From positions 1-64,000 of the forward strand of contig CAIVEI010000006.1 of the NCBI GenBank assembly GCA_903904835.1: DNA of 64,000 nt. Direction: 5' to 3'. Below, in pieces: positions 1 through 64,000 of the stretch. The notes below the pieces were generated by a model. That model saw nothing but the letters and a program-made list of their open reading frames with translations, did no database searches and had not been told where the DNA came from. This DNA comes from an uncultured Schlesneria sp. Lineage in GTDB: Bacteria > Planctomycetota > Planctomycetia > Planctomycetales > Planctomycetaceae. Position numbers and translations under genes: made by a program. The stretch's first letter is position 1; every line of letters begins with the position of its first letter.

Positions 1-1
1 A

Positions 2-1030
2 GCCGCATTGCTCGGGTACTTGCTCGGCCGGGAACATGACAAGACGCTCTTACCGCCGACCGTTCAGGCTTATGAAAAATTCAAGCGGAACACGAATGCA
101 GGTGCGGTTCCCGTGCCGGACGTTCCGTTCCAGATGTTGACAGCCCTGCCATTGACGAAGAGCGACTGGTGTGCGATTGCTGGAAACGCTTCGTGGCAAA
201 CGACTCGCATGAATTTGAATACGTTTCAGCGACACGGTGTGTTCGAGCAGCCAGAGATGGTTCAAGTCGTGGCGAATCGGTTACGTGATCGTGATCAGAT
301 TTTGCGGGCCCGGGTATTCCCTTATCAACTACTCGTTGCTTATCGGAATATCGGTTCGACATCCCCAGGCCCGATCCGGGAAGCATTACAGGATGCGATG
401 GAGATTGCGATTGAAAATGTTCCTGTCGTCGAAGGACCGATTTTTGTTTGTCCTGATGTGTCAGGTTCGATGCGTTCACCGATTACGGGAGAAACGAAAG
501 GTTCCACGTCGAAGGTTCGGTGCATCGATATCGCGGCACTCGTTGCTGCGGCCATGTTACGGAAAAATCCACAGGCAGAAGTGATGCCGTTCGAGAACAA
601 CGTCGTGCAATGTCCATTGAATCCTCGGGATTCCGTGATGACGAATGCTCAGAAATTGTCGGAACTTCCTGCGGGAGGAACGAATTGCAGTGCTCCGCTT
701 TGTGAACTTAACCGACGCCAGGCGAAAGGAGATTTGATTGTGTACGTATCGGATAATGAATCCTGGGTCGACTCGCCGGTCCACGGACGATTCGGTGGAA
801 GCGCGACCGAGACGATGAAGCAGTGGGAATTGTTCAAGCAACGGAATCCCAACGCCAAACTCGTTTGTATCGACATTCAACCGTATGGAACGACCCAGGC
901 GGCAGAACGGAGTGACATCGTAAATGTTGGAGGATTCAGCGATCAGGTCTTTACGCTGATCTCAGGAGTAGCGAGTAATCGCTTTACCGAGAATCATTGG
1001 GTTCGTGAGATTGAAAAGATCTCAATTTGA
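2..1030 (+). CDS. rsr: Ro60/Rsr-like TROVE-domain RNA-binding protein with C-terminal vWA-like domain (5' end outside window)
   Basis: Frame open at the window edge. TROVE-like N-terminal remainder, then vWA/MIDAS-like 'FVCPDVSGSM', 'AGGTNCSAPL', 'VYVSDNESW'. Followed by Y-like RNAs and rtcBA. Confidence 0.9.
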   Translation, partial: AALLGYLLGREHDKTLLPPTVQAYEKFKRNTNAGAVPVPDVPFQMLTALPLTKSDWCAIAGNASWQTTRMNLNTFQRHGVFEQPEMVQVVANRLRDRDQILRARVFPYQLLVAYRNIGSTSPGPIREALQDAMEIAIENVPVVEGPIFVCPDVSGSMRSPITGETKGSTSKVRCIDIAALVAAAMLRKNPQAEVMPFENNVVQCPLNPRDSVMTNAQKLSELPAGGTNCSAPLCELNRRQAKGDLIVYVSDNESWVDSPVHGRFGGSATETMKQWELFKQRNPNAKLVCIDIQPYGTTQAAERSDIVNVGGFSDQVFTLISGVASNRFTENHWVREIEKISI

Positions 1031-1045
1031 GACGGAGGAAAAACA

Positions 1046-1174
1046 ACGAGATCGAATGCTAATGGGACTACATCCACATTTGGTCGTGGGTTCAACTCCC
1101 GCCGCGTTCTTTCAAGAACGCGTAGCTCAACGGTAGAGCAAATGAAATGTCTCATACCACCTTGTCGATCTCGT
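1046..1174 (+). ncRNA. yrlA: YrlA-type Y RNA 1 with permuted tRNA-like module
   Basis: Outer stem ACGAGATCGA (1046-1055)/TCGATCTCGT (1165-1174); inner stems ATGGGAC/GTCTCAT (1062-1068/1149-1155) and CATTT/AAATG (1077-1081/1140-1144); T-arm GTGGG-TTCAACT-CCCGC (1086-1102); 8-bp acceptor-like stem CGCGTTCT-TTCA-AGAACGCG (1103-1122); D-arm GCTC-AACGGTA-GAGC (1125-1139). Confidence 0.88.
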
Positions 1175-1184
1175 CTTAACACAA

Positions 1185-1367
1185 TCCAGCACGACGAATG
1201 CCGATAGAACTACATGCTTAAGGAGCACGAGGTCGTGGGTTCGATTCCCACTAGCCCTATTGCGGCAAACTGCCGCGCGGTCTGGTTAACTCCAGCCACA
1301 AACCTGGGGCTGTAGCTCAGTGGATAGAGCGCGTTATACGTTTTGTCATTTTTGTCGTCGTGCCGGA
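1185..1367 (+). ncRNA. YrlA-type Y RNA 2 with permuted tRNA-like module and enlarged acceptor cap
   Basis: Outer stem TCCAGCACGACGA (1185-1197)/TCGTCGTGCCGGA (1355-1367), 12 of 13 paired; T-arm GTGGG-TTCGATT-CCCAC (1235-1251); acceptor strands TAGCCCT (1252-1258)/GGGGCTG (1306-1312); D-arm GCTC-AGTGGATA-GAGC (1315-1330); extra hairpins GCGGCA/TGCCGC (1262-1276) and CTGG/CCAG (1282-1295). Confidence 0.85.
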
Positions 1368-1410
1368 TTTTCAATCTTTTTAAAACTTTACCCGATTGGA
1401 CATGATAAAA

Positions 1411-2895
1411 ATGGCGTACGAAATCATTCCGACCAACGAAGCGACAGCGATCTTGCCAACCGGTTCCAACACCAAACCGGTGACGGTCATCGGAACCGCT
1501 GCCATTCGAGAAACCTTTGACGAAGTCTGCTTGAAGCAAGCAGTCAATTCCCGGCTGGCACCGGGTGTGACGGATCTGATTCTCAATCCCGATGGTCACT
1601 GTGGCTACGGTGCTCCGGTTGGCTGTGTCATGGTTTCACCGACGCATATCTATCCCGGTCCAGTCGGAGTCGATATCAAGTGTTCGATGAGTCTTCTTCA
1701 ACTCGATCTACCTGCCGACGCAGTCGTCGAAAAAGAGGTCCGTCGGGCTCTCATTAAGGCAATCTGCGAACGGACACCGACTGGACCCGGTAAAGGCCAG
1801 CGGTCCGTGAAAAAGTCTCGCCCGGTGAATGCGGAACTGGGACATCAAGTCGTTGTAGAAGGAGCCTCGGCTGAAGTCTGCGAAGCGCTCGGGATTCCGG
1901 TCGAATGGGCAAGTCGTTGCGAAGACGCGGTTCATCGTGGGCACGACGACACAATCGATACGCTTGAGATTCGTTTGCAGCGACATCTGAAACACGAATT
2001 ATCTCCGATCTTTGCCGGCAAGGTGCGCCAGCTCGGTTCTTACGGAGGTGGAAATCACTTTGGAGAATGCGAAGTCGTTCATGTTGAAGACAACGACCGG
2101 GCACGTCAGGTGGCGAATGTCTTCGGGTTGCGGGATAACCACGTTGCGTTTCTGTCGCACTGTGGATCCCGCGGACTTGGGCATTTTCTGGCCGAGCATC
2201 AATTCAAGTCGTTACAGAAGAAATTCTCGACCTGGGACATTCCGTTACCGGGTGGAGATCGTGAACTGGTTTATGCACCGCTGGGAACACCTGAAGCGAA
2301 TGCCTACATTGACGACATGTCCCTGGGAGCTAATTTTGCGACGGTGAACCACCTGCTGATCAATGCTCTGGTATTGGAAGCGTTTCAGGAAGTGATTCCT
2401 GGCACCACTGGAAACCTCGTGTACTTTATCAGTCACAACATTGCTCGGAAGGAAATTGTCGATAACCGAGTGGCGTGGGTTCACCGAAAGGGGGCGACAC
2501 GAGCCTTTCCGGCAGGACATCACGCGTTGAAAGGAACGATCTATGCCGAAACCGGACATCCAATTTTGTTACCCGGGAACCCGCAAGCGGGATCGAGTGT
2601 CATGGTAGCGGACCCCGGTGCGTCGATCAGTTGCTACAGTGTGAACCACGGTGCAGGTCGGGCATTGGGTCGTAAGCGAGCCATTCGGGAACTGGATCAA
2701 GTTTCGATCGATCAGTCATTTGATCAGACTGATATCCTGACCAATTGCCGAACCTACCCCAAGGATGAAGCTCCGGCTGCATACAAAGATTTCGAAGAAG
2801 TCCTGCGAAGTGTGAAGACGGCAGGTCTGGCGACAGAAGTCGCACGATTGAAAGCACGTTTTGTCATTAAGGATGGTGATTCGGCAGATGACTGA
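1411..2895 (+). CDS. rtcB: RNA-splicing ligase RtcB
   Basis: 499-aa ORF; 'NPDGHCGYGAPVGCV', 'GPVGVDIKCSM', 'GGGNHFGE', 'SHCGSRGLGH', 'VNHGAGRALGR' RtcB motifs. ATG chosen at 1411 (ORF track opens at TTG 1396). Confidence 0.95.
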   Translation: MAYEIIPTNEATAILPTGSNTKPVTVIGTAAIRETFDEVCLKQAVNSRLAPGVTDLILNPDGHCGYGAPVGCVMVSPTHIYPGPVGVDIKCSMSLLQLDLPADAVVEKEVRRALIKAICERTPTGPGKGQRSVKKSRPVNAELGHQVVVEGASAEVCEALGIPVEWASRCEDAVHRGHDDTIDTLEIRLQRHLKHELSPIFAGKVRQLGSYGGGNHFGECEVVHVEDNDRARQVANVFGLRDNHVAFLSHCGSRGLGHFLAEHQFKSLQKKFSTWDIPLPGGDRELVYAPLGTPEANAYIDDMSLGANFATVNHLLINALVLEAFQEVIPGTTGNLVYFISHNIARKEIVDNRVAWVHRKGATRAFPAGHHALKGTIYAETGHPILLPGNPQAGSSVMVADPGASISCYSVNHGAGRALGRKRAIRELDQVSIDQSFDQTDILTNCRTYPKDEAPAAYKDFEEVLRSVKTAGLATEVARLKARFVIKDGDSADD

Positions 2896-2908
2896 ACCGT
2901 CGATTGTG

Positions 2909-3039
2909 TAACCGTTCGCGGGCAATGCAGGGGGACAGACCCATTTGAAGGACAAACGATGAATCAGACTTGCGCTACTCAAATGTGTTCGTTGTTTTTC
3001 GCCATGAAAATGCGTCAGTCCCCGGCCCGTGAACGGTTA
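2909..3039. repeat. Large inverted-repeat/REP-like structured element between rtcB and rtcA
   Basis: TAACCGTTCGCGGGC (2909-2923) pairs with GCCCGTGAACGGTTA (3025-3039) with one G-T; nested GGGGAC (2931-2936)/GTCCCC (3018-3023) and CATTTGA (2942-2948)/TCAAATG (2979-2985). Confidence 0.75.
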
Positions 3040-3082
3040 TGCCGATGGTTCTGGACAGTCCAATCAAAGAAGGCCAGTTGCG

Positions 3083-4129
3083 ATGTCTGACATGATCTCC
3101 ATTGATGGTTCACAAGGCGAAGGAGGTGGCCAGATCGTCCGGTCATCGCTGGCGCTGGCGATGATCACCGGTCGCGGTGTTTCGATCGACAAACTGCGAG
3201 CAGGTCGAACGAAGCCCGGTTTAATGCGGCAACACCTGACCGCCGTTCGAGCGGCGGCGGAAATCAGTGGGGCCGAAATCACCGGCGATTCGATTGGTTC
3301 AACGTCCTTAACGTTTCGCCCATGCCAGGTGACTCCTGGCGAATATACATTCAGTGTCGGCACAGCAGGAAGTGCAACCCTGGTTCTGCAAACGGTTCTT
3401 CCCGCACTGCTGGTTGCCGACGGTCCATCACGTCTGATTCTGGAAGGAGGGACCCATAACCCCTGGGCACCACCGTTCGATTTTCTGTCCAAATCCTATC
3501 TCCCGATTGTCAATCGGATGGGTCCAAAAGTTTCTACATTTCTGGAACGACCGGGATTCTATCCTGCGGGAGGTGGTCGGTTTGTCGTGGAGATTGAACC
3601 GACACGGCAACTGAATCGTTTGTCCTTGCTACAGCGGGGATCGCTTAATCAGCGAACGGGCAGGATTCTGTTGTCGAATCTTCCGGAACAAATCGCCGAT
3701 CGTGAGGCCAAAGAATTACTGCGGCTGACGGGGTGGGAAAGAGATCGGATTTCGACGGAGCAAGTGGCTGCGCAAGGTCCTGGCAACATTGTTGTCCTCG
3801 AACTGGAATACGATGCGGTCACTGAAGTCTTTACAGGTGTCGGCGAACACGGCGTCAGAGCAGAAACCGTATCACGCCGCGCGGTCGATGCGATGCGAAA
3901 GTACCTCGCGGTAGACGTCCCCGTCGGTGAGTATCTCGCCGATCAGTTGCTGTTGCTCATGGGAATCAGCGCCTGGCAGAGGGGAGAAGAAAGTACGATT
4001 CGTACGACCGCGTTGACTCGACACTCCTCGACGCAGATTGACGTACTACGTCAATGCCTGGGAGTGACAACGCACGTCACTCGATTAGGGGAACACAACA
4101 CGGTTGAGGTTTCCGTGAAACGCCAGTAA
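3083..4129 (+). CDS. rtcA: RNA 3'-terminal phosphate cyclase RtcA
   Basis: 'IDGSQGEGGGQIVRSSLALAMITG', 'RAGRTKPGLMRQHL', 'EGGTHNPWAPPFDF', 'RPGFYPAGGG'. ATG placed at 3083; the ORF track start (GTG 3029) lies inside the inverted repeat. Confidence 0.94.
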   Translation: MSDMISIDGSQGEGGGQIVRSSLALAMITGRGVSIDKLRAGRTKPGLMRQHLTAVRAAAEISGAEITGDSIGSTSLTFRPCQVTPGEYTFSVGTAGSATLVLQTVLPALLVADGPSRLILEGGTHNPWAPPFDFLSKSYLPIVNRMGPKVSTFLERPGFYPAGGGRFVVEIEPTRQLNRLSLLQRGSLNQRTGRILLSNLPEQIADREAKELLRLTGWERDRISTEQVAAQGPGNIVVLELEYDAVTEVFTGVGEHGVRAETVSRRAVDAMRKYLAVDVPVGEYLADQLLLLMGISAWQRGEESTIRTTALTRHSSTQIDVLRQCLGVTTHVTRLGEHNTVEVSVKRQ

Positions 4130-4207
4130 TGAAATCCAAAGGTTTTTTTGAAAATGCATCCGCACGAAGAAGCGACGGTTCTGGCATTTTTCAATCATCA
4201 ACGTCGC

Positions 4208-4462
4208 TCACGATGGCTGGAATCGCTTGCGTAAAGAAGTGTCCCCGAGATCCCCTTCCTGTCGCAGCCGTCTTAATAACTCGACGCGAGCATATTGCTC
4301 TAAAAAAGTCCGGAAATCACCCTTTTCCACCGTTTGAATTGCGTGATCGATGTCTCTGACCAGGTTCGGCTCACTCGCCGCAACTTGTTTTGACTTTGTC
4401 ATGTCAGCCATCACAAGGAACTGACCCCTGTATTGCCAAATTCCACGACCTGTTTCTTTCAA
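4208..4462 (-). CDS. small hypothetical protein
   Basis: 84-aa ORF between two supported genes; no recognised domain. Confidence 0.35.
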   Translation of the reverse strand: MKETGRGIWQYRGQFLVMADMTKSKQVAASEPNLVRDIDHAIQTVEKGDFRTFLEQYARVELLRRLRQEGDLGDTSLRKRFQPS

Positions 4463-4989
4463 GGTACGCTGTTGGGTTTCACAACTTCCACCGGAACTTC
4501 GATCTTCCCAACGCAGTTTCCCTGATCATTGAGAAGTGTGACTTCGATCTGAAGTCCCCCCACAAAGTCGGGCTCTTTGGTGCCGTCGTATGAGAGATGG
4601 ATCAATGATCGGCCGCTTGGTTTTAATTCGGGTGAGGCAATCTTGATATCGAGGCATTCGCAACTCTTTTCAACCTTTGCGATGAAAATTTCGCGATCGC
4701 TTTGATTGCGAATCCATTGACTCATTCGAGCGGACTCACCCTGTTCAATGACCCCCAGATCAATCCTGGCTTCGATGGGGAGATTCGTTTTCGCCGACGA
4801 TTGGCTCGATCCCTTTGCAGGCGCACCGGAGCCACAACCGACCAAGGTAATTGCAAGATTAATAATGAGTAGTAAATTCAGCGCAACGTATTTCAATTGA
4901 TCGTTTTCCCGATTTTCCCATGAACCCGCCCAATCAACGAATTCGAGAATTTTCCTTTTCCCTCGGTTTCCGTAGCGTCCATTCCTCAC
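4459..4989 (-). CDS. DUF1573-domain lipoprotein
   Basis: 'LLLIINLAITLVGCGSG' lipobox-like signal; 'IDLGVIEQGESARMSQWIRNQSDREIFIAKVEKSCECLDIKI' DUF1573 pattern. Confidence 0.75.
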   Translation of the reverse strand: MRNGRYGNRGKRKILEFVDWAGSWENRENDQLKYVALNLLLIINLAITLVGCGSGAPAKGSSQSSAKTNLPIEARIDLGVIEQGESARMSQWIRNQSDREIFIAKVEKSCECLDIKIASPELKPSGRSLIHLSYDGTKEPDFVGGLQIEVTLLNDQGNCVGKIEVPVEVVKPNSVP

Positions 4990-5177
4990 AAATCATTTTC
5001 CATGCCCATCACTTTTTTGACTGTCGGCCAGATTCTATCGCGGTTCGATTCCGACAACCATTCAACCACACGTGGCCTAAGCAGAGTTTTCGACGATCGA
5101 TCCAATGAATTCAAATTCGCCAGGAATACACTTTCAGTGCAACGACGAATGTCCGTTACAGAAGATTTGTGTTCTTA

Positions 5178-5696
5178 TTACTCTGAAACGATAGTTAAGG
5201 CGGTTCGGACCTCGCGAAGCATTTCGACGGCCTCTTCGAAAGATCCCAACAATGCCGCCGCCTTGGCCATTTGTTTTCTCGTCTGAGGCGTGTAGTGGCC
5301 TGAAATCCCCAGCAACAACAGAGTTGGATACAGGCCGCGACGACCGTTTTGGCCAGCTTTCGGTGTTTGACAACGGTGGCAATACGTAACCAACAGCGTC
5401 ACCGTCACGCCCTCGGGAAGGTGAATCACCTTCTTTCGCGTTCCTTGAGAACGGAATTTTTTGGAGAGCGATTTCACGAAGTCTCGTTCGCGGTTGTGCA
5501 TCTCTTCCGAATCCGTAGCTCGAATCAACGCCATGCCTTGATGAAGTGACGCCAACTTCCTGCCCAGACTGGCCATCTGTTGTTCAAACTTCGCGTGATC
5601 CAATGGTGATCGAAGTTCTACCGTCAACGCCAAATCCCGCATTTGAATTTCAATCTCTCCGGCTTCGACATCCAGCCGTTGATATTCTGCGTTCAT
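5178..5696 (-). pseudogene. truncated ISKra4-like transposase (N-terminal remnant)
   Basis: 'GLYPTLLLLGISGHYTPQTRKQMAKAAALLGSFEEAVEMLRE' resembles the N-terminal region of ISKra4-family transposases; the C-terminal catalytic part is absent. Confidence 0.55.
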
Positions 5697-5926
5697 CCGT
5701 GAATCGCTCCGTGAAAAGAAGATGCTGTTTCAATCCCTCTTTTTAGCGATTTAAGGTTTTTGCCTATACCGCTTTCCAAACTGTCAAAAAAAACTACTTT
5801 TTCAGAATCCGCCCGATTTATCCTGGAAAATTGGGGCACCTGAGTTGACAAACCCGGATGACGACGATAAATTACTACGTTTAAGTCGCTATTTCGCGCG
5901 TTACGCAAATTTCACTGGACTGGTGA

Positions 5927-6358
5927 ATGCAAATGAGGCGAGTCGCACCAATACTTATGTGCCTTTACTGCAGTGTTGCTATTACATTTGTATCGATGGA
6001 ATGGGGCCAACCCGTCAGCGTCGCGGAGTCATCTTTGGCGAGCTATCGCGCTGCGTACATTTACCCCTACTGCCCAGCCACAAGGCCTGCTTGTCTCGCT
6101 GGGGGGCCTTGTGTGCCGGATACGTGTACGAATCCGAGCGGTAAGAATTGTGTCACAACACCTGGGACTGGTGCGTCAGCTCCTGCCGCTGGCGCGTGTA
6201 TTGGGCAATGCGCGACAACCTTTTTTGCATCGACTTGTACCTTGACGAATCCATGTGGTGCAACGACTATCCCCCAAGGGTGTAACAACGTGAAATCTAG
6301 CCCTAACTATTGCACGCCCGCACCGTGCGGTGGTTCCGCTGGCACGCCTGGCTGTTAG
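5927..6358 (+). CDS. secreted Cys-rich small protein
   Basis: N-terminal hydrophobic signal-like segment, then a Cys/Pro/Gly/Thr-rich region with about 13 Cys. Confidence 0.6.
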   Translation: MQMRRVAPILMCLYCSVAITFVSMEWGQPVSVAESSLASYRAAYIYPYCPATRPACLAGGPCVPDTCTNPSGKNCVTTPGTGASAPAAGACIGQCATTFFASTCTLTNPCGATTIPQGCNNVKSSPNYCTPAPCGGSAGTPGC

Positions 6359-6662
6359 TTTTGTAATTGCGGGCCAGGGTGTTTCCAGTTTTAAGTGTGA
6401 ATTTCAAGACCTATTAGGTAATTGCTGCCGGATTCAGTTCTGGCGCTGTTTTCGATAGGAAATCCCTGCGAAAAATGGGTTCTGAGCGGTCGTAGGCGAT
6501 GTGTCAATTCGTTAATTCCGTTCAGCTTGGCCTAGTCGTTCAAATGCAGATCGTGGCAGTTGGGTTTCGTCTAGTTCTGCGCTGTTTCGGTTCGTAGCGT
6601 GGCGAATTCCGGTGTGCTAGAGATGTACGTCCGGCGCACTCTTTGGTTAAAGCTGGATTGTC

Positions 6663-8021
6663 ATGAGCCCTCAAGATCAAGTTCTTTCTGCACCGGTTGT
6701 AATAATCCGCTGTTCACCAATTTCGCGCGCAATTCTCTTGATCGTTCTTCTTTTGCACATTTCGGGTTTCATTTCCCTTGTCGAGGCTGCTGAATCGCCA
6801 CTCCCGACCGCTGAAATCCTATTTTCGAAGTTGGACTCGCTCTATAGGCGCCTCAGGTCCGTTCGTGTCGTGGCGGCGGATAGAAATGAAACTTTCAATC
6901 CGCCAAAGAGTTTTCCGCACCTCATAATTCGTTGGCACGATTTGTATTTTGACGATGATAATCTTCAAGTGCGAACCGATTGGCAATATGACGACAAGGA
7001 AGACTGGTGGAGGCCCAAGCAGACTTCCTCCACGCCGTTGTCAGCCGACGATCTTGGCAGCTTTGATGGAATCACATGCTGCTACCGCCCACATGGCGAG
7101 TACTCATACACAGAAATTATTAAACCTTCCAAAGAGAAAAAACTACCCTATCCCATTAGCTATGCGGCATATTCAGTTCCTCGGGCACTCAACAGCTTTT
7201 ATTTTCCATTTCTGAGCGTCGGTCGGGCTTGGAATTCCAGCGACTCTCCTACATTAGCAAACTCGCTATTGCTTGATCGGTTGCACGAAATCGATTATCA
7301 ACGTTGGGATGTTGTTGGCCGTGACTCGATCGATGGCAAAGACGCGATTAAGGTAACGGTGTCTCTGTCGCTCGAATCAGCAAAATTTACTCTAGAAAAG
7401 CATTCTGGCACGCTAGAGTGCTGGGATGTTCTACGAGTATGGTTTTCGGACGACCAACACAACTTTCCAATTCGAATCGAAACAGACAGGCGTTTTATTT
7501 ACAATGGGGCGGAGATTCGCATTGAGTATCCGGGGGATGGGCGCCCCGGCCCCGTGTTGATCGCTGGCGATTATATTAACTACGGTGGTGATCTTTGGTA
7601 TCCCGCGTCGGGTAAACAAATTAATTATACTCTAGAGCAATCTGATATTAACAATGGGCCGACTCTTGACGATCTTGTGAGCGACGGACTGCAACAAGGC
7701 TTTTGGACAAATGCAGCTAACTTCGCCCCGACAACGACACGAACATGGAAAGTCACGACTATTGAAGATTTGGCTTCGGGGACGAATCTTTGGGTTGAGC
7801 CGCCACTAGATGCCTTATTTTATAATGTCAATTTGGATATCCGGCGCATCGTTGGCAAGTCTGAAGAAGAATCCAACAAGATTCTTGGAATTGAAATTCC
7901 GGTTCGGAATGAACTTCATGTTAACAAAAGTAACAAATGGCTGTTTTTATTATGTAACGCGATTATAGCCGTCATCGTGACCGTTTGGTTCGCTGTCAAG
8001 GGGCTGCGCAAGGCCAGGTAG
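6663..8021 (+). CDS. secreted/membrane protein with N-terminal signal and C-terminal TM helix (possibly LolA-like fold)
   Basis: 452 aa; 'ILLIVLLLHISGFISLVEAAES' signal and 'WLFLLCNAIIAVIVTVWFAVKGLRKAR' C-terminal TM. Confidence 0.65.
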   Translation: MSPQDQVLSAPVVIIRCSPISRAILLIVLLLHISGFISLVEAAESPLPTAEILFSKLDSLYRRLRSVRVVAADRNETFNPPKSFPHLIIRWHDLYFDDDNLQVRTDWQYDDKEDWWRPKQTSSTPLSADDLGSFDGITCCYRPHGEYSYTEIIKPSKEKKLPYPISYAAYSVPRALNSFYFPFLSVGRAWNSSDSPTLANSLLLDRLHEIDYQRWDVVGRDSIDGKDAIKVTVSLSLESAKFTLEKHSGTLECWDVLRVWFSDDQHNFPIRIETDRRFIYNGAEIRIEYPGDGRPGPVLIAGDYINYGGDLWYPASGKQINYTLEQSDINNGPTLDDLVSDGLQQGFWTNAANFAPTTTRTWKVTTIEDLASGTNLWVEPPLDALFYNVNLDIRRIVGKSEEESNKILGIEIPVRNELHVNKSNKWLFLLCNAIIAVIVTVWFAVKGLRKAR

Positions 8022-8336
8022 GAATGTTGTGAAAAGAGTTGATCGTCTGTTTTTCGACAAACACTTTGATGACTTTCAACGCATATTTCCCGATGTTGTC
8101 ATAGGTGGTTTCAAAGCCTGATTCGCAGTGGCTGCCAACTGTGGGTTACATCTGCGGTATCCCACGTGGGTTTCCAACCGGTTTTCGTTGCAGATTGGGT
8201 TCTAAAACTGACTCTAGGAATTCGGGACGTGCAATTTCCAATCGCTATTCGATATCCACTCTCCAGCAATCACTTTTGGTTTTGTTTCAAGAGACTCACT
8301 CGGACATTTGCGAAGGTAGGACTTCTTCATGGGCGC

Positions 8337-10007
8337 ATGATCTGCTCATTGTTCCATTCGAGCACTGGGAGGCGGGTTTCATTGCTATTCCACCGTGCCG
8401 CATTCGTGCTTTCTATGATATTTTTCGGTGTACCTACGGCGGCGATTGGGGCCATTAATGAAACTGACCGGAATTGCGTTGATCGTTGTATAATAGAGTT
8501 TGCTGCGGGTACGGGGCATCCCATTACGACGGAGCAGCTCGATCGAACCATCGCGTTGTCTGGGATGCCCACGAATGTTGCGTACCGAAGTCTTGCTGAC
8601 TGCATGTCCCTTTTGCGTTTATTCAACATACCTACCGCCGCCCGACAAATCAGAGTTTCCAAGCAAGGCGGCTTCCCGCGACTGTCAATTGTCTTTCTGC
8701 CATCACTTAATCCAAATGATGTTGGTCATGTATCGGTGATTAGGACGGACAAAGATGGGAGGATCAATGTATTTGATCCAGCGTCTAATCCAAGCCAATA
8801 TGTAATCAAGTCGACCGATATATTGCGGGAAATAACAACTATTGCAATTGTGCCTGAAGAAGATGCTACGGCTGATTTCCATGTTAAATTCGCACAGACG
8901 TTTCTGATTGCTTTGTCGATCGTCGGCGTGGTTTATTTGTGGCTTCGGCGAAATATTGGCCGAAATCGAGGCTCGTCGGGAATCGCACTTTTGGCCCTCG
9001 GGGTTCTTCTAACTACGGTCGAAGGTTGCGGCGATTCATTGAGCGCCGCGAAGGAAGGTATTGATGTCCGCCCAGATGTATACGATCATGGGGTGATCAA
9101 TGTTGCCTCGAACGCTGCAACCGTAGATGATAATATTACTGTAAAGAATAATAGTCGCGTACGAATTGTCCTAACGGCTACAGTAAACTGCTCATGCACT
9201 CTTGTTCCAGACTGGGGTCAGCTTGGGAAAGAATTATCTCCCGGCGAAGTAATCAGCGTGCCGGTGTCTGTTAGGCTTAATACGAAATACGGCGCGTTTG
9301 TTGAGAAGGTTCAGTTTGCAACAAAGAATGGAGAGTTGCCACCGCGTGAGGCTATAATTAAAGGAATTGTTTCGAGATCGCCAACCGCGTCGGTTGAACG
9401 AATAAAATTGGTTGGAACATCTATGCAAGAGGCGTCGAAAACGTTGGAGGTAGTCTATGTGCGTGTACACGACAGCGATGTTAGTCAACTCGATTCATTC
9501 GTTGTAAACGCGAATGATCCAGAGGTTGCCGCGCAATTCGTGATAGGTCAGCCGATTCGCCGAAGCGGGGCGGACTCTGGCGGGCGAATAGCTGATATCT
9601 GGGCGGTGCCAATTGCGTTTAAAGGGCGGCACAACAGCTCGCAGCAAGAGGAGGCGACGTTGGAAATGAAATGGTCGCGTCCACAATGCACGACGGCAGT
9701 GAAATTAATAGGGATCAATCAACAAGATATTGATCTGCCGCCGAAGATATTTATAGAAGGCGGGATCGTCGGCCGCAACATAGCCAAAACTCTTCCAATC
9801 CGCATCAACAGTCCTTTAGATCCTTCAACAATATCGGTCGTGGCTTCAAAGGGCGTCAGATGTGAAATATTGCCGGAACCATGGCGACTGGTCATTGTAG
9901 TAAACCCAACTGTTAGCGGAGAATTCAGACATGAAGTCTACTGCACTGTTGGCGACAGGTTCGCGAGTTCGAAATGCGTCATTTTTGGAACCGCAAAAGA
10001 GCAATAG
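8337..10007 (+). CDS. C39-like cysteine peptidase domain - TM - DUF1573-like fusion protein
   Basis: After a signal-like segment: 'NETDRNCVDRCIIEFAAGTGHPITTEQLDRTIALSG', 'DVGHVSVIRTDKDGRINVFDPAS' (candidate Cys/His/Asp), a TM, lipobox-like 'LLTTVEGCG', then DUF1573-like 'YDHGVINVASNAATVDDNITVKNNSRVRIVLTATVNCSCTLV'. Start moved from 8166 to ATG 8337. Confidence 0.65.
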   Translation: MICSLFHSSTGRRVSLLFHRAAFVLSMIFFGVPTAAIGAINETDRNCVDRCIIEFAAGTGHPITTEQLDRTIALSGMPTNVAYRSLADCMSLLRLFNIPTAARQIRVSKQGGFPRLSIVFLPSLNPNDVGHVSVIRTDKDGRINVFDPASNPSQYVIKSTDILREITTIAIVPEEDATADFHVKFAQTFLIALSIVGVVYLWLRRNIGRNRGSSGIALLALGVLLTTVEGCGDSLSAAKEGIDVRPDVYDHGVINVASNAATVDDNITVKNNSRVRIVLTATVNCSCTLVPDWGQLGKELSPGEVISVPVSVRLNTKYGAFVEKVQFATKNGELPPREAIIKGIVSRSPTASVERIKLVGTSMQEASKTLEVVYVRVHDSDVSQLDSFVVNANDPEVAAQFVIGQPIRRSGADSGGRIADIWAVPIAFKGRHNSSQQEEATLEMKWSRPQCTTAVKLIGINQQDIDLPPKIFIEGGIVGRNIAKTLPIRINSPLDPSTISVVASKGVRCEILPEPWRLVIVVNPTVSGEFRHEVYCTVGDRFASSKCVIFGTAKEQ

Positions 10008-10421
10008 ATCTAATTTCAAAACATCGTTGCTGGCGCCGGTGTCGATGGTCCGGCAAGGAGCGGACGCGTTGGATCGCAAATCAATCGAGCTTCAATCGGT
10101 GGCACACTATTCACTCCATGAGTGAAATGGAGTGTCGTCGGCAATCTTCTACAAGTGAATAATGCGCTCGTGCGGGCAGCGTTCTTCTGCGTCGCATTGT
10201 GATTAATGCCATCGCAAGTTGGCCCGGTTTATGAGTATCGACTCACTTTCTTTCTTACATATTTATGTGTCCGCAATCGTGATACGTCACGCGTGGCTGT
10301 CGGAACAAGAGACTTTTCGAATACGCGGTAATGTAGTTGGCGTATTCTACGCCGCCTGATACTATTCCAAAGCCCGCGTTTTCGGCTCTAAGCGGTTTAA
10401 GGACTGTACTTAAGACGCTGG

Positions 10422-11495
10422 CTATTGGCTTGTCTTACGCCCTTGGCGGAAACGTCCCCAGGAAGACGTGACAACTAAACATCCAACCCATCCGGCGAAA
10501 TTTATGCCAAGCTGAACCGTCCAAGTTGGTGAAAGGGCTCTGAGCGCCATTTCAGAGAAAATTGCGAGGAATCCACCCGTGCAATACCCGACTAGCGCAT
10601 TTTGACCGCAATTGATGAAGGGGCGGGCTAGGCGGCTACGCAGCAGTATGTGTGACGAAGGGATTGCGCAATAACCGACTATCACGATGCAGGTAAAATG
10701 GAGCAACCGTAAGAGCCCCAGATTCTGTTTGTTGATCAAAACCGACTTCCATGGAACTCCAAACTCAGATCGGATGACGAACAGAAGGCAGACAACCATT
10801 AAAGCGACGATGACAATCAACGGTTTCGGACGCAGACGGGAACGGGACGTGGGATTTAACATCGCAATCGCGCACGCACAAAAAAAAAGGAATTGCCACG
10901 CAAATGGATTGAAAAACAGGGCGTCGCGCCATGGTTGTGGCAAGCATATATGCATAGGGAACATCTGCACCAATGAATATACAAATGCTGAAATGAACCA
11001 TATTAGGTACGGGTATGCCGACAATCCGGCTACCACTAATGGGAGTAACAACAGGAATGCGACGTAAAGTGCCAGAATGAAGAACTGTAAAAGCTCCAGC
11101 CTAAAGGTTTCTATTGCGATGATCGTCTCAATTGGATTTGTCTTGACAAGTTGCATATTCCAAGGAAGTCCGAAAAACACGGGCTCGGTCCTACCTTCGG
11201 CTAAAAATAATATCGCGAGCGCTACAATTGTTATTATAACCTTGACTATATAAAGTTGCGCGGCCCGAGCCCACGCCCGTTCTGCGCAGTTTATAAAACC
11301 GCGATCAGTCAGTCGGCTGCCGTAGCTCAGACCGCAAGAATATCCTGAAAGAAAGATAAAAACGTCAGACATATCGGAGAGTCCAAACGCGATTGGAGTG
11401 TAATTATAAATAATATTGCCGCGAACATGGTCAGAAAACAAAATTAGGAGAGCGATCCCGCGAACAAAATCGATTCGAAAATCACGAATTGCCAT
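10422..11495 (-). CDS. OpgC-like acyltransferase-family membrane protein
   Basis: 'DFRIDFVRGIALLILFSDHVRGN', 'SDVFIFLSGYSCGLSYG', multiple TM helices. Confidence 0.75.
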   Translation of the reverse strand: MAIRDFRIDFVRGIALLILFSDHVRGNIIYNYTPIAFGLSDMSDVFIFLSGYSCGLSYGSRLTDRGFINCAERAWARAAQLYIVKVIITIVALAILFLAEGRTEPVFFGLPWNMQLVKTNPIETIIAIETFRLELLQFFILALYVAFLLLLPLVVAGLSAYPYLIWFISAFVYSLVQMFPMHICLPQPWRDALFFNPFAWQFLFFCACAIAMLNPTSRSRLRPKPLIVIVALMVVCLLFVIRSEFGVPWKSVLINKQNLGLLRLLHFTCIVIVGYCAIPSSHILLRSRLARPFINCGQNALVGYCTGGFLAIFSEMALRALSPTWTVQLGINFAGWVGCLVVTSSWGRFRQGRKTSQ

Positions 11496-11509
11496 AACAT
11501 CTCACTTCG

Positions 11510-13036
11510 TCTGCACTTTCCGACATTTCTTTAGTCGGCTGATCAAAAACCAGAGGAATTGCAAAGACGTCTACACAGCCACGGGGCTTCTGGGTAATAG
11601 ACGGTTTACCAAGACTGTTTTCACGCAAAAGGAGTTCCCCGATGGCTGCATGGACGCTGCCCAAGAGGATAGCAGAATGGTGTGGATTTCTCGCGGGCGC
11701 ATTGGATCGCAGAAGTCGAAAATATTTCACAACCGTGATCCTTGGAATGGTGCTGGCCAGCGGGCGACGGACGGTCTCCAGTTGGCTGCGAGCGGCGGGT
11801 GTTACCGATGATTCGCAGGATCATTATTACTTTCTGCAAACCGTCGGGCGCAATGCGTGTCATCTAGCGACGAGGCTATTGCATCTGGCCTTCAGGCAGA
11901 TTCCCGTCAGTCATGTGGGCGAATTTATCAAACTGGCACTGGATGACTCACCCACGAAGCGGTACGGACCCAAGATCGAACTGGCGGGCATCCACCATAA
12001 TCCGACGCCCGGGCCCTCGGGCTCAGAGTTGTTGTATGGGCATGTCTGGGTCACCATGAGTTGACTGGTCACTCATCCCTTGTGGGGTTGCATTGGTTTG
12101 CCCCTACGAGCATTGATGTACGTGCGTCGGAAAGATCTGAAGGTACTCGAGGACAACGGACGTGCTCCCTGGTCGTTCCGAACCAAACTGGAGATGGCTG
12201 CGGAACTGGTGGAATGGTGTATCGTGCTCTTCCAAACGTGGTTTCAGAAGCGGGTGATGGTGGTTGTCGACGGAGCGTACGCAAAGAAGCCGTTCTTGAG
12301 CCGCATGTTGAAAGCCGGTGCTGTGGTGGTCAGTCGACTGCGGAAGGATACGGCGTTGTTCGATCTTCCTAAGCCGGTGAAACGTCGCGGCAAGGGTCGA
12401 CCTCGAAAGTACGGACGGCGGCGACTCTCACTGGCGCACCGAGGCGGTCATCGTCGCGGATGGACGACCCTCGAGCTGGTGCTGTATGGCGTCGCACAGC
12501 AGGTGACTTTCAAAACATTCCTGGCCACGTACCCGCCTGCGGGTGGCGTGATCCGCGTGGTGATCGTGAAATGTTTTCGTCCGGGCACGCCGGGATTTAA
12601 TGACAGCTCATTGGAATGGGTGGCGTCCTTCCGTACCGACCCCACGGTGTCCGCCGAGACGATCATTCAAGCCGTTGCCGACCGCGCTGCCATCGAACAA
12701 AATTTCCACGATGTCAAAGAGGCCCACGGTGCGGGTCAGCAACAGGTCCGAAATGTCTGGCGCAACGTCGCCTGCTGGAATCTCTGCTACTTTGGTGGAA
12801 TTGTGGTCTTGGCGTCGATCAGGAACGACGCTGAAGCAGCGAAGCGACCGACCGTGGGACGACCCCGCACGTCGACCGAGTCACGCCGACCGCCTCAAAA
12901 CGCTGAAAAAACAGGTGCTTCACGAAACATTTTCAGCGCTTCCCCGCCCGCTTCGCGTAGCACAAAAAATTAATAAGCTTTGGAATGCACTTACGCGCCT
13001 CGCGACCTAAACTACACAAATCTCAGAAAGTGCAGA
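11510..13036 (+). mobile_element. IS element (IS701-like/DDE transposase), 1527 bp, with TIRs and target duplication
   Basis: TIRs TCTGCACTTTCCGACATTT (11510-11528) and AAATCTCAGAAAGTGCAGA (13018-13036); flanking direct repeat CTTCG at 11505-11509 and 13037-13041. Confidence 0.85.
11642..12973 (+). pseudogene. IS701-like DDE transposase interrupted by in-frame TGA at 12062-12064
   Basis: ORFs 11642-12064 and 12080-12973 are in the same frame; conceptual readthrough gives 'GHVWVTMS*LVTHPLWGCIGLPLRALMYVRRKDL' with continuous transposase homology by eye. Confidence 0.8.
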
Positions 13037-13068
13037 CTTCGTGCAGAAACTTTCAAAACCAGTTGAGA

Positions 13069-13157
13069 GGTGGCTTCAAAATCAGTTTCTTGCAGATCGA
13101 ACAGCCGCCTAGAAATCCACATTCGGCAACATTGATTTTGGAAGTTTTGAAACCACC
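13069..13157. repeat. MITE-like inverted-repeat relic
   Basis: GGTGGCTTCAAAA (13069-13081) and TTTTGAAACCACC (13145-13157) are inverted with one G-T position; inner AAAATCA/TGATTTT also pair. Related motif GGTGGTTTCAAA at 8104-8115. Confidence 0.55.
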
Positions 13158-13345
13158 TTGAGTCATCCACAACTTGAGCATTGCCCAAGTCTTCACCGCT
13201 GAATATTAGCAGCCATCAGATAGCACTATCCAGTTCTTGTATTCAATTACCGAGTCTTTCTTTGTAGATGCACGAAAATGCTGGACCGCGCTTCTCAACA
13301 TGATCCACGCCGAGTTCAATACTCACGAAGCCGCTTCCGCTGATT

Positions 13346-15112
13346 TTAATTGTCGCCATTGATTCCGTCTTCCGAAATCTCCCTAGATGTGATTTGATAA
13401 ATATATATCGAGTATCCCGCCATGTGTTCGGGCACAAATCGCTGAAAATGCGTGTAAATTGGCTTGTCATGTTCATAATGCCGATACCCGACGAGGTGAT
13501 TCACGCTTATCGCGTACCACCCTGGTTTCAGCACTGATCGGCCGTGTCGATCCTCAATTTGCGAAACAGGTTCAAAAGGGAATCCCGCGAGTTTTGGGTC
13601 CGCGTATCCGAAGTATGCAAGTTGAATAGGGCTGACATCGGGATGGCGATCGACAAACCGTTTCAATTCAAGAAGATCCTGTCCCCAGTCGATGTTGGCA
13701 TCGAGAAGATGTCTTGGCCCGCCGAGCGGGGTGCCAGCGGTGATGTTAAAAAACGACATTGAATGCGGATAAATTGAAATACTTTCCATGATTGCTGCGA
13801 TCAGGCACAACGCGCACAAGGCTTTGAGTGGACGACGCCCCGTTTCAAACACCCTGCCTGTTCTGCTCGCGAAGATCAACAGAAAGGGGAACGAAGGAAG
13901 AACATACCGCAGATACCGATTGAATCCGGTCTGGGAACTGACCAGAACCAATACCGTCATCGCGGGGATTAAAAGCACCATTTCATGGCGAATCGCAACC
14001 TTGTACCCACGACATCCGATGGCGAGGAATGCTGCCATAGAGATCAAAAACAGTGTGCCCAGCGGCGTTTTCACTGCAAATGCATAAAGGTAATAATACC
14101 ACCATCCGCCACGCTTTTGCTCGCCGCGCAAATACGACCACTTCCCTCGTTCGAAGTCGAATTTCTGAATATCGACCCCGCGTAGATAGTTGGCAGGCAC
14201 CGGAACGGGGGCCGCTTCGAGCCAGGTTCCACGAAATCGGTTGCCAGGCGAGGCGTGCGCCGCCGGCCCTCCCAATATGTGACTGATAAAATTGAAGTCA
14301 CCGAGCCGTTGAAGACTTCCTTCAAAACCGTAACCAAGATTGAGAACGTATAGGCCCAACAAACAAATGCCGGATAGTTGCAATCCGGACGGCTTACCAT
14401 CGGTTGTTGAACGAATGCAAAACCGCCAGGCAATCCAGGTCAATGGCCAAAGAATGAACAGGATGATCCAAGTCGATTTTGCCAATTCTGCCAGACCGAG
14501 TGCAAATCCGCCGACCAACATCGTGAATGTATTCGGATTTTTGAGCCAGCGCCAAAAAGAGTAGGCGGCGGCGGCACCGAACGCGGCCGCTCCCAGATCG
14601 GGTGTGATCGTCGATCCCCAGGCGAGGACGTTCGGGCAAAAGCTCCACAAAAGCAATGCCACGAATCCCGACGAGACACCAAATAACTCGCGCGCCCATT
14701 GAAAGCAGATCCAGCCGCCAAAAATTGCAACTGGGATCTGGGCCCAGCGGCAAATGGTAAACAGCCAGAACGAATCAAATCCATTTGCTCGCAAGAAATT
14801 TTCGCCAACGACAAATTCCGGTCGTGCGTAGGGACCGTCAGAGACAGACGTCCAGTCCGTTTTTGGGTTACTGAATAATAGCGGAATCGCCGCGACCATC
14901 CGCATTAATGGTGGATTGACTCGATAAAAATCAAAGTTCCCAAACTGCCAATGCGAAAGCCCCGCAGGAAGGTGAGCAATCTCATCAAAAACGGGCGCGT
15001 TAATCACGGAAATCCAACCGAGGAGAAGTCCGTGGATGGTTAGAATTGACCAAAGACAAATTGTTTGATTGTTCGACCTGCACCAACCGTAAAACCATTG
15101 AAAGCGACTCAT
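13346..15112 (-). CDS. GT39/PMT-like membrane glycosyltransferase
   Basis: 'FDEIAHLPAGLSHWQFGNFDFYRVNPPLMRMVAAIP', multiple TM, 'DANIDWGQDLLELKRFV'; paralogous to 19393-21336 and 21340-23205. Confidence 0.8.
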   Translation of the reverse strand: MSRFQWFYGWCRSNNQTICLWSILTIHGLLLGWISVINAPVFDEIAHLPAGLSHWQFGNFDFYRVNPPLMRMVAAIPLLFSNPKTDWTSVSDGPYARPEFVVGENFLRANGFDSFWLFTICRWAQIPVAIFGGWICFQWARELFGVSSGFVALLLWSFCPNVLAWGSTITPDLGAAAFGAAAAYSFWRWLKNPNTFTMLVGGFALGLAELAKSTWIILFILWPLTWIAWRFCIRSTTDGKPSGLQLSGICLLGLYVLNLGYGFEGSLQRLGDFNFISHILGGPAAHASPGNRFRGTWLEAAPVPVPANYLRGVDIQKFDFERGKWSYLRGEQKRGGWWYYYLYAFAVKTPLGTLFLISMAAFLAIGCRGYKVAIRHEMVLLIPAMTVLVLVSSQTGFNRYLRYVLPSFPFLLIFASRTGRVFETGRRPLKALCALCLIAAIMESISIYPHSMSFFNITAGTPLGGPRHLLDANIDWGQDLLELKRFVDRHPDVSPIQLAYFGYADPKLAGFPFEPVSQIEDRHGRSVLKPGWYAISVNHLVGYRHYEHDKPIYTHFQRFVPEHMAGYSIYIYQITSREISEDGINGDN

Positions 15113-15540
15113 GTATCCAGACTTTCGTTGTGTGCAACGGGAAATGTCTTCGGTGGCGTTTGAAATGACCTTTGAAGCGAACGAGAATTCGAGAGTATCG
15201 ATACCAATCCAGGAAACATTCGAGACCAGCTGATATTACCAAATCGCCGAACTCGACCACTAAAATCCCGCGCGGCGAGTCGCCAATCATACGAAAGATC
15301 GGGACCGCCAAGTCAACAGCGATTTGAACAGGTGGCCGCGAACGGAACAAAGAGCAGACGAGACAATTGTGTTAGAAAAATTGCCGATATCGCCCGGAGT
15401 TTTAGGAATGGCGGGTATGCACGAATAATAAACGGCTAACGTCGTCCAACGTTTTTGGAGAAAATTCTCAGCCAGAAAGAATTTCGCAACAGGTAGCACC
15501 GCTGGGAACGGGTCAGAGATGCCGAGACAATCGTACATTC

Positions 15541-16524
15541 CTATCGCAACCTCCAAATCAGGAAGCCAATTGTCGCCAGGCCGGCCAAAAGTACGGCAAT
15601 TCCAATCAAGCTGAGCGGATGAAAAAGGGCGGTACTGGTTTTTTTGACGGCCGCGACAAATGTTTCATTGCTTGAAGTGATTTCGATATTATCGATCTGG
15701 ATGTCGTATGGCTTAGTGGTTTCTCCCATGACTGAAAATCCCACCTGAATCTTATCGATGGGTCCCGACCCATATTTGACTTCTGCGAGGTGTTGGAATC
15801 CTTCATTTTCATCCGTCGATTGCGAATACAAGACTGTCTCACCCTCGCGGCGGATGCGCAGGCGTCCTTTTTTAGCATCCCCTTTTGTGAATTTCCACGT
15901 CTGTTTCTCTTTTGAAGGTTCGAAAGGGAGATGGAAAACAACGAAACCTTCTCCCGCATCATGCAAATTGGACCTTGCCAGATGTGCCATTCCCTGGGGG
16001 CCGCTTGCAATGATCTCCAGATTGACGAACTCCTTTGTCGGATTGGGTAAGCTGCTGATTCGATAATCGACGGTGGCCTCGAAATCGCCTTTGATCCTGA
16101 ATTTGCTTCCAAAGTGGAATTGCGGCCGCGCTGCGGGACCTGGTGGAATCACGACGTGCAGGGCTCCATCGGTGACTTCGACCGTGCCAACCTCCGGAGC
16201 GACTTTGTCCATCTTCCATTGTTCGCGGTCGAATTCGTTGTTTTCGAATTCTTCGCGAACATCGAGACTCTCGGCCAGACTCGATTGCGGCATTCCCCAA
16301 AAAAGAGCAACGAGCGAAATCATCGTCAGAATGTGACGTGCTCGCTTGAAGCGGAAGATTGACTTCACTCGCTGATTTGCATCGGCAATCGTTGAACGCC
16401 GTACTACACCCGCAGGGCCGTGAAGTTGACTCACTTTTGTAATCTCCGATCGCTCAAGGTCACTCGAAACAATTCCTCGTTTCACGACATCAAAAATCGC
16501 CGACATTTGTTTCTCCTTTGGCAA
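15541..16524 (-). CDS. secreted/TM-anchored planctomycete protein, DUF1583-like or LamG-like
   Basis: Internal signal-like segment, beta-rich domain and C-terminal TM '[22 protein letters not shown]'. Confidence 0.55.
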
Positions 16525-17641
16525 TCGACGCGAGCGCCCGCCAAGTGGTCAAATTGATATTGTTACTGACAAATCGAACCGAACCGTCACCAAGCAAAAG
16601 ATTCACACCACCCACATGTAAACTTGTTGCCGGCATGGAATTGCCGTCCCATGTCTGTCCATTCTTGCAACCCATCTGACCAGGACCAAGGAGATGGTTG
16701 TAACGAGTCCAATTCATGTTTCCCTCAAGCCAGTTCTGGCCGCTATCTGCATCAACCGTGCTGTATGCGTTGGGATTGCTGATATTCAGGAACTCGCACT
16801 CGAATGTGAACTGCGATTCCGTCAGCAGATTCGAGATGTCGTACAGATCGCTTTGGGGGTCACGCACTTGTCCGCTTCCCGTTCCCTTCCGCCGCTCGCT
16901 GAACATCGCCGTCATGGACAATCCATCAGTAATATCTCGAAATTGGATGCTGCTGATCTGGTTGAACGCTCCGTCTGATTGACGCCCGCCCCAGGTGCTG
17001 CCGGTACATGAGCGATAGTTATTGTGTCCCCACGGCTGTGTCAGCCGATCAATGTCCGATGGACAAATAAAAGCCCCGATCTTGACCGTGGCAGCAGGAC
17101 CGTTCGGACCAAGTGCTCCGTTCGGCCCCGTCAAGCCCGTGTAGTAGGGATAAAACGGGGCAATACTGAAATTGATCTGATTGTAGACGTTGGCCTGGTC
17201 TAAATATGGCAGCAACTGACTATGACAGGAATATCGTCGGTCTTTGATTCCCCCAATCGAGGAAACAGTGGTGTCTGTGTCGAATCCAACACCGAACGGA
17301 AGAACCCGGAAATTATCATGATAGTTATGGATCGCCAGTCCAATTTGCCTGAGATTATTTCGGCACCAGATTCGTCTGCTGGACTCCCGAGCTTGCTGGA
17401 CCGCTGGCAACAATAATGCCACCAGCAATCCGATTACAGCGATCACGACAAGCAGTTCAATCAATGTAAAACCGCGTTTGCTTCCCTTTGCTTTCAGATT
17501 GGCAGCTTGCTGGCAAACAACGAACTCGCCATCGAAAGAGGATCGTAAAGGCGAATCCTTGAATGAGGACTCTCGAAAGTTTGCATCACCATTGTTCATT
17601 TCACAACAACCCCAGAACATGGGGTTCCGTCTTGAACTCAT
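16490..17641 (-). CDS. DUF1559 pseudopilin-like protein with prepilin N-methylation motif
   Basis: '[55 protein letters not shown]'; C-terminal '[14 protein letters not shown]'. Confidence 0.93.
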
Positions 17642-17699
17642 GGTAAAGCCTCCGGATTTACGAGTAGCAGTTGCAAGGTCACGAGGGAACCATCGGACC

Positions 17700-19355
17700 T
17701 CATTTTTTCCGACAAAACCAAACTTCGGTTGTCAGTCGACGTAAAGGAGCAGGTAGACGTGAATACACTTCTTCATACGAATGGATCTGGTAAAGAATAA
17801 CACATTCATATTGAGGGAGAAAGCGAATAATCTCTGATTGCGACGTGGTGTCTGTTCGATCATCAGACTGTAATAATACCAACAAAGCGGAAGCGTCGCG
17901 CGCTGTGGTCGACTCGAAGAGATCGACAACGCTTCCATCATACTGATTGCTTTTCGATTCAAGCTGGAATTTCAGGGAATTAATATCGAATCTGACGGGA
18001 TCAATGCCCAGGCAGGCAATGATTGGTCGATTCTCCGGCGAAGAGGTCAATTCAGTATAGGTTTCCGATGCTTGATCAATGACAGCGGCGACTTCGTTCC
18101 ACGGCACCCGTGTTACCGCAGTCCAAACAAAGGCTTGAGCTGCCATGTTGATCGCGATCAAACCGCTTCCGACAATCGCACCCCACAACCGTCTGCGTGA
18201 TCCTGCCAGACAAATGCCAGTCAGGATCACGGGCGCCGGTGCCGCCGCCATGAGATACCGAGGAACACCCCATACGGAATAACCCAACCATGAAAATAGA
18301 ATTGCTCCGGTTGGTGGCAGCAGCGCCCACAGCAGAAGAAATCGAATTACCTCGGGATGCTCGAACGTGCTCCATGATTGAGATCGATTCCACTCGTCAC
18401 AAACTTCCATGCGGGACTCTCGCCCTCGGCGGGTATTGTCAACGACGTAACTCGCAATTGTGACACAGGTTGACACAACAACCAGAAACACCGATTCCAG
18501 CAGGAGAATTCCCCTATCATCTAATGGTGTATAATTGACCAACGAAAAACCGGTAAATACCAAGGCAGCGTAATGATAAGTGTCAATAATTACGCTTTCA
18601 CTGGTGACCTGAGGAACCCACGAGATTCCTGTTTTATTTTTGACAGCAGACGCCGCATAGGGAAGCCAGAGAGTAACGGGGAATGCAGCGAACATCATCC
18701 AGAAAGCACAATACAGACACGATTTCCGCAGTCTTCTCGTCGTGCAGTAGGCGCTGACTCCATGGATCGCCTGGATCATGATGGCACCAACTCCCACATA
18801 GCTTGTCAACAGCAGGCAGCAATTCGAAACAGCCAATAGCACATAGTCTCGAGCGCGTGGTTTTCCATAGAGGCACCAGAGATAAGCCCCGCAGGAAACC
18901 ATTGAAAACAGCCATATTCCGGCGTACATCTTGGCATCTCTGCTGTACCAGATATGAAATGAATTCAATGCGACCAGAGAAGTCGTCCAACAGATTGCCG
19001 GGGCAGAAAGCAGTCGCCTCCAGATAACGAAAGTCAAGGGAATCGCCGCAGTTCCCATGATCACGGATGCCAGCCTGATCGTGGCGATCGAATTATCGTC
19101 GGAAAGCTGCCTGATGAACCAGACAATCACGTAATGTAACGGCGGAAAAGGGCTGTCTCTCAGGTCCAGCAGAACAGCCCTCAGTGTCGGTTTGTCGGTT
19201 CGCCACACTGTCCAACACTCGTCTTCCCAGGGGCTTTTACCGCCGATAATGGCGACTCGAAGAACCAGTCCCACAACGACCGCGACGAGACAAAGTGACC
19301 TCAGAATCACTCGCTCTCGAGCAGAACATTCACGGTATTGTGTTAATTCAGCCAC
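17700..19355 (-). CDS. PMT/GT39-like membrane glycosyltransferase
   Basis: '[16 protein letters not shown]', '[44 protein letters not shown]', multiple TM. Confidence 0.75.
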
Positions 19356-19392
19356 AGCAAATTCATCATCTACTTGAAGGGACCAGTTCGAA

Positions 19393-21336
19393 TCAATCGT
19401 TGCCAGAATCCTCGGTCGTCTTTCCTTCTTCTGCCTTCCATTTCGGAAGCGACGCCCGCTCGCGAAGACGGTTCACCCGATCTTCGTCCATTTTGTACAC
19501 AAACAAACAATTCGCCAGGATCGCATCGGGCTCGAATTCCCGATAAAACGTGTATGCGTTTTGAGGCATATTGTAGATCCGGCCTCGACTACCGTCGGAG
19601 AGGCCGATCGTCAAACCGGCAAGGTAATTGGCACTGATGATGTGAATGCCTGGGCGAGGCCCATAGCTGAGCACTTTGTTTGTTTCTGTAATCTCACCAA
19701 GTGTTCCAGGGAGTTCGTAGGGAATGCCCAATCGTAACGGTTCCAATCCGCCAAAATAGGCAAGTTGCACCGGTTCTTCTTGAGGGTTTTTCGCTAACCA
19801 TGATCGAAGGGAAATCAGGCCTTGCCCCCAATCAGCGTTGCTGTCGGCCAGATAGAGATAACCCCACCTCGGGCCACCCGTAAATTCGTTGAAATACGAT
19901 AAGAAAAATGGGCATGTTCGACCAACGCTGATCACATTGATCAGCAGTAATAATGTAAGGAGCAACTGCCGCCAGACTTTCGATTCGAAAAAGGCGATGC
20001 TTCCACCCATCAGCACAAAGGCGAATGGGAAAATCGGTAGCACATATCTCAAATGGGCATTCAATCTCTCAGAGAGACTCACCGACACCAGGTAGAATAC
20101 AAGCGGCAAAATCAACGCGAAGGCATTCAGCCAGCCCATGCTCTTCACGTTTGCGTCGCTGGACGGCCTCAGGAAAAACCGCCGCCCGAACATCAGGATT
20201 CCAGAAATCCCCGCAATAACGAGCGTTCCAATCGGTGTTTTCCATAAAAGACAAAATAGATAGTAGGACCACCACCCGCGACCAACACGAAATTCCCCAT
20301 TGAGGTAATTCCGAAACATGACCGTGTCGTTATCCTTCAATTGGTCATCAAGACCCAGAAGGTATTGCCCAGGAAACGGCATTGGAATGGATCCCAAGAC
20401 CGTTCCCTGAAACCTGTTGACGCGTGTGGTCTTGCCCTGCGGGTTTTTCAAGTCTTTGGTCAACGTTTTGCTCAAGAAGTGATATTCGCACAGAGGTGTC
20501 CCCGTTTCGTCGAAGGCGTACAAATTATTCAGGACAAGCAGCGAAACGGAGATCAGAAGAAACGCGTCGAGTCCGAGCCGGGCGGCTGTATTGCGCACCG
20601 CGTCACCCGCTGTAGAAACAGGCAAAGGATAGATCGCGAGACGTATACCGAGGAGGCAGACCCAGGCAATCGGTAGTACAAAGCACGAGAACTTCGAAGC
20701 CTCAGCCAAACCAAGCAGGATTCCGCTGAGAAGTGCAAGTCCTTGACTGGGAGCGCGCAGATACTTCCAGAACACATACGTCGCATAAAACCCGATAACG
20801 GTCGCTCCCATATCGGGCGTCACCAGGCATCCGTGCGCTAAAATATTCGGACAGAAAGTCCAGAGCGCTTGCGCAAGCAATCCCCCCCGTGCGCCAAAAA
20901 GCTCGCTCGCCCAACAGAAGACAATGCGTCCACCCCAAACTGTAAAGATGACAACGACAAGCCGTGCGATTAGGAAGATGGTTTCATAGTTTTTCGGGTT
21001 GGCATCCAGAAAATCGGCAGCGAACTCAAAATCTGGCGATCGATTCCCCGGCCGATATTGAAAACTTCGATAATCCACGTTCGGTCCAAGCAACATCACC
21101 GGCACGGCACACAATTGCTTAATCAGCGGAGGGTTATGGTGATAGCACCAGAACTCTCCCGTTTGCCAATAGCTGATCCCTGCAGGCAGGTGCGATACTT
21201 CGTCAAACGTCACGGAATTCCAGCTGGCACCCAGCACCAGAAGTCCAGCTTGAACGAACATCAGGAAACAGGAAATCCGAGTTTCCAGAGTTGAACAACG
21301 AATTCGCATTTGAAAAAGTGAGAATCGAGAAAGCAT
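19393..21336 (-). CDS. GT39/PMT-like membrane glycosyltransferase
   Basis: 'FDEVSHLPAGISYWQTGEFWCYHHNPPLIKQLCAVP', 'ADSNADWGQGLISLRSWLAKNP'. Confidence 0.8.
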   Translation of the reverse strand: MLSRFSLFQMRIRCSTLETRISCFLMFVQAGLLVLGASWNSVTFDEVSHLPAGISYWQTGEFWCYHHNPPLIKQLCAVPVMLLGPNVDYRSFQYRPGNRSPDFEFAADFLDANPKNYETIFLIARLVVVIFTVWGGRIVFCWASELFGARGGLLAQALWTFCPNILAHGCLVTPDMGATVIGFYATYVFWKYLRAPSQGLALLSGILLGLAEASKFSCFVLPIAWVCLLGIRLAIYPLPVSTAGDAVRNTAARLGLDAFLLISVSLLVLNNLYAFDETGTPLCEYHFLSKTLTKDLKNPQGKTTRVNRFQGTVLGSIPMPFPGQYLLGLDDQLKDNDTVMFRNYLNGEFRVGRGWWSYYLFCLLWKTPIGTLVIAGISGILMFGRRFFLRPSSDANVKSMGWLNAFALILPLVFYLVSVSLSERLNAHLRYVLPIFPFAFVLMGGSIAFFESKVWRQLLLTLLLLINVISVGRTCPFFLSYFNEFTGGPRWGYLYLADSNADWGQGLISLRSWLAKNPQEEPVQLAYFGGLEPLRLGIPYELPGTLGEITETNKVLSYGPRPGIHIISANYLAGLTIGLSDGSRGRIYNMPQNAYTFYREFEPDAILANCLFVYKMDEDRVNRLRERASLPKWKAEEGKTTEDSGND

Positions 21337-21339
21337 TGA

Positions 21340-23205
21340 TTACTGTCCCATTGGCCGATGTTTTTCGCGATACTCTCGGACATCTTCCTCGCGGATCTTG
21401 TACACAAAAAGCGTGCACCCAATTCGCGCAATTGGATGAAATTCTTTGAAGTAACCCCACTGTGATCCCGGACGGAAGAGGTCCGGCGCACCCACGACAT
21501 AGGACCCTGGCTTCGGTTCACCTGGAGGGGTATGCATTGAGAGACCGATACAATTCCTGAATTCGTACATACCTCCAGATGCGATCCCATCGAGATCCAC
21601 ACCACGGTGCTCATTCAACCAGTCCTTCAGCAATAACAGGTTTTGGCCCCAGTCGAGGGTGCTGTCGAACCGACTGCACCCGATGAATTTTCCGGCATGT
21701 GAAGGACCACCAGTGAGCTCGTTAAAGTACGATAGCGAATGCGGAAAGTTGCTTAGGCTGCTACTTACGCCCCAGGCCAAAGACAGGTATACGATCGTGC
21801 TCGCAACGCTCGACGGTTTCGCACAGAATTTTACTGCTTGACTCGCCCAAATGAACAAAAACGGATAAGCAATAGTCACATAGCGTAAATGATTGGTAAA
21901 TCCGGATTGTGAACTGACAAACGCGATCACCGAAATAGGAACCGCCAATACAAGAAGCTGTTCGAACCAATCCACCTCACGGCGAAATAGCCATGCCGAA
22001 AAACAACCAATAATAAGAAGACTTATAAATCCCAAGGGGGTCTTCAAAAACATGGCGAAAAGATAGTAGTACCACCACCCCTCGCCTCGTAACTCGCCCA
22101 TCAAATAAGAGTCGTAACCACCGGATTCAAATTCACGTTTCTGAAAGTCAATTCCCAAAACGTAGTTTTTTGGCAACGGAACCGGAAGCTTGCCGAGTAG
22201 AGTCCCTTTAAAACGATTACCTGCTGGCAACCCGTCCACATCGGATCCCCCGTCACCGCGCAGTGTCCGGCTAACAAAAGTGAACGTTTCGAGTGGTTCA
22301 CAGGTTGACTCAAAGGCGTAACCCAGATTCAATAAGTAAACAACGATGACACCAATCACCAGGATTTGTCGAAACTCTTGCCAAAAGTCCTTTGATATTC
22401 TTCGCTTCACAAACGCCCACTTGATCAGCCACAGCGCCGGCCACAACACAAGCAGCACGAGCCAGGTCGACTTGCACAACTCGGCGACTCCGAGGGCCCC
22501 CCCCGAAACAAGCGCCGTTTTCCATCCCGGGGATACCAGCCACCGTCGAAATGTATAAGTGGCAAACAGACCCGACGCGCTGGCGGCGAGATCGGGAGTA
22601 TACATGGCCGCGTTCGCCAACGAATTCGGCTCAATACACCAGATCAGTGTTGCGACAAGTCCGGCGGTGACCCCATAAAGCTCACGCGACCATAGGAAAA
22701 TAATAAGCGCAGCACAAACGCTGAATGGAATAAGCATCCAGCGACCCAGCATGAAATAGGTCACAATGTGATCAGGATTGTCCTGAAGAAAAGCGATCCC
22801 CGTTTGCCATTCGGGCCGTCCAGGAAACGCGGTTCGGTTTTCAATCCTCTTGATCGGCGCATGACCATAGATGACCGTCGGTATGGCCGCAATCATTCTC
22901 GGTATTGGCGGATTAACTTTGTAGAGGTCGAAGTCGCCAACCTCTAAATGGTAAACACCAGACACGAGATGCCCAACCTCGTCCCAAGTCGGACTATGGA
23001 TGGCGGAACTATAACCAGCCATCTCGACATGCAGGGTCAGGATCAAAACCAGCAATGGAAGCCAATAGCCCGTAAGCCAGGGAAAAACCTTCTCAGGTGT
23101 CGTTTGCGGTCGATCATCTGATGCGCCGTCTTGTACGTTCATGGGTGAGCTACAGGTATGAGCGGCACTGGAAATGGTGTCAGCAATAACGGCGGCTCCA
23201 GACAA
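21340..23205 (-). CDS. GT39/PMT-like membrane glycosyltransferase
   Basis: 'WDEVGHLVSGVYHLEVGDFDLYKVNPPIPRMIAAIP', 'DSTLDWGQNLLLLKDWL'. Confidence 0.8.
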   Translation of the reverse strand: MSGAAVIADTISSAAHTCSSPMNVQDGASDDRPQTTPEKVFPWLTGYWLPLLVLILTLHVEMAGYSSAIHSPTWDEVGHLVSGVYHLEVGDFDLYKVNPPIPRMIAAIPTVIYGHAPIKRIENRTAFPGRPEWQTGIAFLQDNPDHIVTYFMLGRWMLIPFSVCAALIIFLWSRELYGVTAGLVATLIWCIEPNSLANAAMYTPDLAASASGLFATYTFRRWLVSPGWKTALVSGGALGVAELCKSTWLVLLVLWPALWLIKWAFVKRRISKDFWQEFRQILVIGVIVVYLLNLGYAFESTCEPLETFTFVSRTLRGDGGSDVDGLPAGNRFKGTLLGKLPVPLPKNYVLGIDFQKREFESGGYDSYLMGELRGEGWWYYYLFAMFLKTPLGFISLLIIGCFSAWLFRREVDWFEQLLVLAVPISVIAFVSSQSGFTNHLRYVTIAYPFLFIWASQAVKFCAKPSSVASTIVYLSLAWGVSSSLSNFPHSLSYFNELTGGPSHAGKFIGCSRFDSTLDWGQNLLLLKDWLNEHRGVDLDGIASGGMYEFRNCIGLSMHTPPGEPKPGSYVVGAPDLFRPGSQWGYFKEFHPIARIGCTLFVYKIREEDVREYREKHRPMGQ

Positions 23206-23318
23206 ATGATTCCATTCAAACGCAGGACGTTAACGCGAATGTACGCAGGTTCAAATGGTTTTTCAACCAGGCAGCATCACAACATTGAAGGCAATTCTCA
23301 CGCGAGTGTAGAACCTTC

Positions 23319-24164
23319 TCATTTTGCACACTTATCACATATTAGGTCCGACTTGGATTCGTCTTGCGGTGCTTCTGTGCCACAATTGCTCATTTTTGGG
23401 TTCGTCGTCGTATCAGGTAACCACTTTCGAAACTTCCAGAGCGTTTTGAACGCGATTACGGCATCCTTCAGTCCAATTTTCTTCCCCTCGCGGATACTTC
23501 GAGGGTGGTAGGTGATCGGGACTTCCACAAGCACCAAACCAAGTCGCGCTGCTTTCGCCGTCACTTCAGGACAGAACTCGAAGCGCTCACACGCCAGATT
23601 CATTCGATTCAGGTCTTCTCGACGAAACAGTTTGTAGCACGTGGCCTCGTCCGTCAGACGCAATCCGTACAAGCAGCGTACGGCCAGATTGAGCACAAAC
23701 ACGCCCAGGGCATAAATATTTTTTCGTTGGACGGTGAGATGTTCCTTCGCGCCCAAAACGCGAGAACCATAGACAACATCTGCGTTTTTGTTCTTCATCG
23801 CTTCGATCAGTTTGTCGATTTGTTCGGGATCGTACTCCAAATCCGCATCTTGAATAACGACTAATTCTCGGGTCGCGGACCCAAGCGCTGTCCGAATTGC
23901 CGCGCCCTTCCCACGATTCTCCGGATGAAACAGAAGTTTGATTCGCTCATCATGGCAAATGCTCGGCAGTAACTCCCGGGTGCCATCGCTTGACCCGTCG
24001 TCAACGACGATAATCTCAGAATCCAAACAGTGTGAATCCGCGACCTCCAAAACCCGACGGAGGATTGCATCAATCGTACGTATTTCGTTGAACACCGGAA
24101 TGATGATCGAAATTTCCGAGCGTTTTGAGGAGATCATCGATTCCGCCAATGAATTCTTGATCAC
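23319..24164 (-). CDS. family 2 glycosyltransferase (dolichyl-P-hexose synthase-like)
   Basis: 'EISIIIPVFNEIRTIDAILRRV', 'DSEIIVVDDGSSDGTRELL', 'VVIQDADLEYDPEQIDKLI'. Confidence 0.9.
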   Translation of the reverse strand: MIKNSLAESMISSKRSEISIIIPVFNEIRTIDAILRRVLEVADSHCLDSEIIVVDDGSSDGTRELLPSICHDERIKLLFHPENRGKGAAIRTALGSATRELVVIQDADLEYDPEQIDKLIEAMKNKNADVVYGSRVLGAKEHLTVQRKNIYALGVFVLNLAVRCLYGLRLTDEATCYKLFRREDLNRMNLACERFEFCPEVTAKAARLGLVLVEVPITYHPRSIREGKKIGLKDAVIAFKTLWKFRKWLPDTTTNPKMSNCGTEAPQDESKSDLICDKCAK

Positions 24165-24840
24165 AGTGGAAACTGCACATATCCACCATATATTTGAGAC
24201 AAGGCTGATGGTGGACTGATAAAAACTATCGTACAGTTGTGACGCAATTTCAAATCACCGATACATGTCGCATTTTCATGACATACATTTGGGAGCATCC
24301 GGGCCTTTAAGGATTGAATGTTTGTGAAATCTGCTCGACTTCACACCAGAGCCCTAAAAGTTGCGTCTTTCCACCCCAAATGCACTGCTCCTGGGATCCC
24401 CAAAAATTAATTCGTGAGCATCTTCCAAACGTTAAGAATGTATGCAGAAATTGTATTGACAGGCGATGTTTTGTTTTGTATTTTTATGTCGCTGTTTTTG
24501 TTTTGTGATGATTTTGGAGATGGCGGCCGACCCCGTGCTTGGATTTGGCGTGGTTCATTAAACTAGATGGCCAGGTTGTGATCGAGGCTGGAAGCCTCCG
24601 TGGATTGAACATCCACGGCTCGCCTGGAATTTCTGAAATCAACACCCGGCTACGATGACAATTGATCTTTGGCATCTAGGAAACAATTTTAAACACAGAT
24701 CACCCCGGTGTTCGCTTGAAGCACAAGGTGATCCGTGGGCGGTTCGTTGTTTGACTGTCGGGTGCGGTCGAGGCTGTGCGAGGTCGGCAGACGCTCGACA
24801 GCGCACGCTTGATCGAACTTGGCCAAGTTGGCCAAGTTAG

Positions 24841-24922
24841 CCAACTTGGCCAACTTTTTTCGATGTTTGCGATGAGACTTTTGCGAGGTTCTGGTGGACC
24901 TCGAAGACTCGACCCACCCTAC
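24841..24922 (+). repeat. dispersed repeat copy A
   Basis: GCCAACTTTTTTCGATGTTTGCGATGAGACTTTTGCGAGG...CCTCGAAGACTCGACCCACCCTAC; near-identical to copies B and C. Confidence 0.85.
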
Positions 24923-25074
24923 GCGATGGCGAATCCGGATGAAGTTGGCCAACTTCAAAACCGCAAAAGACCTACAAAACAGGGAACTTGGCCAACTTTG
25001 CCAACTTTTTTTCGATGTTTGCGATGAGGCTTTTGCGAGGGATTGGTGGGCCTCGAAGACTCGACCCACCCTAC
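24923..25074 (+). repeat. dispersed repeat copy B (long form)
   Basis: Shares 'gatgg-gactccg-atga...GTTGGCCAACTTCAAA...CTACAAAACAGGGAACT' plus the copy A core with copy C. Confidence 0.85.
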
Positions 25075-25164
25075 TGCTGCATCACCACTAAAAAGGTGGG
25101 TTGCCATCCAACGCGTGTGGCGATTTATGGCTTGATGATTCAGATCCAGAAGAGAAGACGGATT

Positions 25165-25277
25165 TTAACACGGAGGCACGGAGGTCACGGAGAAGACTTC
25201 AAACGCAGACAATTCACCGATCGTTTCCTCATTCGTGAATCTTGCATTCTCTGTGCCCCTCTGTGCCTCTGTGTTAA
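25165..25277. repeat. hairpin-type dispersed repeat
   Basis: TTAACACGGAGGCACGGAGG...CTCTGTGCCTCTGTGTTAA inverted arms. Confidence 0.7.
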
Positions 25278-25433
25278 TACGGTTTTCCGGTCGCTCAATG
25301 AAGGAATCGATGTTTTGCAAGAACCATTAATCTCATTAAGAATACGTAGACATGTGTGATTTTTTATCAATCTAATATAGTTACCCGCGTTGACGGACTA
25401 CCGCCGCTTGAATTGAGAATCCGTTCCTGCTCC

Positions 25434-25614
25434 ATAGTTGCGCAAACTCTCGATAGTTGCGCAAATGCTGTCATCGTCGATCAGCCTCGTCATTCGAGAT
25501 CGGCGGCTGGAAGCTGCCGCTACGGCCTCGGCCATCGTCGCGCATCATCGTTGCGCAAATTGTGCGATACCTGAAATCTCGACAAACGCCCGCTTTCCGC
25601 CATAGTTGCGCAAG
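25434..25614. repeat. four irregular copies of (A)TAGTTGCGCAAA
   Basis: Copies at 25434-25446, 25453-25465, 25549-25560 and 25603-25614. Confidence 0.7.
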
Positions 25615-25648
25615 TTTGAAATCGAAAAGCACTAGCGAGCGAAGACGC

Positions 25649-25695
25649 ACGCCAGTGGCACACTACTTCACGTTTACACGCCAGTGGCACACTAC
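25649..25695 (+). repeat. two copies of ACGCCAGTGGCACACTAC
   Basis: 25649-25666 and 25678-25695. Confidence 0.8.
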
Positions 25696-25727
25696 CCCAC
25701 GGTTAAGTGTTGGCGGACTACTACGCG

Positions 25728-25886
25728 ATGGTGACTCCGAATGACGTTGACCATGTTGGCCAACTTCAAAGTTGGAAAAATACTACAAAACAGGGAACTC
25801 GGCCAACTTTGCCAACTTTTTTTTGGGTGTTTGCGATGAAGCTTTTGAGAGGTTTTGGTGGGGCTCGAAGACTCGACCCACCCTAC
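25728..25886 (+). repeat. dispersed repeat copy C (long form)
   Basis: Aligned by eye with copy B; ends ...CTCGAAGACTCGACCCACCCTAC. Confidence 0.85.
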
Positions 25887-25898
25887 GACTTTTTCACG

Positions 25899-26846
25899 TC
25901 AGTCAAACAGGTAGCTGACTGATTCGTTGCGGTGAATTCGGCGGATTGCTTCGCCGAGTAAGGGTGCCACGGAAATGACTCGCAGGTTTGGCAGCATCTG
26001 ATTGGGGCGCAGGGCCAGGCTGTTGGAGACGACAATTTCAACGATGGGGGCCGCCCTGAGTCGTTCGACCGCTTCGCCGCAGAAGACGGCGTGGGTTGCT
26101 CCGACGTAGATCTTGCTGGCTCCAAACTGCGCGACGGTTTTGACGGCTCCGACCATGGACCCGGCTGTCGTGATCATATCGTCGAAGATGATCGCGGTTT
26201 TTCCGTCGATGGGACCACCGATCAGGTTTTCCTGGCGAGTCTCAAATGCATTCGACCGACGCTTATCGACGATCGCGAAACTGCCACCCAGATGCTCGAC
26301 GTGTTGCAGTGATCGTTTGATGCTTCCCTCGTCTGGACTGACGATTACCAAATTTTCCGTCGGAAAATTCAGCGAGCGAAAATAGTCGTCCAGGATTGGT
26401 GACGCATACAAGTGATCCACGGGGCAGTCGAAAAAGCCCTGGATCTGTGCTGCGTGCAAGTCCATCGCCAGGACGCGGTCGGCGCCCGCTTTTGTGATCA
26501 GATTTGCGACCAGTTTGGCCGTGATGGGGACTCGCCCCATATCCTTTCGATCCTGCCTTGCATACCCATAATACGGAATGACTGCCGTGATGCGTGCGGC
26601 GCTTGCTCGTTTGCAGGTGTCGATCAGGATCAGCAATTCCATCAAATTTTCGTTGACCGACGGGCCCGTCGGTTGCACGAGAAAGACGTCGCGACCGCGT
26701 ACGTTGGTATCAAGCCTGACTGAAATTTCCCCATCGGGAAAATTATCGAGTGCAACAGAGCCCAGCCCGATGCTGAGATAAGACGCGATTTCAGCCGCAA
26801 GTTTCGGATTTGCGCGGCCACTCAGAATACAAAGTTCGTCATACAT
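25899..26846 (-). CDS. prs: ribose-phosphate pyrophosphokinase
   Basis: 'LCILSGRANPKLAAEIASYLSIGLG', 'FPDGEISVRL', 'IPYYGYARQDRK', 'TAIIFDDMITTAGSM'. Start set to ATG 26846 (ORF track opens at 26999). Confidence 0.96.
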   Translation of the reverse strand: MYDELCILSGRANPKLAAEIASYLSIGLGSVALDNFPDGEISVRLDTNVRGRDVFLVQPTGPSVNENLMELLILIDTCKRASAARITAVIPYYGYARQDRKDMGRVPITAKLVANLITKAGADRVLAMDLHAAQIQGFFDCPVDHLYASPILDDYFRSLNFPTENLVIVSPDEGSIKRSLQHVEHLGGSFAIVDKRRSNAFETRQENLIGGPIDGKTAIIFDDMITTAGSMVGAVKTVAQFGASKIYVGATHAVFCGEAVERLRAAPIVEIVVSNSLALRPNQMLPNLRVISVAPLLGEAIRRIHRNESVSYLFD

Positions 26847-27044
26847 GAAATCGGGCGTTCGGCTGAAGTCGTGTGGTGGTTGCACCCAAATCGGGTCAAC
26901 CTTTAGCCGCCGCATTCTGAAAGAAGCCTCGCGCAGACGCAAGCCCGATGTCGGTCTCAAACCAAATCGTCTTGACCGTTTTTCTCGAATCAAGGACAAG
27001 TCCGCCGGTTAACTTATTGGCCTTACGATCGCAGGGAGGCGTTC

Positions 27045-28559
27045 GTGCGACAGGTGGCTTCATTTCCGTGTGCGGTCAGTTTGCGGCGTTTATTGCCGCA
27101 GGCAAGTTTCGTTGGCTGTACAAACATTTGCGTTACCGACGCATTTGAACGAAGTAGCGAGGTTCAGGAAGGATCCCTGTTCGCAGTGATTCGCGGCACG
27201 CGCGTTGATGCACGTGAATTCATTCACGAAGCGATCGCTCGGGGTGCTTCGGGACTTCTGGTCGATACCCCCATAGCAAACTCGACAATCCCACAATGCG
27301 TTGTGACCGACGTCCGATCTGCATTCGCCAGGGTGTGCGAGTCGCTCTCAGGCGATCCGTCCCGACGACTGAGTGTCGCTGGCGTGACCGGGACAAATGG
27401 AAAAACGACAACCGCCTGGTTGATCCGCAACTTGCTGGAAAAATCGGGTCGACGCTGTGGTCTATTGGGGACTGTCGAGTACTCGGACGGGCTGCGAACG
27501 GGAGCATCGACGCTGACGACGCCGGATTCGAGATCGATGGCACAATGGTTGGGCCGCATGGTCCAGGCCGGTTCCTCGCATGCCGCGATCGAGTTATCCA
27601 GCCATGCACTGCATCAAGGCCGGTCCTCCGGAATCGAACTCGCCGCCGCCGTTGTCACCAACGTGACACAGGATCATTTCGATTATCATCACAACTTTGA
27701 CGCGTACCTGAAGGCAAAATCGAAGATTCTTGAACTTGTTCGACCGGGGGGGATCGTCGCGTTGAACTACGATGACCCGGGCGCATGGTCGCTTCGAGAC
27801 CACGTTGGCGATCGGTCGTCGTGCGTTTCGTTCGGACTGAGTTCGTCAGCCGACATCACTGCTCAGATTCGAGATGAATCACTTTCAGGAACGCGATTCC
27901 GAATGGGAATCCATGGCCGGTCAATCGATTGTGCGACACGACTCATCGGTCGTCACAATATTTCCAATATCCTGGCGGCGACGACCGCAGCGACTCACAT
28001 GGGACTGACGCCTGAAGAAATTGTCGCAGGAATCGAATCGTTTCGTTGTGTACCGGGCAGACTGGAACAAGTTGATTGCGGTCAGCCGTTCGATGTCTTC
28101 GTTGATTATGCTCATACGGACGATGCACTTCGTCGTTGCCTGATCAGTCTCAAGAGTTTGACACCTGGTCGAGTGATCTGTGTCTTCGGGGCCGGTGGTG
28201 ATCGGGACCGAACAAAGCGACCGAAGCTCGGCAATGCGGCCTTACTCGCCGACGTCGGAATTGTCACAAGTGACAATCCACGCAGTGAGAATCCGCAGGC
28301 GATTATCGACGAAATCGTCGCTGGAATGCACGACGCAACGACCCCTCCAGTCATCGAAGCCGATAGACGCGAAGCCATCAGCCAGGCTCTGTCGATGGCA
28401 GGACCGGGTGACTGCGTATTGATCGCAGGCAAGGGACACGAAAACGAACAGATCATTGGACCCGATCGTTTTCCTTTTGACGATCGGCAAGTTACGAGAG
28501 AATTTTTGCGAGACCGGTGGCAACCACTCGCTCGACCGCTCGAAAAAGTGAGCGCCTGA
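27045..28559 (+). CDS. murE: UDP-N-acetylmuramoyl-tripeptide synthetase MurE, predicted meso-DAP type
   Basis: 'VTGTNGKTTTAWLIRNLLE', 'VDYAHTDDALRRCL', 'TSDNPRSENPQAIIDEI'. Confidence 0.95.
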   Translation: MRQVASFPCAVSLRRLLPQASFVGCTNICVTDAFERSSEVQEGSLFAVIRGTRVDAREFIHEAIARGASGLLVDTPIANSTIPQCVVTDVRSAFARVCESLSGDPSRRLSVAGVTGTNGKTTTAWLIRNLLEKSGRRCGLLGTVEYSDGLRTGASTLTTPDSRSMAQWLGRMVQAGSSHAAIELSSHALHQGRSSGIELAAAVVTNVTQDHFDYHHNFDAYLKAKSKILELVRPGGIVALNYDDPGAWSLRDHVGDRSSCVSFGLSSSADITAQIRDESLSGTRFRMGIHGRSIDCATRLIGRHNISNILAATTAATHMGLTPEEIVAGIESFRCVPGRLEQVDCGQPFDVFVDYAHTDDALRRCLISLKSLTPGRVICVFGAGGDRDRTKRPKLGNAALLADVGIVTSDNPRSENPQAIIDEIVAGMHDATTPPVIEADRREAISQALSMAGPGDCVLIAGKGHENEQIIGPDRFPFDDRQVTREFLRDRWQPLARPLEKVSA

Positions 28560-28560
28560 C

Positions 28561-29982
28561 ATGGAACGTTTCAGTCTGCAAGACCTGATGCAGGTCACGG
28601 GAGGTCGACTGCGAGAGGTCGATTCCGCAGACGCACGATTCGATCGAATTTCGATTGATTCGCGTGAAATTCAACACGGAGACGTCTTCTGGGCCTTACG
28701 AGGTGAAAATCATGACGGGCATGATTTCACTAAAGAGGCATTAGAACGGCACGCTCGACTCTGCGTCATTTCAGCGGACCGTGCGAATTGCGTGGCTGGT
28801 ACCAGCTTGATCGTCGACGAAACACTTTCGGCGCTTGGCCGATTCGCCCGTTGGCATCGCAGTCGTCTGGACGCTCTTGTGATCGGAGTCACAGGTAGCG
28901 TCGGCAAGACGACAACGCGGGAACTGATTTTCGCGGCACTCAGTGGTCAATATCACGGAATCCGCAGTCGGAAAAATTTTAATAATCTGATCGGCCTCCC
29001 CCTCAGCCTGCTGGATCTTGATCCAGCACATGAATTTGCCGTCCTGGAAATGGGTGCTTCGCAAATCGGCGATATCCAGCAATTATGTGACGTGGCCCGT
29101 CCAGAAGTCGGTGTTGTCACGGCGATTGGTCCAGCTCATCTTCAGTCGTTCGGTTCAATGGCTGCCATTATTCAAACCAAGGGCGAGTTACTCGAACAAC
29201 TTCCTTCAACCGGTTTTGCTGTGTTACCGGGAGACGACATCGTTCTGCGTCAAATGGCAGATCGGGCACCCTGTCCCGTGATTTTTGTAGGCCAGCATGA
29301 TGATAACCAGATCCAGGCCACAAACGTCGAAGTCCACTCCGGAAGTTTACGATTCCGTTGCGAAGGGTTTGATTTTGATATCCCGGTAAATGGTCGACAT
29401 ACTCTTTCCAACGCACTGTGTGCAATTGCAATCGGACTCGAAATAGGTATTTCCACTCGCATCTTGTCATCGGGACTTGCCACGTTTACGCCAGCACCTG
29501 GCCGAGGTGGTTTAATCCAGATCGGACCATGGACGGTGATTGATGATACTTACAATGCCAGCCCGCTCTCGGTTGCTGCGTCCTGTCGATTTTTGAAAGA
29601 CATCGTGATTCCGGGTGCTGGGCAGCGATTACTCGTGCTAGGCGATATGCGAGAACTGGGACCTACGGCTGCGTTTGAACACGAACGAATTGGGAACCTG
29701 GCAGCCGAACTTCGCGTTGATCGCCTGCTGGTTTGTGGGGAACATGCTGGAGATGTGGCACGGGGTGCCAAGCGAAGCGGAATGAATGCACATCAAATCG
29801 CCGCGACTAATGACACTGATACGTTGCTGGCGATTCTGGACTGCTGGCTTGAACCACGCGACCTGTTGCTGGTGAAGGGTTCTCGCTCAACACGAATGGA
29901 ACGAGTCATCGACTGGCTGAAAACACACGCGGAGTCGCGGGAAGGAACGCACACAACCGGACAGCATCGCATTTGTGCGTGA
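28561..29982 (+). CDS. murF: UDP-N-acetylmuramoyl-tripeptide--D-alanyl-D-alanine ligase MurF
   Basis: 'DSREIQHGDVFWALRGENHDGHDF', 'VTGSVGKTTTRELI', 'IDDTYNASPLSV'. Confidence 0.95.
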   Translation: MERFSLQDLMQVTGGRLREVDSADARFDRISIDSREIQHGDVFWALRGENHDGHDFTKEALERHARLCVISADRANCVAGTSLIVDETLSALGRFARWHRSRLDALVIGVTGSVGKTTTRELIFAALSGQYHGIRSRKNFNNLIGLPLSLLDLDPAHEFAVLEMGASQIGDIQQLCDVARPEVGVVTAIGPAHLQSFGSMAAIIQTKGELLEQLPSTGFAVLPGDDIVLRQMADRAPCPVIFVGQHDDNQIQATNVEVHSGSLRFRCEGFDFDIPVNGRHTLSNALCAIAIGLEIGISTRILSSGLATFTPAPGRGGLIQIGPWTVIDDTYNASPLSVAASCRFLKDIVIPGAGQRLLVLGDMRELGPTAAFEHERIGNLAAELRVDRLLVCGEHAGDVARGAKRSGMNAHQIAATNDTDTLLAILDCWLEPRDLLLVKGSRSTRMERVIDWLKTHAESREGTHTTGQHRICA

Positions 29983-30259
29983 GGATGAAAAAACGAACAG
30001 GAAGAGGAGTGATTCAATTCAAAATTCGAACATGACAGAGACGCCTGAAAATCGAATTAATCGATTCGATTTTCGATTCGTGTTTTTCTCTGTGGGTTCG
30101 ACTGAAGTCTGCGGCCATGCCGCAGTGAGGTTCCGTCACGTGCGATCGGTTTGCGGAAGCCGATCGTCCGTCCGGGTCGCGCCGGACATTAACGTTCACG
30201 GTGATAAAGCGGTCTCTGGGTCGATTGCTTTGTCATCACGTCGTGACGGGACCAAAACC

Positions 30260-30301
30260 CGGGCGCTGGGCCTGTCCAGCCAGCGCCCGGGGATTTTTTA
30301 A
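30260..30301 (+). terminator. Rho-independent terminator downstream of murEF
   Basis: CCCGGGCGCTGG (30260-30271)/CCAGCGCCCGGG (30282-30293), perfect 12-bp stem followed by a T-tract. Confidence 0.9.
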
Positions 30302-30414
30302 TCAACTGACAATGAACCTTTTCTGGGACAACTGAGTTTTTCAAGCAAAGTCATCTGTCAATCTGACAACTTCGACAGGTCTCCCTCTTTATTCATTCTG
30401 GCACGAGAATATCA

Positions 30415-30774
30415 ATGAAACGATCACTGACACAAGTCGCGATAGCTCTCATCCTGTTCGGAATCGCGTTCACCTGGCAATCGTCCAATGCCGACGACGA
30501 AAAAGCCGATGCCACCGCTCGAACCGAGGCAGACGCGAAGCAACTTGAACTGATCGAAAGAATTGAAGCTCTGGAAAAGCGACTTGAAAAACTCGAAGCA
30601 GAAAGAATGCCCATCAGACAGGCGGATCATCGAGAATTGCCGTACGTTCCGACACCAGGAACTCTTCCGCCAGGCGGCCCCGACGAGGATTACACAGGAT
30701 TCAAAAACACAAATGGTCAAACGTGGCGGATCAGGATGTTAAGTCATCGCCGGTCGGCCGATGGACCACGGTAG
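30415..30774 (+). CDS. small exported coiled-coil protein
   Basis: Signal-like N-terminus then 'AKQLELIERIEALEKRLEKLEAER'. Confidence 0.6.
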   Translation: MKRSLTQVAIALILFGIAFTWQSSNADDEKADATARTEADAKQLELIERIEALEKRLEKLEAERMPIRQADHRELPYVPTPGTLPPGGPDEDYTGFKNTNGQTWRIRMLSHRRSADGPR

Positions 30775-30818
30775 TCGTCATGTGTTAATTCGAATCCTTT
30801 CAAGAAAGCCGAGTTAAC

Positions 30819-31526
30819 ATGGACCAGTTACTCACCGGCATCCATCAGTTCCATACGAACGTGTTCCAGAATGAGCGAGAATTCTTCGAAACGCTTGTGT
30901 CTGGGCAGCATCCAAGCGCGCTGTTTATCGGCTGCTCGGATTCACGCGTTGATCCGTCTATCATTATGCAGGCTCAGCTAGGCGAACTGTTTGTCCTTCG
31001 CAATGCGGGAAACATCGTTCCTTGTCATGGTGCGTCGAACGGAGGGGAGCCAGCCACGATCGAGTATGCTGTGACGGCATTAGGGGTCAAGGACATCATC
31101 GTGTGCGGACATTCCGGGTGCGGTGCCATTCAGGCGATGTTACACCCGGAAAAAATGACCAACCTGCCTCTTGTACGAGGATGGCTGAGTCATGCCGAGG
31201 CGACTCGCCTGATCGTCACCGAGAACTATCCAAAATACCATGGTCACGAACAGTTAGAGATTGCCGTGCGCGAACATGTCCTGGTTCAGATTGAGAATCT
31301 TCAGACACATCCGGCAGTCGCCGTCAAGTTGCAGCGTGGAGAACTGACACTGCATGCCTGGGTCTATCAGATGGAAACAGGCGAGGTTCTTGCGTATTCG
31401 ACCAAAGACGGCGGATTTGCCGCCCTTACCGATCTCGCTCCTCATGAAGCGAGCAAGCGCAGCGTTGCCAACCCTCGCAAGGCGACAAAGCCGGGCGTCA
31501 GGTCAAGTCGACGTAAGAAGGCATGA
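30819..31526 (+). CDS. beta-carbonic anhydrase
   Basis: 'FIGCSDSRVDPSIIMQAQLGELFVLRNAGNIV', 'IIVCGHSGCGAIQAML'. Confidence 0.95.
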   Translation: MDQLLTGIHQFHTNVFQNEREFFETLVSGQHPSALFIGCSDSRVDPSIIMQAQLGELFVLRNAGNIVPCHGASNGGEPATIEYAVTALGVKDIIVCGHSGCGAIQAMLHPEKMTNLPLVRGWLSHAEATRLIVTENYPKYHGHEQLEIAVREHVLVQIENLQTHPAVAVKLQRGELTLHAWVYQMETGEVLAYSTKDGGFAALTDLAPHEASKRSVANPRKATKPGVRSSRRKKA

Positions 31527-31741
31527 CCAATCAGATATTCAGCGGAAGAATGAAAGCGGTTCCCACACAGTGATGTCCAAAATCGTGATAAGGTAAAATC
31601 GGAGCTGAGTTCTTCGGAAACCCTCAGATCACAATCAAGGCTCTCGACAGGCCAATATCCTTGTGGCAGAATTCGTGAATCGTCAGGCTTGCGTGGCAAC
31701 CGAGACCGAAAGCGAATCCTGTCTTCAACGAGGAGAAGACC

Positions 31742-34138
31742 TTGAGACGGCATTTTCCATGCCGCGTTCCAGTCATTTGTTTCGCATCATTGTTTCTTCC
31801 GTGGTTACATTCGTCGCCGGTGAAGGGTGAGCAACCTTCGCACAACGTTATCTCGTATCCTCGTGACATTCGGCCTGTCCTGGCTGACAAATGCTTTCAC
31901 TGTCATGGAACGGATGCCACGGCTCGAAAGGCCGATCTGAGGCTGGACCAGGAAGAATCGGCACATAAAGTTCGCAAGGGCAATGCCGCAATCGCTGCGG
32001 GGTCTCTAGAACGAAGTGAACTGATTCGCAGGATTTTTTCAGATCACGAATCCGAAAAGATGCCACCGCCTGAGTCGCCTCGACAACTTGCCGCAAATGA
32101 GAAGGAAATGCTCAGACGCTGGGTTGAGCAAGGTGCGAAGTATGAACGCCATTGGGCGTTCGATCCTCCACGTCGATCGTTACCACCCGAGGTTCGAGCG
32201 ACCAAAGGCATTCAGAATCCGATCGACCTTTTCATTCTCGCCCGACTCGAACAGGAAGGTTTATCACCATCTCTTGCTGCGGATCGATCGACTTTAATTC
32301 GACGAGCGACACTCGATTTGACCGGTCTGCCACCGTCTCTTCCCGACGTGAATGACTTCGTCAACGACCATTCGCAAGATGCATACGAGAGGCTGATCGA
32401 CCGACTGCTTGCTTCGCCAAGATGTGGTGAGCGACTTGCGCTTGACTGGCTCGACGCCGCTCGATTTGCCGATTCGGGTGGTTACCAGGGTGACATCTTT
32501 CGAACGATGTGGCCATGGAGAGACTGGGTCATTCAATCTTTCAATCGTAACCTGCCATTCGATCAATTTACGATCGCTCAATTGGCGGGCGATCTGCTGC
32601 CGAACCCAACCCGTGATGACCTGATCGCCAGCGGGTTCCATCGCAATCATCGGATCAACGATGAAGACGGCATCGTCCTGGAAGAATTCCGAGTCGAATA
32701 TGTTGTTGATCGAGTCGAGACAACTGCCGGCGTGTGGTTGGGGCTGACAATGGGTTGCGCCCGATGCCACGATCACAAATATGATCCGATTACTCAGGCC
32801 GATTTTTATCGATTCTATGCGTTCTTCAACAGCATCGATGAAAGCGGTCGCGGACACGGGAATGCCCCGCCAGTTTTACGACTGACCACGATCGAACAAG
32901 ATCGTCAAATACTCTCAATCGATCAAGAGATCCAATCACTTCAAGGGATCTCGCAGGGCCTGGGTTCTGATTTGACCAAGGCCACGGAAAAGCAACAAAC
33001 TGTTGATCAAATCACTGCGGCCGAAAAGAAGAAAGCAGCGATCCTCGCCGCAGCACCAGTTACGATGATCATGCGAGAACTTCCCACCCCACGCGACACC
33101 TTCATTCTGACTCGCGGTGCCTACGACAAACCGAGTCAACGAGTGACGGCTGGATTACCAGACGCATTGTCGCCTCTGCCACCGGGGATTCCCGCCAATC
33201 GAATGGGACTTGCAAAATGGCTCGTTGATCCATTGCATCCGCTGACGGGTCGAGTCATCGTCAATCGATATTGGCAAATGACCTTCGGTGCCGGACTTGT
33301 CTCAACACCCGAAGACTTCGGGACTCAAGGCGAAGCTCCAAGCCATCCGGAATTATTAGATTGGTTGGCTACAGAGTTTGTTCAATCAGGCTGGGATGTC
33401 AAAAAAATCTTACGATTGCTGGTAACCAGTTCCACATATCACCAGTCATCGCGCGGTTCGGATGCGGGTTATCGACAAGACCCCAACAATCGACTGCTCG
33501 CTCGCGGTCCGCGTTATCGAATGTTGGCTGAAATGGTTCGAGATCAGGCATTAGCCGCAGCGGGGTTGTTAGACGAACGTCTTGGTGGACCGTCGGTATT
33601 GCCGTATCAACCGGAAGGCTTATGGAAAGAACTTGCTTCGGCAGGGCAGGAATATCCTCAAAGCCATGGGGCCGATCTTTACCGACGAAGCATGTATACA
33701 TTCTGGCGTCGCACCGTACATCATCCCGCGATGGCAGCGTTCGATGCACCACCTCGCGAGATCTGTAACGTTCGACGAGCTCGAACCAACACTCCCATCC
33801 AGGCATTAGCTCTGATGAATGAACCAGGTTACTTTGAAGCGAGCCGCAAACTGGCAGAACGGGTGCTACTGAACGCCGAACCCGATACTGAAGCCCGATT
33901 GTCATACGCGTTCCGCCTTGTCACGGCGAGATCCCCGTCCCCGGATGAAATCGTGATCCTGAAAAACGAATGGAACTCGTTTCACCAACGCTTCTCGGCC
34001 CAACCTGACGCGGCCGCAAAACTTCTGACAGTCGGCGAATTAAAAGCGAATTCGAGCTTGCCAATCGCCGATCTCGCCACGATGACTGCGATCGCAAATT
34101 CCATTTTGAATCTCGACGAAGCCGTCACGAAAGAATAA
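31742..34138 (+). CDS. Planctomycete cytochrome C (PSCyt1) - DUF1549 - DUF1553 protein
   Basis: 'DKCFHCHGTDATARKADLRLD', 'RATLDLTGLPPSLPDVNDF', 'NRYWQMTFGAGLVSTPEDFGTQGEAPSHPELLDWLA'. Confidence 0.93.
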   Translation: MRRHFPCRVPVICFASLFLPWLHSSPVKGEQPSHNVISYPRDIRPVLADKCFHCHGTDATARKADLRLDQEESAHKVRKGNAAIAAGSLERSELIRRIFSDHESEKMPPPESPRQLAANEKEMLRRWVEQGAKYERHWAFDPPRRSLPPEVRATKGIQNPIDLFILARLEQEGLSPSLAADRSTLIRRATLDLTGLPPSLPDVNDFVNDHSQDAYERLIDRLLASPRCGERLALDWLDAARFADSGGYQGDIFRTMWPWRDWVIQSFNRNLPFDQFTIAQLAGDLLPNPTRDDLIASGFHRNHRINDEDGIVLEEFRVEYVVDRVETTAGVWLGLTMGCARCHDHKYDPITQADFYRFYAFFNSIDESGRGHGNAPPVLRLTTIEQDRQILSIDQEIQSLQGISQGLGSDLTKATEKQQTVDQITAAEKKKAAILAAAPVTMIMRELPTPRDTFILTRGAYDKPSQRVTAGLPDALSPLPPGIPANRMGLAKWLVDPLHPLTGRVIVNRYWQMTFGAGLVSTPEDFGTQGEAPSHPELLDWLATEFVQSGWDVKKILRLLVTSSTYHQSSRGSDAGYRQDPNNRLLARGPRYRMLAEMVRDQALAAAGLLDERLGGPSVLPYQPEGLWKELASAGQEYPQSHGADLYRRSMYTFWRRTVHHPAMAAFDAPPREICNVRRARTNTPIQALALMNEPGYFEASRKLAERVLLNAEPDTEARLSYAFRLVTARSPSPDEIVILKNEWNSFHQRFSAQPDAAAKLLTVGELKANSSLPIADLATMTAIANSILNLDEAVTKE

Positions 34139-35650
34139 ATGGAAACGTCTGAAGAGAGGATTGAATGTTCCATGCGTAACTTTCTTCCAGCGTCCACACT
34201 CAAAACGGAGTCGACCCGACGTCAATTCCTGCAGCAAGGGGCAGGAGGAATTGGACTGCTTGCACTGACGTCTCTTTTACACGCCGACCAGGAACGAACC
34301 GCCGCAACAACACAACCGGGACCGGCACACATCGGATTACCTGGCTTTCCTCATTTCACTCCTAAAGCCAGACGAGTGATTTACCTGTTTCAATCAGGTG
34401 CTCCATCGCAAATGGATCTGTTCGATCCCAAGCCGGAACTGGCTGACCGTTTTGGCGAAGAACTGCCACCATCTATTCGTGGCACGCAGCGTCTGACTGG
34501 TATGACTGCAGGACAAGCAACGCATCCGGTCGCACCTTCAAAATTCAAATTTGCACAGCATGGAAAAAGCGGAGCCTGGCTATGCGAGTTGATGCCGCAC
34601 ATGTCCAACGTTGTCGATGACATCTGTTTTATCCGATCAATGCACACCGATGCGATCAATCATGATCCTGCGGTGACGTTCTTCATGACCGGTACTCAAC
34701 AGGCAGGCCGACCGAGTCTCGGGGCGTGGGCCACTTATGGTTTAGGTAGCGAAAATTACGATCTACCGGCCTTCGTCTGTATGGTTTCTATTGGAACTGG
34801 ACGACCGGTGGACCAACCACTTTACGACCGGTTATGGGGAAGTGGTTTCCTGCCGACGCATTTTCAGGGTGTTAAGTTTCGAGGAACCGGTGATCCTGTT
34901 CTGTATTTGTCTAACCCACCTGGGATGGAAGCCAGCGATCGACGAACAATGCTCGACGCAGTTACTCAACTCAACACTTTAAAGCTGAGGGATGTCCCCG
35001 ACCCGGAAATCGCGACGCGGATCGCACAGTATGAACTTGCTTTCCGGATGCAGTCATCAGTCCCCGAGCTGGCCGACCTTTCTTCCGAACCGGAACACAT
35101 ACTCGATTTATACGGCCCGGATTCCCGCAAGCGAGGGACCTTTGCCTACAATTGCATTCTCGCCCGCCGCCTGGCCGAACGCGGGGTTCGTTACATTCAG
35201 TTGTTTCATCGCGGTTGGGATCAGCATCGAGACCTTCCCCAGCAGTTAACCGGGCAGTGCCGAGACACGGATCAGGCCTCGGCCGCATTAATTCTCGACC
35301 TTAAGCAACGTGGAATGCTGGAAGACACGCTGGTGGTCTGGGGAGGCGAATTCGGTCGCACTGTCTATTGCCAGGACGCATTGACGAAAGAAAACTACGG
35401 CCGTGATCATCACCCTCGCTGTTTCACGATCTGGCTGGCGGGGGGCGGAATCAAGTCGGGAATCACTTACGGATCAACGGACGACTACTGTTACAACATC
35501 ACACAAGATCCCGTTAGCGTCCATGATCTGCACGCGACACTTCTGCGTTTACTTGGTGTCGACCATACTCGTCTGACCTTCAAATTCCAGGGACGATATT
35601 TTCGCTTGACCGACGTACACGGAACTGTCGTGCCGGCAATTCTGGCATGA
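34139..35650 (+). CDS. DUF1501 protein
   Basis: 'STRRQFLQQGAGGIGLLAL', '[18 protein letters not shown]', 'GRDHHPRCFTIWLAGGGIKSGITYGSTDDY'. Confidence 0.93.
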   Translation: METSEERIECSMRNFLPASTLKTESTRRQFLQQGAGGIGLLALTSLLHADQERTAATTQPGPAHIGLPGFPHFTPKARRVIYLFQSGAPSQMDLFDPKPELADRFGEELPPSIRGTQRLTGMTAGQATHPVAPSKFKFAQHGKSGAWLCELMPHMSNVVDDICFIRSMHTDAINHDPAVTFFMTGTQQAGRPSLGAWATYGLGSENYDLPAFVCMVSIGTGRPVDQPLYDRLWGSGFLPTHFQGVKFRGTGDPVLYLSNPPGMEASDRRTMLDAVTQLNTLKLRDVPDPEIATRIAQYELAFRMQSSVPELADLSSEPEHILDLYGPDSRKRGTFAYNCILARRLAERGVRYIQLFHRGWDQHRDLPQQLTGQCRDTDQASAALILDLKQRGMLEDTLVVWGGEFGRTVYCQDALTKENYGRDHHPRCFTIWLAGGGIKSGITYGSTDDYCYNITQDPVSVHDLHATLLRLLGVDHTRLTFKFQGRYFRLTDVHGTVVPAILA

Positions 35651-36011
35651 AACCGTCATTCATGGCGTTCAGGGTGATACCGAGTTGTTAACTGGTCGGT
35701 CCGTGGAGCGTCGATTAGGAGGGAACCGCCGGGTTACACGCATCCTGTGTCAGATGGCTTAAGGATCGCGATATCGCCATGCTTGGTAGTGACCGAGCCA
35801 GTGACGTTGTCCCTTCGAGAATTGAAGGGATCGATTTTCCTGTTCAACTTTTAACGTTGCATGCGATTGGGATTCACATTTTCGACAACTGCGACCTGCA
35901 GGTGTTGAGCCAGACGCCCGAGAAACTGAAACAATCGGAATTTCTACTGTCCGCTTCGCCGCTGGCTTTCCCCGGCGGTACGGAGTCGCCGCTGAATCCC
36001 ATTGCGACGTA

Positions 36012-36467
36012 CTAGTTTGTCATTGGGCGTTTCACGGATCGTTTCGTACGGCTTGGTTTGAGCAACAACTTGATCGCATCGTCTTTAACGTAATCGGCGG
36101 GCGTCCTTCCAGATTTATTCGGGATGAACGGGTCAGCCCCGGCGGCAATCAATAATTGAATAATCTCAATCACCTCTTGTTGTTTTCCTGCGGTTCCAGG
36201 CGCACCTGTCGACGTGACCGCGCGGTGAAGTGGCGTCGAACCAGACTTTCGACAAACCTGATTCACGTTGGCGCCGTGCTCAATCAAGGCTTGTACTGCG
36301 ATGGGGAATCGAAAGCGCACAGCATGATGAAGTGCGGTGACTCCGTTCTTGTCGCTGGAATTGACGTCGGCTCCGGCCGTGATCAGTTCGACGATTCGAC
36401 GTCGTTGTTCCGTTGGATCAGGATTCCGCTCGGCACAGATTGCGGACAATTCTGAAATGGAGCTCAC
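36012..36467 (-). CDS. ankyrin-repeat protein
   Basis: 'GADVNSSDKNGVTALHHAVRFRFPIAVQALIEHGANVNQVCRKSGSTPLHRAV'. Confidence 0.9.
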   Translation of the reverse strand: MSSISELSAICAERNPDPTEQRRRIVELITAGADVNSSDKNGVTALHHAVRFRFPIAVQALIEHGANVNQVCRKSGSTPLHRAVTSTGAPGTAGKQQEVIEIIQLLIAAGADPFIPNKSGRTPADYVKDDAIKLLLKPSRTKRSVKRPMTN

Positions 36468-36494
36468 GGATTCCCTTTAGCCCTACAGGTTGAA

Positions 36495-36824
36495 TCAGTT
36501 GAACAGCCCAAGAGTCCATCCGAGGAAAATCGAATAACTAATCACGAAAATCGTCCCTAGAATCGACTGCACACCAGTCAGATGTAATGGACGCTCGCGT
36601 TGTCCGGATCGCACAAACAGGTCCCAACCATAAAACCTCACAAATCCAGAAGAGAGACACGCCACTGCCAGCAAAAGGTAATGTGAAACTGGATTATCGC
36701 CAGGAATTTTTCCAAAGCAGAGATGACAGCCAACAAGAATCAAATCGGTCATCAAGGAAAACATGCAGATCATGACGGTCATGACAACGAAGGTCGAAAA
36801 CACCGGAGGGGAATCGTTATTCAT
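36495..36824 (-). CDS. small integral membrane protein
   Basis: Several hydrophobic segments from the 'MNNDSPPVFSTFVVMTVMICMF' start. Confidence 0.5.
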   Translation of the reverse strand: MNNDSPPVFSTFVVMTVMICMFSLMTDLILVGCHLCFGKIPGDNPVSHYLLLAVACLSSGFVRFYGWDLFVRSGQRERPLHLTGVQSILGTIFVISYSIFLGWTLGLFN

Positions 36825-37033
36825 CGAATTCGCAATAGAAATTGGATTTCGGATTCTGTGAGGCATCAAGATTAAACCAAACTTAACACGGAATCCAAGA
36901 ACGATATGGTCTCGACACTCGGCAGCAGTTGCGAATAGCGATTGGAATATGGTCAAATAGGGGTTCGTCGATTCATGCTTTTCAGCGAACTGACGATCAG
37001 CATCAAAACCACTTCTCGATGATTCAACAGGAG

Positions 37034-38644
37034 ATGCACATGCGATTTCGGATGGGATGGATACTGTGTTCAATGATGTTCGCCATGCTCGGCGTATCAG
37101 ATTCGATTCAGGCTCAAGATGGCTGGGAAACGATCTTTGATGGAAAGACGCTCGACAAATGGGATGGCAATCCTGAATTCTGGCGAGTGGAAGACGGGAC
37201 AATTACCGGGCAGACAACCGAAGCCAAGGTCACAAAGGGCAACACCTTTATTATCTGGCGTGGCGGTGAAACTGCCGATTTCGAGCTCAAGCTGGAATAC
37301 AAGATTATCAACGGAAACTCGGGCATCCAGTACCGCAGTTTTGAAGTCCCCAACGAAAAGTGGGTGATCGGTGGCTATCAGGCAGACTTCGAAGCTGGCA
37401 ACACTTATTCTGGTATCAATTACGGCGAGCGATTCCGTGGCATTCTTGCTCTTCGGGGTCAGAAGACTGAAATTGGGGCTGATCACAAGCCAAAGGTTCT
37501 GGAAACATTTGGCGACACGAATGCCATTCAAGAGAAGATCAAGAAAGAGGACTGGAACGAATACCACGTCAGTGCGAAAGGATTTACGTTTGAGCACCGC
37601 ATCAATGGAGTCCTCACGTCAGTCGTGATTGACGAAGACAAGGCTGAACGTCGTGCAAAGGGTGTGCTTGCACTTCAGCTTCATGCTGGTCCACCGATGA
37701 AGGTTCAGTTCCGAAACATCAAGTTGAAGCAATTAAAGAGCGAAGGGACGACCAGCGGCACGGGGGCAAAAAAAAAGGCTTTGCTGATCGCGGGAAACCC
37801 GAGTCACGGCTTTGGTGCTCATGACCATCTGGCTGGATGCTCGCTGCTGGCGAAGCTGATCAATGAAAGCGGTCTTCCCGTCGAAGCCGAAGTCTTTTCG
37901 ATTCAGAAACAGGGTTGGCCCAGTGCCGAGAAACTCGCTTCTGCCAATACGATCCTGATCTATTCCGATGGTGGAGGGGGACATCCCTTTAACAGCCATC
38001 TTGACGAACTTAACACACTTGCCGCCAAGGGAACCGGCATCGTCTGTATTCACTACGGTGTCGAGACGACAGCAGGAAAGCCAGGGGATGCGTTTCTTAA
38101 CTGGATCGGTGGATACTTTGAGCCAAACTGGTCGGTTAACCCTCACTGGGTGGCGAATTACACTAAACTTCCGGTCCACGCGACGACTCGTGGTGTTCAG
38201 CCATTTTCGACGAATGATGAATGGTATTATCACATGCGGTTTCGAGAAAAGATGGATGGCGTGACACCGATTCTGACCGATCTGCCTCCGAAGGAATCAC
38301 TCAGTCGTGGCGATGGTCCTCACAGCGGCAACCCTGAAGTTCGTAAGGCTGTCCTGGAACGCAAAGAACCACAGCACATGGCTTGGGCTCGTGAGCGACC
38401 AGACGGCGGACGTGGTTTCGGAACCAGTGGCGGACATGTTCACTGGAACTGGGGCAATGATCAATTCAGAAAACTGGTCCTCAATGCCGTTGTCTGGACT
38501 GCAGGTGCCGATGTCCCAACCGACGGTGTTCCTGCCGGTCATGTGACCGTCAATGATCTGCTTCAGAATCATGACGAAAAGATTCCCGATGACTTCAATC
38601 CGGCAATGGTTCAGGCAATGCTGGATCAATGGAATAAGAAGTAA
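37034..38644 (+). CDS. DUF1080 (3-keto-disaccharide hydrolase-like) + ThuA-like fusion
   Basis: 'GWETIFDGKTLDKWDGNPEFWRVEDGTITGQT' and 'KKALLIAGNPSHGFGAHDHLAGCSLLAKLINESG...VHWNWGNDQFRKLVLNAVVWTAG'. Confidence 0.9.
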   Translation: MHMRFRMGWILCSMMFAMLGVSDSIQAQDGWETIFDGKTLDKWDGNPEFWRVEDGTITGQTTEAKVTKGNTFIIWRGGETADFELKLEYKIINGNSGIQYRSFEVPNEKWVIGGYQADFEAGNTYSGINYGERFRGILALRGQKTEIGADHKPKVLETFGDTNAIQEKIKKEDWNEYHVSAKGFTFEHRINGVLTSVVIDEDKAERRAKGVLALQLHAGPPMKVQFRNIKLKQLKSEGTTSGTGAKKKALLIAGNPSHGFGAHDHLAGCSLLAKLINESGLPVEAEVFSIQKQGWPSAEKLASANTILIYSDGGGGHPFNSHLDELNTLAAKGTGIVCIHYGVETTAGKPGDAFLNWIGGYFEPNWSVNPHWVANYTKLPVHATTRGVQPFSTNDEWYYHMRFREKMDGVTPILTDLPPKESLSRGDGPHSGNPEVRKAVLERKEPQHMAWARERPDGGRGFGTSGGHVHWNWGNDQFRKLVLNAVVWTAGADVPTDGVPAGHVTVNDLLQNHDEKIPDDFNPAMVQAMLDQWNKK

Positions 38645-38662
38645 TCGCGTAACTCTGCCAAG

Positions 38663-38688
38663 AGGTGCAAGCCGAGTCGCTTGCACCT
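38663..38688 (+). terminator. hairpin downstream of DUF1080/ThuA gene
   Basis: AGGTGCAAGC-CGAGTC-GCTTGCACCT, 10-bp perfect stem; weak T-tract. Confidence 0.45.
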
Positions 38689-38874
38689 TGTGCATTTGAC
38701 ACGCGAGCACAATTTCAACAAGTCGAATGAAACCAGGGTGTGCGCTGTTCAGCGCACCTCGATTTGTTCGCACTCCTATTATGTGACGTTTCTTCAATCA
38801 ATCAGATCATGTGTCTCGCAGTCGATGCTTATACGCGGCGCATACTCCCTTTCGACAACCGGAGCTTCGTTCTC

Positions 38875-41800
38875 ATGAATCAGCGTTTTCTCGCCTCGTT
38901 CGCGATGCTTTTGGCCCTCGGTACGGGCGTTTTCGCTCAAGAACCGAAGTTTCAATCAAAGGTGATCAATACTTCGACTCCGGGACTTTCCATCGACATT
39001 GATGTCGACGTGACCGGAGCGAAAGAGCTGTACCTTGTCGTTCGCGATGCGGGTGATGGGTTCACCGCCGACTGGGCGGATTGGGCCGAACCTCGGCTGA
39101 TAGGGACAGCGGGGGAGAAAAAGCTGACCGAATTGAAATGGAAGTCGGCGACGACCGATTGGGGACAGGTCAATGTGAATAAGAACGCCAACGGTGAACC
39201 GCTGAAAGTCGCAGGCAAGGCTGTGGAATACGGGATCGGAGTGCATGCCAATTCAGTTCTTGCATTCGACCTTCCTGAGGGCGTTACGCGATTCAAGGCT
39301 CGGGGTGCCATTGACAATGGTGGATCAGACCAGGGAGCATCCAGCTCGGTCCAATTCCTGGTCTTCACGCAAAAGCCTTCGGCGAAATATTTACAACCAC
39401 CAGCAGGCGGACAGGCCAGTCGCGATCCTAAAGACGCCGTTGCTGCTTTGGACGTCGCTGAGGGACTCGAAGCGACTCTTTTCGCCTCCGAGTCATCCGG
39501 GATGCTCAGTCCATCTGACATTGATGTCGACCATCTCGGTCGAGTCTGGGTTTGCGAAGTCGTGAACTACCGCCATCGTCAAGGTGAACGAAAAGAAGGT
39601 GACCGAATCCTGGTCGTCGAGGACACCAATGGTGACGGAATCTCTGACAGACAGACCGTCTTTTTTCAAGGACATGAAGTTGATTCCGCCCTCGGGATTT
39701 GCGTCCTGCCAATCCCATCGGGTAAAGGGACCAAAGCCATCGTTTCATGTGCTCCGAATGTCTGGGTCTTTACCGACGAAGACGGCGACCTGAAAGCAGA
39801 CAAGAAAGAAGTCCTTTTCACCAACGTTGGCGATCCACAACACGACCATTCGACCCATGCCTTTATCTTCGGACCTGACGGCAAACTGTATTGGAACGTT
39901 GGCAATACGGGACATCGTGTATACGACAAAAATGCCAAACCGGTCGTCGATGTTGCCGGACACGAAGTCAATGACGGTGGCAAGCCCTACCGTCAGGGGA
40001 TGGCATTTCGCTGCAACATGGATGGCTCGGAATTCGAGGTGCTCGGCCACAATTTCCGAAACAATTACGAATTAACCGTCGATAGCTTTGGTACCGTCTG
40101 GCAGTCGGATAACGACGATGATGGAAATAAAGGGGTTCGAATCAACTATGTGATGGAGGGTGGCAATTTCGGTTATGTGGATGAAGTGACCGGAGCGGGC
40201 TGGCAGACACCTCGTACGAATATGGAAACCGAGATTCCATTGAGACATTGGCACCAGAATGACCCTGGCGTGGTACCGAATCTGCTTCAAACCGGAGCTG
40301 GATCGCCAACCGGGATCTGCTTTTACGAAGGGACGCTGCTGCCCGAAATCTTTCAGAATCAGATCATTCATTGTGATGCTGGCCCCAATGTTGTCCGGGC
40401 CTATCCTGCCAAGAAATCAGGCGCAGGCTACAAAGCAGAGATCGTCGATATCCTGTACGGTGCTCGTGATAACTGGTTTCGTCCATCGGATGTCTGCGTA
40501 GCACCGGATGGTTCTTTGATCGTCGCAGACTGGTACGACCCAGGTGTCGGTGGCCATCGTATGGGTGATGTCGATAAAGGCCGACTGTTCCGCGTCGCCC
40601 CGCCCAAGTCACCTTATAAGATCCCGAAAGCCGATGTTTCGACAATTGCCGGAGCGATCGAAACGCTTAAGAACCCAAATCTCGTTGCGCGGTATGTGGC
40701 ATGGACGGCGCTTCAATCGTTTGCGGCGACCGAACCGGACAAAGTCGGGGCTGCACTGACAAGCGTATTTGAAAGCGATGCTAATCCTCGCTATCGAGCA
40801 AGGGCATTGGGGGTGCTTGCAAAGATCCCTTCTTACCGAAAGAAGTCCATTACGGCCGCAGTGAAAGATAAAGACTCCGATATTCGAATTGCGGCTCTCA
40901 GATTGGCTCGACAGAAACTCCCTTCAGCCGAGGAAAAGTCTAATACTGAAGAGTTGGTGAATGTTCTCAAAACGCTGGTTGAGGATTCGTCATCGCAAGT
41001 TCGGCGTGAATGTGCGCTTGCTTTACGTCTCTTGAAATCATCACAGAAGGCTGAGCTCTGGGGCAAGCTTGCCGTATTGCATGATGGCATGGATCGCTGG
41101 TACCTGGAAGCGCTTGGTATCGCTGCCGATCACGACTGGGATGCTTGTCTTGCTGCGGCCCGAGGCGAAGTCGGCAATCCAGACCCTTCAGATCTTGCCG
41201 CCAGTCCTATCGCGAGGGACATCATCTGGAGATCACGCGGCACGTTGGCACCGATCGGATTGGCGTATTTGCTCAAATCTGATCGAGTCTCGGAATCAGA
41301 CGCACCACGGTACCTGAGAGCTTTCGATTTCTTATCGGGACCTGGCAAAGACGCCGCACTCATCGATCTCGCGTTTGGTAAATTCGGTGACGAAGCGAAA
41401 ACAAAGTACGTGAATGCGGAAGCAATCAGCAGGTTGCCATCCTTCGATATCACGAAGAATTCCGATCATCTCGCGGCCATGAATCGCGTTCTCGACGGCA
41501 TGAAGGGCCAGTCTCAATTTGTGACGTTGATCGAGAAATTCAATGTCTCCAGCAGATTCCCGGAACTGCTGGCGCTGGCTCAAGCCAAGCCTGACGAACA
41601 ACTGAGTATCGACGCCATTCGCGTGTTGCTCAAGAAGGGCCAGACGGAATTGCTGAAAAAGGGACTCAACACAAAAGAAGGGAAGACGGCTGTGGCCACT
41701 GCAACGGCACTCAGCAATTCGGGTGACGCCTACGCCGCCGAATTGTTGATACCGCTGGTCAGTAACGACCAGCTACCACTTGATCTTCGACGTGAGGCCA

Positions 41801-42441
41801 TCAAGGGGGCCTCGCAATCGAAACAAGGCGCTGCCGAAGTTGTGAAGCTGGCCACGTCCAAATCGTATGACGAATCACTGGCACCAGCGTTATCCGCTGC
41901 GCTCCATAGTTCGACGTTTAACGACGTTCGGAACGTTGCGGCGCAGATCTTTCCGCTGCCACCAGGAAAAGACTCCAAGCCGCTCCCCTCGCTGGGAGAG
42001 TTGGCTCAGCTTAAAGGGAATGTCGGCAACGGCCAGAAGCTCTTCGCAACAACCGGTAAGTGCAACACCTGTCATGTTGTGAACGGCGAAGGAAAGGAAG
42101 TCGGCCCTAATCTTTCCGAAATCGGTGCCAAGCTGAGTAAACAGGCGTTGTTCGAATCGATCATTTTCCCCAGTGCCGGGATCAGTCACAATTATGAATC
42201 GTGGACGATTGCATTGCACGATGGAACGACGCAAACCGGCATCGTCATCAGCGAAGATGCCGAGAAGTTAAGCCTGAAAGGAATTGATGCGATCGTTCGC
42301 ACATTCCCCATCAAGGAGATTGATGAACGAGCCAAACAAAAGATTTCGCTCATGCCTGCCGACCTTGCCAAGCTGCTTTCGAAGGAAGAAATGGCGGACG
42401 TCGTTGAGTACCTGACGACGTTAAAGAAGGCAAAGAAATAG
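38875..42441 (+). CDS. PVC-type haem-binding dehydrogenase-like protein with NPCBM, HEAT-like and cytochrome c domains
   Basis: Signal 'MNQRFLASFAMLLALGTGVFAQ'; NPCBM-like 'VEYGIGVHANSVLAFDLPEGVTRFKARGAIDNG'; beta-propeller dehydrogenase region; C-terminal 'CNTCHVVNGEGKEVGPNLSEIGAKL'. Confidence 0.9.
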   Translation: MNQRFLASFAMLLALGTGVFAQEPKFQSKVINTSTPGLSIDIDVDVTGAKELYLVVRDAGDGFTADWADWAEPRLIGTAGEKKLTELKWKSATTDWGQVNVNKNANGEPLKVAGKAVEYGIGVHANSVLAFDLPEGVTRFKARGAIDNGGSDQGASSSVQFLVFTQKPSAKYLQPPAGGQASRDPKDAVAALDVAEGLEATLFASESSGMLSPSDIDVDHLGRVWVCEVVNYRHRQGERKEGDRILVVEDTNGDGISDRQTVFFQGHEVDSALGICVLPIPSGKGTKAIVSCAPNVWVFTDEDGDLKADKKEVLFTNVGDPQHDHSTHAFIFGPDGKLYWNVGNTGHRVYDKNAKPVVDVAGHEVNDGGKPYRQGMAFRCNMDGSEFEVLGHNFRNNYELTVDSFGTVWQSDNDDDGNKGVRINYVMEGGNFGYVDEVTGAGWQTPRTNMETEIPLRHWHQNDPGVVPNLLQTGAGSPTGICFYEGTLLPEIFQNQIIHCDAGPNVVRAYPAKKSGAGYKAEIVDILYGARDNWFRPSDVCVAPDGSLIVADWYDPGVGGHRMGDVDKGRLFRVAPPKSPYKIPKADVSTIAGAIETLKNPNLVARYVAWTALQSFAATEPDKVGAALTSVFESDANPRYRARALGVLAKIPSYRKKSITAAVKDKDSDIRIAALRLARQKLPSAEEKSNTEELVNVLKTLVEDSSSQVRRECALALRLLKSSQKAELWGKLAVLHDGMDRWYLEALGIAADHDWDACLAAARGEVGNPDPSDLAASPIARDIIWRSRGTLAPIGLAYLLKSDRVSESDAPRYLRAFDFLSGPGKDAALIDLAFGKFGDEAKTKYVNAEAISRLPSFDITKNSDHLAAMNRVLDGMKGQSQFVTLIEKFNVSSRFPELLALAQAKPDEQLSIDAIRVLLKKGQTELLKKGLNTKEGKTAVATATALSNSGDAYAAELLIPLVSNDQLPLDLRREAIKGASQSKQGAAEVVKLATSKSYDESLAPALSAALHSSTFNDVRNVAAQIFPLPPGKDSKPLPSLGELAQLKGNVGNGQKLFATTGKCNTCHVVNGEGKEVGPNLSEIGAKLSKQALFESIIFPSAGISHNYESWTIALHDGTTQTGIVISEDAEKLSLKGIDAIVRTFPIKEIDERAKQKISLMPADLAKLLSKEEMADVVEYLTTLKKAKK

Positions 42442-42445
42442 ACCA

Positions 42446-43561
42446 ATGAGCCGTAATTCCGAAGTTTCGCTTGCACCACGATTTCAACTCGCCGACTTCG
42501 CACCGCTGATCAGTCTGGCAACGCTCGTCATGGTATTCTCGGTCGTTGCCAGCGACTTTCTGAGCTTCGGTGCGCTGTCGTTGATATTGAAGCAGGGAGC
42601 CGTCCTCGCGATCGTGGCAACCGGTCTGACGTTTGTATTGCTCTGCGCAGAGATCGATCTCTCTGTCGGGATGGTAGCGCTGTTGTCTGCCTGTTTGTGC
42701 GGCGTGCTGTGGGAATCGCCGCTCGCGGCTGGCCCGAAAGAGGTTAACGGGACCGCAAACGTTTCGTTGATGATGACGGCAATCGTCATTCTGATTCCGC
42801 TTTTTATCGCTCTGCTGATGGGGCTGACGTCGGGATGGCTGACGATTTCTTCTGGACTGCCGAGTTTCATCATCACATTGGCCATGATGAATATCGCCTT
42901 AGGTCTGGCTCGGTTTCTCACGCGAAGTCAGAAATTTGCTGTCCCTCCCGTCCTTGGCCAAGTGGGGAATTCGTCTTTGTTTGAGATAACCGTTGAGCGA
43001 CTCGGCACCTTAAGTGTTCCACAGAGCGCTGTGCTGGCAGCCGTGGTGATGATTGTGGCTCATCTGGTGCTGCAACATACCCGGTTTGGCCGGTATGTCT
43101 ACATGACTGGTGGGAATCGCCAGGCTGCTCGACTGGCGGGAGTCAGGACCGAGCGGATTGTGATCGCGTGCCTGGCAATCTGTGCTGGAACGGCTGCATG
43201 CGGGGGCATGGTTAATTCAGGCCGCATGAATAGTGTCAGCCTTGATCAGAATGCCGACTTACTGCTAGATGCCGTGGCATGTGTCGTTCTGGGGGGCACG
43301 AGCCTGTTCGGTGGCGAGGGAAGTATCGGTCGAACTCTCGTGGGTGTTCTCAGCTTTACTGTGCTTAAAGTAGGCTTGAACCTGACGAACGTGGAACGAC
43401 TGATCAAGCAATCGCCGCTGTCGCCCGGCTTAAAGGAAGCATGGCTGAAAGCCAGTTGGGTCACTCAGTTTGATCTGCTTCGACCGTTCCTGTTAGGAAT
43501 TGTGCTGTTGCTGGCACTCGTGATTCACGGACGGTTGGTCAAACATCGCAGCAATTCCTAG
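42446..43561 (+). CDS. sugar ABC transporter permease (RbsC/XylH-like)
   Basis: 'GLTFVLLCAEIDLSVGMVALLSACLCGVLWE', 'GGNRQAARLAGVRTERIVIACLAICAGTAACGGMVNSGRMNS', 'GGTSLFGGEGSIGRTLVGVL'. Confidence 0.88.
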   Translation: MSRNSEVSLAPRFQLADFAPLISLATLVMVFSVVASDFLSFGALSLILKQGAVLAIVATGLTFVLLCAEIDLSVGMVALLSACLCGVLWESPLAAGPKEVNGTANVSLMMTAIVILIPLFIALLMGLTSGWLTISSGLPSFIITLAMMNIALGLARFLTRSQKFAVPPVLGQVGNSSLFEITVERLGTLSVPQSAVLAAVVMIVAHLVLQHTRFGRYVYMTGGNRQAARLAGVRTERIVIACLAICAGTAACGGMVNSGRMNSVSLDQNADLLLDAVACVVLGGTSLFGGEGSIGRTLVGVLSFTVLKVGLNLTNVERLIKQSPLSPGLKEAWLKASWVTQFDLLRPFLLGIVLLLALVIHGRLVKHRSNS

Positions 43562-43582
43562 TCATATCCGAATGAAAATGAA

Positions 43583-45121
43583 TTAGTGATGTTTTGCAAT
43601 GTCGAGGCAAAGCAGGTGATCTTCGCTTCGCAAGAATAGCCGTCCATGGGAAATGACGGGTGCTGCCCAGGCGGGATAATGAATTTGAGGATATGTTGCC
43701 CGGCCAAGTTCTTCGTACTTTTCACGACTGAGTTTTGCCAGCACCAATATCCCTCGTTCGCCCAGCATCACAAACTTGCCATCCACGGCGGTCTTTGAGC
43801 CACGACCGAAAAACGTCGCCGGTTTACCTGCTGCATCGACGATTTCACCGTTTGCTCCCGATCGAAGGTCGGACACCGGCCCGCTATAGCCGTTCGTTTC
43901 CCATTCGAGTGTTCCCGTCTTGAGATCGACACATTGGAGCGTTGCTTCACCTTCATGACGTCCGCTGAAGCCGTAGACACACCCATCTTGATAAATGGGG
44001 GTCGACCAATGCGTCGACATGCCTCGTTTATTTCGCCAGACAACGTCAAAGTTCTGGTGATCGGGATGAATACGAAGGAGTGCCGCGCCAGTTTCGTATG
44101 CGGCAGACAAGAAGACCATATCGTCCACCACGACTGGACGTGCCGCATTTACGGATTCATGGACACGAGCTCGAAACCAGTATTTGAATCGGACGTTTCC
44201 GTTTTCGGGGTCGAGCGAAACCAATCCCTGGCGAACCAGGCAAAGCAAATGTTTTGCCCCATGGATCGTGGCTATGAGTGGCGACGAGTAACTCACGACC
44301 ATCTCTTCGCCGGTCCATTTGTACGGTTTTCCATTCAGATCGGTATCGGCGCCATCCCAGGTCTTTTCTCCGACACTCTCCCAAACCGTCTCGCCAGTCT
44401 CGGCATTGAAAGCAACGACACCAGAATTGGGTTGCCCTCCAACAAGTACGATCAACAAGTTGCCTTCAAGAATTGGGGTGCAACCGGCTCCAAAAAAGTG
44501 GTCGGGAACCTTCCATTTCTTCGGTGTATCGCATTCCCAGATAGGCTTTCCGGTTTCCAGATCGAGGCAAACCAGCCGTCCCTGAGCACCAAACGTATAA
44601 CACTTTGTTTTCGTCAAAAGTGGTGAACAGCGCGGTCCGTTGTTATAGCCGTAAGGATCTGCGAAATCAGTTTCATACTCGTATTTCCAAATTGGCTTCC
44701 CGTCTTCAACGTTTAAACATTCGATGACGTCGAGATCACGTAGACGATGATGAACAACAGCTCGGCCATTCAGAATCGACGGAGAACTATAGCCCTTCCC
44801 GATCCGCTTTTCCCAAATCACTTGCGGGCCGGTCGCAGGCCATTCGTCCATCAATCCCGTCTCATCGGAAACACCAGTTCCATGAGGACCAAGAAAAACC
44901 GGCCAGTCATGGCCAGATCGGTCGTTAGAGATCGGGTTTTGCTGAGGCTCGTTGACTGCGTCTGGTTTAGCTGCTTCGCTGGATTGGGCAACCGGGGAAC
45001 CACGGTCCAAGGATGTCGTCGAATGACATCCTGATCCAATGAAACAGAGGCAAACCAACGTCAAACGAATCGGAATTTGCATCGAGGAGCTTCCACGGAA
45101 TGAACAAGCAACCGAAGGCAC
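43583..45121 (-). CDS. PQQ-like beta-propeller lipoprotein
   Basis: 'LVCLCFIGSGCHS' lipobox; 'WPVFLGPHGTGVSDETGLMDEWPATGPQVIWEKRIGKGYSSP' PQQ-like repeats. Confidence 0.88.
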   Translation of the reverse strand: MPSVACSFRGSSSMQIPIRLTLVCLCFIGSGCHSTTSLDRGSPVAQSSEAAKPDAVNEPQQNPISNDRSGHDWPVFLGPHGTGVSDETGLMDEWPATGPQVIWEKRIGKGYSSPSILNGRAVVHHRLRDLDVIECLNVEDGKPIWKYEYETDFADPYGYNNGPRCSPLLTKTKCYTFGAQGRLVCLDLETGKPIWECDTPKKWKVPDHFFGAGCTPILEGNLLIVLVGGQPNSGVVAFNAETGETVWESVGEKTWDGADTDLNGKPYKWTGEEMVVSYSSPLIATIHGAKHLLCLVRQGLVSLDPENGNVRFKYWFRARVHESVNAARPVVVDDMVFLSAAYETGAALLRIHPDHQNFDVVWRNKRGMSTHWSTPIYQDGCVYGFSGRHEGEATLQCVDLKTGTLEWETNGYSGPVSDLRSGANGEIVDAAGKPATFFGRGSKTAVDGKFVMLGERGILVLAKLSREKYEELGRATYPQIHYPAWAAPVISHGRLFLRSEDHLLCLDIAKHH

Positions 45122-45229
45122 TCAATCGTCGGGCCGGAGACGATCGCAACCAGACACGAACGTCCAGTCAGTCTCTTTCCGGAAACGACACGCCAAAAGC
45201 AGCCATGCACCAATCGCAGCCTGTCTCAA

Positions 45230-46942
45230 CTAGCGGTTAAAATCACCAGGGTTGCCGAAGAGGCCTCCGCCACTGCCCATGGTTTTTCCGCCGCGCAGCG
45301 GCTCTTTACGTTTCCGCTCGTAGGCCTCACCTTTGCCAGGTGCAAGATCTTCGTCTTTCGGCTTTTCAGGCTTTTGCTTCAGGGCCTTCAATGACAAGCT
45401 GATCCGTTGGCGGTCACGAGCAACTTCAAGGACCTGAGCCTGGACTTCCTGACCAACATTGACGACGTCGGTGACTTTGCGAATTCGCTGATGATCCATC
45501 TCGCTGATGTGAATCAGGCCTTCAACGCCTGGCTCCAGTTCAACGAAGGCACCGAAGTCGGTTGTTCTCGTCACTTTGCCTTTGACTTCTTTTCCGACAG
45601 CATAAGTGGATTCGACACTGCCCCAGGGGTTGTGGGACAACTGCCGCATTCCCAAGCCGATTTTCTGTTTTTCGCGGTCCAGCGACAGCACGACCACATC
45701 GCACTGCTGACCTTCATTCAAGACTTCAGACGGGTGCTTGACTCGAGTCCAGCTCATTTCTCCGATGTGAAGGAAGCCGTCAGCCCCCCCCAAATCGACG
45801 AACACACCATAATCCTTGATCGTCTTCACTGTTCCGGAAAACTGCTGACCGACTTCGACTTTTTCCCAGAAAGCACCAGCAAGTTCTTTCCGCTCTGCGA
45901 TCATGACCGATCGGCGACTGACGACGAGGTTCCGCTTCGCGGGATTCAATTCGGTAATTTGCACAACGAGCTTTTGACCGACAAGAGCATCCATGGAGGT
46001 TACGAATCCAAGATCAACCTGGCTGGCAGGCAGAAACGCTCGCAAGCCGCCGACGGTGACTTCAAGTCCACCCTTGTTCGTCTTGTTGACGATACATTCC
46101 GTAACCTGACCGACGGTCAGTTCTTCCCAGTTACCGCGTGCTTTTCGAGTTGCCTTGGGAAGATTAACAAGAATCACGCTGTTTTCAGGATCGTACTTTT
46201 CAACAATCACGAGAAACTCTTCACCGACGCGAGGCTGTTTTCCTTGCGGAAATTGTCGTGCAGGAAGGACCCCCGGCGAGCGGTAGCCAACTTCGCAGAA
46301 GACGTCGTCGGCGGTGACGCTTTGGACCTTTGCCTTCAGCTTGGTGCCAGCCTCTAATTGATCTTCCGAGGCTGGAAGCTCTTCGGCGGTTGATGACGGA
46401 TTTGGTGTTGCGGCACCAACAGGGGGCGCCGTCGGTGCAGTCATCTGACCGGACATCGCGGCATCGATTTCTTGTTCAAGCCCGTCATCCAGTGACACCT
46501 GTTTTGGAGGAAGCTCGATCTGGCCAACAGGTCCTCGCGATGTGATCGCGGCCTCGGTTTGTGCGGCAGCGGCAGCCGCAACAGCAACGGCTTCGGTTTC
46601 GACTTCTGCCCCGATGCTTCCGACAGCGCGTGTCTGGTGTTCGTCGATATTGGGGTTGAGCACTGGGCGCTTGCGAGGTTCTTCGCTGGCCACAGCGACC
46701 GCTTCGACTGACGGTGCTATTGGTTCGACGGCGACAGCAGCGGCCACTTCTGCCGTGTGTGCAATCGGCTCGGCAACAGCGACAGCCGCATTTTCGCTGG
46801 TTTCCACTGCCGCAGCAATAACCTCAGCAACGGGGGAAGCAACCACAGTTTCGTGTGCAACTGCCTCGCCATGTGCAGCGTGGCTGATCGTCTGTTCTGC
46901 ATGTGCTTGCTCGATCACAGGCACCGTCTCTTCACCATTCAT
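45230..46942 (-). CDS. S1-domain RNA-binding protein (ribosomal protein S1-like), four S1 repeats
   Basis: 'VGQQFSGTVKTIKDYGVFVDLGGADGFLHIGEMSW', 'VGKEVKGKVTRTTDFGAFVELEPGVEGLIHISEM', plus two more divergent repeats; long Ala/Val/Glu-rich N-terminal segment. Start set to ATG 46942. Confidence 0.9.
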   Translation of the reverse strand: MNGEETVPVIEQAHAEQTISHAAHGEAVAHETVVASPVAEVIAAAVETSENAAVAVAEPIAHTAEVAAAVAVEPIAPSVEAVAVASEEPRKRPVLNPNIDEHQTRAVGSIGAEVETEAVAVAAAAAAQTEAAITSRGPVGQIELPPKQVSLDDGLEQEIDAAMSGQMTAPTAPPVGAATPNPSSTAEELPASEDQLEAGTKLKAKVQSVTADDVFCEVGYRSPGVLPARQFPQGKQPRVGEEFLVIVEKYDPENSVILVNLPKATRKARGNWEELTVGQVTECIVNKTNKGGLEVTVGGLRAFLPASQVDLGFVTSMDALVGQKLVVQITELNPAKRNLVVSRRSVMIAERKELAGAFWEKVEVGQQFSGTVKTIKDYGVFVDLGGADGFLHIGEMSWTRVKHPSEVLNEGQQCDVVVLSLDREKQKIGLGMRQLSHNPWGSVESTYAVGKEVKGKVTRTTDFGAFVELEPGVEGLIHISEMDHQRIRKVTDVVNVGQEVQAQVLEVARDRQRISLSLKALKQKPEKPKDEDLAPGKGEAYERKRKEPLRGGKTMGSGGGLFGNPGDFNR

Positions 46943-47172
46943 CGTACCAACCCTAACTCGTCGAATGACTCGCGCATCGCCGAATTGCGATGCGCTGAAA
47001 TGTGATCTCATTGAATGCGGACTTCGAACAACGGGCGAACGCCCCAAATCATTTTCGAACCCGTCCGTATCAATTCTTGTCGATCAATTCTTCTTTACGG
47101 TAATCGAATCGGAAAGGGAAAACCAGTTTCCTACTCTTTTTCACAGAATTCTCACCAAACGAATTTATAAAT

Positions 47173-48114
47173 TTATAAATCAGGCATCGGCACTGGGGCA
47201 CCTGGAATCGGAACGATTCGTTTCGGCACGTTAACGACGGGTGGTCCAAATGGCATCGGCATCGGATCGGCATTCAATTTCGGTATTTCGGGAACCAGGG
47301 CAGGTTGCGGCCCTTTGGCAATCCCTGCCGGCGAATTCAAGAACGATGCGATATGACTTGCATCACCCTTTCGCTTCATCCGCATCGCCGCTTCAAAAAA
47401 TTCCTGCCCTCGTGGATCTCCCTCAAAATGCAAGACGACGCCAAGCAGAAATAACCGATCAGGATCTCGATAATCGTCCTGGACCCAATCGGTCAGCTTA
47501 CTGACGATCGACGATCGAACGATTTGGCTGTCAGGCCCGAACAACGTTGAAGAAAATTTGCCCAGCTTTGGTATCGTCGGATCGATATGTAAAGCACGTT
47601 TAAACTCACGAATTGCCGGTTCGTACCTTAACATCGCCACCAGACACATCCCTAACCTCAGATGGGCGTCGGCGCGATCCGGAGCGGCATCGACCGAGCT
47701 GCGGTAGGCCGCCCAGGCATCTGCCCACTTCTGTTCTCTCAGTTTTTGATCACCCCGCGTTTGATGTTCGAGGCTTTTCAGCCGAGCTGCCGCACTTGAG
47801 GGAACCACAGGGACTTTCGATGGATCGAAGGGAACTGTCGCGGGAGTATCCGGAATGCCAATGGAAACAATCTGCGTTCTCTGAAATGGAACATAAGGGG
47901 TCGGGTTAACCGGCTGATACCGCACGTAACCCGGCCCAACGTAACCGCTATACCCCAGCGCCGGATTGATTAACAACGGTTGCGGGCTTCTCAAATAACC
48001 ATAATGGCTGAAGCAATGTTGGGCATCAGCATTCAGCGGACGCAACAGAAAAAAGGAGCCAAAGAATATCAACCAGCATCGTGCCACAATCGAATTCCTT
48101 TGCGTGAGATGCAA
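47173..48114 (-). CDS. TPR-like exported protein
   Basis: 'GDQKLREQKWADAWAAYRSSVDAAPDRADAHLRLGMCLVAMLRYEPAIREFKRALHIDP'. Confidence 0.7.
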   Translation of the reverse strand: MHLTQRNSIVARCWLIFFGSFFLLRPLNADAQHCFSHYGYLRSPQPLLINPALGYSGYVGPGYVRYQPVNPTPYVPFQRTQIVSIGIPDTPATVPFDPSKVPVVPSSAAARLKSLEHQTRGDQKLREQKWADAWAAYRSSVDAAPDRADAHLRLGMCLVAMLRYEPAIREFKRALHIDPTIPKLGKFSSTLFGPDSQIVRSSIVSKLTDWVQDDYRDPDRLFLLGVVLHFEGDPRGQEFFEAAMRMKRKGDASHIASFLNSPAGIAKGPQPALVPEIPKLNADPMPMPFGPPVVNVPKRIVPIPGAPVPMPDL

Positions 48115-48376
48115 TCTTCACGCTGGATGTATTACCAAGCCTTGAAATTTCAAGAAATTGGCGAATACCAACCATTATGAAGCAATATCTCAATAGGTCA
48201 ACAACTTCGAGAGATTTCAGACTCTTCGAGCCCGATGTTTTTGAAACACCGATCCGCTTGGCCAGAATTGTGATTGCCGTTGCCTTGTTCTGATGAATGA
48301 TCCGCATCCATTGAGTCATGACGTGCCGCCGGATTAAGATACCGTCAGATTCGATTTACCAAACAAAGGAAGTGAC

Positions 48377-49006
48377 ATGTTTGACGGACGGTTTCCGACG
48401 GTGCTACTTTTCGGCGCCCCTGGTGTCGGGAAGGGTACGCAGGGGACTATTCTTGGGCAGATCCCGGGATTTTATCACCTGTCCTGCGGTGACGTCTTTC
48501 GGTCACTCAACATCAATTCCGCAGATGGTCGAGAAATTTATCAGTTCAGTTCGCGTGGCCAACTGGTCCCGGACGAACTGACCGTGCGAATCTGGACCAA
48601 GGCGCTGCACGGGCACATTGCAGTCTCGCGTTACAAACCGCCGGACGAGTTTCTGATCCTGGATGGAATCCCGCGAAATCCAAACCAGGTCGAAATGCTG
48701 AAAAATACGATTAACGTCCTGGCGATTATCCATTTGATCTGCCTGGACGAAGCTCAAATGATCGATCGTATCAAGCGCCGAGCAATCCGCGACAACCGTG
48801 CCGACGATGCCAACGAAGATATCATTCGCACGCGTTTTAATGTTTACCGTGCCGAATCAGAACCCGTTATCAATTGTTATCCCAAGGAATTGATCAAGTG
48901 CGTTGATGCAATGAAGTCCCCACCGGAAGTCCTTGTTGAAGTCCTGCAGCACTTGATCCCGATTCGAAATACCTGGCTGGCGGATCTGCCCGAATCGCCG
49001 CTGTAA
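48377..49006 (+). CDS. adenylate kinase-like nucleoside monophosphate kinase
   Basis: P-loop 'LLFGAPGVGKGTQ', 'LILDGIPRNPNQVEML', 'RIKRRAIRDNRADDANEDIIRTRFNVYR'. Confidence 0.88.
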   Translation: MFDGRFPTVLLFGAPGVGKGTQGTILGQIPGFYHLSCGDVFRSLNINSADGREIYQFSSRGQLVPDELTVRIWTKALHGHIAVSRYKPPDEFLILDGIPRNPNQVEMLKNTINVLAIIHLICLDEAQMIDRIKRRAIRDNRADDANEDIIRTRFNVYRAESEPVINCYPKELIKCVDAMKSPPEVLVEVLQHLIPIRNTWLADLPESPL

Positions 49007-49031
49007 CGCAGACGATCGGACTGGACAGTCT

Positions 49032-50630
49032 CTACTTCTGCAACGCTTCAATTGGCCATGAGTTGAGCTGTCCAGCAGAGTCACCGGAAACAACTAAGCT
49101 GCCATCGAAGGTCAGCACGGCTTGTAACGGCAAAATTCGAACTCCGGAAATTTGAGAATCATTGGCCTTACTCGAATCCGGACCGAAGGACTTCAGCAGA
49201 TTTCCATCACTCGCCCATAACCGTACAGTTCGATCACGACCGCAGGTCACAAGCTCGCCGCCAGGACCGAACGAAGCGTCAAGCACTCCGTTTGCAATCT
49301 TCCCGAAAACCCCTGCGGGGCGTCGAGGCGGATGGGCGTCGGCTTTTGAAAATGCAGGCCAGCCTTTGGCAACGTCCCACCAGACGATCAACCCATCTTC
49401 ACCGCTGCTTGCCAGTACCTGACTGTCGGAACGCCAGGAAAGTGATGTGATCGAAGCCTTGTGTTCCGAAAGCGGCAACACGACACCGCCACTGGCGGCG
49501 TCCCAGAGATGAATATTGCCAACTCGGTCTCCGGTGGCCAACAGCTTACCATCGGGACTGTACGCGATCGCCGTAATCCATTCTGTATGTTTTACGAGTG
49601 AGCGAACCAGCGAACCATTCTCCGTCGAATAGACTTTAACCACCCTGGACGAGCCACCAATAGCAATCTGTTGTTCGTCAGCAGATAAATCAGCAGCGAG
49701 GACAACATCGGTTTCGTTCCCTATCTCAGCAAGCCGCCTTCCGCTTTTGACGTCGAATAGAACAGCCACTCCGTTTTGAACCGGTCGCCCACCCGCAGCT
49801 AAAAGTACCGATCCCGACTGGTTGAATCGCAAAAGATGAGGTTCCCCTTCTGGAAACGGAACCGAACCAATCAGGTTTCGAGTCGACGGGTCCACAAAGT
49901 TGATGCGCTCATACGATGAGACAGCGATCAGTGGTGCACGCGGACTGGCCGCAAGTGCGATCACAGGGAACGGACGAATCAATCTGGCTGATTCGATCAA
50001 TGGTAAATTCTCGGGCATCGGAGGCGGGCCACCACTTTTTGCGACAGTCGTCGGTGTGAACCCCAGCTTTCGGGTCGCCACCGGGCTGCTGCCGGAACTC
50101 TGCCGAAGTCCGGTATCGATCCATGACTTGATCAGTGCGATCTGCTCTTTCGGCAGCGGATCGTTTTTGGGAGGCATTCGGGCTTCGGGATCTTCTTCCG
50201 TAATGGCCTTAAAAAGTCGACTGGAATTTGAACGACCCGCGACGACAACTTCGCCGCCACTTCCTCCCTTTCGAACCGATAAATAACTGGCAAGATTCAA
50301 CCCGGCTTCCTGTTTCGAGTCGCCATGACACTGCAAACAGTGTTTCTTGAAAATCACTGCGACGTGATCGTCGTAAGAGATCGGCGTCACCTCTTCGGCG
50401 TGAACAACCAAACAAAACGCCCAGATGATCGTGGATGTCATCATGCTCTGGTTAAAAATATTCCGCATGTATCGCGACCGCATTTTTCCGTAACATCGCT
50501 GTAAACTTCTGTTCGACTGCGCTCTTAACTTCGATGGCGGCCTAAAAAAACAACTGCGTATGGCGAGCAACGCATGTTTGGGAAAAACAGCAGATTGACA
50601 TTGAGCAAGTTGTAACATCGCAGTTTTCAT
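49032..50630 (-). CDS. PSCyt1 cytochrome domain + WD40 repeat protein
   Basis: '[29 protein letters not shown]'; '[28 protein letters not shown]', '[17 protein letters not shown]'. Confidence 0.9.
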
Positions 50631-50641
50631 GATGAATGACG

Positions 50642-52912
50642 TCAGTGGTTGAACGCGAACTCAGTCGAATTGAGCAGACTCCAGAGAATGTCTTCGTACA
50701 CGGCAGGGTCTTTTAAAGAATCCCCAATCAGTGCTCGCATCGCTGCCGATTCATCGCTTTTTGGTTGCCGTCCGAGTGCTCTCACAAAGAGTTCTTCGAT
50801 GATCTCGTCCGGACCCGCCTTCGATTCAAGCAGTCGCTTCATCTCACCATTCGCACTCAGTCGATCTCGAACAGAGTCTCCAACCGCCATGTGCAACGTT
50901 TGTGAAAGGGTCGGCTCTCGCTTGGTTTCACACGCACAAACCGTTGCCCGACTGGAACGACCGAATGTCGCGAAGAACGAGTCACCAAAATGTGGCCCAT
51001 CTGTGTCGCCCGATTCGCGCGGATAATACTCGATGGCTCGGGTTCCGTCCGGAAAGCCATTAAACCGACGAGGCACACCCGTCACGGCCACAATGGAATC
51101 CAGTAGCACGTCGGCCCTTAAGCGACGCAAATGGGCGTGTGAGAACTGACGCGTGTCGCGAACATTTGATTCATTCGGCCTGGCGCTCAATTGATAAACT
51201 CGCGAATTACAGATGTCGCGAACAACGCTTTGAAGATCGAACTTCACGTCCACCAGTCGCTTGGACAAGGCTTCCAGCAGCGGGCCATTCACCGGGGGGT
51301 TGCTCGCACGTACGTCGTCGACCGGTTCAATGATTCCGCGCCCCAACAACTGAGCCCAGATACGGTTCGCGAGATTGCGACTGAACATCTCGTTTTCTGG
51401 TGCTGTGAGCCACAAAGCCAATGTTTTGCGAGGATCTCCGCCAGCCGGAACGGGCTCAACACTTCCCAGTGTCTTGGCTGGCATGGGCCGACCATCGACC
51501 AGATGTTTCGCTGGAGGTGCCGAGGTATCACAGAAGATGCGTCGTTCACGCGGTTCGATTCCTGGCTTTCGTTTCATCCCGGTGAAAAAGCTCACGAACC
51601 CATAGTAATCATCTTGAGTCCACCGATCGAATGGATGATTATGACACTCGGCACATTGGATCTGCACGCCAAGAAATGCCTGCGAAAAATCGGCGGCAAA
51701 CGCTTTGGGTTCGAATTGAGGCTTATGAACCAGCATCGTGTAAAGATTCACGGGTCCGTTCGATAAATTGCTTCCTGACGCATCGACCATCTCGGCGATA
51801 AACTCGTTGAGTGGTCGGCGAGACCGCATTTGCGTCCGAATCCACTGGTAGAAGGCGTCAGCCGCTTTAACGTCAGTTGCAACCGGTGCGTAGTTTCCCC
51901 CAATTACCCGAAGCTGTTCGGCCCACAGTGCCGTCCAGAAATCTGCGAACGCTTCGTTTTCGAGAAGCTGATCAATCTTGATTGCGCGCTTGTCGGAACG
52001 AGCATCCGCCATGAATTCACGATACTCATGCAGCGTCGGCGGTCGCGCAATAAGATCGAGTGTGACTCGCCTTAGAAAAGTCTCGTCATCACACAGGTCT
52101 GAGGGGACCACTCGTAACTTCTTCAGTCGGTCGAAGACCAATTCATCAATGAAATTGACGGCAACGGGATCTGGCCACTGAAACCTTGCTTCCGGCGGAA
52201 GCACGATGACCTCCGCTCCGACCGTGAAACGACTGAATCTCGCGAAAACGTTGGTGTCACCTGGCCCCACAGCGGTCACTCGACCATCGGCATCGATCCT
52301 GGCAACACTGTCATTGTTTGAGAAAAAACGAGCGAGCATGGTGACGTCTCGCGTCGAACCATCGCTGGCAACGGCTGTGACCGTCAATGCCTCGCTCGAT
52401 TCCGCTTTCTCAAACACCAGACCATTCCTGGAAAGGACGACTTCCACGGTATTCGGAATCTGGCCGATGTCATCAGGGGCACCCGCTTCAATCCACTGCA
52501 ACACGGTCTTGTAATAATCACTCTCCTTGCTGAAGAGTTTGCCGCCCGTATGCGGCACTGCTCCCGTGGCCTTCAGCAGTAACAGGCTCTGTTCAGGAAC
52601 GGCGACGTTGACACGGCGACCGATCATTTCGTTCACAACACGTTCGTAGTCACCTTTCGGGTCGTACCCAAACAGCGAAAGCATGAACCCATCTTTCCCT
52701 CGCGCCGACCCATGACACGTCCCTGCGTTGCATCCCGCGCGAAAGAAAATGGGCATGACGTCGCGACGAAAACTCGGTTCCGACGAACGGACGGTTAATG
52801 GAAGAAACAACGACACGAAAAGCGCGAACGTTCCGATCGTCAGGCGATTGATTGACATGATACGTATTGGCCCTGGCTTACTTATCTTCGAGTCGACATT
52901 CATGACAATCAC
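50642..52912 (-). CDS. DUF1549/DUF1553 protein with Big-like domain
   Basis: '[30 protein letters not shown]', '[25 protein letters not shown]', '[22 protein letters not shown]', '[25 protein letters not shown]'. Confidence 0.92.
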
Positions 52913-52951
52913 CTATTCTGAAATCACACGAGCGATCTCACGACCAGTTCA

Positions 52952-55474
52952 TCACTTTAATCCTGGATCAATCCGTAACGTGCCGTTGCCGGTTCTTTGG
53001 CGAATCTCTTGCCCGCCTGCCTGAACGATCACTTCACAGGACATTCCACGGACGCTTCCTAACAGGGCTTCGTCTGTCGCTTTGATGTCGAAGGCAATTT
53101 CCCGGGACGTGTTTGTGAGAACCGGAAATGGTTCCACGACGGTGACTCCTTTTGGCAGTCCGAGCAACTTCACGCTGGCGGTCCCTTCAAAGGGACTCTT
53201 TTGCTGGACTGACCAGACATATTGCTTTTTCTCGCCTCGTCGGACACTTTCCGGCTGGCTTGCGAGCTCGACATAAGGTTCGGCAATCATCAGGTCGACG
53301 ATTTCAGACGAAACCCGAATGCGTCCTGTTCCGAGATAAGGATCGAGGTCGTCGCGAGTTGTACTGGCGGTGACGACCAATGGGCAGCGTCCCAGGGGCG
53401 CGTTTGCTTCGCCTGTGATTCGCAATAATCCTTCACTTTTGCCGGCGCGAATGGTGGTGGTTGGCTGCACGGAAACCCCTGGCGAGACCCAGTCACATTG
53501 AAATTCGACCGGCGCTTCAAATCCCTCTTGCCGGATGATGTGCACGGGAATCGCCAACTCACCACCTCGGACAAGTGCAACGGCGGGTGATTTAATCTCG
53601 ACAGAAAATGGAGCCGCATCGGTCACTGCCAGCACGAATCCATCGAGCCTTACTGTTCTCCATGCGTCACCACCGGAATGATTGATGAACGGGATGTTCT
53701 GCTGCGATCGGCTTTCAATTGGTCGCCCGGCATCGACCGATCTCGCCCCGAGCGTGATTAACGCGCTGCAGGGTTTCAAAGACGGGTCCGCGATGAACTG
53801 AACGGGCCAGATTGTTCGACCCGCCGGAACTCTTGGGGAGGCTAATGTCACTCCGTCCGGCAAACCATGGGCAAACAGTTCCAGTTCCCCGCGATACCGA
53901 CTCCCTTGTCCTTGCGGCAAGCTGACGTTGACGGTCCAGCGATTCCCTTGCGGGATCGCCAATCCACTTGTCCTGATACATTCTTCCCAGTCGAATGCAG
54001 TACTGGTCAGCAGCGTATGGACCGCATCTCGCGTTGGCTCAATTTCAATGCGATAGACAGCCGTGGGGCCACCCAAGCCGCTTCGATCCCCGATTTGAAT
54101 CAGGTAGTTTCCATCCGACTTGGGTTCCCAGATCACGGAGGGATCAAGGATCTCCTTCAATCCTCCGCCGCCACGAAATGACGTTCCAAAAATATCGTGA
54201 TCTGGCAACGGTGAGTCGTCGGCTTCAAGTTCAGGTTCATCTGGTTCCCCTGATGCCAGTAGCGGTCGAATCCGGAGCATGGCATCGATCGGTGAACCAA
54301 GCGAAGCGGCAAAAACCCGTATGCGCAGGCGATCACCTTTCTTCACCGAGATGTGATAGTCATCAACGTCATCGCGCTGGTCGATCCGACCATTCAGTGC
54401 GATTGGCAGTCGTGCCACGAGCGTCGTCGACGCTACGGTGTCCTCCATCACGTTCTCGTAGGGACTGGATCGGAGCATGACTGACGAAGGCGCATCACCA
54501 AAATACTCGAAATTGCCACCCTCGGCCGGGATCGCCAGTGTCTCAGAAATCTCACCAAGCGGGTCCCCAATCAGTTGAACCAACTGGTTTGTTCCAACCT
54601 GGCCACCCGATGGAAACGCCACCAGCGGCCGACGATTCGTACCGATATGGACGCAGTAATCTTTGTCATTTTGGACGAACGTCGATCGCCGAACTTCAAT
54701 GAACGCGAAACCATCTTTGAGTATCTTGACGGCCGCCATCGGGTCTTGAAGATGCAACGAATTATCGTCGTTAGCAGCGATGACGTGACTAGTATCATCC
54801 AGAATCCGCAGAGCCAGATCATATTCCGATCCGCCATAATGCGTATCGGCAATTCGAACGGAATCAACTTCCACGGACAAGCGCTGTCCTGCAACAACAG
54901 GAACGCGGTAGACATCGACATCGCCTCGACCACTCGGGCCCATCCGTCCGCGAACCGACACATTCGGAGTTACAGGCAGAGCCGTTTGTGGAGTGTCATT
55001 TGTGTTGTATCCCTGCTCATTTTCATCAATGACGGGAAACGGCGAGACATGGAATGTCCCCAGCGACGAAATCTCGGTTGCGGTACGAATGCGAAAGGGA
55101 TATTCACCCGGCGGACAATCGGCGGCAATCTCGAACTGGCATCGAACCTGTTCTTCCATCCGACCGCCGTGGACTAAGCCAATCGGCTGAGTAAGCTTTG
55201 GAAGGGTTTCGATCCGGACAGCTTTGATGCCAGGTCGATAAAAGATCACTTCCTGAGGGTCCTTCAGGCAGATCCCCCGAATCGTGACTTCGACCGTCGT
55301 ACCTCGTTGGCCAACCCGAGGGGTCGTCGATCCAATATGCAGCAGCATCGCTCCCGCGTGAACGGCTGTCGTGAATCCGATTGCCAACGCCAACACAATC
55401 AGGGAGACTACGCGCCGAGCAAGGATGCAACGTCGTGAGACAATCGTAATCATTTCAAAACTACTTTCCGTCAT
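52952..55474 (-). CDS. PPC (pre-peptidase C-terminal) domain exported protein
   Basis: 'RMGPSGRGDVDVYRVPVVAGQRLSVEVDSVRI', 'DVDDYHISVKKGDRLRIRVFAASLGSPIDAMLRI'. Confidence 0.8.
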   Translation of the reverse strand: MTESSFEMITIVSRRCILARRVVSLIVLALAIGFTTAVHAGAMLLHIGSTTPRVGQRGTTVEVTIRGICLKDPQEVIFYRPGIKAVRIETLPKLTQPIGLVHGGRMEEQVRCQFEIAADCPPGEYPFRIRTATEISSLGTFHVSPFPVIDENEQGYNTNDTPQTALPVTPNVSVRGRMGPSGRGDVDVYRVPVVAGQRLSVEVDSVRIADTHYGGSEYDLALRILDDTSHVIAANDDNSLHLQDPMAAVKILKDGFAFIEVRRSTFVQNDKDYCVHIGTNRRPLVAFPSGGQVGTNQLVQLIGDPLGEISETLAIPAEGGNFEYFGDAPSSVMLRSSPYENVMEDTVASTTLVARLPIALNGRIDQRDDVDDYHISVKKGDRLRIRVFAASLGSPIDAMLRIRPLLASGEPDEPELEADDSPLPDHDIFGTSFRGGGGLKEILDPSVIWEPKSDGNYLIQIGDRSGLGGPTAVYRIEIEPTRDAVHTLLTSTAFDWEECIRTSGLAIPQGNRWTVNVSLPQGQGSRYRGELELFAHGLPDGVTLASPRVPAGRTIWPVQFIADPSLKPCSALITLGARSVDAGRPIESRSQQNIPFINHSGGDAWRTVRLDGFVLAVTDAAPFSVEIKSPAVALVRGGELAIPVHIIRQEGFEAPVEFQCDWVSPGVSVQPTTTIRAGKSEGLLRITGEANAPLGRCPLVVTASTTRDDLDPYLGTGRIRVSSEIVDLMIAEPYVELASQPESVRRGEKKQYVWSVQQKSPFEGTASVKLLGLPKGVTVVEPFPVLTNTSREIAFDIKATDEALLGSVRGMSCEVIVQAGGQEIRQRTGNGTLRIDPGLK

Positions 55475-55618
55475 CCCAAATCGGGTTGATTCTGTGCCAC
55501 GGCATCGGAGTCTACTGAGACGCAGTCTCTTCTCGTACGTCGGTCAAAAAGCACTGCTTGACCGAAGACGGCCATGCAGTGGCACACAAGCCCTCGATTC
55601 ATTCCGTCATTCGAAAAA

Positions 55619-57055
55619 TCAAAGCAGTCCCGCCACAAGCTTTCCATCCTTGATGATTTCAATTGGCCGAGTGCCAAATGCCACCAGTTCCTTGTCCGCG
55701 TCGATCCCAAGCTGGTGATAAATTGTGAAGAGCAGGTCTTCGAGCGGTACAGCGTCGCGGGCCGGTTCGGCAGCCGTCGCATCGCTCGCCCCATAAATCA
55801 GACCACGTGCAAATCCACCTCCCGCAAGCAAGTTGGAATAGCAGCGAGCCCAGTGATCGCGACCACTGGTGGCGTTGACCTTCGGGGTCCGTCCGAATTC
55901 CGTCGTGACCCAGAATAAGGTGGTGTCGAGCATCCCGCGCTGTTCAAGATCGGTCACCATTCCAGCGATCGCATGGTCGAGAGCCGGCATCTGATCGAGA
56001 CAACTGCGCCGGGTATCCACGTGCGAATCCCATTCCCCGTAGGTAACTGTGACAAACCTCGTCCCGGCCTGAACCAGTCGGCGAGCCAGAATCAGTCGTT
56101 CGGCGAGGCCTTTGGGGTGGAATTTGTTATCGGGACCGCGAAGACCGACAACATCCCGACCGTAAAGCTGCATCGTCTCTTCCGTCTCACCGTTCAGCGT
56201 AAAGGCCGATTGAGCTTGCGACGAGGTCAGCAACGTGTAGGCGCGTTTGTAAAAGTCGTCCATTGTGTCGAGTGTTGATGGATCGGCTTCCAACTTACGG
56301 ATCTGCTTTTCGACAATATCGCGAGCACTGCGACGACGTTCAAACCGCTCAGAAGAGACACTTTCAGGAACGGAAAAGTCTCGCACTTTAAATCCGGCCT
56401 GACCGGGATCAGCATTCAGATCAAACGGCCCGAACGTACTGCTGAGAAATCCCGTGTTACCTGCAAAACTGTTGTTTTTCGGAATCGCAATATAGGGAGG
56501 CAAGTCACCTCGAATCCCCAGCTCGTGCGAAACAACCGCACCCATTTGAGGGTAATCAATGACGGCTGTTGGTGTGTAACCGGTGAAGAGGTGGTACGTC
56601 GCCTGCTGATGATCGGGAATTCGTCCGACCAGGCTGCGAATCACAGTGACTTTGTCGGCGATCGCTGCAGTCTTCGGAAAATTGTCGCTGAAGACGTCTC
56701 CCAATTTCGTCTTGGTAACTCCGAATGAGCCTCGATATTCGACCGGAGCTTCTGGCTTCGGATCGAACGACTCTTGCTGCGGCATCCCGCCACCCAGATG
56801 CAACTGAATGACACTCAAAGCCTTGCCTGGCAACTTTTCCCGTGAGCCAGCCGTCGCGGAAAACGCTTGAGTTTTGGAATCATCGGCGCGGGCTTCCAAT
56901 CGAAGCAAGTCACCTAGCGAGAGCCCCAGTCCTCCACAAACACCCGCCTGGATCGCCTGCCGCCTGGGTAGCATCGAGCGAAATCCGGCACAACCGCGCG
57001 GATTCGGATTGAATTGACGTTCTGTCGATTGGTGCATGGGATTTTTTCCTGGCAA
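55619..57055 (-). CDS. DUF1501 protein
   Basis: '[22 protein letters not shown]', '[47 protein letters not shown]'. Confidence 0.93.
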
Positions 57056-57470
57056 ATGGCAAGGGCCTCTTCACTTAGAGTACCCTGTGAATGATACTTT
57101 GTGCAGTCCTTTTGCCCCAAACACGGGCGTCATTCGTGATTTGATGTTTGGTTAATGTTGATGTCATATTTGCTTGATGTAGGGTGCGGTCGAGTCTTCG
57201 AGGCACACCACTCTTCTTTGCATCGAAAGCGTGATTCAACCCTCTGCGTTTCAACTTCCTATCACATGAATCACCGCTAACTTCGAATTCCGAACCGGCG
57301 ATTGTCCCAAAATGGGAACGGATTGTCCGGCGAAGTCTGGACTTGACCAACGGCGTCCGTCACTATGTCGTAAGATCCAGACGACTCGATTCTCCGCCGC
57401 CGCGGCGATATCTTGTGGTAGAATTGTGTTGAATGTGATCTTTTGGGCATGCGCGACTCAGGTGAACGAA

Positions 57471-58187
57471 ATGTCAGTGGTGCAAGAAATGATGTCCGAA
57501 TCCCTCAATCGACCAGAATTTGGCCCGGACGAATTCCAATATCGGCCCATGCCACCACTGGTTCCCGTAAGCATGGCGTTCGTCTGCTTGTCGATGTTGG
57601 CGGGCTTGTCGGACCTGCTGTTGATCGTGCCATTAGTCGGTATTGTGTTGGCATTTATCGCTTATTATCAGATCTCGAAATCGCAAGGAGAACTGAGTGG
57701 CGGGCCGATGGCTTTGTCGAGCCTTGTATTAATGCTGGCGATCTTCATCGCGTTTGCAGGTCTGCACTTACACAGCTATGCGACCGAAATTCCACCCGGT
57801 TTTCAGCGGGTCAATTTCAATAGTGACATTTCCCAGAAGGGTTTTCCTGTTCAAAATGGTCAAATGGGAGTCCATGCCGACGTCGCAAAGCTCGCTGAGA
57901 AGCCAATTTACCTCAAGGGTTATATGTTCCCTTTTCGGGAAACTCGGGATTTGAAGCAGTTTGTTCTCTGTAAAGACTCAGGAGATTGCTGCTTTGGTGG
58001 ACAGCCCAAACCAACCGATATGATTCTTATCCACATGAAAGGCGGAAAAACCGTCAATTACCATGAAAAGCAATTGGTCGGTGTCGCCGGAACATTACGC
58101 ATCGAGCCTACCTATGACGAGAGTGGTCTGATGCCGGTCTACCAACTGGATTGCACGTATTTCGCCCCTGCAAAAACCTGGTACTGA
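57471..58187 (+). CDS. membrane protein with C-terminal DUF3299-like domain
   Basis: TM-rich N-terminus then 'LKGYMFPFRETRDLKQFVLCKDSGDCCFGGQPKPTDMILIHM'. Confidence 0.7.
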   Translation: MSVVQEMMSESLNRPEFGPDEFQYRPMPPLVPVSMAFVCLSMLAGLSDLLLIVPLVGIVLAFIAYYQISKSQGELSGGPMALSSLVLMLAIFIAFAGLHLHSYATEIPPGFQRVNFNSDISQKGFPVQNGQMGVHADVAKLAEKPIYLKGYMFPFRETRDLKQFVLCKDSGDCCFGGQPKPTDMILIHMKGGKTVNYHEKQLVGVAGTLRIEPTYDESGLMPVYQLDCTYFAPAKTWY

Positions 58188-58196
58188 TGGTTTCCG

Positions 58197-59066
58197 TTGA
58201 CTAGCCGCTTCAAGGACGATCCGATGACACGTTTAAAACTCGAAAAACGACTCGCATCGTTCCTGGTGACCTCCTTCATCGCGGGTTCATTGGTTGGTTG
58301 TGGTGGGACAAATCTCACTGGTTACCGTCCGGCAAGTGAACACGACGCAACCGAAAGATCGGATAAGGCGAAACAAGCGGTCATCGTGACCGAATCGGAA
58401 TCGCAAACTGAGCCTCTCGAAGTCGAGTTGGCTGCTGACGAGCGCGTGGACGAGTTCGAACTGCTACCAGCATCGGCCCTGGTACCCGTGAACGTGGTCT
58501 CCAGCGTTCGTGCTTTGATGAGTATCCCCTCTGGCGATCAAAAGTCCGAAGTCGGTTTGCCTGCTTCCGGTCCACCGACAACCGAGCCATCCGCCGAACC
58601 GACGGTCGCCAAGCCTTCGAACCAGATCGAAATCCTGATCAAAGACAAGAAATTTCAAACCGAACCGAAGACCGGTGCCTTACGAGTTTCGTTTGATGAT
58701 CTGGATCTGCTGAAAGTCTGCAATATGGAACCGGTCGTCGAAAACGCGGTCGATTTCATGCCCGACTGGTTAAACGGATTAAACGGGAAGACGGTTCGCG
58801 TTCGCGGATTCATGTATCCGACCTACGAGACCGAAGGGATCGAAAGGTTTGTACTGGCCCGCGACAATCAGATTTGCTGCTTCGGTCGCGACCCCAAGGT
58901 TTACGATCTGATCCAGATTGACATGAAACCAGGAAAAACCACGAACTACATCCCGGCAACGCGTGCCTTCGACGTCGTCGGAACACTCAAGATCCAGATG
59001 CTGTCCCAGGACGGAAAGCCCTACGGGCTATACATCATCGATCAAGCCATCGTCATCGACCGCTGA
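58197..59066 (+). CDS. lipoprotein with DUF3299-like domain
   Basis: 'FIAGSLVGCGG' lipobox; 'VRGFMYPTYETEGIERFVLARDNQICCFGRDPKVYDLIQIDMKPGKT'. Confidence 0.75.
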   Translation: MTSRFKDDPMTRLKLEKRLASFLVTSFIAGSLVGCGGTNLTGYRPASEHDATERSDKAKQAVIVTESESQTEPLEVELAADERVDEFELLPASALVPVNVVSSVRALMSIPSGDQKSEVGLPASGPPTTEPSAEPTVAKPSNQIEILIKDKKFQTEPKTGALRVSFDDLDLLKVCNMEPVVENAVDFMPDWLNGLNGKTVRVRGFMYPTYETEGIERFVLARDNQICCFGRDPKVYDLIQIDMKPGKTTNYIPATRAFDVVGTLKIQMLSQDGKPYGLYIIDQAIVIDR

Positions 59067-59185
59067 AATTGCAGACCGCACCCGTAAGTCGTATAGGTCG
59101 CACAAGTCCGATTGGTCCCGTCCGCACATCGCAAAAAAGTTGGCAAATTTTGCCAACTTGATCATTTTCTTTAAGCCTGGATGAT

Positions 59186-59287
59186 GGGTGCCACGGTTTT
59201 ACCGTCTTCGGTAAGGCCGTGCTCTTCGGAGACGGCGTCGAACCAAGAAGACACGGTCTTGTCGAAGACTCCAAAACCGTGGTACCC
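59186..59287. repeat. inverted-repeat element
   Basis: GGGTGCCACGGTTTT (59186-59200)/AAAACCGTGGTACCC (59273-59287), 14/15 complementary; inner GTCTT-GTCG-AAGAC hairpin. Confidence 0.75.
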
Positions 59288-59481
59288 CGAGTTTCGACCG
59301 CAACGACACCCATCAGTGACAACATTTCTCGACCCCAGCCCCGCCTTCTGATGGGTTGCGGGCGAAGCCCGCGCTGGGTCCTTCGTGGTGCTTTTTCTGC
59401 CAATTACGGCCGACCAACGCCCAAGGTAACGTGGGTGTCCGCCGACTTGGCGTTCACTGAATTGGATCAGTCGATTCGATT

Positions 59482-59558
59482 TCTCACAGAGGCACTGAGA
59501 CACGGAGGAGTCGTCAATCTCGTTCTTTCCGCCTCCGCGTCTCCGTAGCTCTGTGAGA
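59482..59558. repeat. hairpin-type dispersed repeat (same style as 25165-25277)
   Basis: TCTCACAGAG...CTCTGTGAGA with 'ACACGGAGG'/'CCTCCGCGTCTCCG' inside. Confidence 0.65.
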
Positions 59559-59932
59559 GATCAATTCTTCGATTGAACGTGAGAGTTGACGCTTACTGAG
59601 ATGCTGATTGATTCATGTTTTATGGCCCATTTTTTCAATGTTGTATAAATCGAAGTCTCGTGTTTTTACCTGGTCCCTATTTCGCGTGTTTCGTGGTTAA
59701 AAATCCTGAATTGATTTCGTCGTTAGTACAGGCCGGGGGTGGAAGAGGAAAACGGATCGCGAAAGTTCGAAAACACGAAAAATACGGAGAGAGTTTGAAC
59801 AGAAACGTTGTTAGACTGAGTTCTAAGATACTGGATAAACTCGGTTTAGCGTTACTCCGTATTGCAGGTCTGTGACCTCTCATCGGCGGCTGGAAGCCTC
59901 CGCTACGGAGAGCGGAGTTTTACGTTTTCGAC

Positions 59933-61441
59933 TTGTTGCAGGTTTTTTTAAAAATGAGATCTGATCCTTTCAGACTGAGAGATCGACCGCTGGGACGTCG
60001 CGAGTTCCTGTTTGATGCTGCGTCTGGTCTGGGATCGCTTGCACTGGCTTCTTTGTTGGCTGGCGACGGACGGATTCTTGCGAGTGATGAACAGAAAGGC
60101 CCGATTCGGCCATCGATCCGGCCCGAGGCCCCACTCGCACAAAGGCCAGCTCATTTTACTCCTCGTGCCTCTCGCGTGCTGATGATTTTCTGTTCGGGGG
60201 CACTCAGTCATGTCGATAGTTTTGATTACAAACCGGAACTGATTAAGCGTGATGGTCAGCCGTTGCCGGGGGCCGATAAGCTTGTCACGTTTCAGGGAGA
60301 GCAGGGGAGTCTTGTTGCACCGCAATGGGCATTCAAACCTCGCGGCGAGTCGGGCAAGATGATTTCTGATCTTTTGCCGAATCTGGCCGAAATGGCCGAC
60401 GAGATGTGCTTCATCCATTCGATGACTGCCAAGAGTAACACTCATGGTCCTGCCGAGAATCAGATGAGTACCGGGTATACTCTGGACGGTTTCCCGAGTA
60501 TCGGTGCGTGGGTCAGTTATGCGCTGGGAAGTGAGTCGGCAGATCTCCCCAGCTTTGTGGCGATCCCCGACCCTCGCGGAGTTCCTCAAGCGGCCTCGAA
60601 CAACTGGAACAGTGCGTTCCTTCCGGCAGTGTTTCAGGGAACTCCGTTTAACGCGGACAAGCCGATCGCCAACCTTTCTCGTCCGCCGGAAATTTCGGAG
60701 GCGACGGAAGCGGCCACGTTGAGTTATCTCAAACGGATGAACGCTCGTCATCTGGAGCAGCATCAGGGGGACTCGAACCTGGCCGCTCGGATTGCCAGTT
60801 ATGAACTGGCTGGCCGGCTGCAGCTTCGGGCTGCGGAGGTTTCGGAATTGTCGAAGGAAAGTAAAGAGACACAGTCGTTATACGGGATGCTCGACGCCAG
60901 TCCGCTGAAGGCGGGGTTCGGACGGAATTGTCTGCTCGCACGTCGGTTACTCGAACGAGGCGTTCGGTTTGTGCAGCTTTTTAATGGTTCTTATGCGATG
61001 GGCGAAGGGGTCGGGAACTGGGACGGGCACAAGACTTTGAAGTCTCAGTATGAAGTTCATGCACCGATTCTCGATCAGCCTGCGGCTGCGCTGCTGAAGG
61101 ATCTGAAGCGGACGGGATTGCTGGAGGATACTCTGGTCGTGTGGGTGACGGAATTCGGTCGGATGCCGACATTCCAGAAGGGGGCCAGTGGCCGCGATCA
61201 TAATCCGAAAGGGTTCACCTGTTGGATGGCCGGGGCGGGGGTGAAGCGCGCCTTCAGTTACGGTGCGACAGATGATTTCGGGCACACGGCGGTGAGTCAA
61301 CCGACGACGATCTATGACCTGCATGCGACGATCCTGCATCTGTTGGGGCTGGATCACGAACGGCTGTCGGTCTACCACAACGGGATTGAACGTCGGCTGA
61401 CCGACGTTCACGGGCATGTTCTACGCGATATATTGACGTAA
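59933..61441 (+). CDS. DUF1501 protein
   Basis: '[26 protein letters not shown]', '[49 protein letters not shown]'. Confidence 0.93.
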
Positions 61442-61473
61442 GAGAGAATTTGGGCGTGGTCGTTAGACAAGAT

Positions 61474-61556
61474 GTTTCACGCGAAGGCGCGGAGTCGCGA
61501 AGAAGACACAACAGTCGAATTCTTCCATTCGTGACTTCGCGCCTTCGTGTGAGACT
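61474..61556. repeat. hairpin-type dispersed repeat
   Basis: TCACGCGAAGGCGCGGAGTC...GACTTCGCGCCTTCGTGTGA. Confidence 0.75.
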
Positions 61557-61607
61557 GTTTTAGTTTTCTGTCGATGAAACATTTCGACATTACAGATTTC
61601 AATTTTT

Positions 61608-62879
61608 TTACAAACCGAACAGTTTTTTCAACGCGTTAATCAACCCGTGTGGGGTTCCTTCGCGAGCTTCGTCCTTGAGCGCTTCCAGCGGGGGATGGAG
61701 TAGCTTGTTGACGATTCGTTCGACCGTTCGTTCGATCTGTTCGCGGTCTTTTTCGTTCAGATGAGGGAGTTTATGGAACAGGCGATCGAGTTCGTCTCGA
61801 CTGACTCCATGCCAGTCCTGCATCAGTCGGGAGACGACTTCGCCGCTGGCCCGATGGTAGTACTCCGCCATGAATTTGGCGGTTTCTTCGTCGATGACTT
61901 CTCGTGCCTTATCGATTTCACGCACACGAGCTTTTCGGTTTTCTTCACAGGTATTTCTGAGGCTGTCGATGTCATACAGGAAGACGTTATCCAGGTCGCC
62001 GACATTGGTATCGAAATCGCGAGGCGCACCGAGATCGAGAATGAATGCGGTGCGGCCGGGGTTGGCGGCACGGACTTGTTTGAAGAGTTTTGCATCGACG
62101 ATCGGTTTGTCGGCACCGGTCGTGCTGACGATGACATCGGCCTGGCCGAGCCACTTGTTAAGATCGGACCAGGGAGCTGTTCGTCCACCCCATTCGGCAG
62201 CGACTCGCTCGGCCCGTTCAGGGCTTCGGTTGATGACGACGATGTCGCGAACCCCTTCGTCTTTCAGATACCGAAGGGTTTCTTCTGCCATTTCTCCCGC
62301 ACCGATGACCAGAACGAGTTTGTCAGCGAAATGATCAAAAATACTTTTCGCGAAGTCGCCGACGGCAACGCTGGCGATCGAAACTTTTCCTTCCGCCAGT
62401 CGCGTTTCCGAACGGACTCGACCGGACGTTCGGATTGCACCCTGGAACAGTGCATGAGCGACGGAACCACACGAACCTTGAGCTTCCGCGACGCGGTAGG
62501 CTTCGCGAACCTGATTGACGATTTGAGGTTCACCGAGGACCATGCTATCGAGCGACGAGATGACTTCGAACAGGTGTCTGACCGCTTCCGACCCGGTTGC
62601 GGCTCGCAGTTCGCCGACAAACTCGTCCAGCGGAACGTCGTGAAATTCCGAAAGGAATTGCGCCAGAAGAGGTGGAGTCAGCGGTTCGGCATCGGAAGGA
62701 CGGGCGACGTAAAGCTCGACTCGATTGCATGTCGAAAGGACGACCGATTCGGTTTCTGGAAAGCGTTCTTTCAGTCGTGCGTATGCGGCTGCCAATCGTT
62801 CAGGGGTGGCGAAAGCCAACCGCTCGCGAATCGCCAGTGGTGTCGTTTGGTGAGTGCAGTAAAGAGCGAGCAAATTCAT
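61608..62879 (-). CDS. hemA: glutamyl-tRNA reductase
   Basis: 'LSTCNRVELYV', 'MVLGEPQIVNQVREAY', 'VIGAGEMAEETLRYLKDEGV', 'DLGAPRDFD'. Confidence 0.96.
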   Translation of the reverse strand: MNLLALYCTHQTTPLAIRERLAFATPERLAAAYARLKERFPETESVVLSTCNRVELYVARPSDAEPLTPPLLAQFLSEFHDVPLDEFVGELRAATGSEAVRHLFEVISSLDSMVLGEPQIVNQVREAYRVAEAQGSCGSVAHALFQGAIRTSGRVRSETRLAEGKVSIASVAVGDFAKSIFDHFADKLVLVIGAGEMAEETLRYLKDEGVRDIVVINRSPERAERVAAEWGGRTAPWSDLNKWLGQADVIVSTTGADKPIVDAKLFKQVRAANPGRTAFILDLGAPRDFDTNVGDLDNVFLYDIDSLRNTCEENRKARVREIDKAREVIDEETAKFMAEYYHRASGEVVSRLMQDWHGVSRDELDRLFHKLPHLNEKDREQIERTVERIVNKLLHPPLEALKDEAREGTPHGLINALKKLFGL

Positions 62880-63817
62880 GGTGCCCGTCCTTCTGCTGCT
62901 GCTGCTGCTTCAGAAGCGACTGGTGCTGAACCGTGGATCGATCGCATCCCAACGGCGGCGGTCAGCATCTGTAAGCCGATCATTGTGACAAGCAGAAATC
63001 CGCAAGCCCATGCCGTTAGAAGTGCCACCTGTCGTCCTGGAGATCGTTTTTGTGTGAGCAACCAGACAAACAAGACACCCATCAACAGGCCCGTGATCGC
63101 TCCGCCGATGACGACCGGATCAGTCCAGGTCATGGGGAGTTCGCCCCCTTTGGCGAAAATTGACAGTCCAAATCCTGTCGCGATTCCAAACGCCTGGAAG
63201 GGGACTGCAGTCAGAATGGCCCATCGATTCAATCGTTCGATCAATTCCAGGTTCGGCAATTTCACAGCACTTGTCGTCATCAATCTCTTTTTCAGACGTC
63301 GATGCTGCCACAAATAAAGGAGACTTGAAACAAACCCGAGTAAGACAAAAGTCGTCCCCAGTCCGAGCATTGAAGCGTGCAGCATCTTCCAACCACGGTG
63401 ATAATCGAGCCGATGGCTGGGTGAGTCTGTCACAAAACGGGACGTGATCACGAGGGTGAGAATGACTGGCCACATCACCAGACCGGTCGCCAGTTCGCCG
63501 TCGGCCATGGTGACAAACAGGTAGACAAGAACGGCGAGCCAGGCGACGACCAACAGCCAGTCATGAGCGGAACTCAGAAGTGGCGGCAGATCTGACTGAT
63601 TCGACCGGTGCAAAAGGTAAAACGTGTGAGCGACCAGGCCGGCGACGGCGAGTAGTAACGAGACAATTCGAGCCAGTGCGTGCCGCCGCTTTAACTGGCT
63701 CAGTTCGCATGCGAACGCCAGTCCATAGCTTGCCAGAAAACAAATGACTGTCGTTTTCAACATGATCTCAATGACCGCTCTTGATTTCAGGAAATATACA
63801 GGGGAACCAATCTGCAT
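62876..63817 (-). CDS. CcsA/HemX-like cytochrome c assembly membrane protein
   Basis: Multi-TM protein, start overlaps the hemA 5' end; 'GWKMLHASMLGLGTTFVLLGFVSSLLYLWQHRRLK'. Confidence 0.75.
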   Translation of the reverse strand: MQIGSPVYFLKSRAVIEIMLKTTVICFLASYGLAFACELSQLKRRHALARIVSLLLAVAGLVAHTFYLLHRSNQSDLPPLLSSAHDWLLVVAWLAVLVYLFVTMADGELATGLVMWPVILTLVITSRFVTDSPSHRLDYHRGWKMLHASMLGLGTTFVLLGFVSSLLYLWQHRRLKKRLMTTSAVKLPNLELIERLNRWAILTAVPFQAFGIATGFGLSIFAKGGELPMTWTDPVVIGGAITGLLMGVLFVWLLTQKRSPGRQVALLTAWACGFLLVTMIGLQMLTAAVGMRSIHGSAPVASEAAAAAEGRAP

Positions 63818-64000
63818 TCAAACCTTGTCCGGCAACAGTACCAGGAACAACGACTTCGAATAGAGATTCATTCACGGCATGAGCAGGGGCAGTTTCATGA
63901 ATGCGGGTGCTCGATTTGCGTGGGACGGTGGCAATTGGGTTGCAGGGAAAGCGGATGCTGTGAGAATATGAGGTTTCCGGTTTTGAACGTTGAAGACATC

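What the first reader, a model, noticed from the sequence alone, without database searches (positions are those of the whole stretch)
1046..1174. Y-like RNA with a circularly permuted tRNA module (T-arm, acceptor, D-arm order)
A tRNA T-arm (GTGGG-TTCAACT-CCCGC) comes before a D-arm (GCTC-AACGGTA-GAGC). They are joined by a perfect 8-bp acceptor-like helix capped by TTCA. The anticodon arm is replaced by a multi-part stem ending in a 10-bp terminal helix. This matches the YrlA class of bacterial Y RNAs that partner Rsr, and every helix can be read directly here.
Basis: partly seen in the sequence, partly recalled or inferred. Interest (0 to 1): 0.8.

Follow-up and report, generated by a model that had tools for sequence, protein, structure and literature searches.

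The report
Y RNA plus tRNA-ended sister copy
The marked stretch is an ordinary bacterial Y RNA (YrlA) between the rsr and rtcB genes, but directly behind it sits a second Y RNA whose tRNA-like part is not capped by a loop and instead carries the open end of a real tRNA, which suggests that some bacterial Y RNAs are trimmed, and perhaps charged with an amino acid, like tRNAs.

Summary
Window 1049-1174 scores 70.2 bits against Rfam YrlA (cut-off 69), folds far better than shuffles (z -4.9), and its helices show strong compensatory change across 113 relatives. It lies between rsr and rtcB-rtcA in a Schlesneria-like planctomycete. On its own it is a new member of a known family.

Its acceptor helix is exactly 7 bp, followed by an unpaired A73. 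Then comes a 46-nt spacer where the first copy has an 8-bp helix and tetraloop.

Across bacteria, rsr-linked YrlA RNAs split into this 'closed' and this 'open' form. Open forms end like the tRNA genes of their own lineage: mostly encoded NCCA in Proteobacteria, and N73 followed by YU without CCA in Planctomycetes. Many keep G3.U70 with A73, the alanine-tRNA signature, though the window's own copy does not. I infer that open Y RNAs are handled as circularly permuted pre-tRNAs (RNase P, RNase Z, CCA addition) and become two-piece RNAs with a tRNA 3' end. No experiment shows this. The founding YrlA papers were not in the library, so prior description cannot be excluded.

The parts
2..1030 (+). 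rsr (bacterial Ro60), 5' end cut off by the contig start
   Evidence: Pfam vWA_Ro60 2.4e-17 and TROVE 3.6e-5
1046..1174 (+). Y RNA copy 1, 'closed' YrlA: terminal 10-bp helix, Y stem, permuted tRNA-like module
   Evidence: RF02553 70.2 bits over gathering score; fold z -4.9; covariation
1086..1102 (+). copy 1 T-arm GTGGG-TTCAACT-CCCGC
   Evidence: sequence, fold
1103..1122 (+). copy 1 acceptor-like helix, 8 bp, capped by TTCA
   Evidence: fold; compensatory changes in genus
1125..1139 (+). copy 1 D-arm GCTC-AACGGTA-GAGC
   Evidence: sequence, fold
1183..1369 (+). Y RNA copy 2, 'open' form; terminal helix 1189-1197/1355-1363 extended by 1183-1187/1365-1369
   Evidence: RF02553 54.7 bits at 1191-1364, E 1.7e-11 but below gathering score 69; fold z -4.1
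1235..1251 (+). copy 2 T-arm GTGGG-TTCGATT-CCCAC
1252..1259 (+). copy 2 acceptor 3' strand TAGCCCT (positions 66-72) and A73; followed by TT as in tRNA genes of this genome
1260..1305 (+). 46-nt spacer with two hairpins in place of the acceptor tetraloop; diverges much faster than the tRNA-like core
   Evidence: fold; identity 0.16-0.23 against 0.77-0.82 for core in G003 and G010
1306..1312 (+). copy 2 acceptor 5' strand GGGGCTG (positions 1-7); predicted RNase P site 1305/1306
   Evidence: cleavage is inference
1315..1330 (+). copy 2 D-arm GCTC-AGTGGATA-GAGC after U8-A9 (1313-1314)
1396..2895 (+). rtcB RNA ligase (ATG at 1411 is the likelier start)
   Evidence: Pfam RtcB 7.1e-99
3029..4129 (+). 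rtcA RNA 3'-phosphate cyclase (open frame; true start probably further in)
   Evidence: Pfam RTC 4e-75

Best explanation
The rsr-rtcB gap encodes two Y RNAs made as a pair. Copy 1 (1046-1174) is a classical closed YrlA: the Y stem binds Rsr, and the capped tRNA-like module acts as a tether or mimic (known for the family, not shown here). Copy 2 (1183-1369) is an open YrlA whose tRNA-like module keeps a true tRNA acceptor end (7 bp, unpaired A73) around a removable spacer, in the order of a circularly permuted pre-tRNA. Most likely RNase P cuts before G1 (1305/1306), RNase Z cuts after A73 (1259/1260), and the CCA enzyme adds CCA. This gives a two-piece RNA held together by the Y stem and acceptor helix, as in two-piece tmRNA. 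Shown: both RNAs, their folds, the open/closed split, and lineage-matched tRNA 3' junctions. Inferred: cleavage, CCA addition, any charging, and what the matured end does for Rsr.
For: Copy 1. Copy 2. Helix length: in closed forms the 8th pair forms in 95% and A73 is 7%; in open forms with a spacer of 22 nt or more, pairs 1-7 form in 95-100%, pair 8 in 57%, pair 9 in 19%, and A73 is 73%. Encoded CCA at exactly 74-76 in 14 of 73 open forms and 0 of 45 short ones; at most 1 at each of the next four offsets. CCA in the Y RNA goes with CCA in the tRNA genes of the same genome in 17 of 20 genomes (9/11 against 1/9; Fisher p 0.005, uncorrected for kinship). Planctomycete open forms have A73 in 26/28 and YU just after N73 in 22/28; this genome's tRNA genes have YU in 33/42. 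G3.U70 in 18/61 unique open cores against 26/366 G.U at the other six pairs (p 3e-6, uncorrected); 17 of those 18 have A73, while pair 4 varies over four types; in this genome G3.U70 occurs only in the three tRNA-Ala types among 42 tRNAs examined. 47 of 50 unbiased open hits have rsr on the same fragment; the other three are truncated. Spacer diverges while the acceptor strands persist.
Against: No RNA data. The window's copy 2 has G3-C70 and G1.U72 and no CCA, so charging with alanine is not predicted for it. Two verrucomicrobial genomes with CCA-bearing tRNA genes have ACCU, not ACCA, in the Y RNA, and one Polyangia genome shows the reverse. Spacer lengths are broad (9-69 nt), so open and closed are not cleanly separated in the middle range. 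tRNA-like ends could be relics of origin.
Confidence: 0.55

Rival explanations
1. Both copies are ordinary YrlA RNAs. The open end is just a longer loop, and its tRNA-like 3' junction is a relic of descent from tRNA genes with no processing.
For: The whole tRNA-like module resembles tRNA; broad spacer lengths; copy 2 has lost G3.U70 in four of six genus members with the locus.
Against: A73, the YU trailer, NCCA and G3.U70 persist across phyla while neighbouring pairs and spacers turn over; closed sister copies in the same operons lost all of these.
Confidence: 0.25
2. The open end is a decoy: it binds tRNA-end enzymes or tRNA-damaging nucleases, or is a substrate of the RtcA-RtcB repair enzymes of the same operon, without being matured.
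For: Operon link to rtcB-rtcA; [quoted passage not shown]
Against: A decoy does not need encoded CCA matched to the genome's own tRNA genes.
Confidence: 0.12
3. No separate RNA: the helices are structured leader or spacer of the rsr-rtcB mRNA acting in cis.
For: The elements lie inside a probable operon.
Against: YrlA is an established trans-acting RNA; conserved Y-stem motifs and tRNA-specific loop bases; in other relatives Y RNAs lie at other positions around rsr.
Confidence: 0.05
4. Artefact: T-arm and D-arm come from two neighbouring ordinary tRNA genes.
For: The YrlA model does give such false hits at real tRNA pairs (L011, L022, L024) and weak hits in control genomes.
Against: ARAGORN finds no tRNA in the window; both elements have the Y terminal helix and motifs and lie next to rsr.
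Confidence: 0.01

Closest known systems
YrlA bacterial Y RNA (Rfam RF02553), e.g. Salmonella YrlA (PDB 6CU1)
   Same: Copy 1 in every tested feature: terminal helix, Y stem, T-arm / capped acceptor helix / D-arm order, neighbour rsr. Copy 2 shares stem, motifs and arm order.
   Different: Copy 2 scores below the family cut-off; its acceptor helix is open at a tRNA-type end with A73 and a 46-nt spacer.
Two-piece (circularly permuted) tmRNA
   Same: 3' half before 5' half, tRNA acceptor end with a removable spacer between; in many open Y RNAs G3.U70 and A73.
   Different: No tag-coding part and no SmpB link; a Y stem for Rsr instead; processing unproven; G3.U70 absent in the window copy.
Circularly permuted tRNA genes of algae and archaea
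   Same: Same order, spacer at the acceptor end, expected RNase P / tRNase Z / CCA route (PMC3978253).
   Different: No anticodon arm; the Y stem takes its place; not a decoding tRNA.
YrlB Y RNA (RF02565)
   Same: Second Y RNA in the same kind of operon.
   Different: No YrlB match in the window; copy 2 is YrlA-like.

Membership tests
YrlA (copy 1) | Rfam RF02553 match over gathering score | tested here: met
   70.2 against 69 bits, full length
YrlA (copy 1) | terminal stem plus permuted T-arm / closed acceptor helix / D-arm with covariation | tested here: met
YrlA (copy 1) | linkage to rsr | tested here: met
   rsr ends about 15 nt upstream
YrlA (copy 1) | Rsr binding, PNPase tethering, D and pseudouridine modification | not testable with these tools
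   needs biochemistry
YrlA (copy 2) | Rfam RF02553 match over gathering score | tested here: not met
   54.7 against 69 bits, though E 1.7e-11 and full length
YrlA (copy 2) | Y stem, conserved motifs, arm order, rsr linkage | tested here: met
Permuted pre-tRNA / two-piece tmRNA (copy 2) | 3' half before 5' half with 7-bp acceptor and unpaired N73 around a spacer | tested here: met
Permuted pre-tRNA / two-piece tmRNA (copy 2) | lineage-typical tRNA 3' junction (N73-YU here; NCCA in Proteobacteria) | tested here: met
Permuted pre-tRNA / two-piece tmRNA (copy 2) | G3.U70 alanine identity | tested here: not met
   G3-C70 in window copy 2; met in many relatives
tRNA gene (copy 2) | anticodon arm | tested here: not met
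   Y stem in its place; ARAGORN finds no tRNA
tmRNA (copy 2) | tmRNA gene with tag peptide | tested here: not met
   ARAGORN finds none; only the T-arm matches RF00023, 17.4 against 47 bits
Permuted pre-tRNA / two-piece tmRNA (copy 2) | cleavage by RNase P and RNase Z, CCA addition | not testable with these tools
   needs end mapping

The most novel reading that the evidence does not exclude
Open Y RNAs are a widespread class of two-piece Rsr-bound RNAs with a matured, CCA-bearing tRNA acceptor end. In many lineages AlaRS charges that end through G3.U70, which would put an aminoacylated RNA end on the Ro60 particle and link RNA repair and quality control to aminoacyl-tRNA chemistry.
Probability: 0.3. 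Interest if true: 0.88.

Novelty: new variant of a known kind. Interest (0 to 1): 0.62.

Why it matters
What bacterial Y RNAs use their tRNA-like part for is an open question; the accepted idea is a passive mimic or tether. If a large subset keeps a processable, possibly chargeable tRNA end, the question becomes directly testable: map the ends, look for CCA, assay AlaRS. It could also help explain why rsr and Y RNA genes travel with the RNA repair genes rtcA and rtcB.

Tried and rejected
Tandem ordinary tRNA genes as the source of the signal: seen elsewhere (L011, L022, L024) but excluded here. An alanine identity for the window's own copy 2: rejected, it has G3-C70 and its halves are closest to elongator tRNA-Met of this genome, 20/25 and 21/25. 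Open Y RNAs in viral contigs: none with the exact pattern. The founding papers PMC4201824, PMC6047535, PMC6281776 and PMC5062991 are not held, so whether the open form or encoded CCA was noted before could not be checked; searches for YrlA with CCA or alanyl found nothing relevant. RtcB sealing the Y RNA ends into a circle, as in algal permuted tRNAs, was considered but has no evidence.

Full report
Check of the observation. It folds at -46.7 kcal/mol against -29.5 +/- 3.5 for shuffles, none of 200 as good. Rfam YrlA is the only family that reaches its cut-off anywhere in the 64-kb window, full length at 70.2 bits against a gathering score of 69. In seven genus copies RNAalifold finds 38 pairs, 14 of them with two-sided changes. 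A model built from these found 122 Y RNAs in 49 sequences; over 113 distinct rows 94.8% of cells are paired and 37 of 38 pairs show two-sided changes, with scores far above shuffled and slid controls. That alignment is fitted to the structure, so the numbers lean towards it, but slid versions fall to about 35-51% paired.

Surroundings. The element lies between a truncated rsr (contig start) and rtcB-rtcA, the known RNA-repair operon layout (PMC7790460).

The second copy. A permissive scan finds a second full-length YrlA match at 1191-1364, 54.7 bits, below the cut-off. It folds well (z -4.1) with a longer terminal helix 1183-1197/1355-1369. In six genus genomes the rsr locus holds the same order: a closed copy first, this open copy last; G001 has two closed copies before it. 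Here the T-arm is followed by TAGCCCT-A, a 46-nt two-hairpin spacer, then GGGGCTG-TA and the D-arm.

Two kinds of YrlA. I measured the stretch between T-arm and D-arm in 118 non-identical YrlA-like RNAs: class-wide planctomycetes plus 50 loci from all GTDB species found with a pattern that leaves the acceptor free. One group is sharply defined, mostly 8 bp plus tetraloop. The other has 7 bp and a longer, variable spacer, up to 69 nt. In the long-spacer group the helix stops at seven pairs as in tRNA, and position 73 is A in 73%, against 7% in the closed group.

The 3' junction is that of a tRNA. In Alpha- and Gammaproteobacteria, one Polyangia and one Opitutales genome, the 7-bp acceptor is followed by an encoded NCCA (14 of 73; 0 of 45 in short forms; at most 1 at each of the next four offsets). 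I compared with tRNA genes of the same genomes: 9 of 11 genomes whose tRNA genes mostly encode CCA have CCA in the Y RNA, against 1 of 9 others. The exceptions are L160, L164 and L179. Planctomycetes mostly do not encode CCA; tRNA genes of this genome have N73 followed by a pyrimidine and U (33 of 42), and the planctomycete open Y RNAs show the same (22 of 28, A73 in 26 of 28).

Alanine signature. Eighteen of 61 unique open cores have G3.U70, 17 of them with A73, while pair 4 occurs as G-C, C-G, A-U and G.U. The odds of G.U at this pair are about five times those at the other six pairs. In this genome G3.U70 is found only in tRNA-Ala among the 42 tRNAs examined. That this pair suffices for AlaRS to charge small helices is established knowledge, not tested here. 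The window's copy 2 lacks it, as do its three closest relatives; G003 and G010 of the same genus have it. So charging with alanine is a predicted property of part of the class only. None of these counts is corrected for shared descent, but the features occur in several phyla on different acceptor backgrounds.

Mechanism. [quoted passage not shown] I infer the same for open Y RNAs: the product would be two RNA pieces held by the Y stem and acceptor helix, with a tRNA 3' end. The fast-changing spacer (identity 0.16-0.23 against 0.77-0.82 for the core) fits removal. The closed copies have no such end to free. What the end does is open: binding of EF-Tu, CCA enzyme or AlaRS, competition with damaged tRNAs, or handing RNA ends to the Rtc enzymes are all possible.

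Novelty. Copy 1 is a new member of a known family, and its permuted order is known (PMC11472068). The open form with lineage-matched tRNA junctions was not found in any paper I could search, but the founding YrlA papers were not readable, so I call it a new variant and keep the claim of novelty provisional.

Noticed in passing
L117 / L149 (G000:C21:43000-50000): The same genome has a second rsr gene preceded by an array of unusual tRNA-like genes (Gln, Ile-TAT, Lys, Ile-GAT, Pro) and several repeated short Y-RNA-like units (GGACTACAT ... CTTCGTTG), one of them a weak model match at L117:4544-4708.
   Followed up: partly
L178, L182, L197, L201: In Caulobacterales and Hellea, arrays of 2 to 12 tRNA genes sit beside an open Y RNA in the rsr-rtcB locus.
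   Followed up: no
L087:810-958, L089:1737-1873, L091:1402-1540, L115:207-355: A further Y RNA type whose D-arm and acceptor resemble another tRNA (GGGGCG-TG-GTGTAACGGCAGCAC, tRNA-Gln or Lys-like), with an open end, so different Y RNAs may copy different tRNAs.
   Followed up: partly
L006:1233-1313, L002:1696-1800, L079:913-1017, L083:744-834: Short Y RNAs between closed and open copies with the Y stem but little or no D-arm.
   Followed up: no
L011, L022, L024: The Rfam YrlA model gives sub-threshold false hits across neighbouring tRNA genes; automatic counts of YrlA below the cut-off are unsafe.
   Followed up: yes
L083:1203-1248 and 1353-1398: Two Acido-Lenti-1 RNA matches over cut-off near the rsr locus of a relative.
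   Followed up: no
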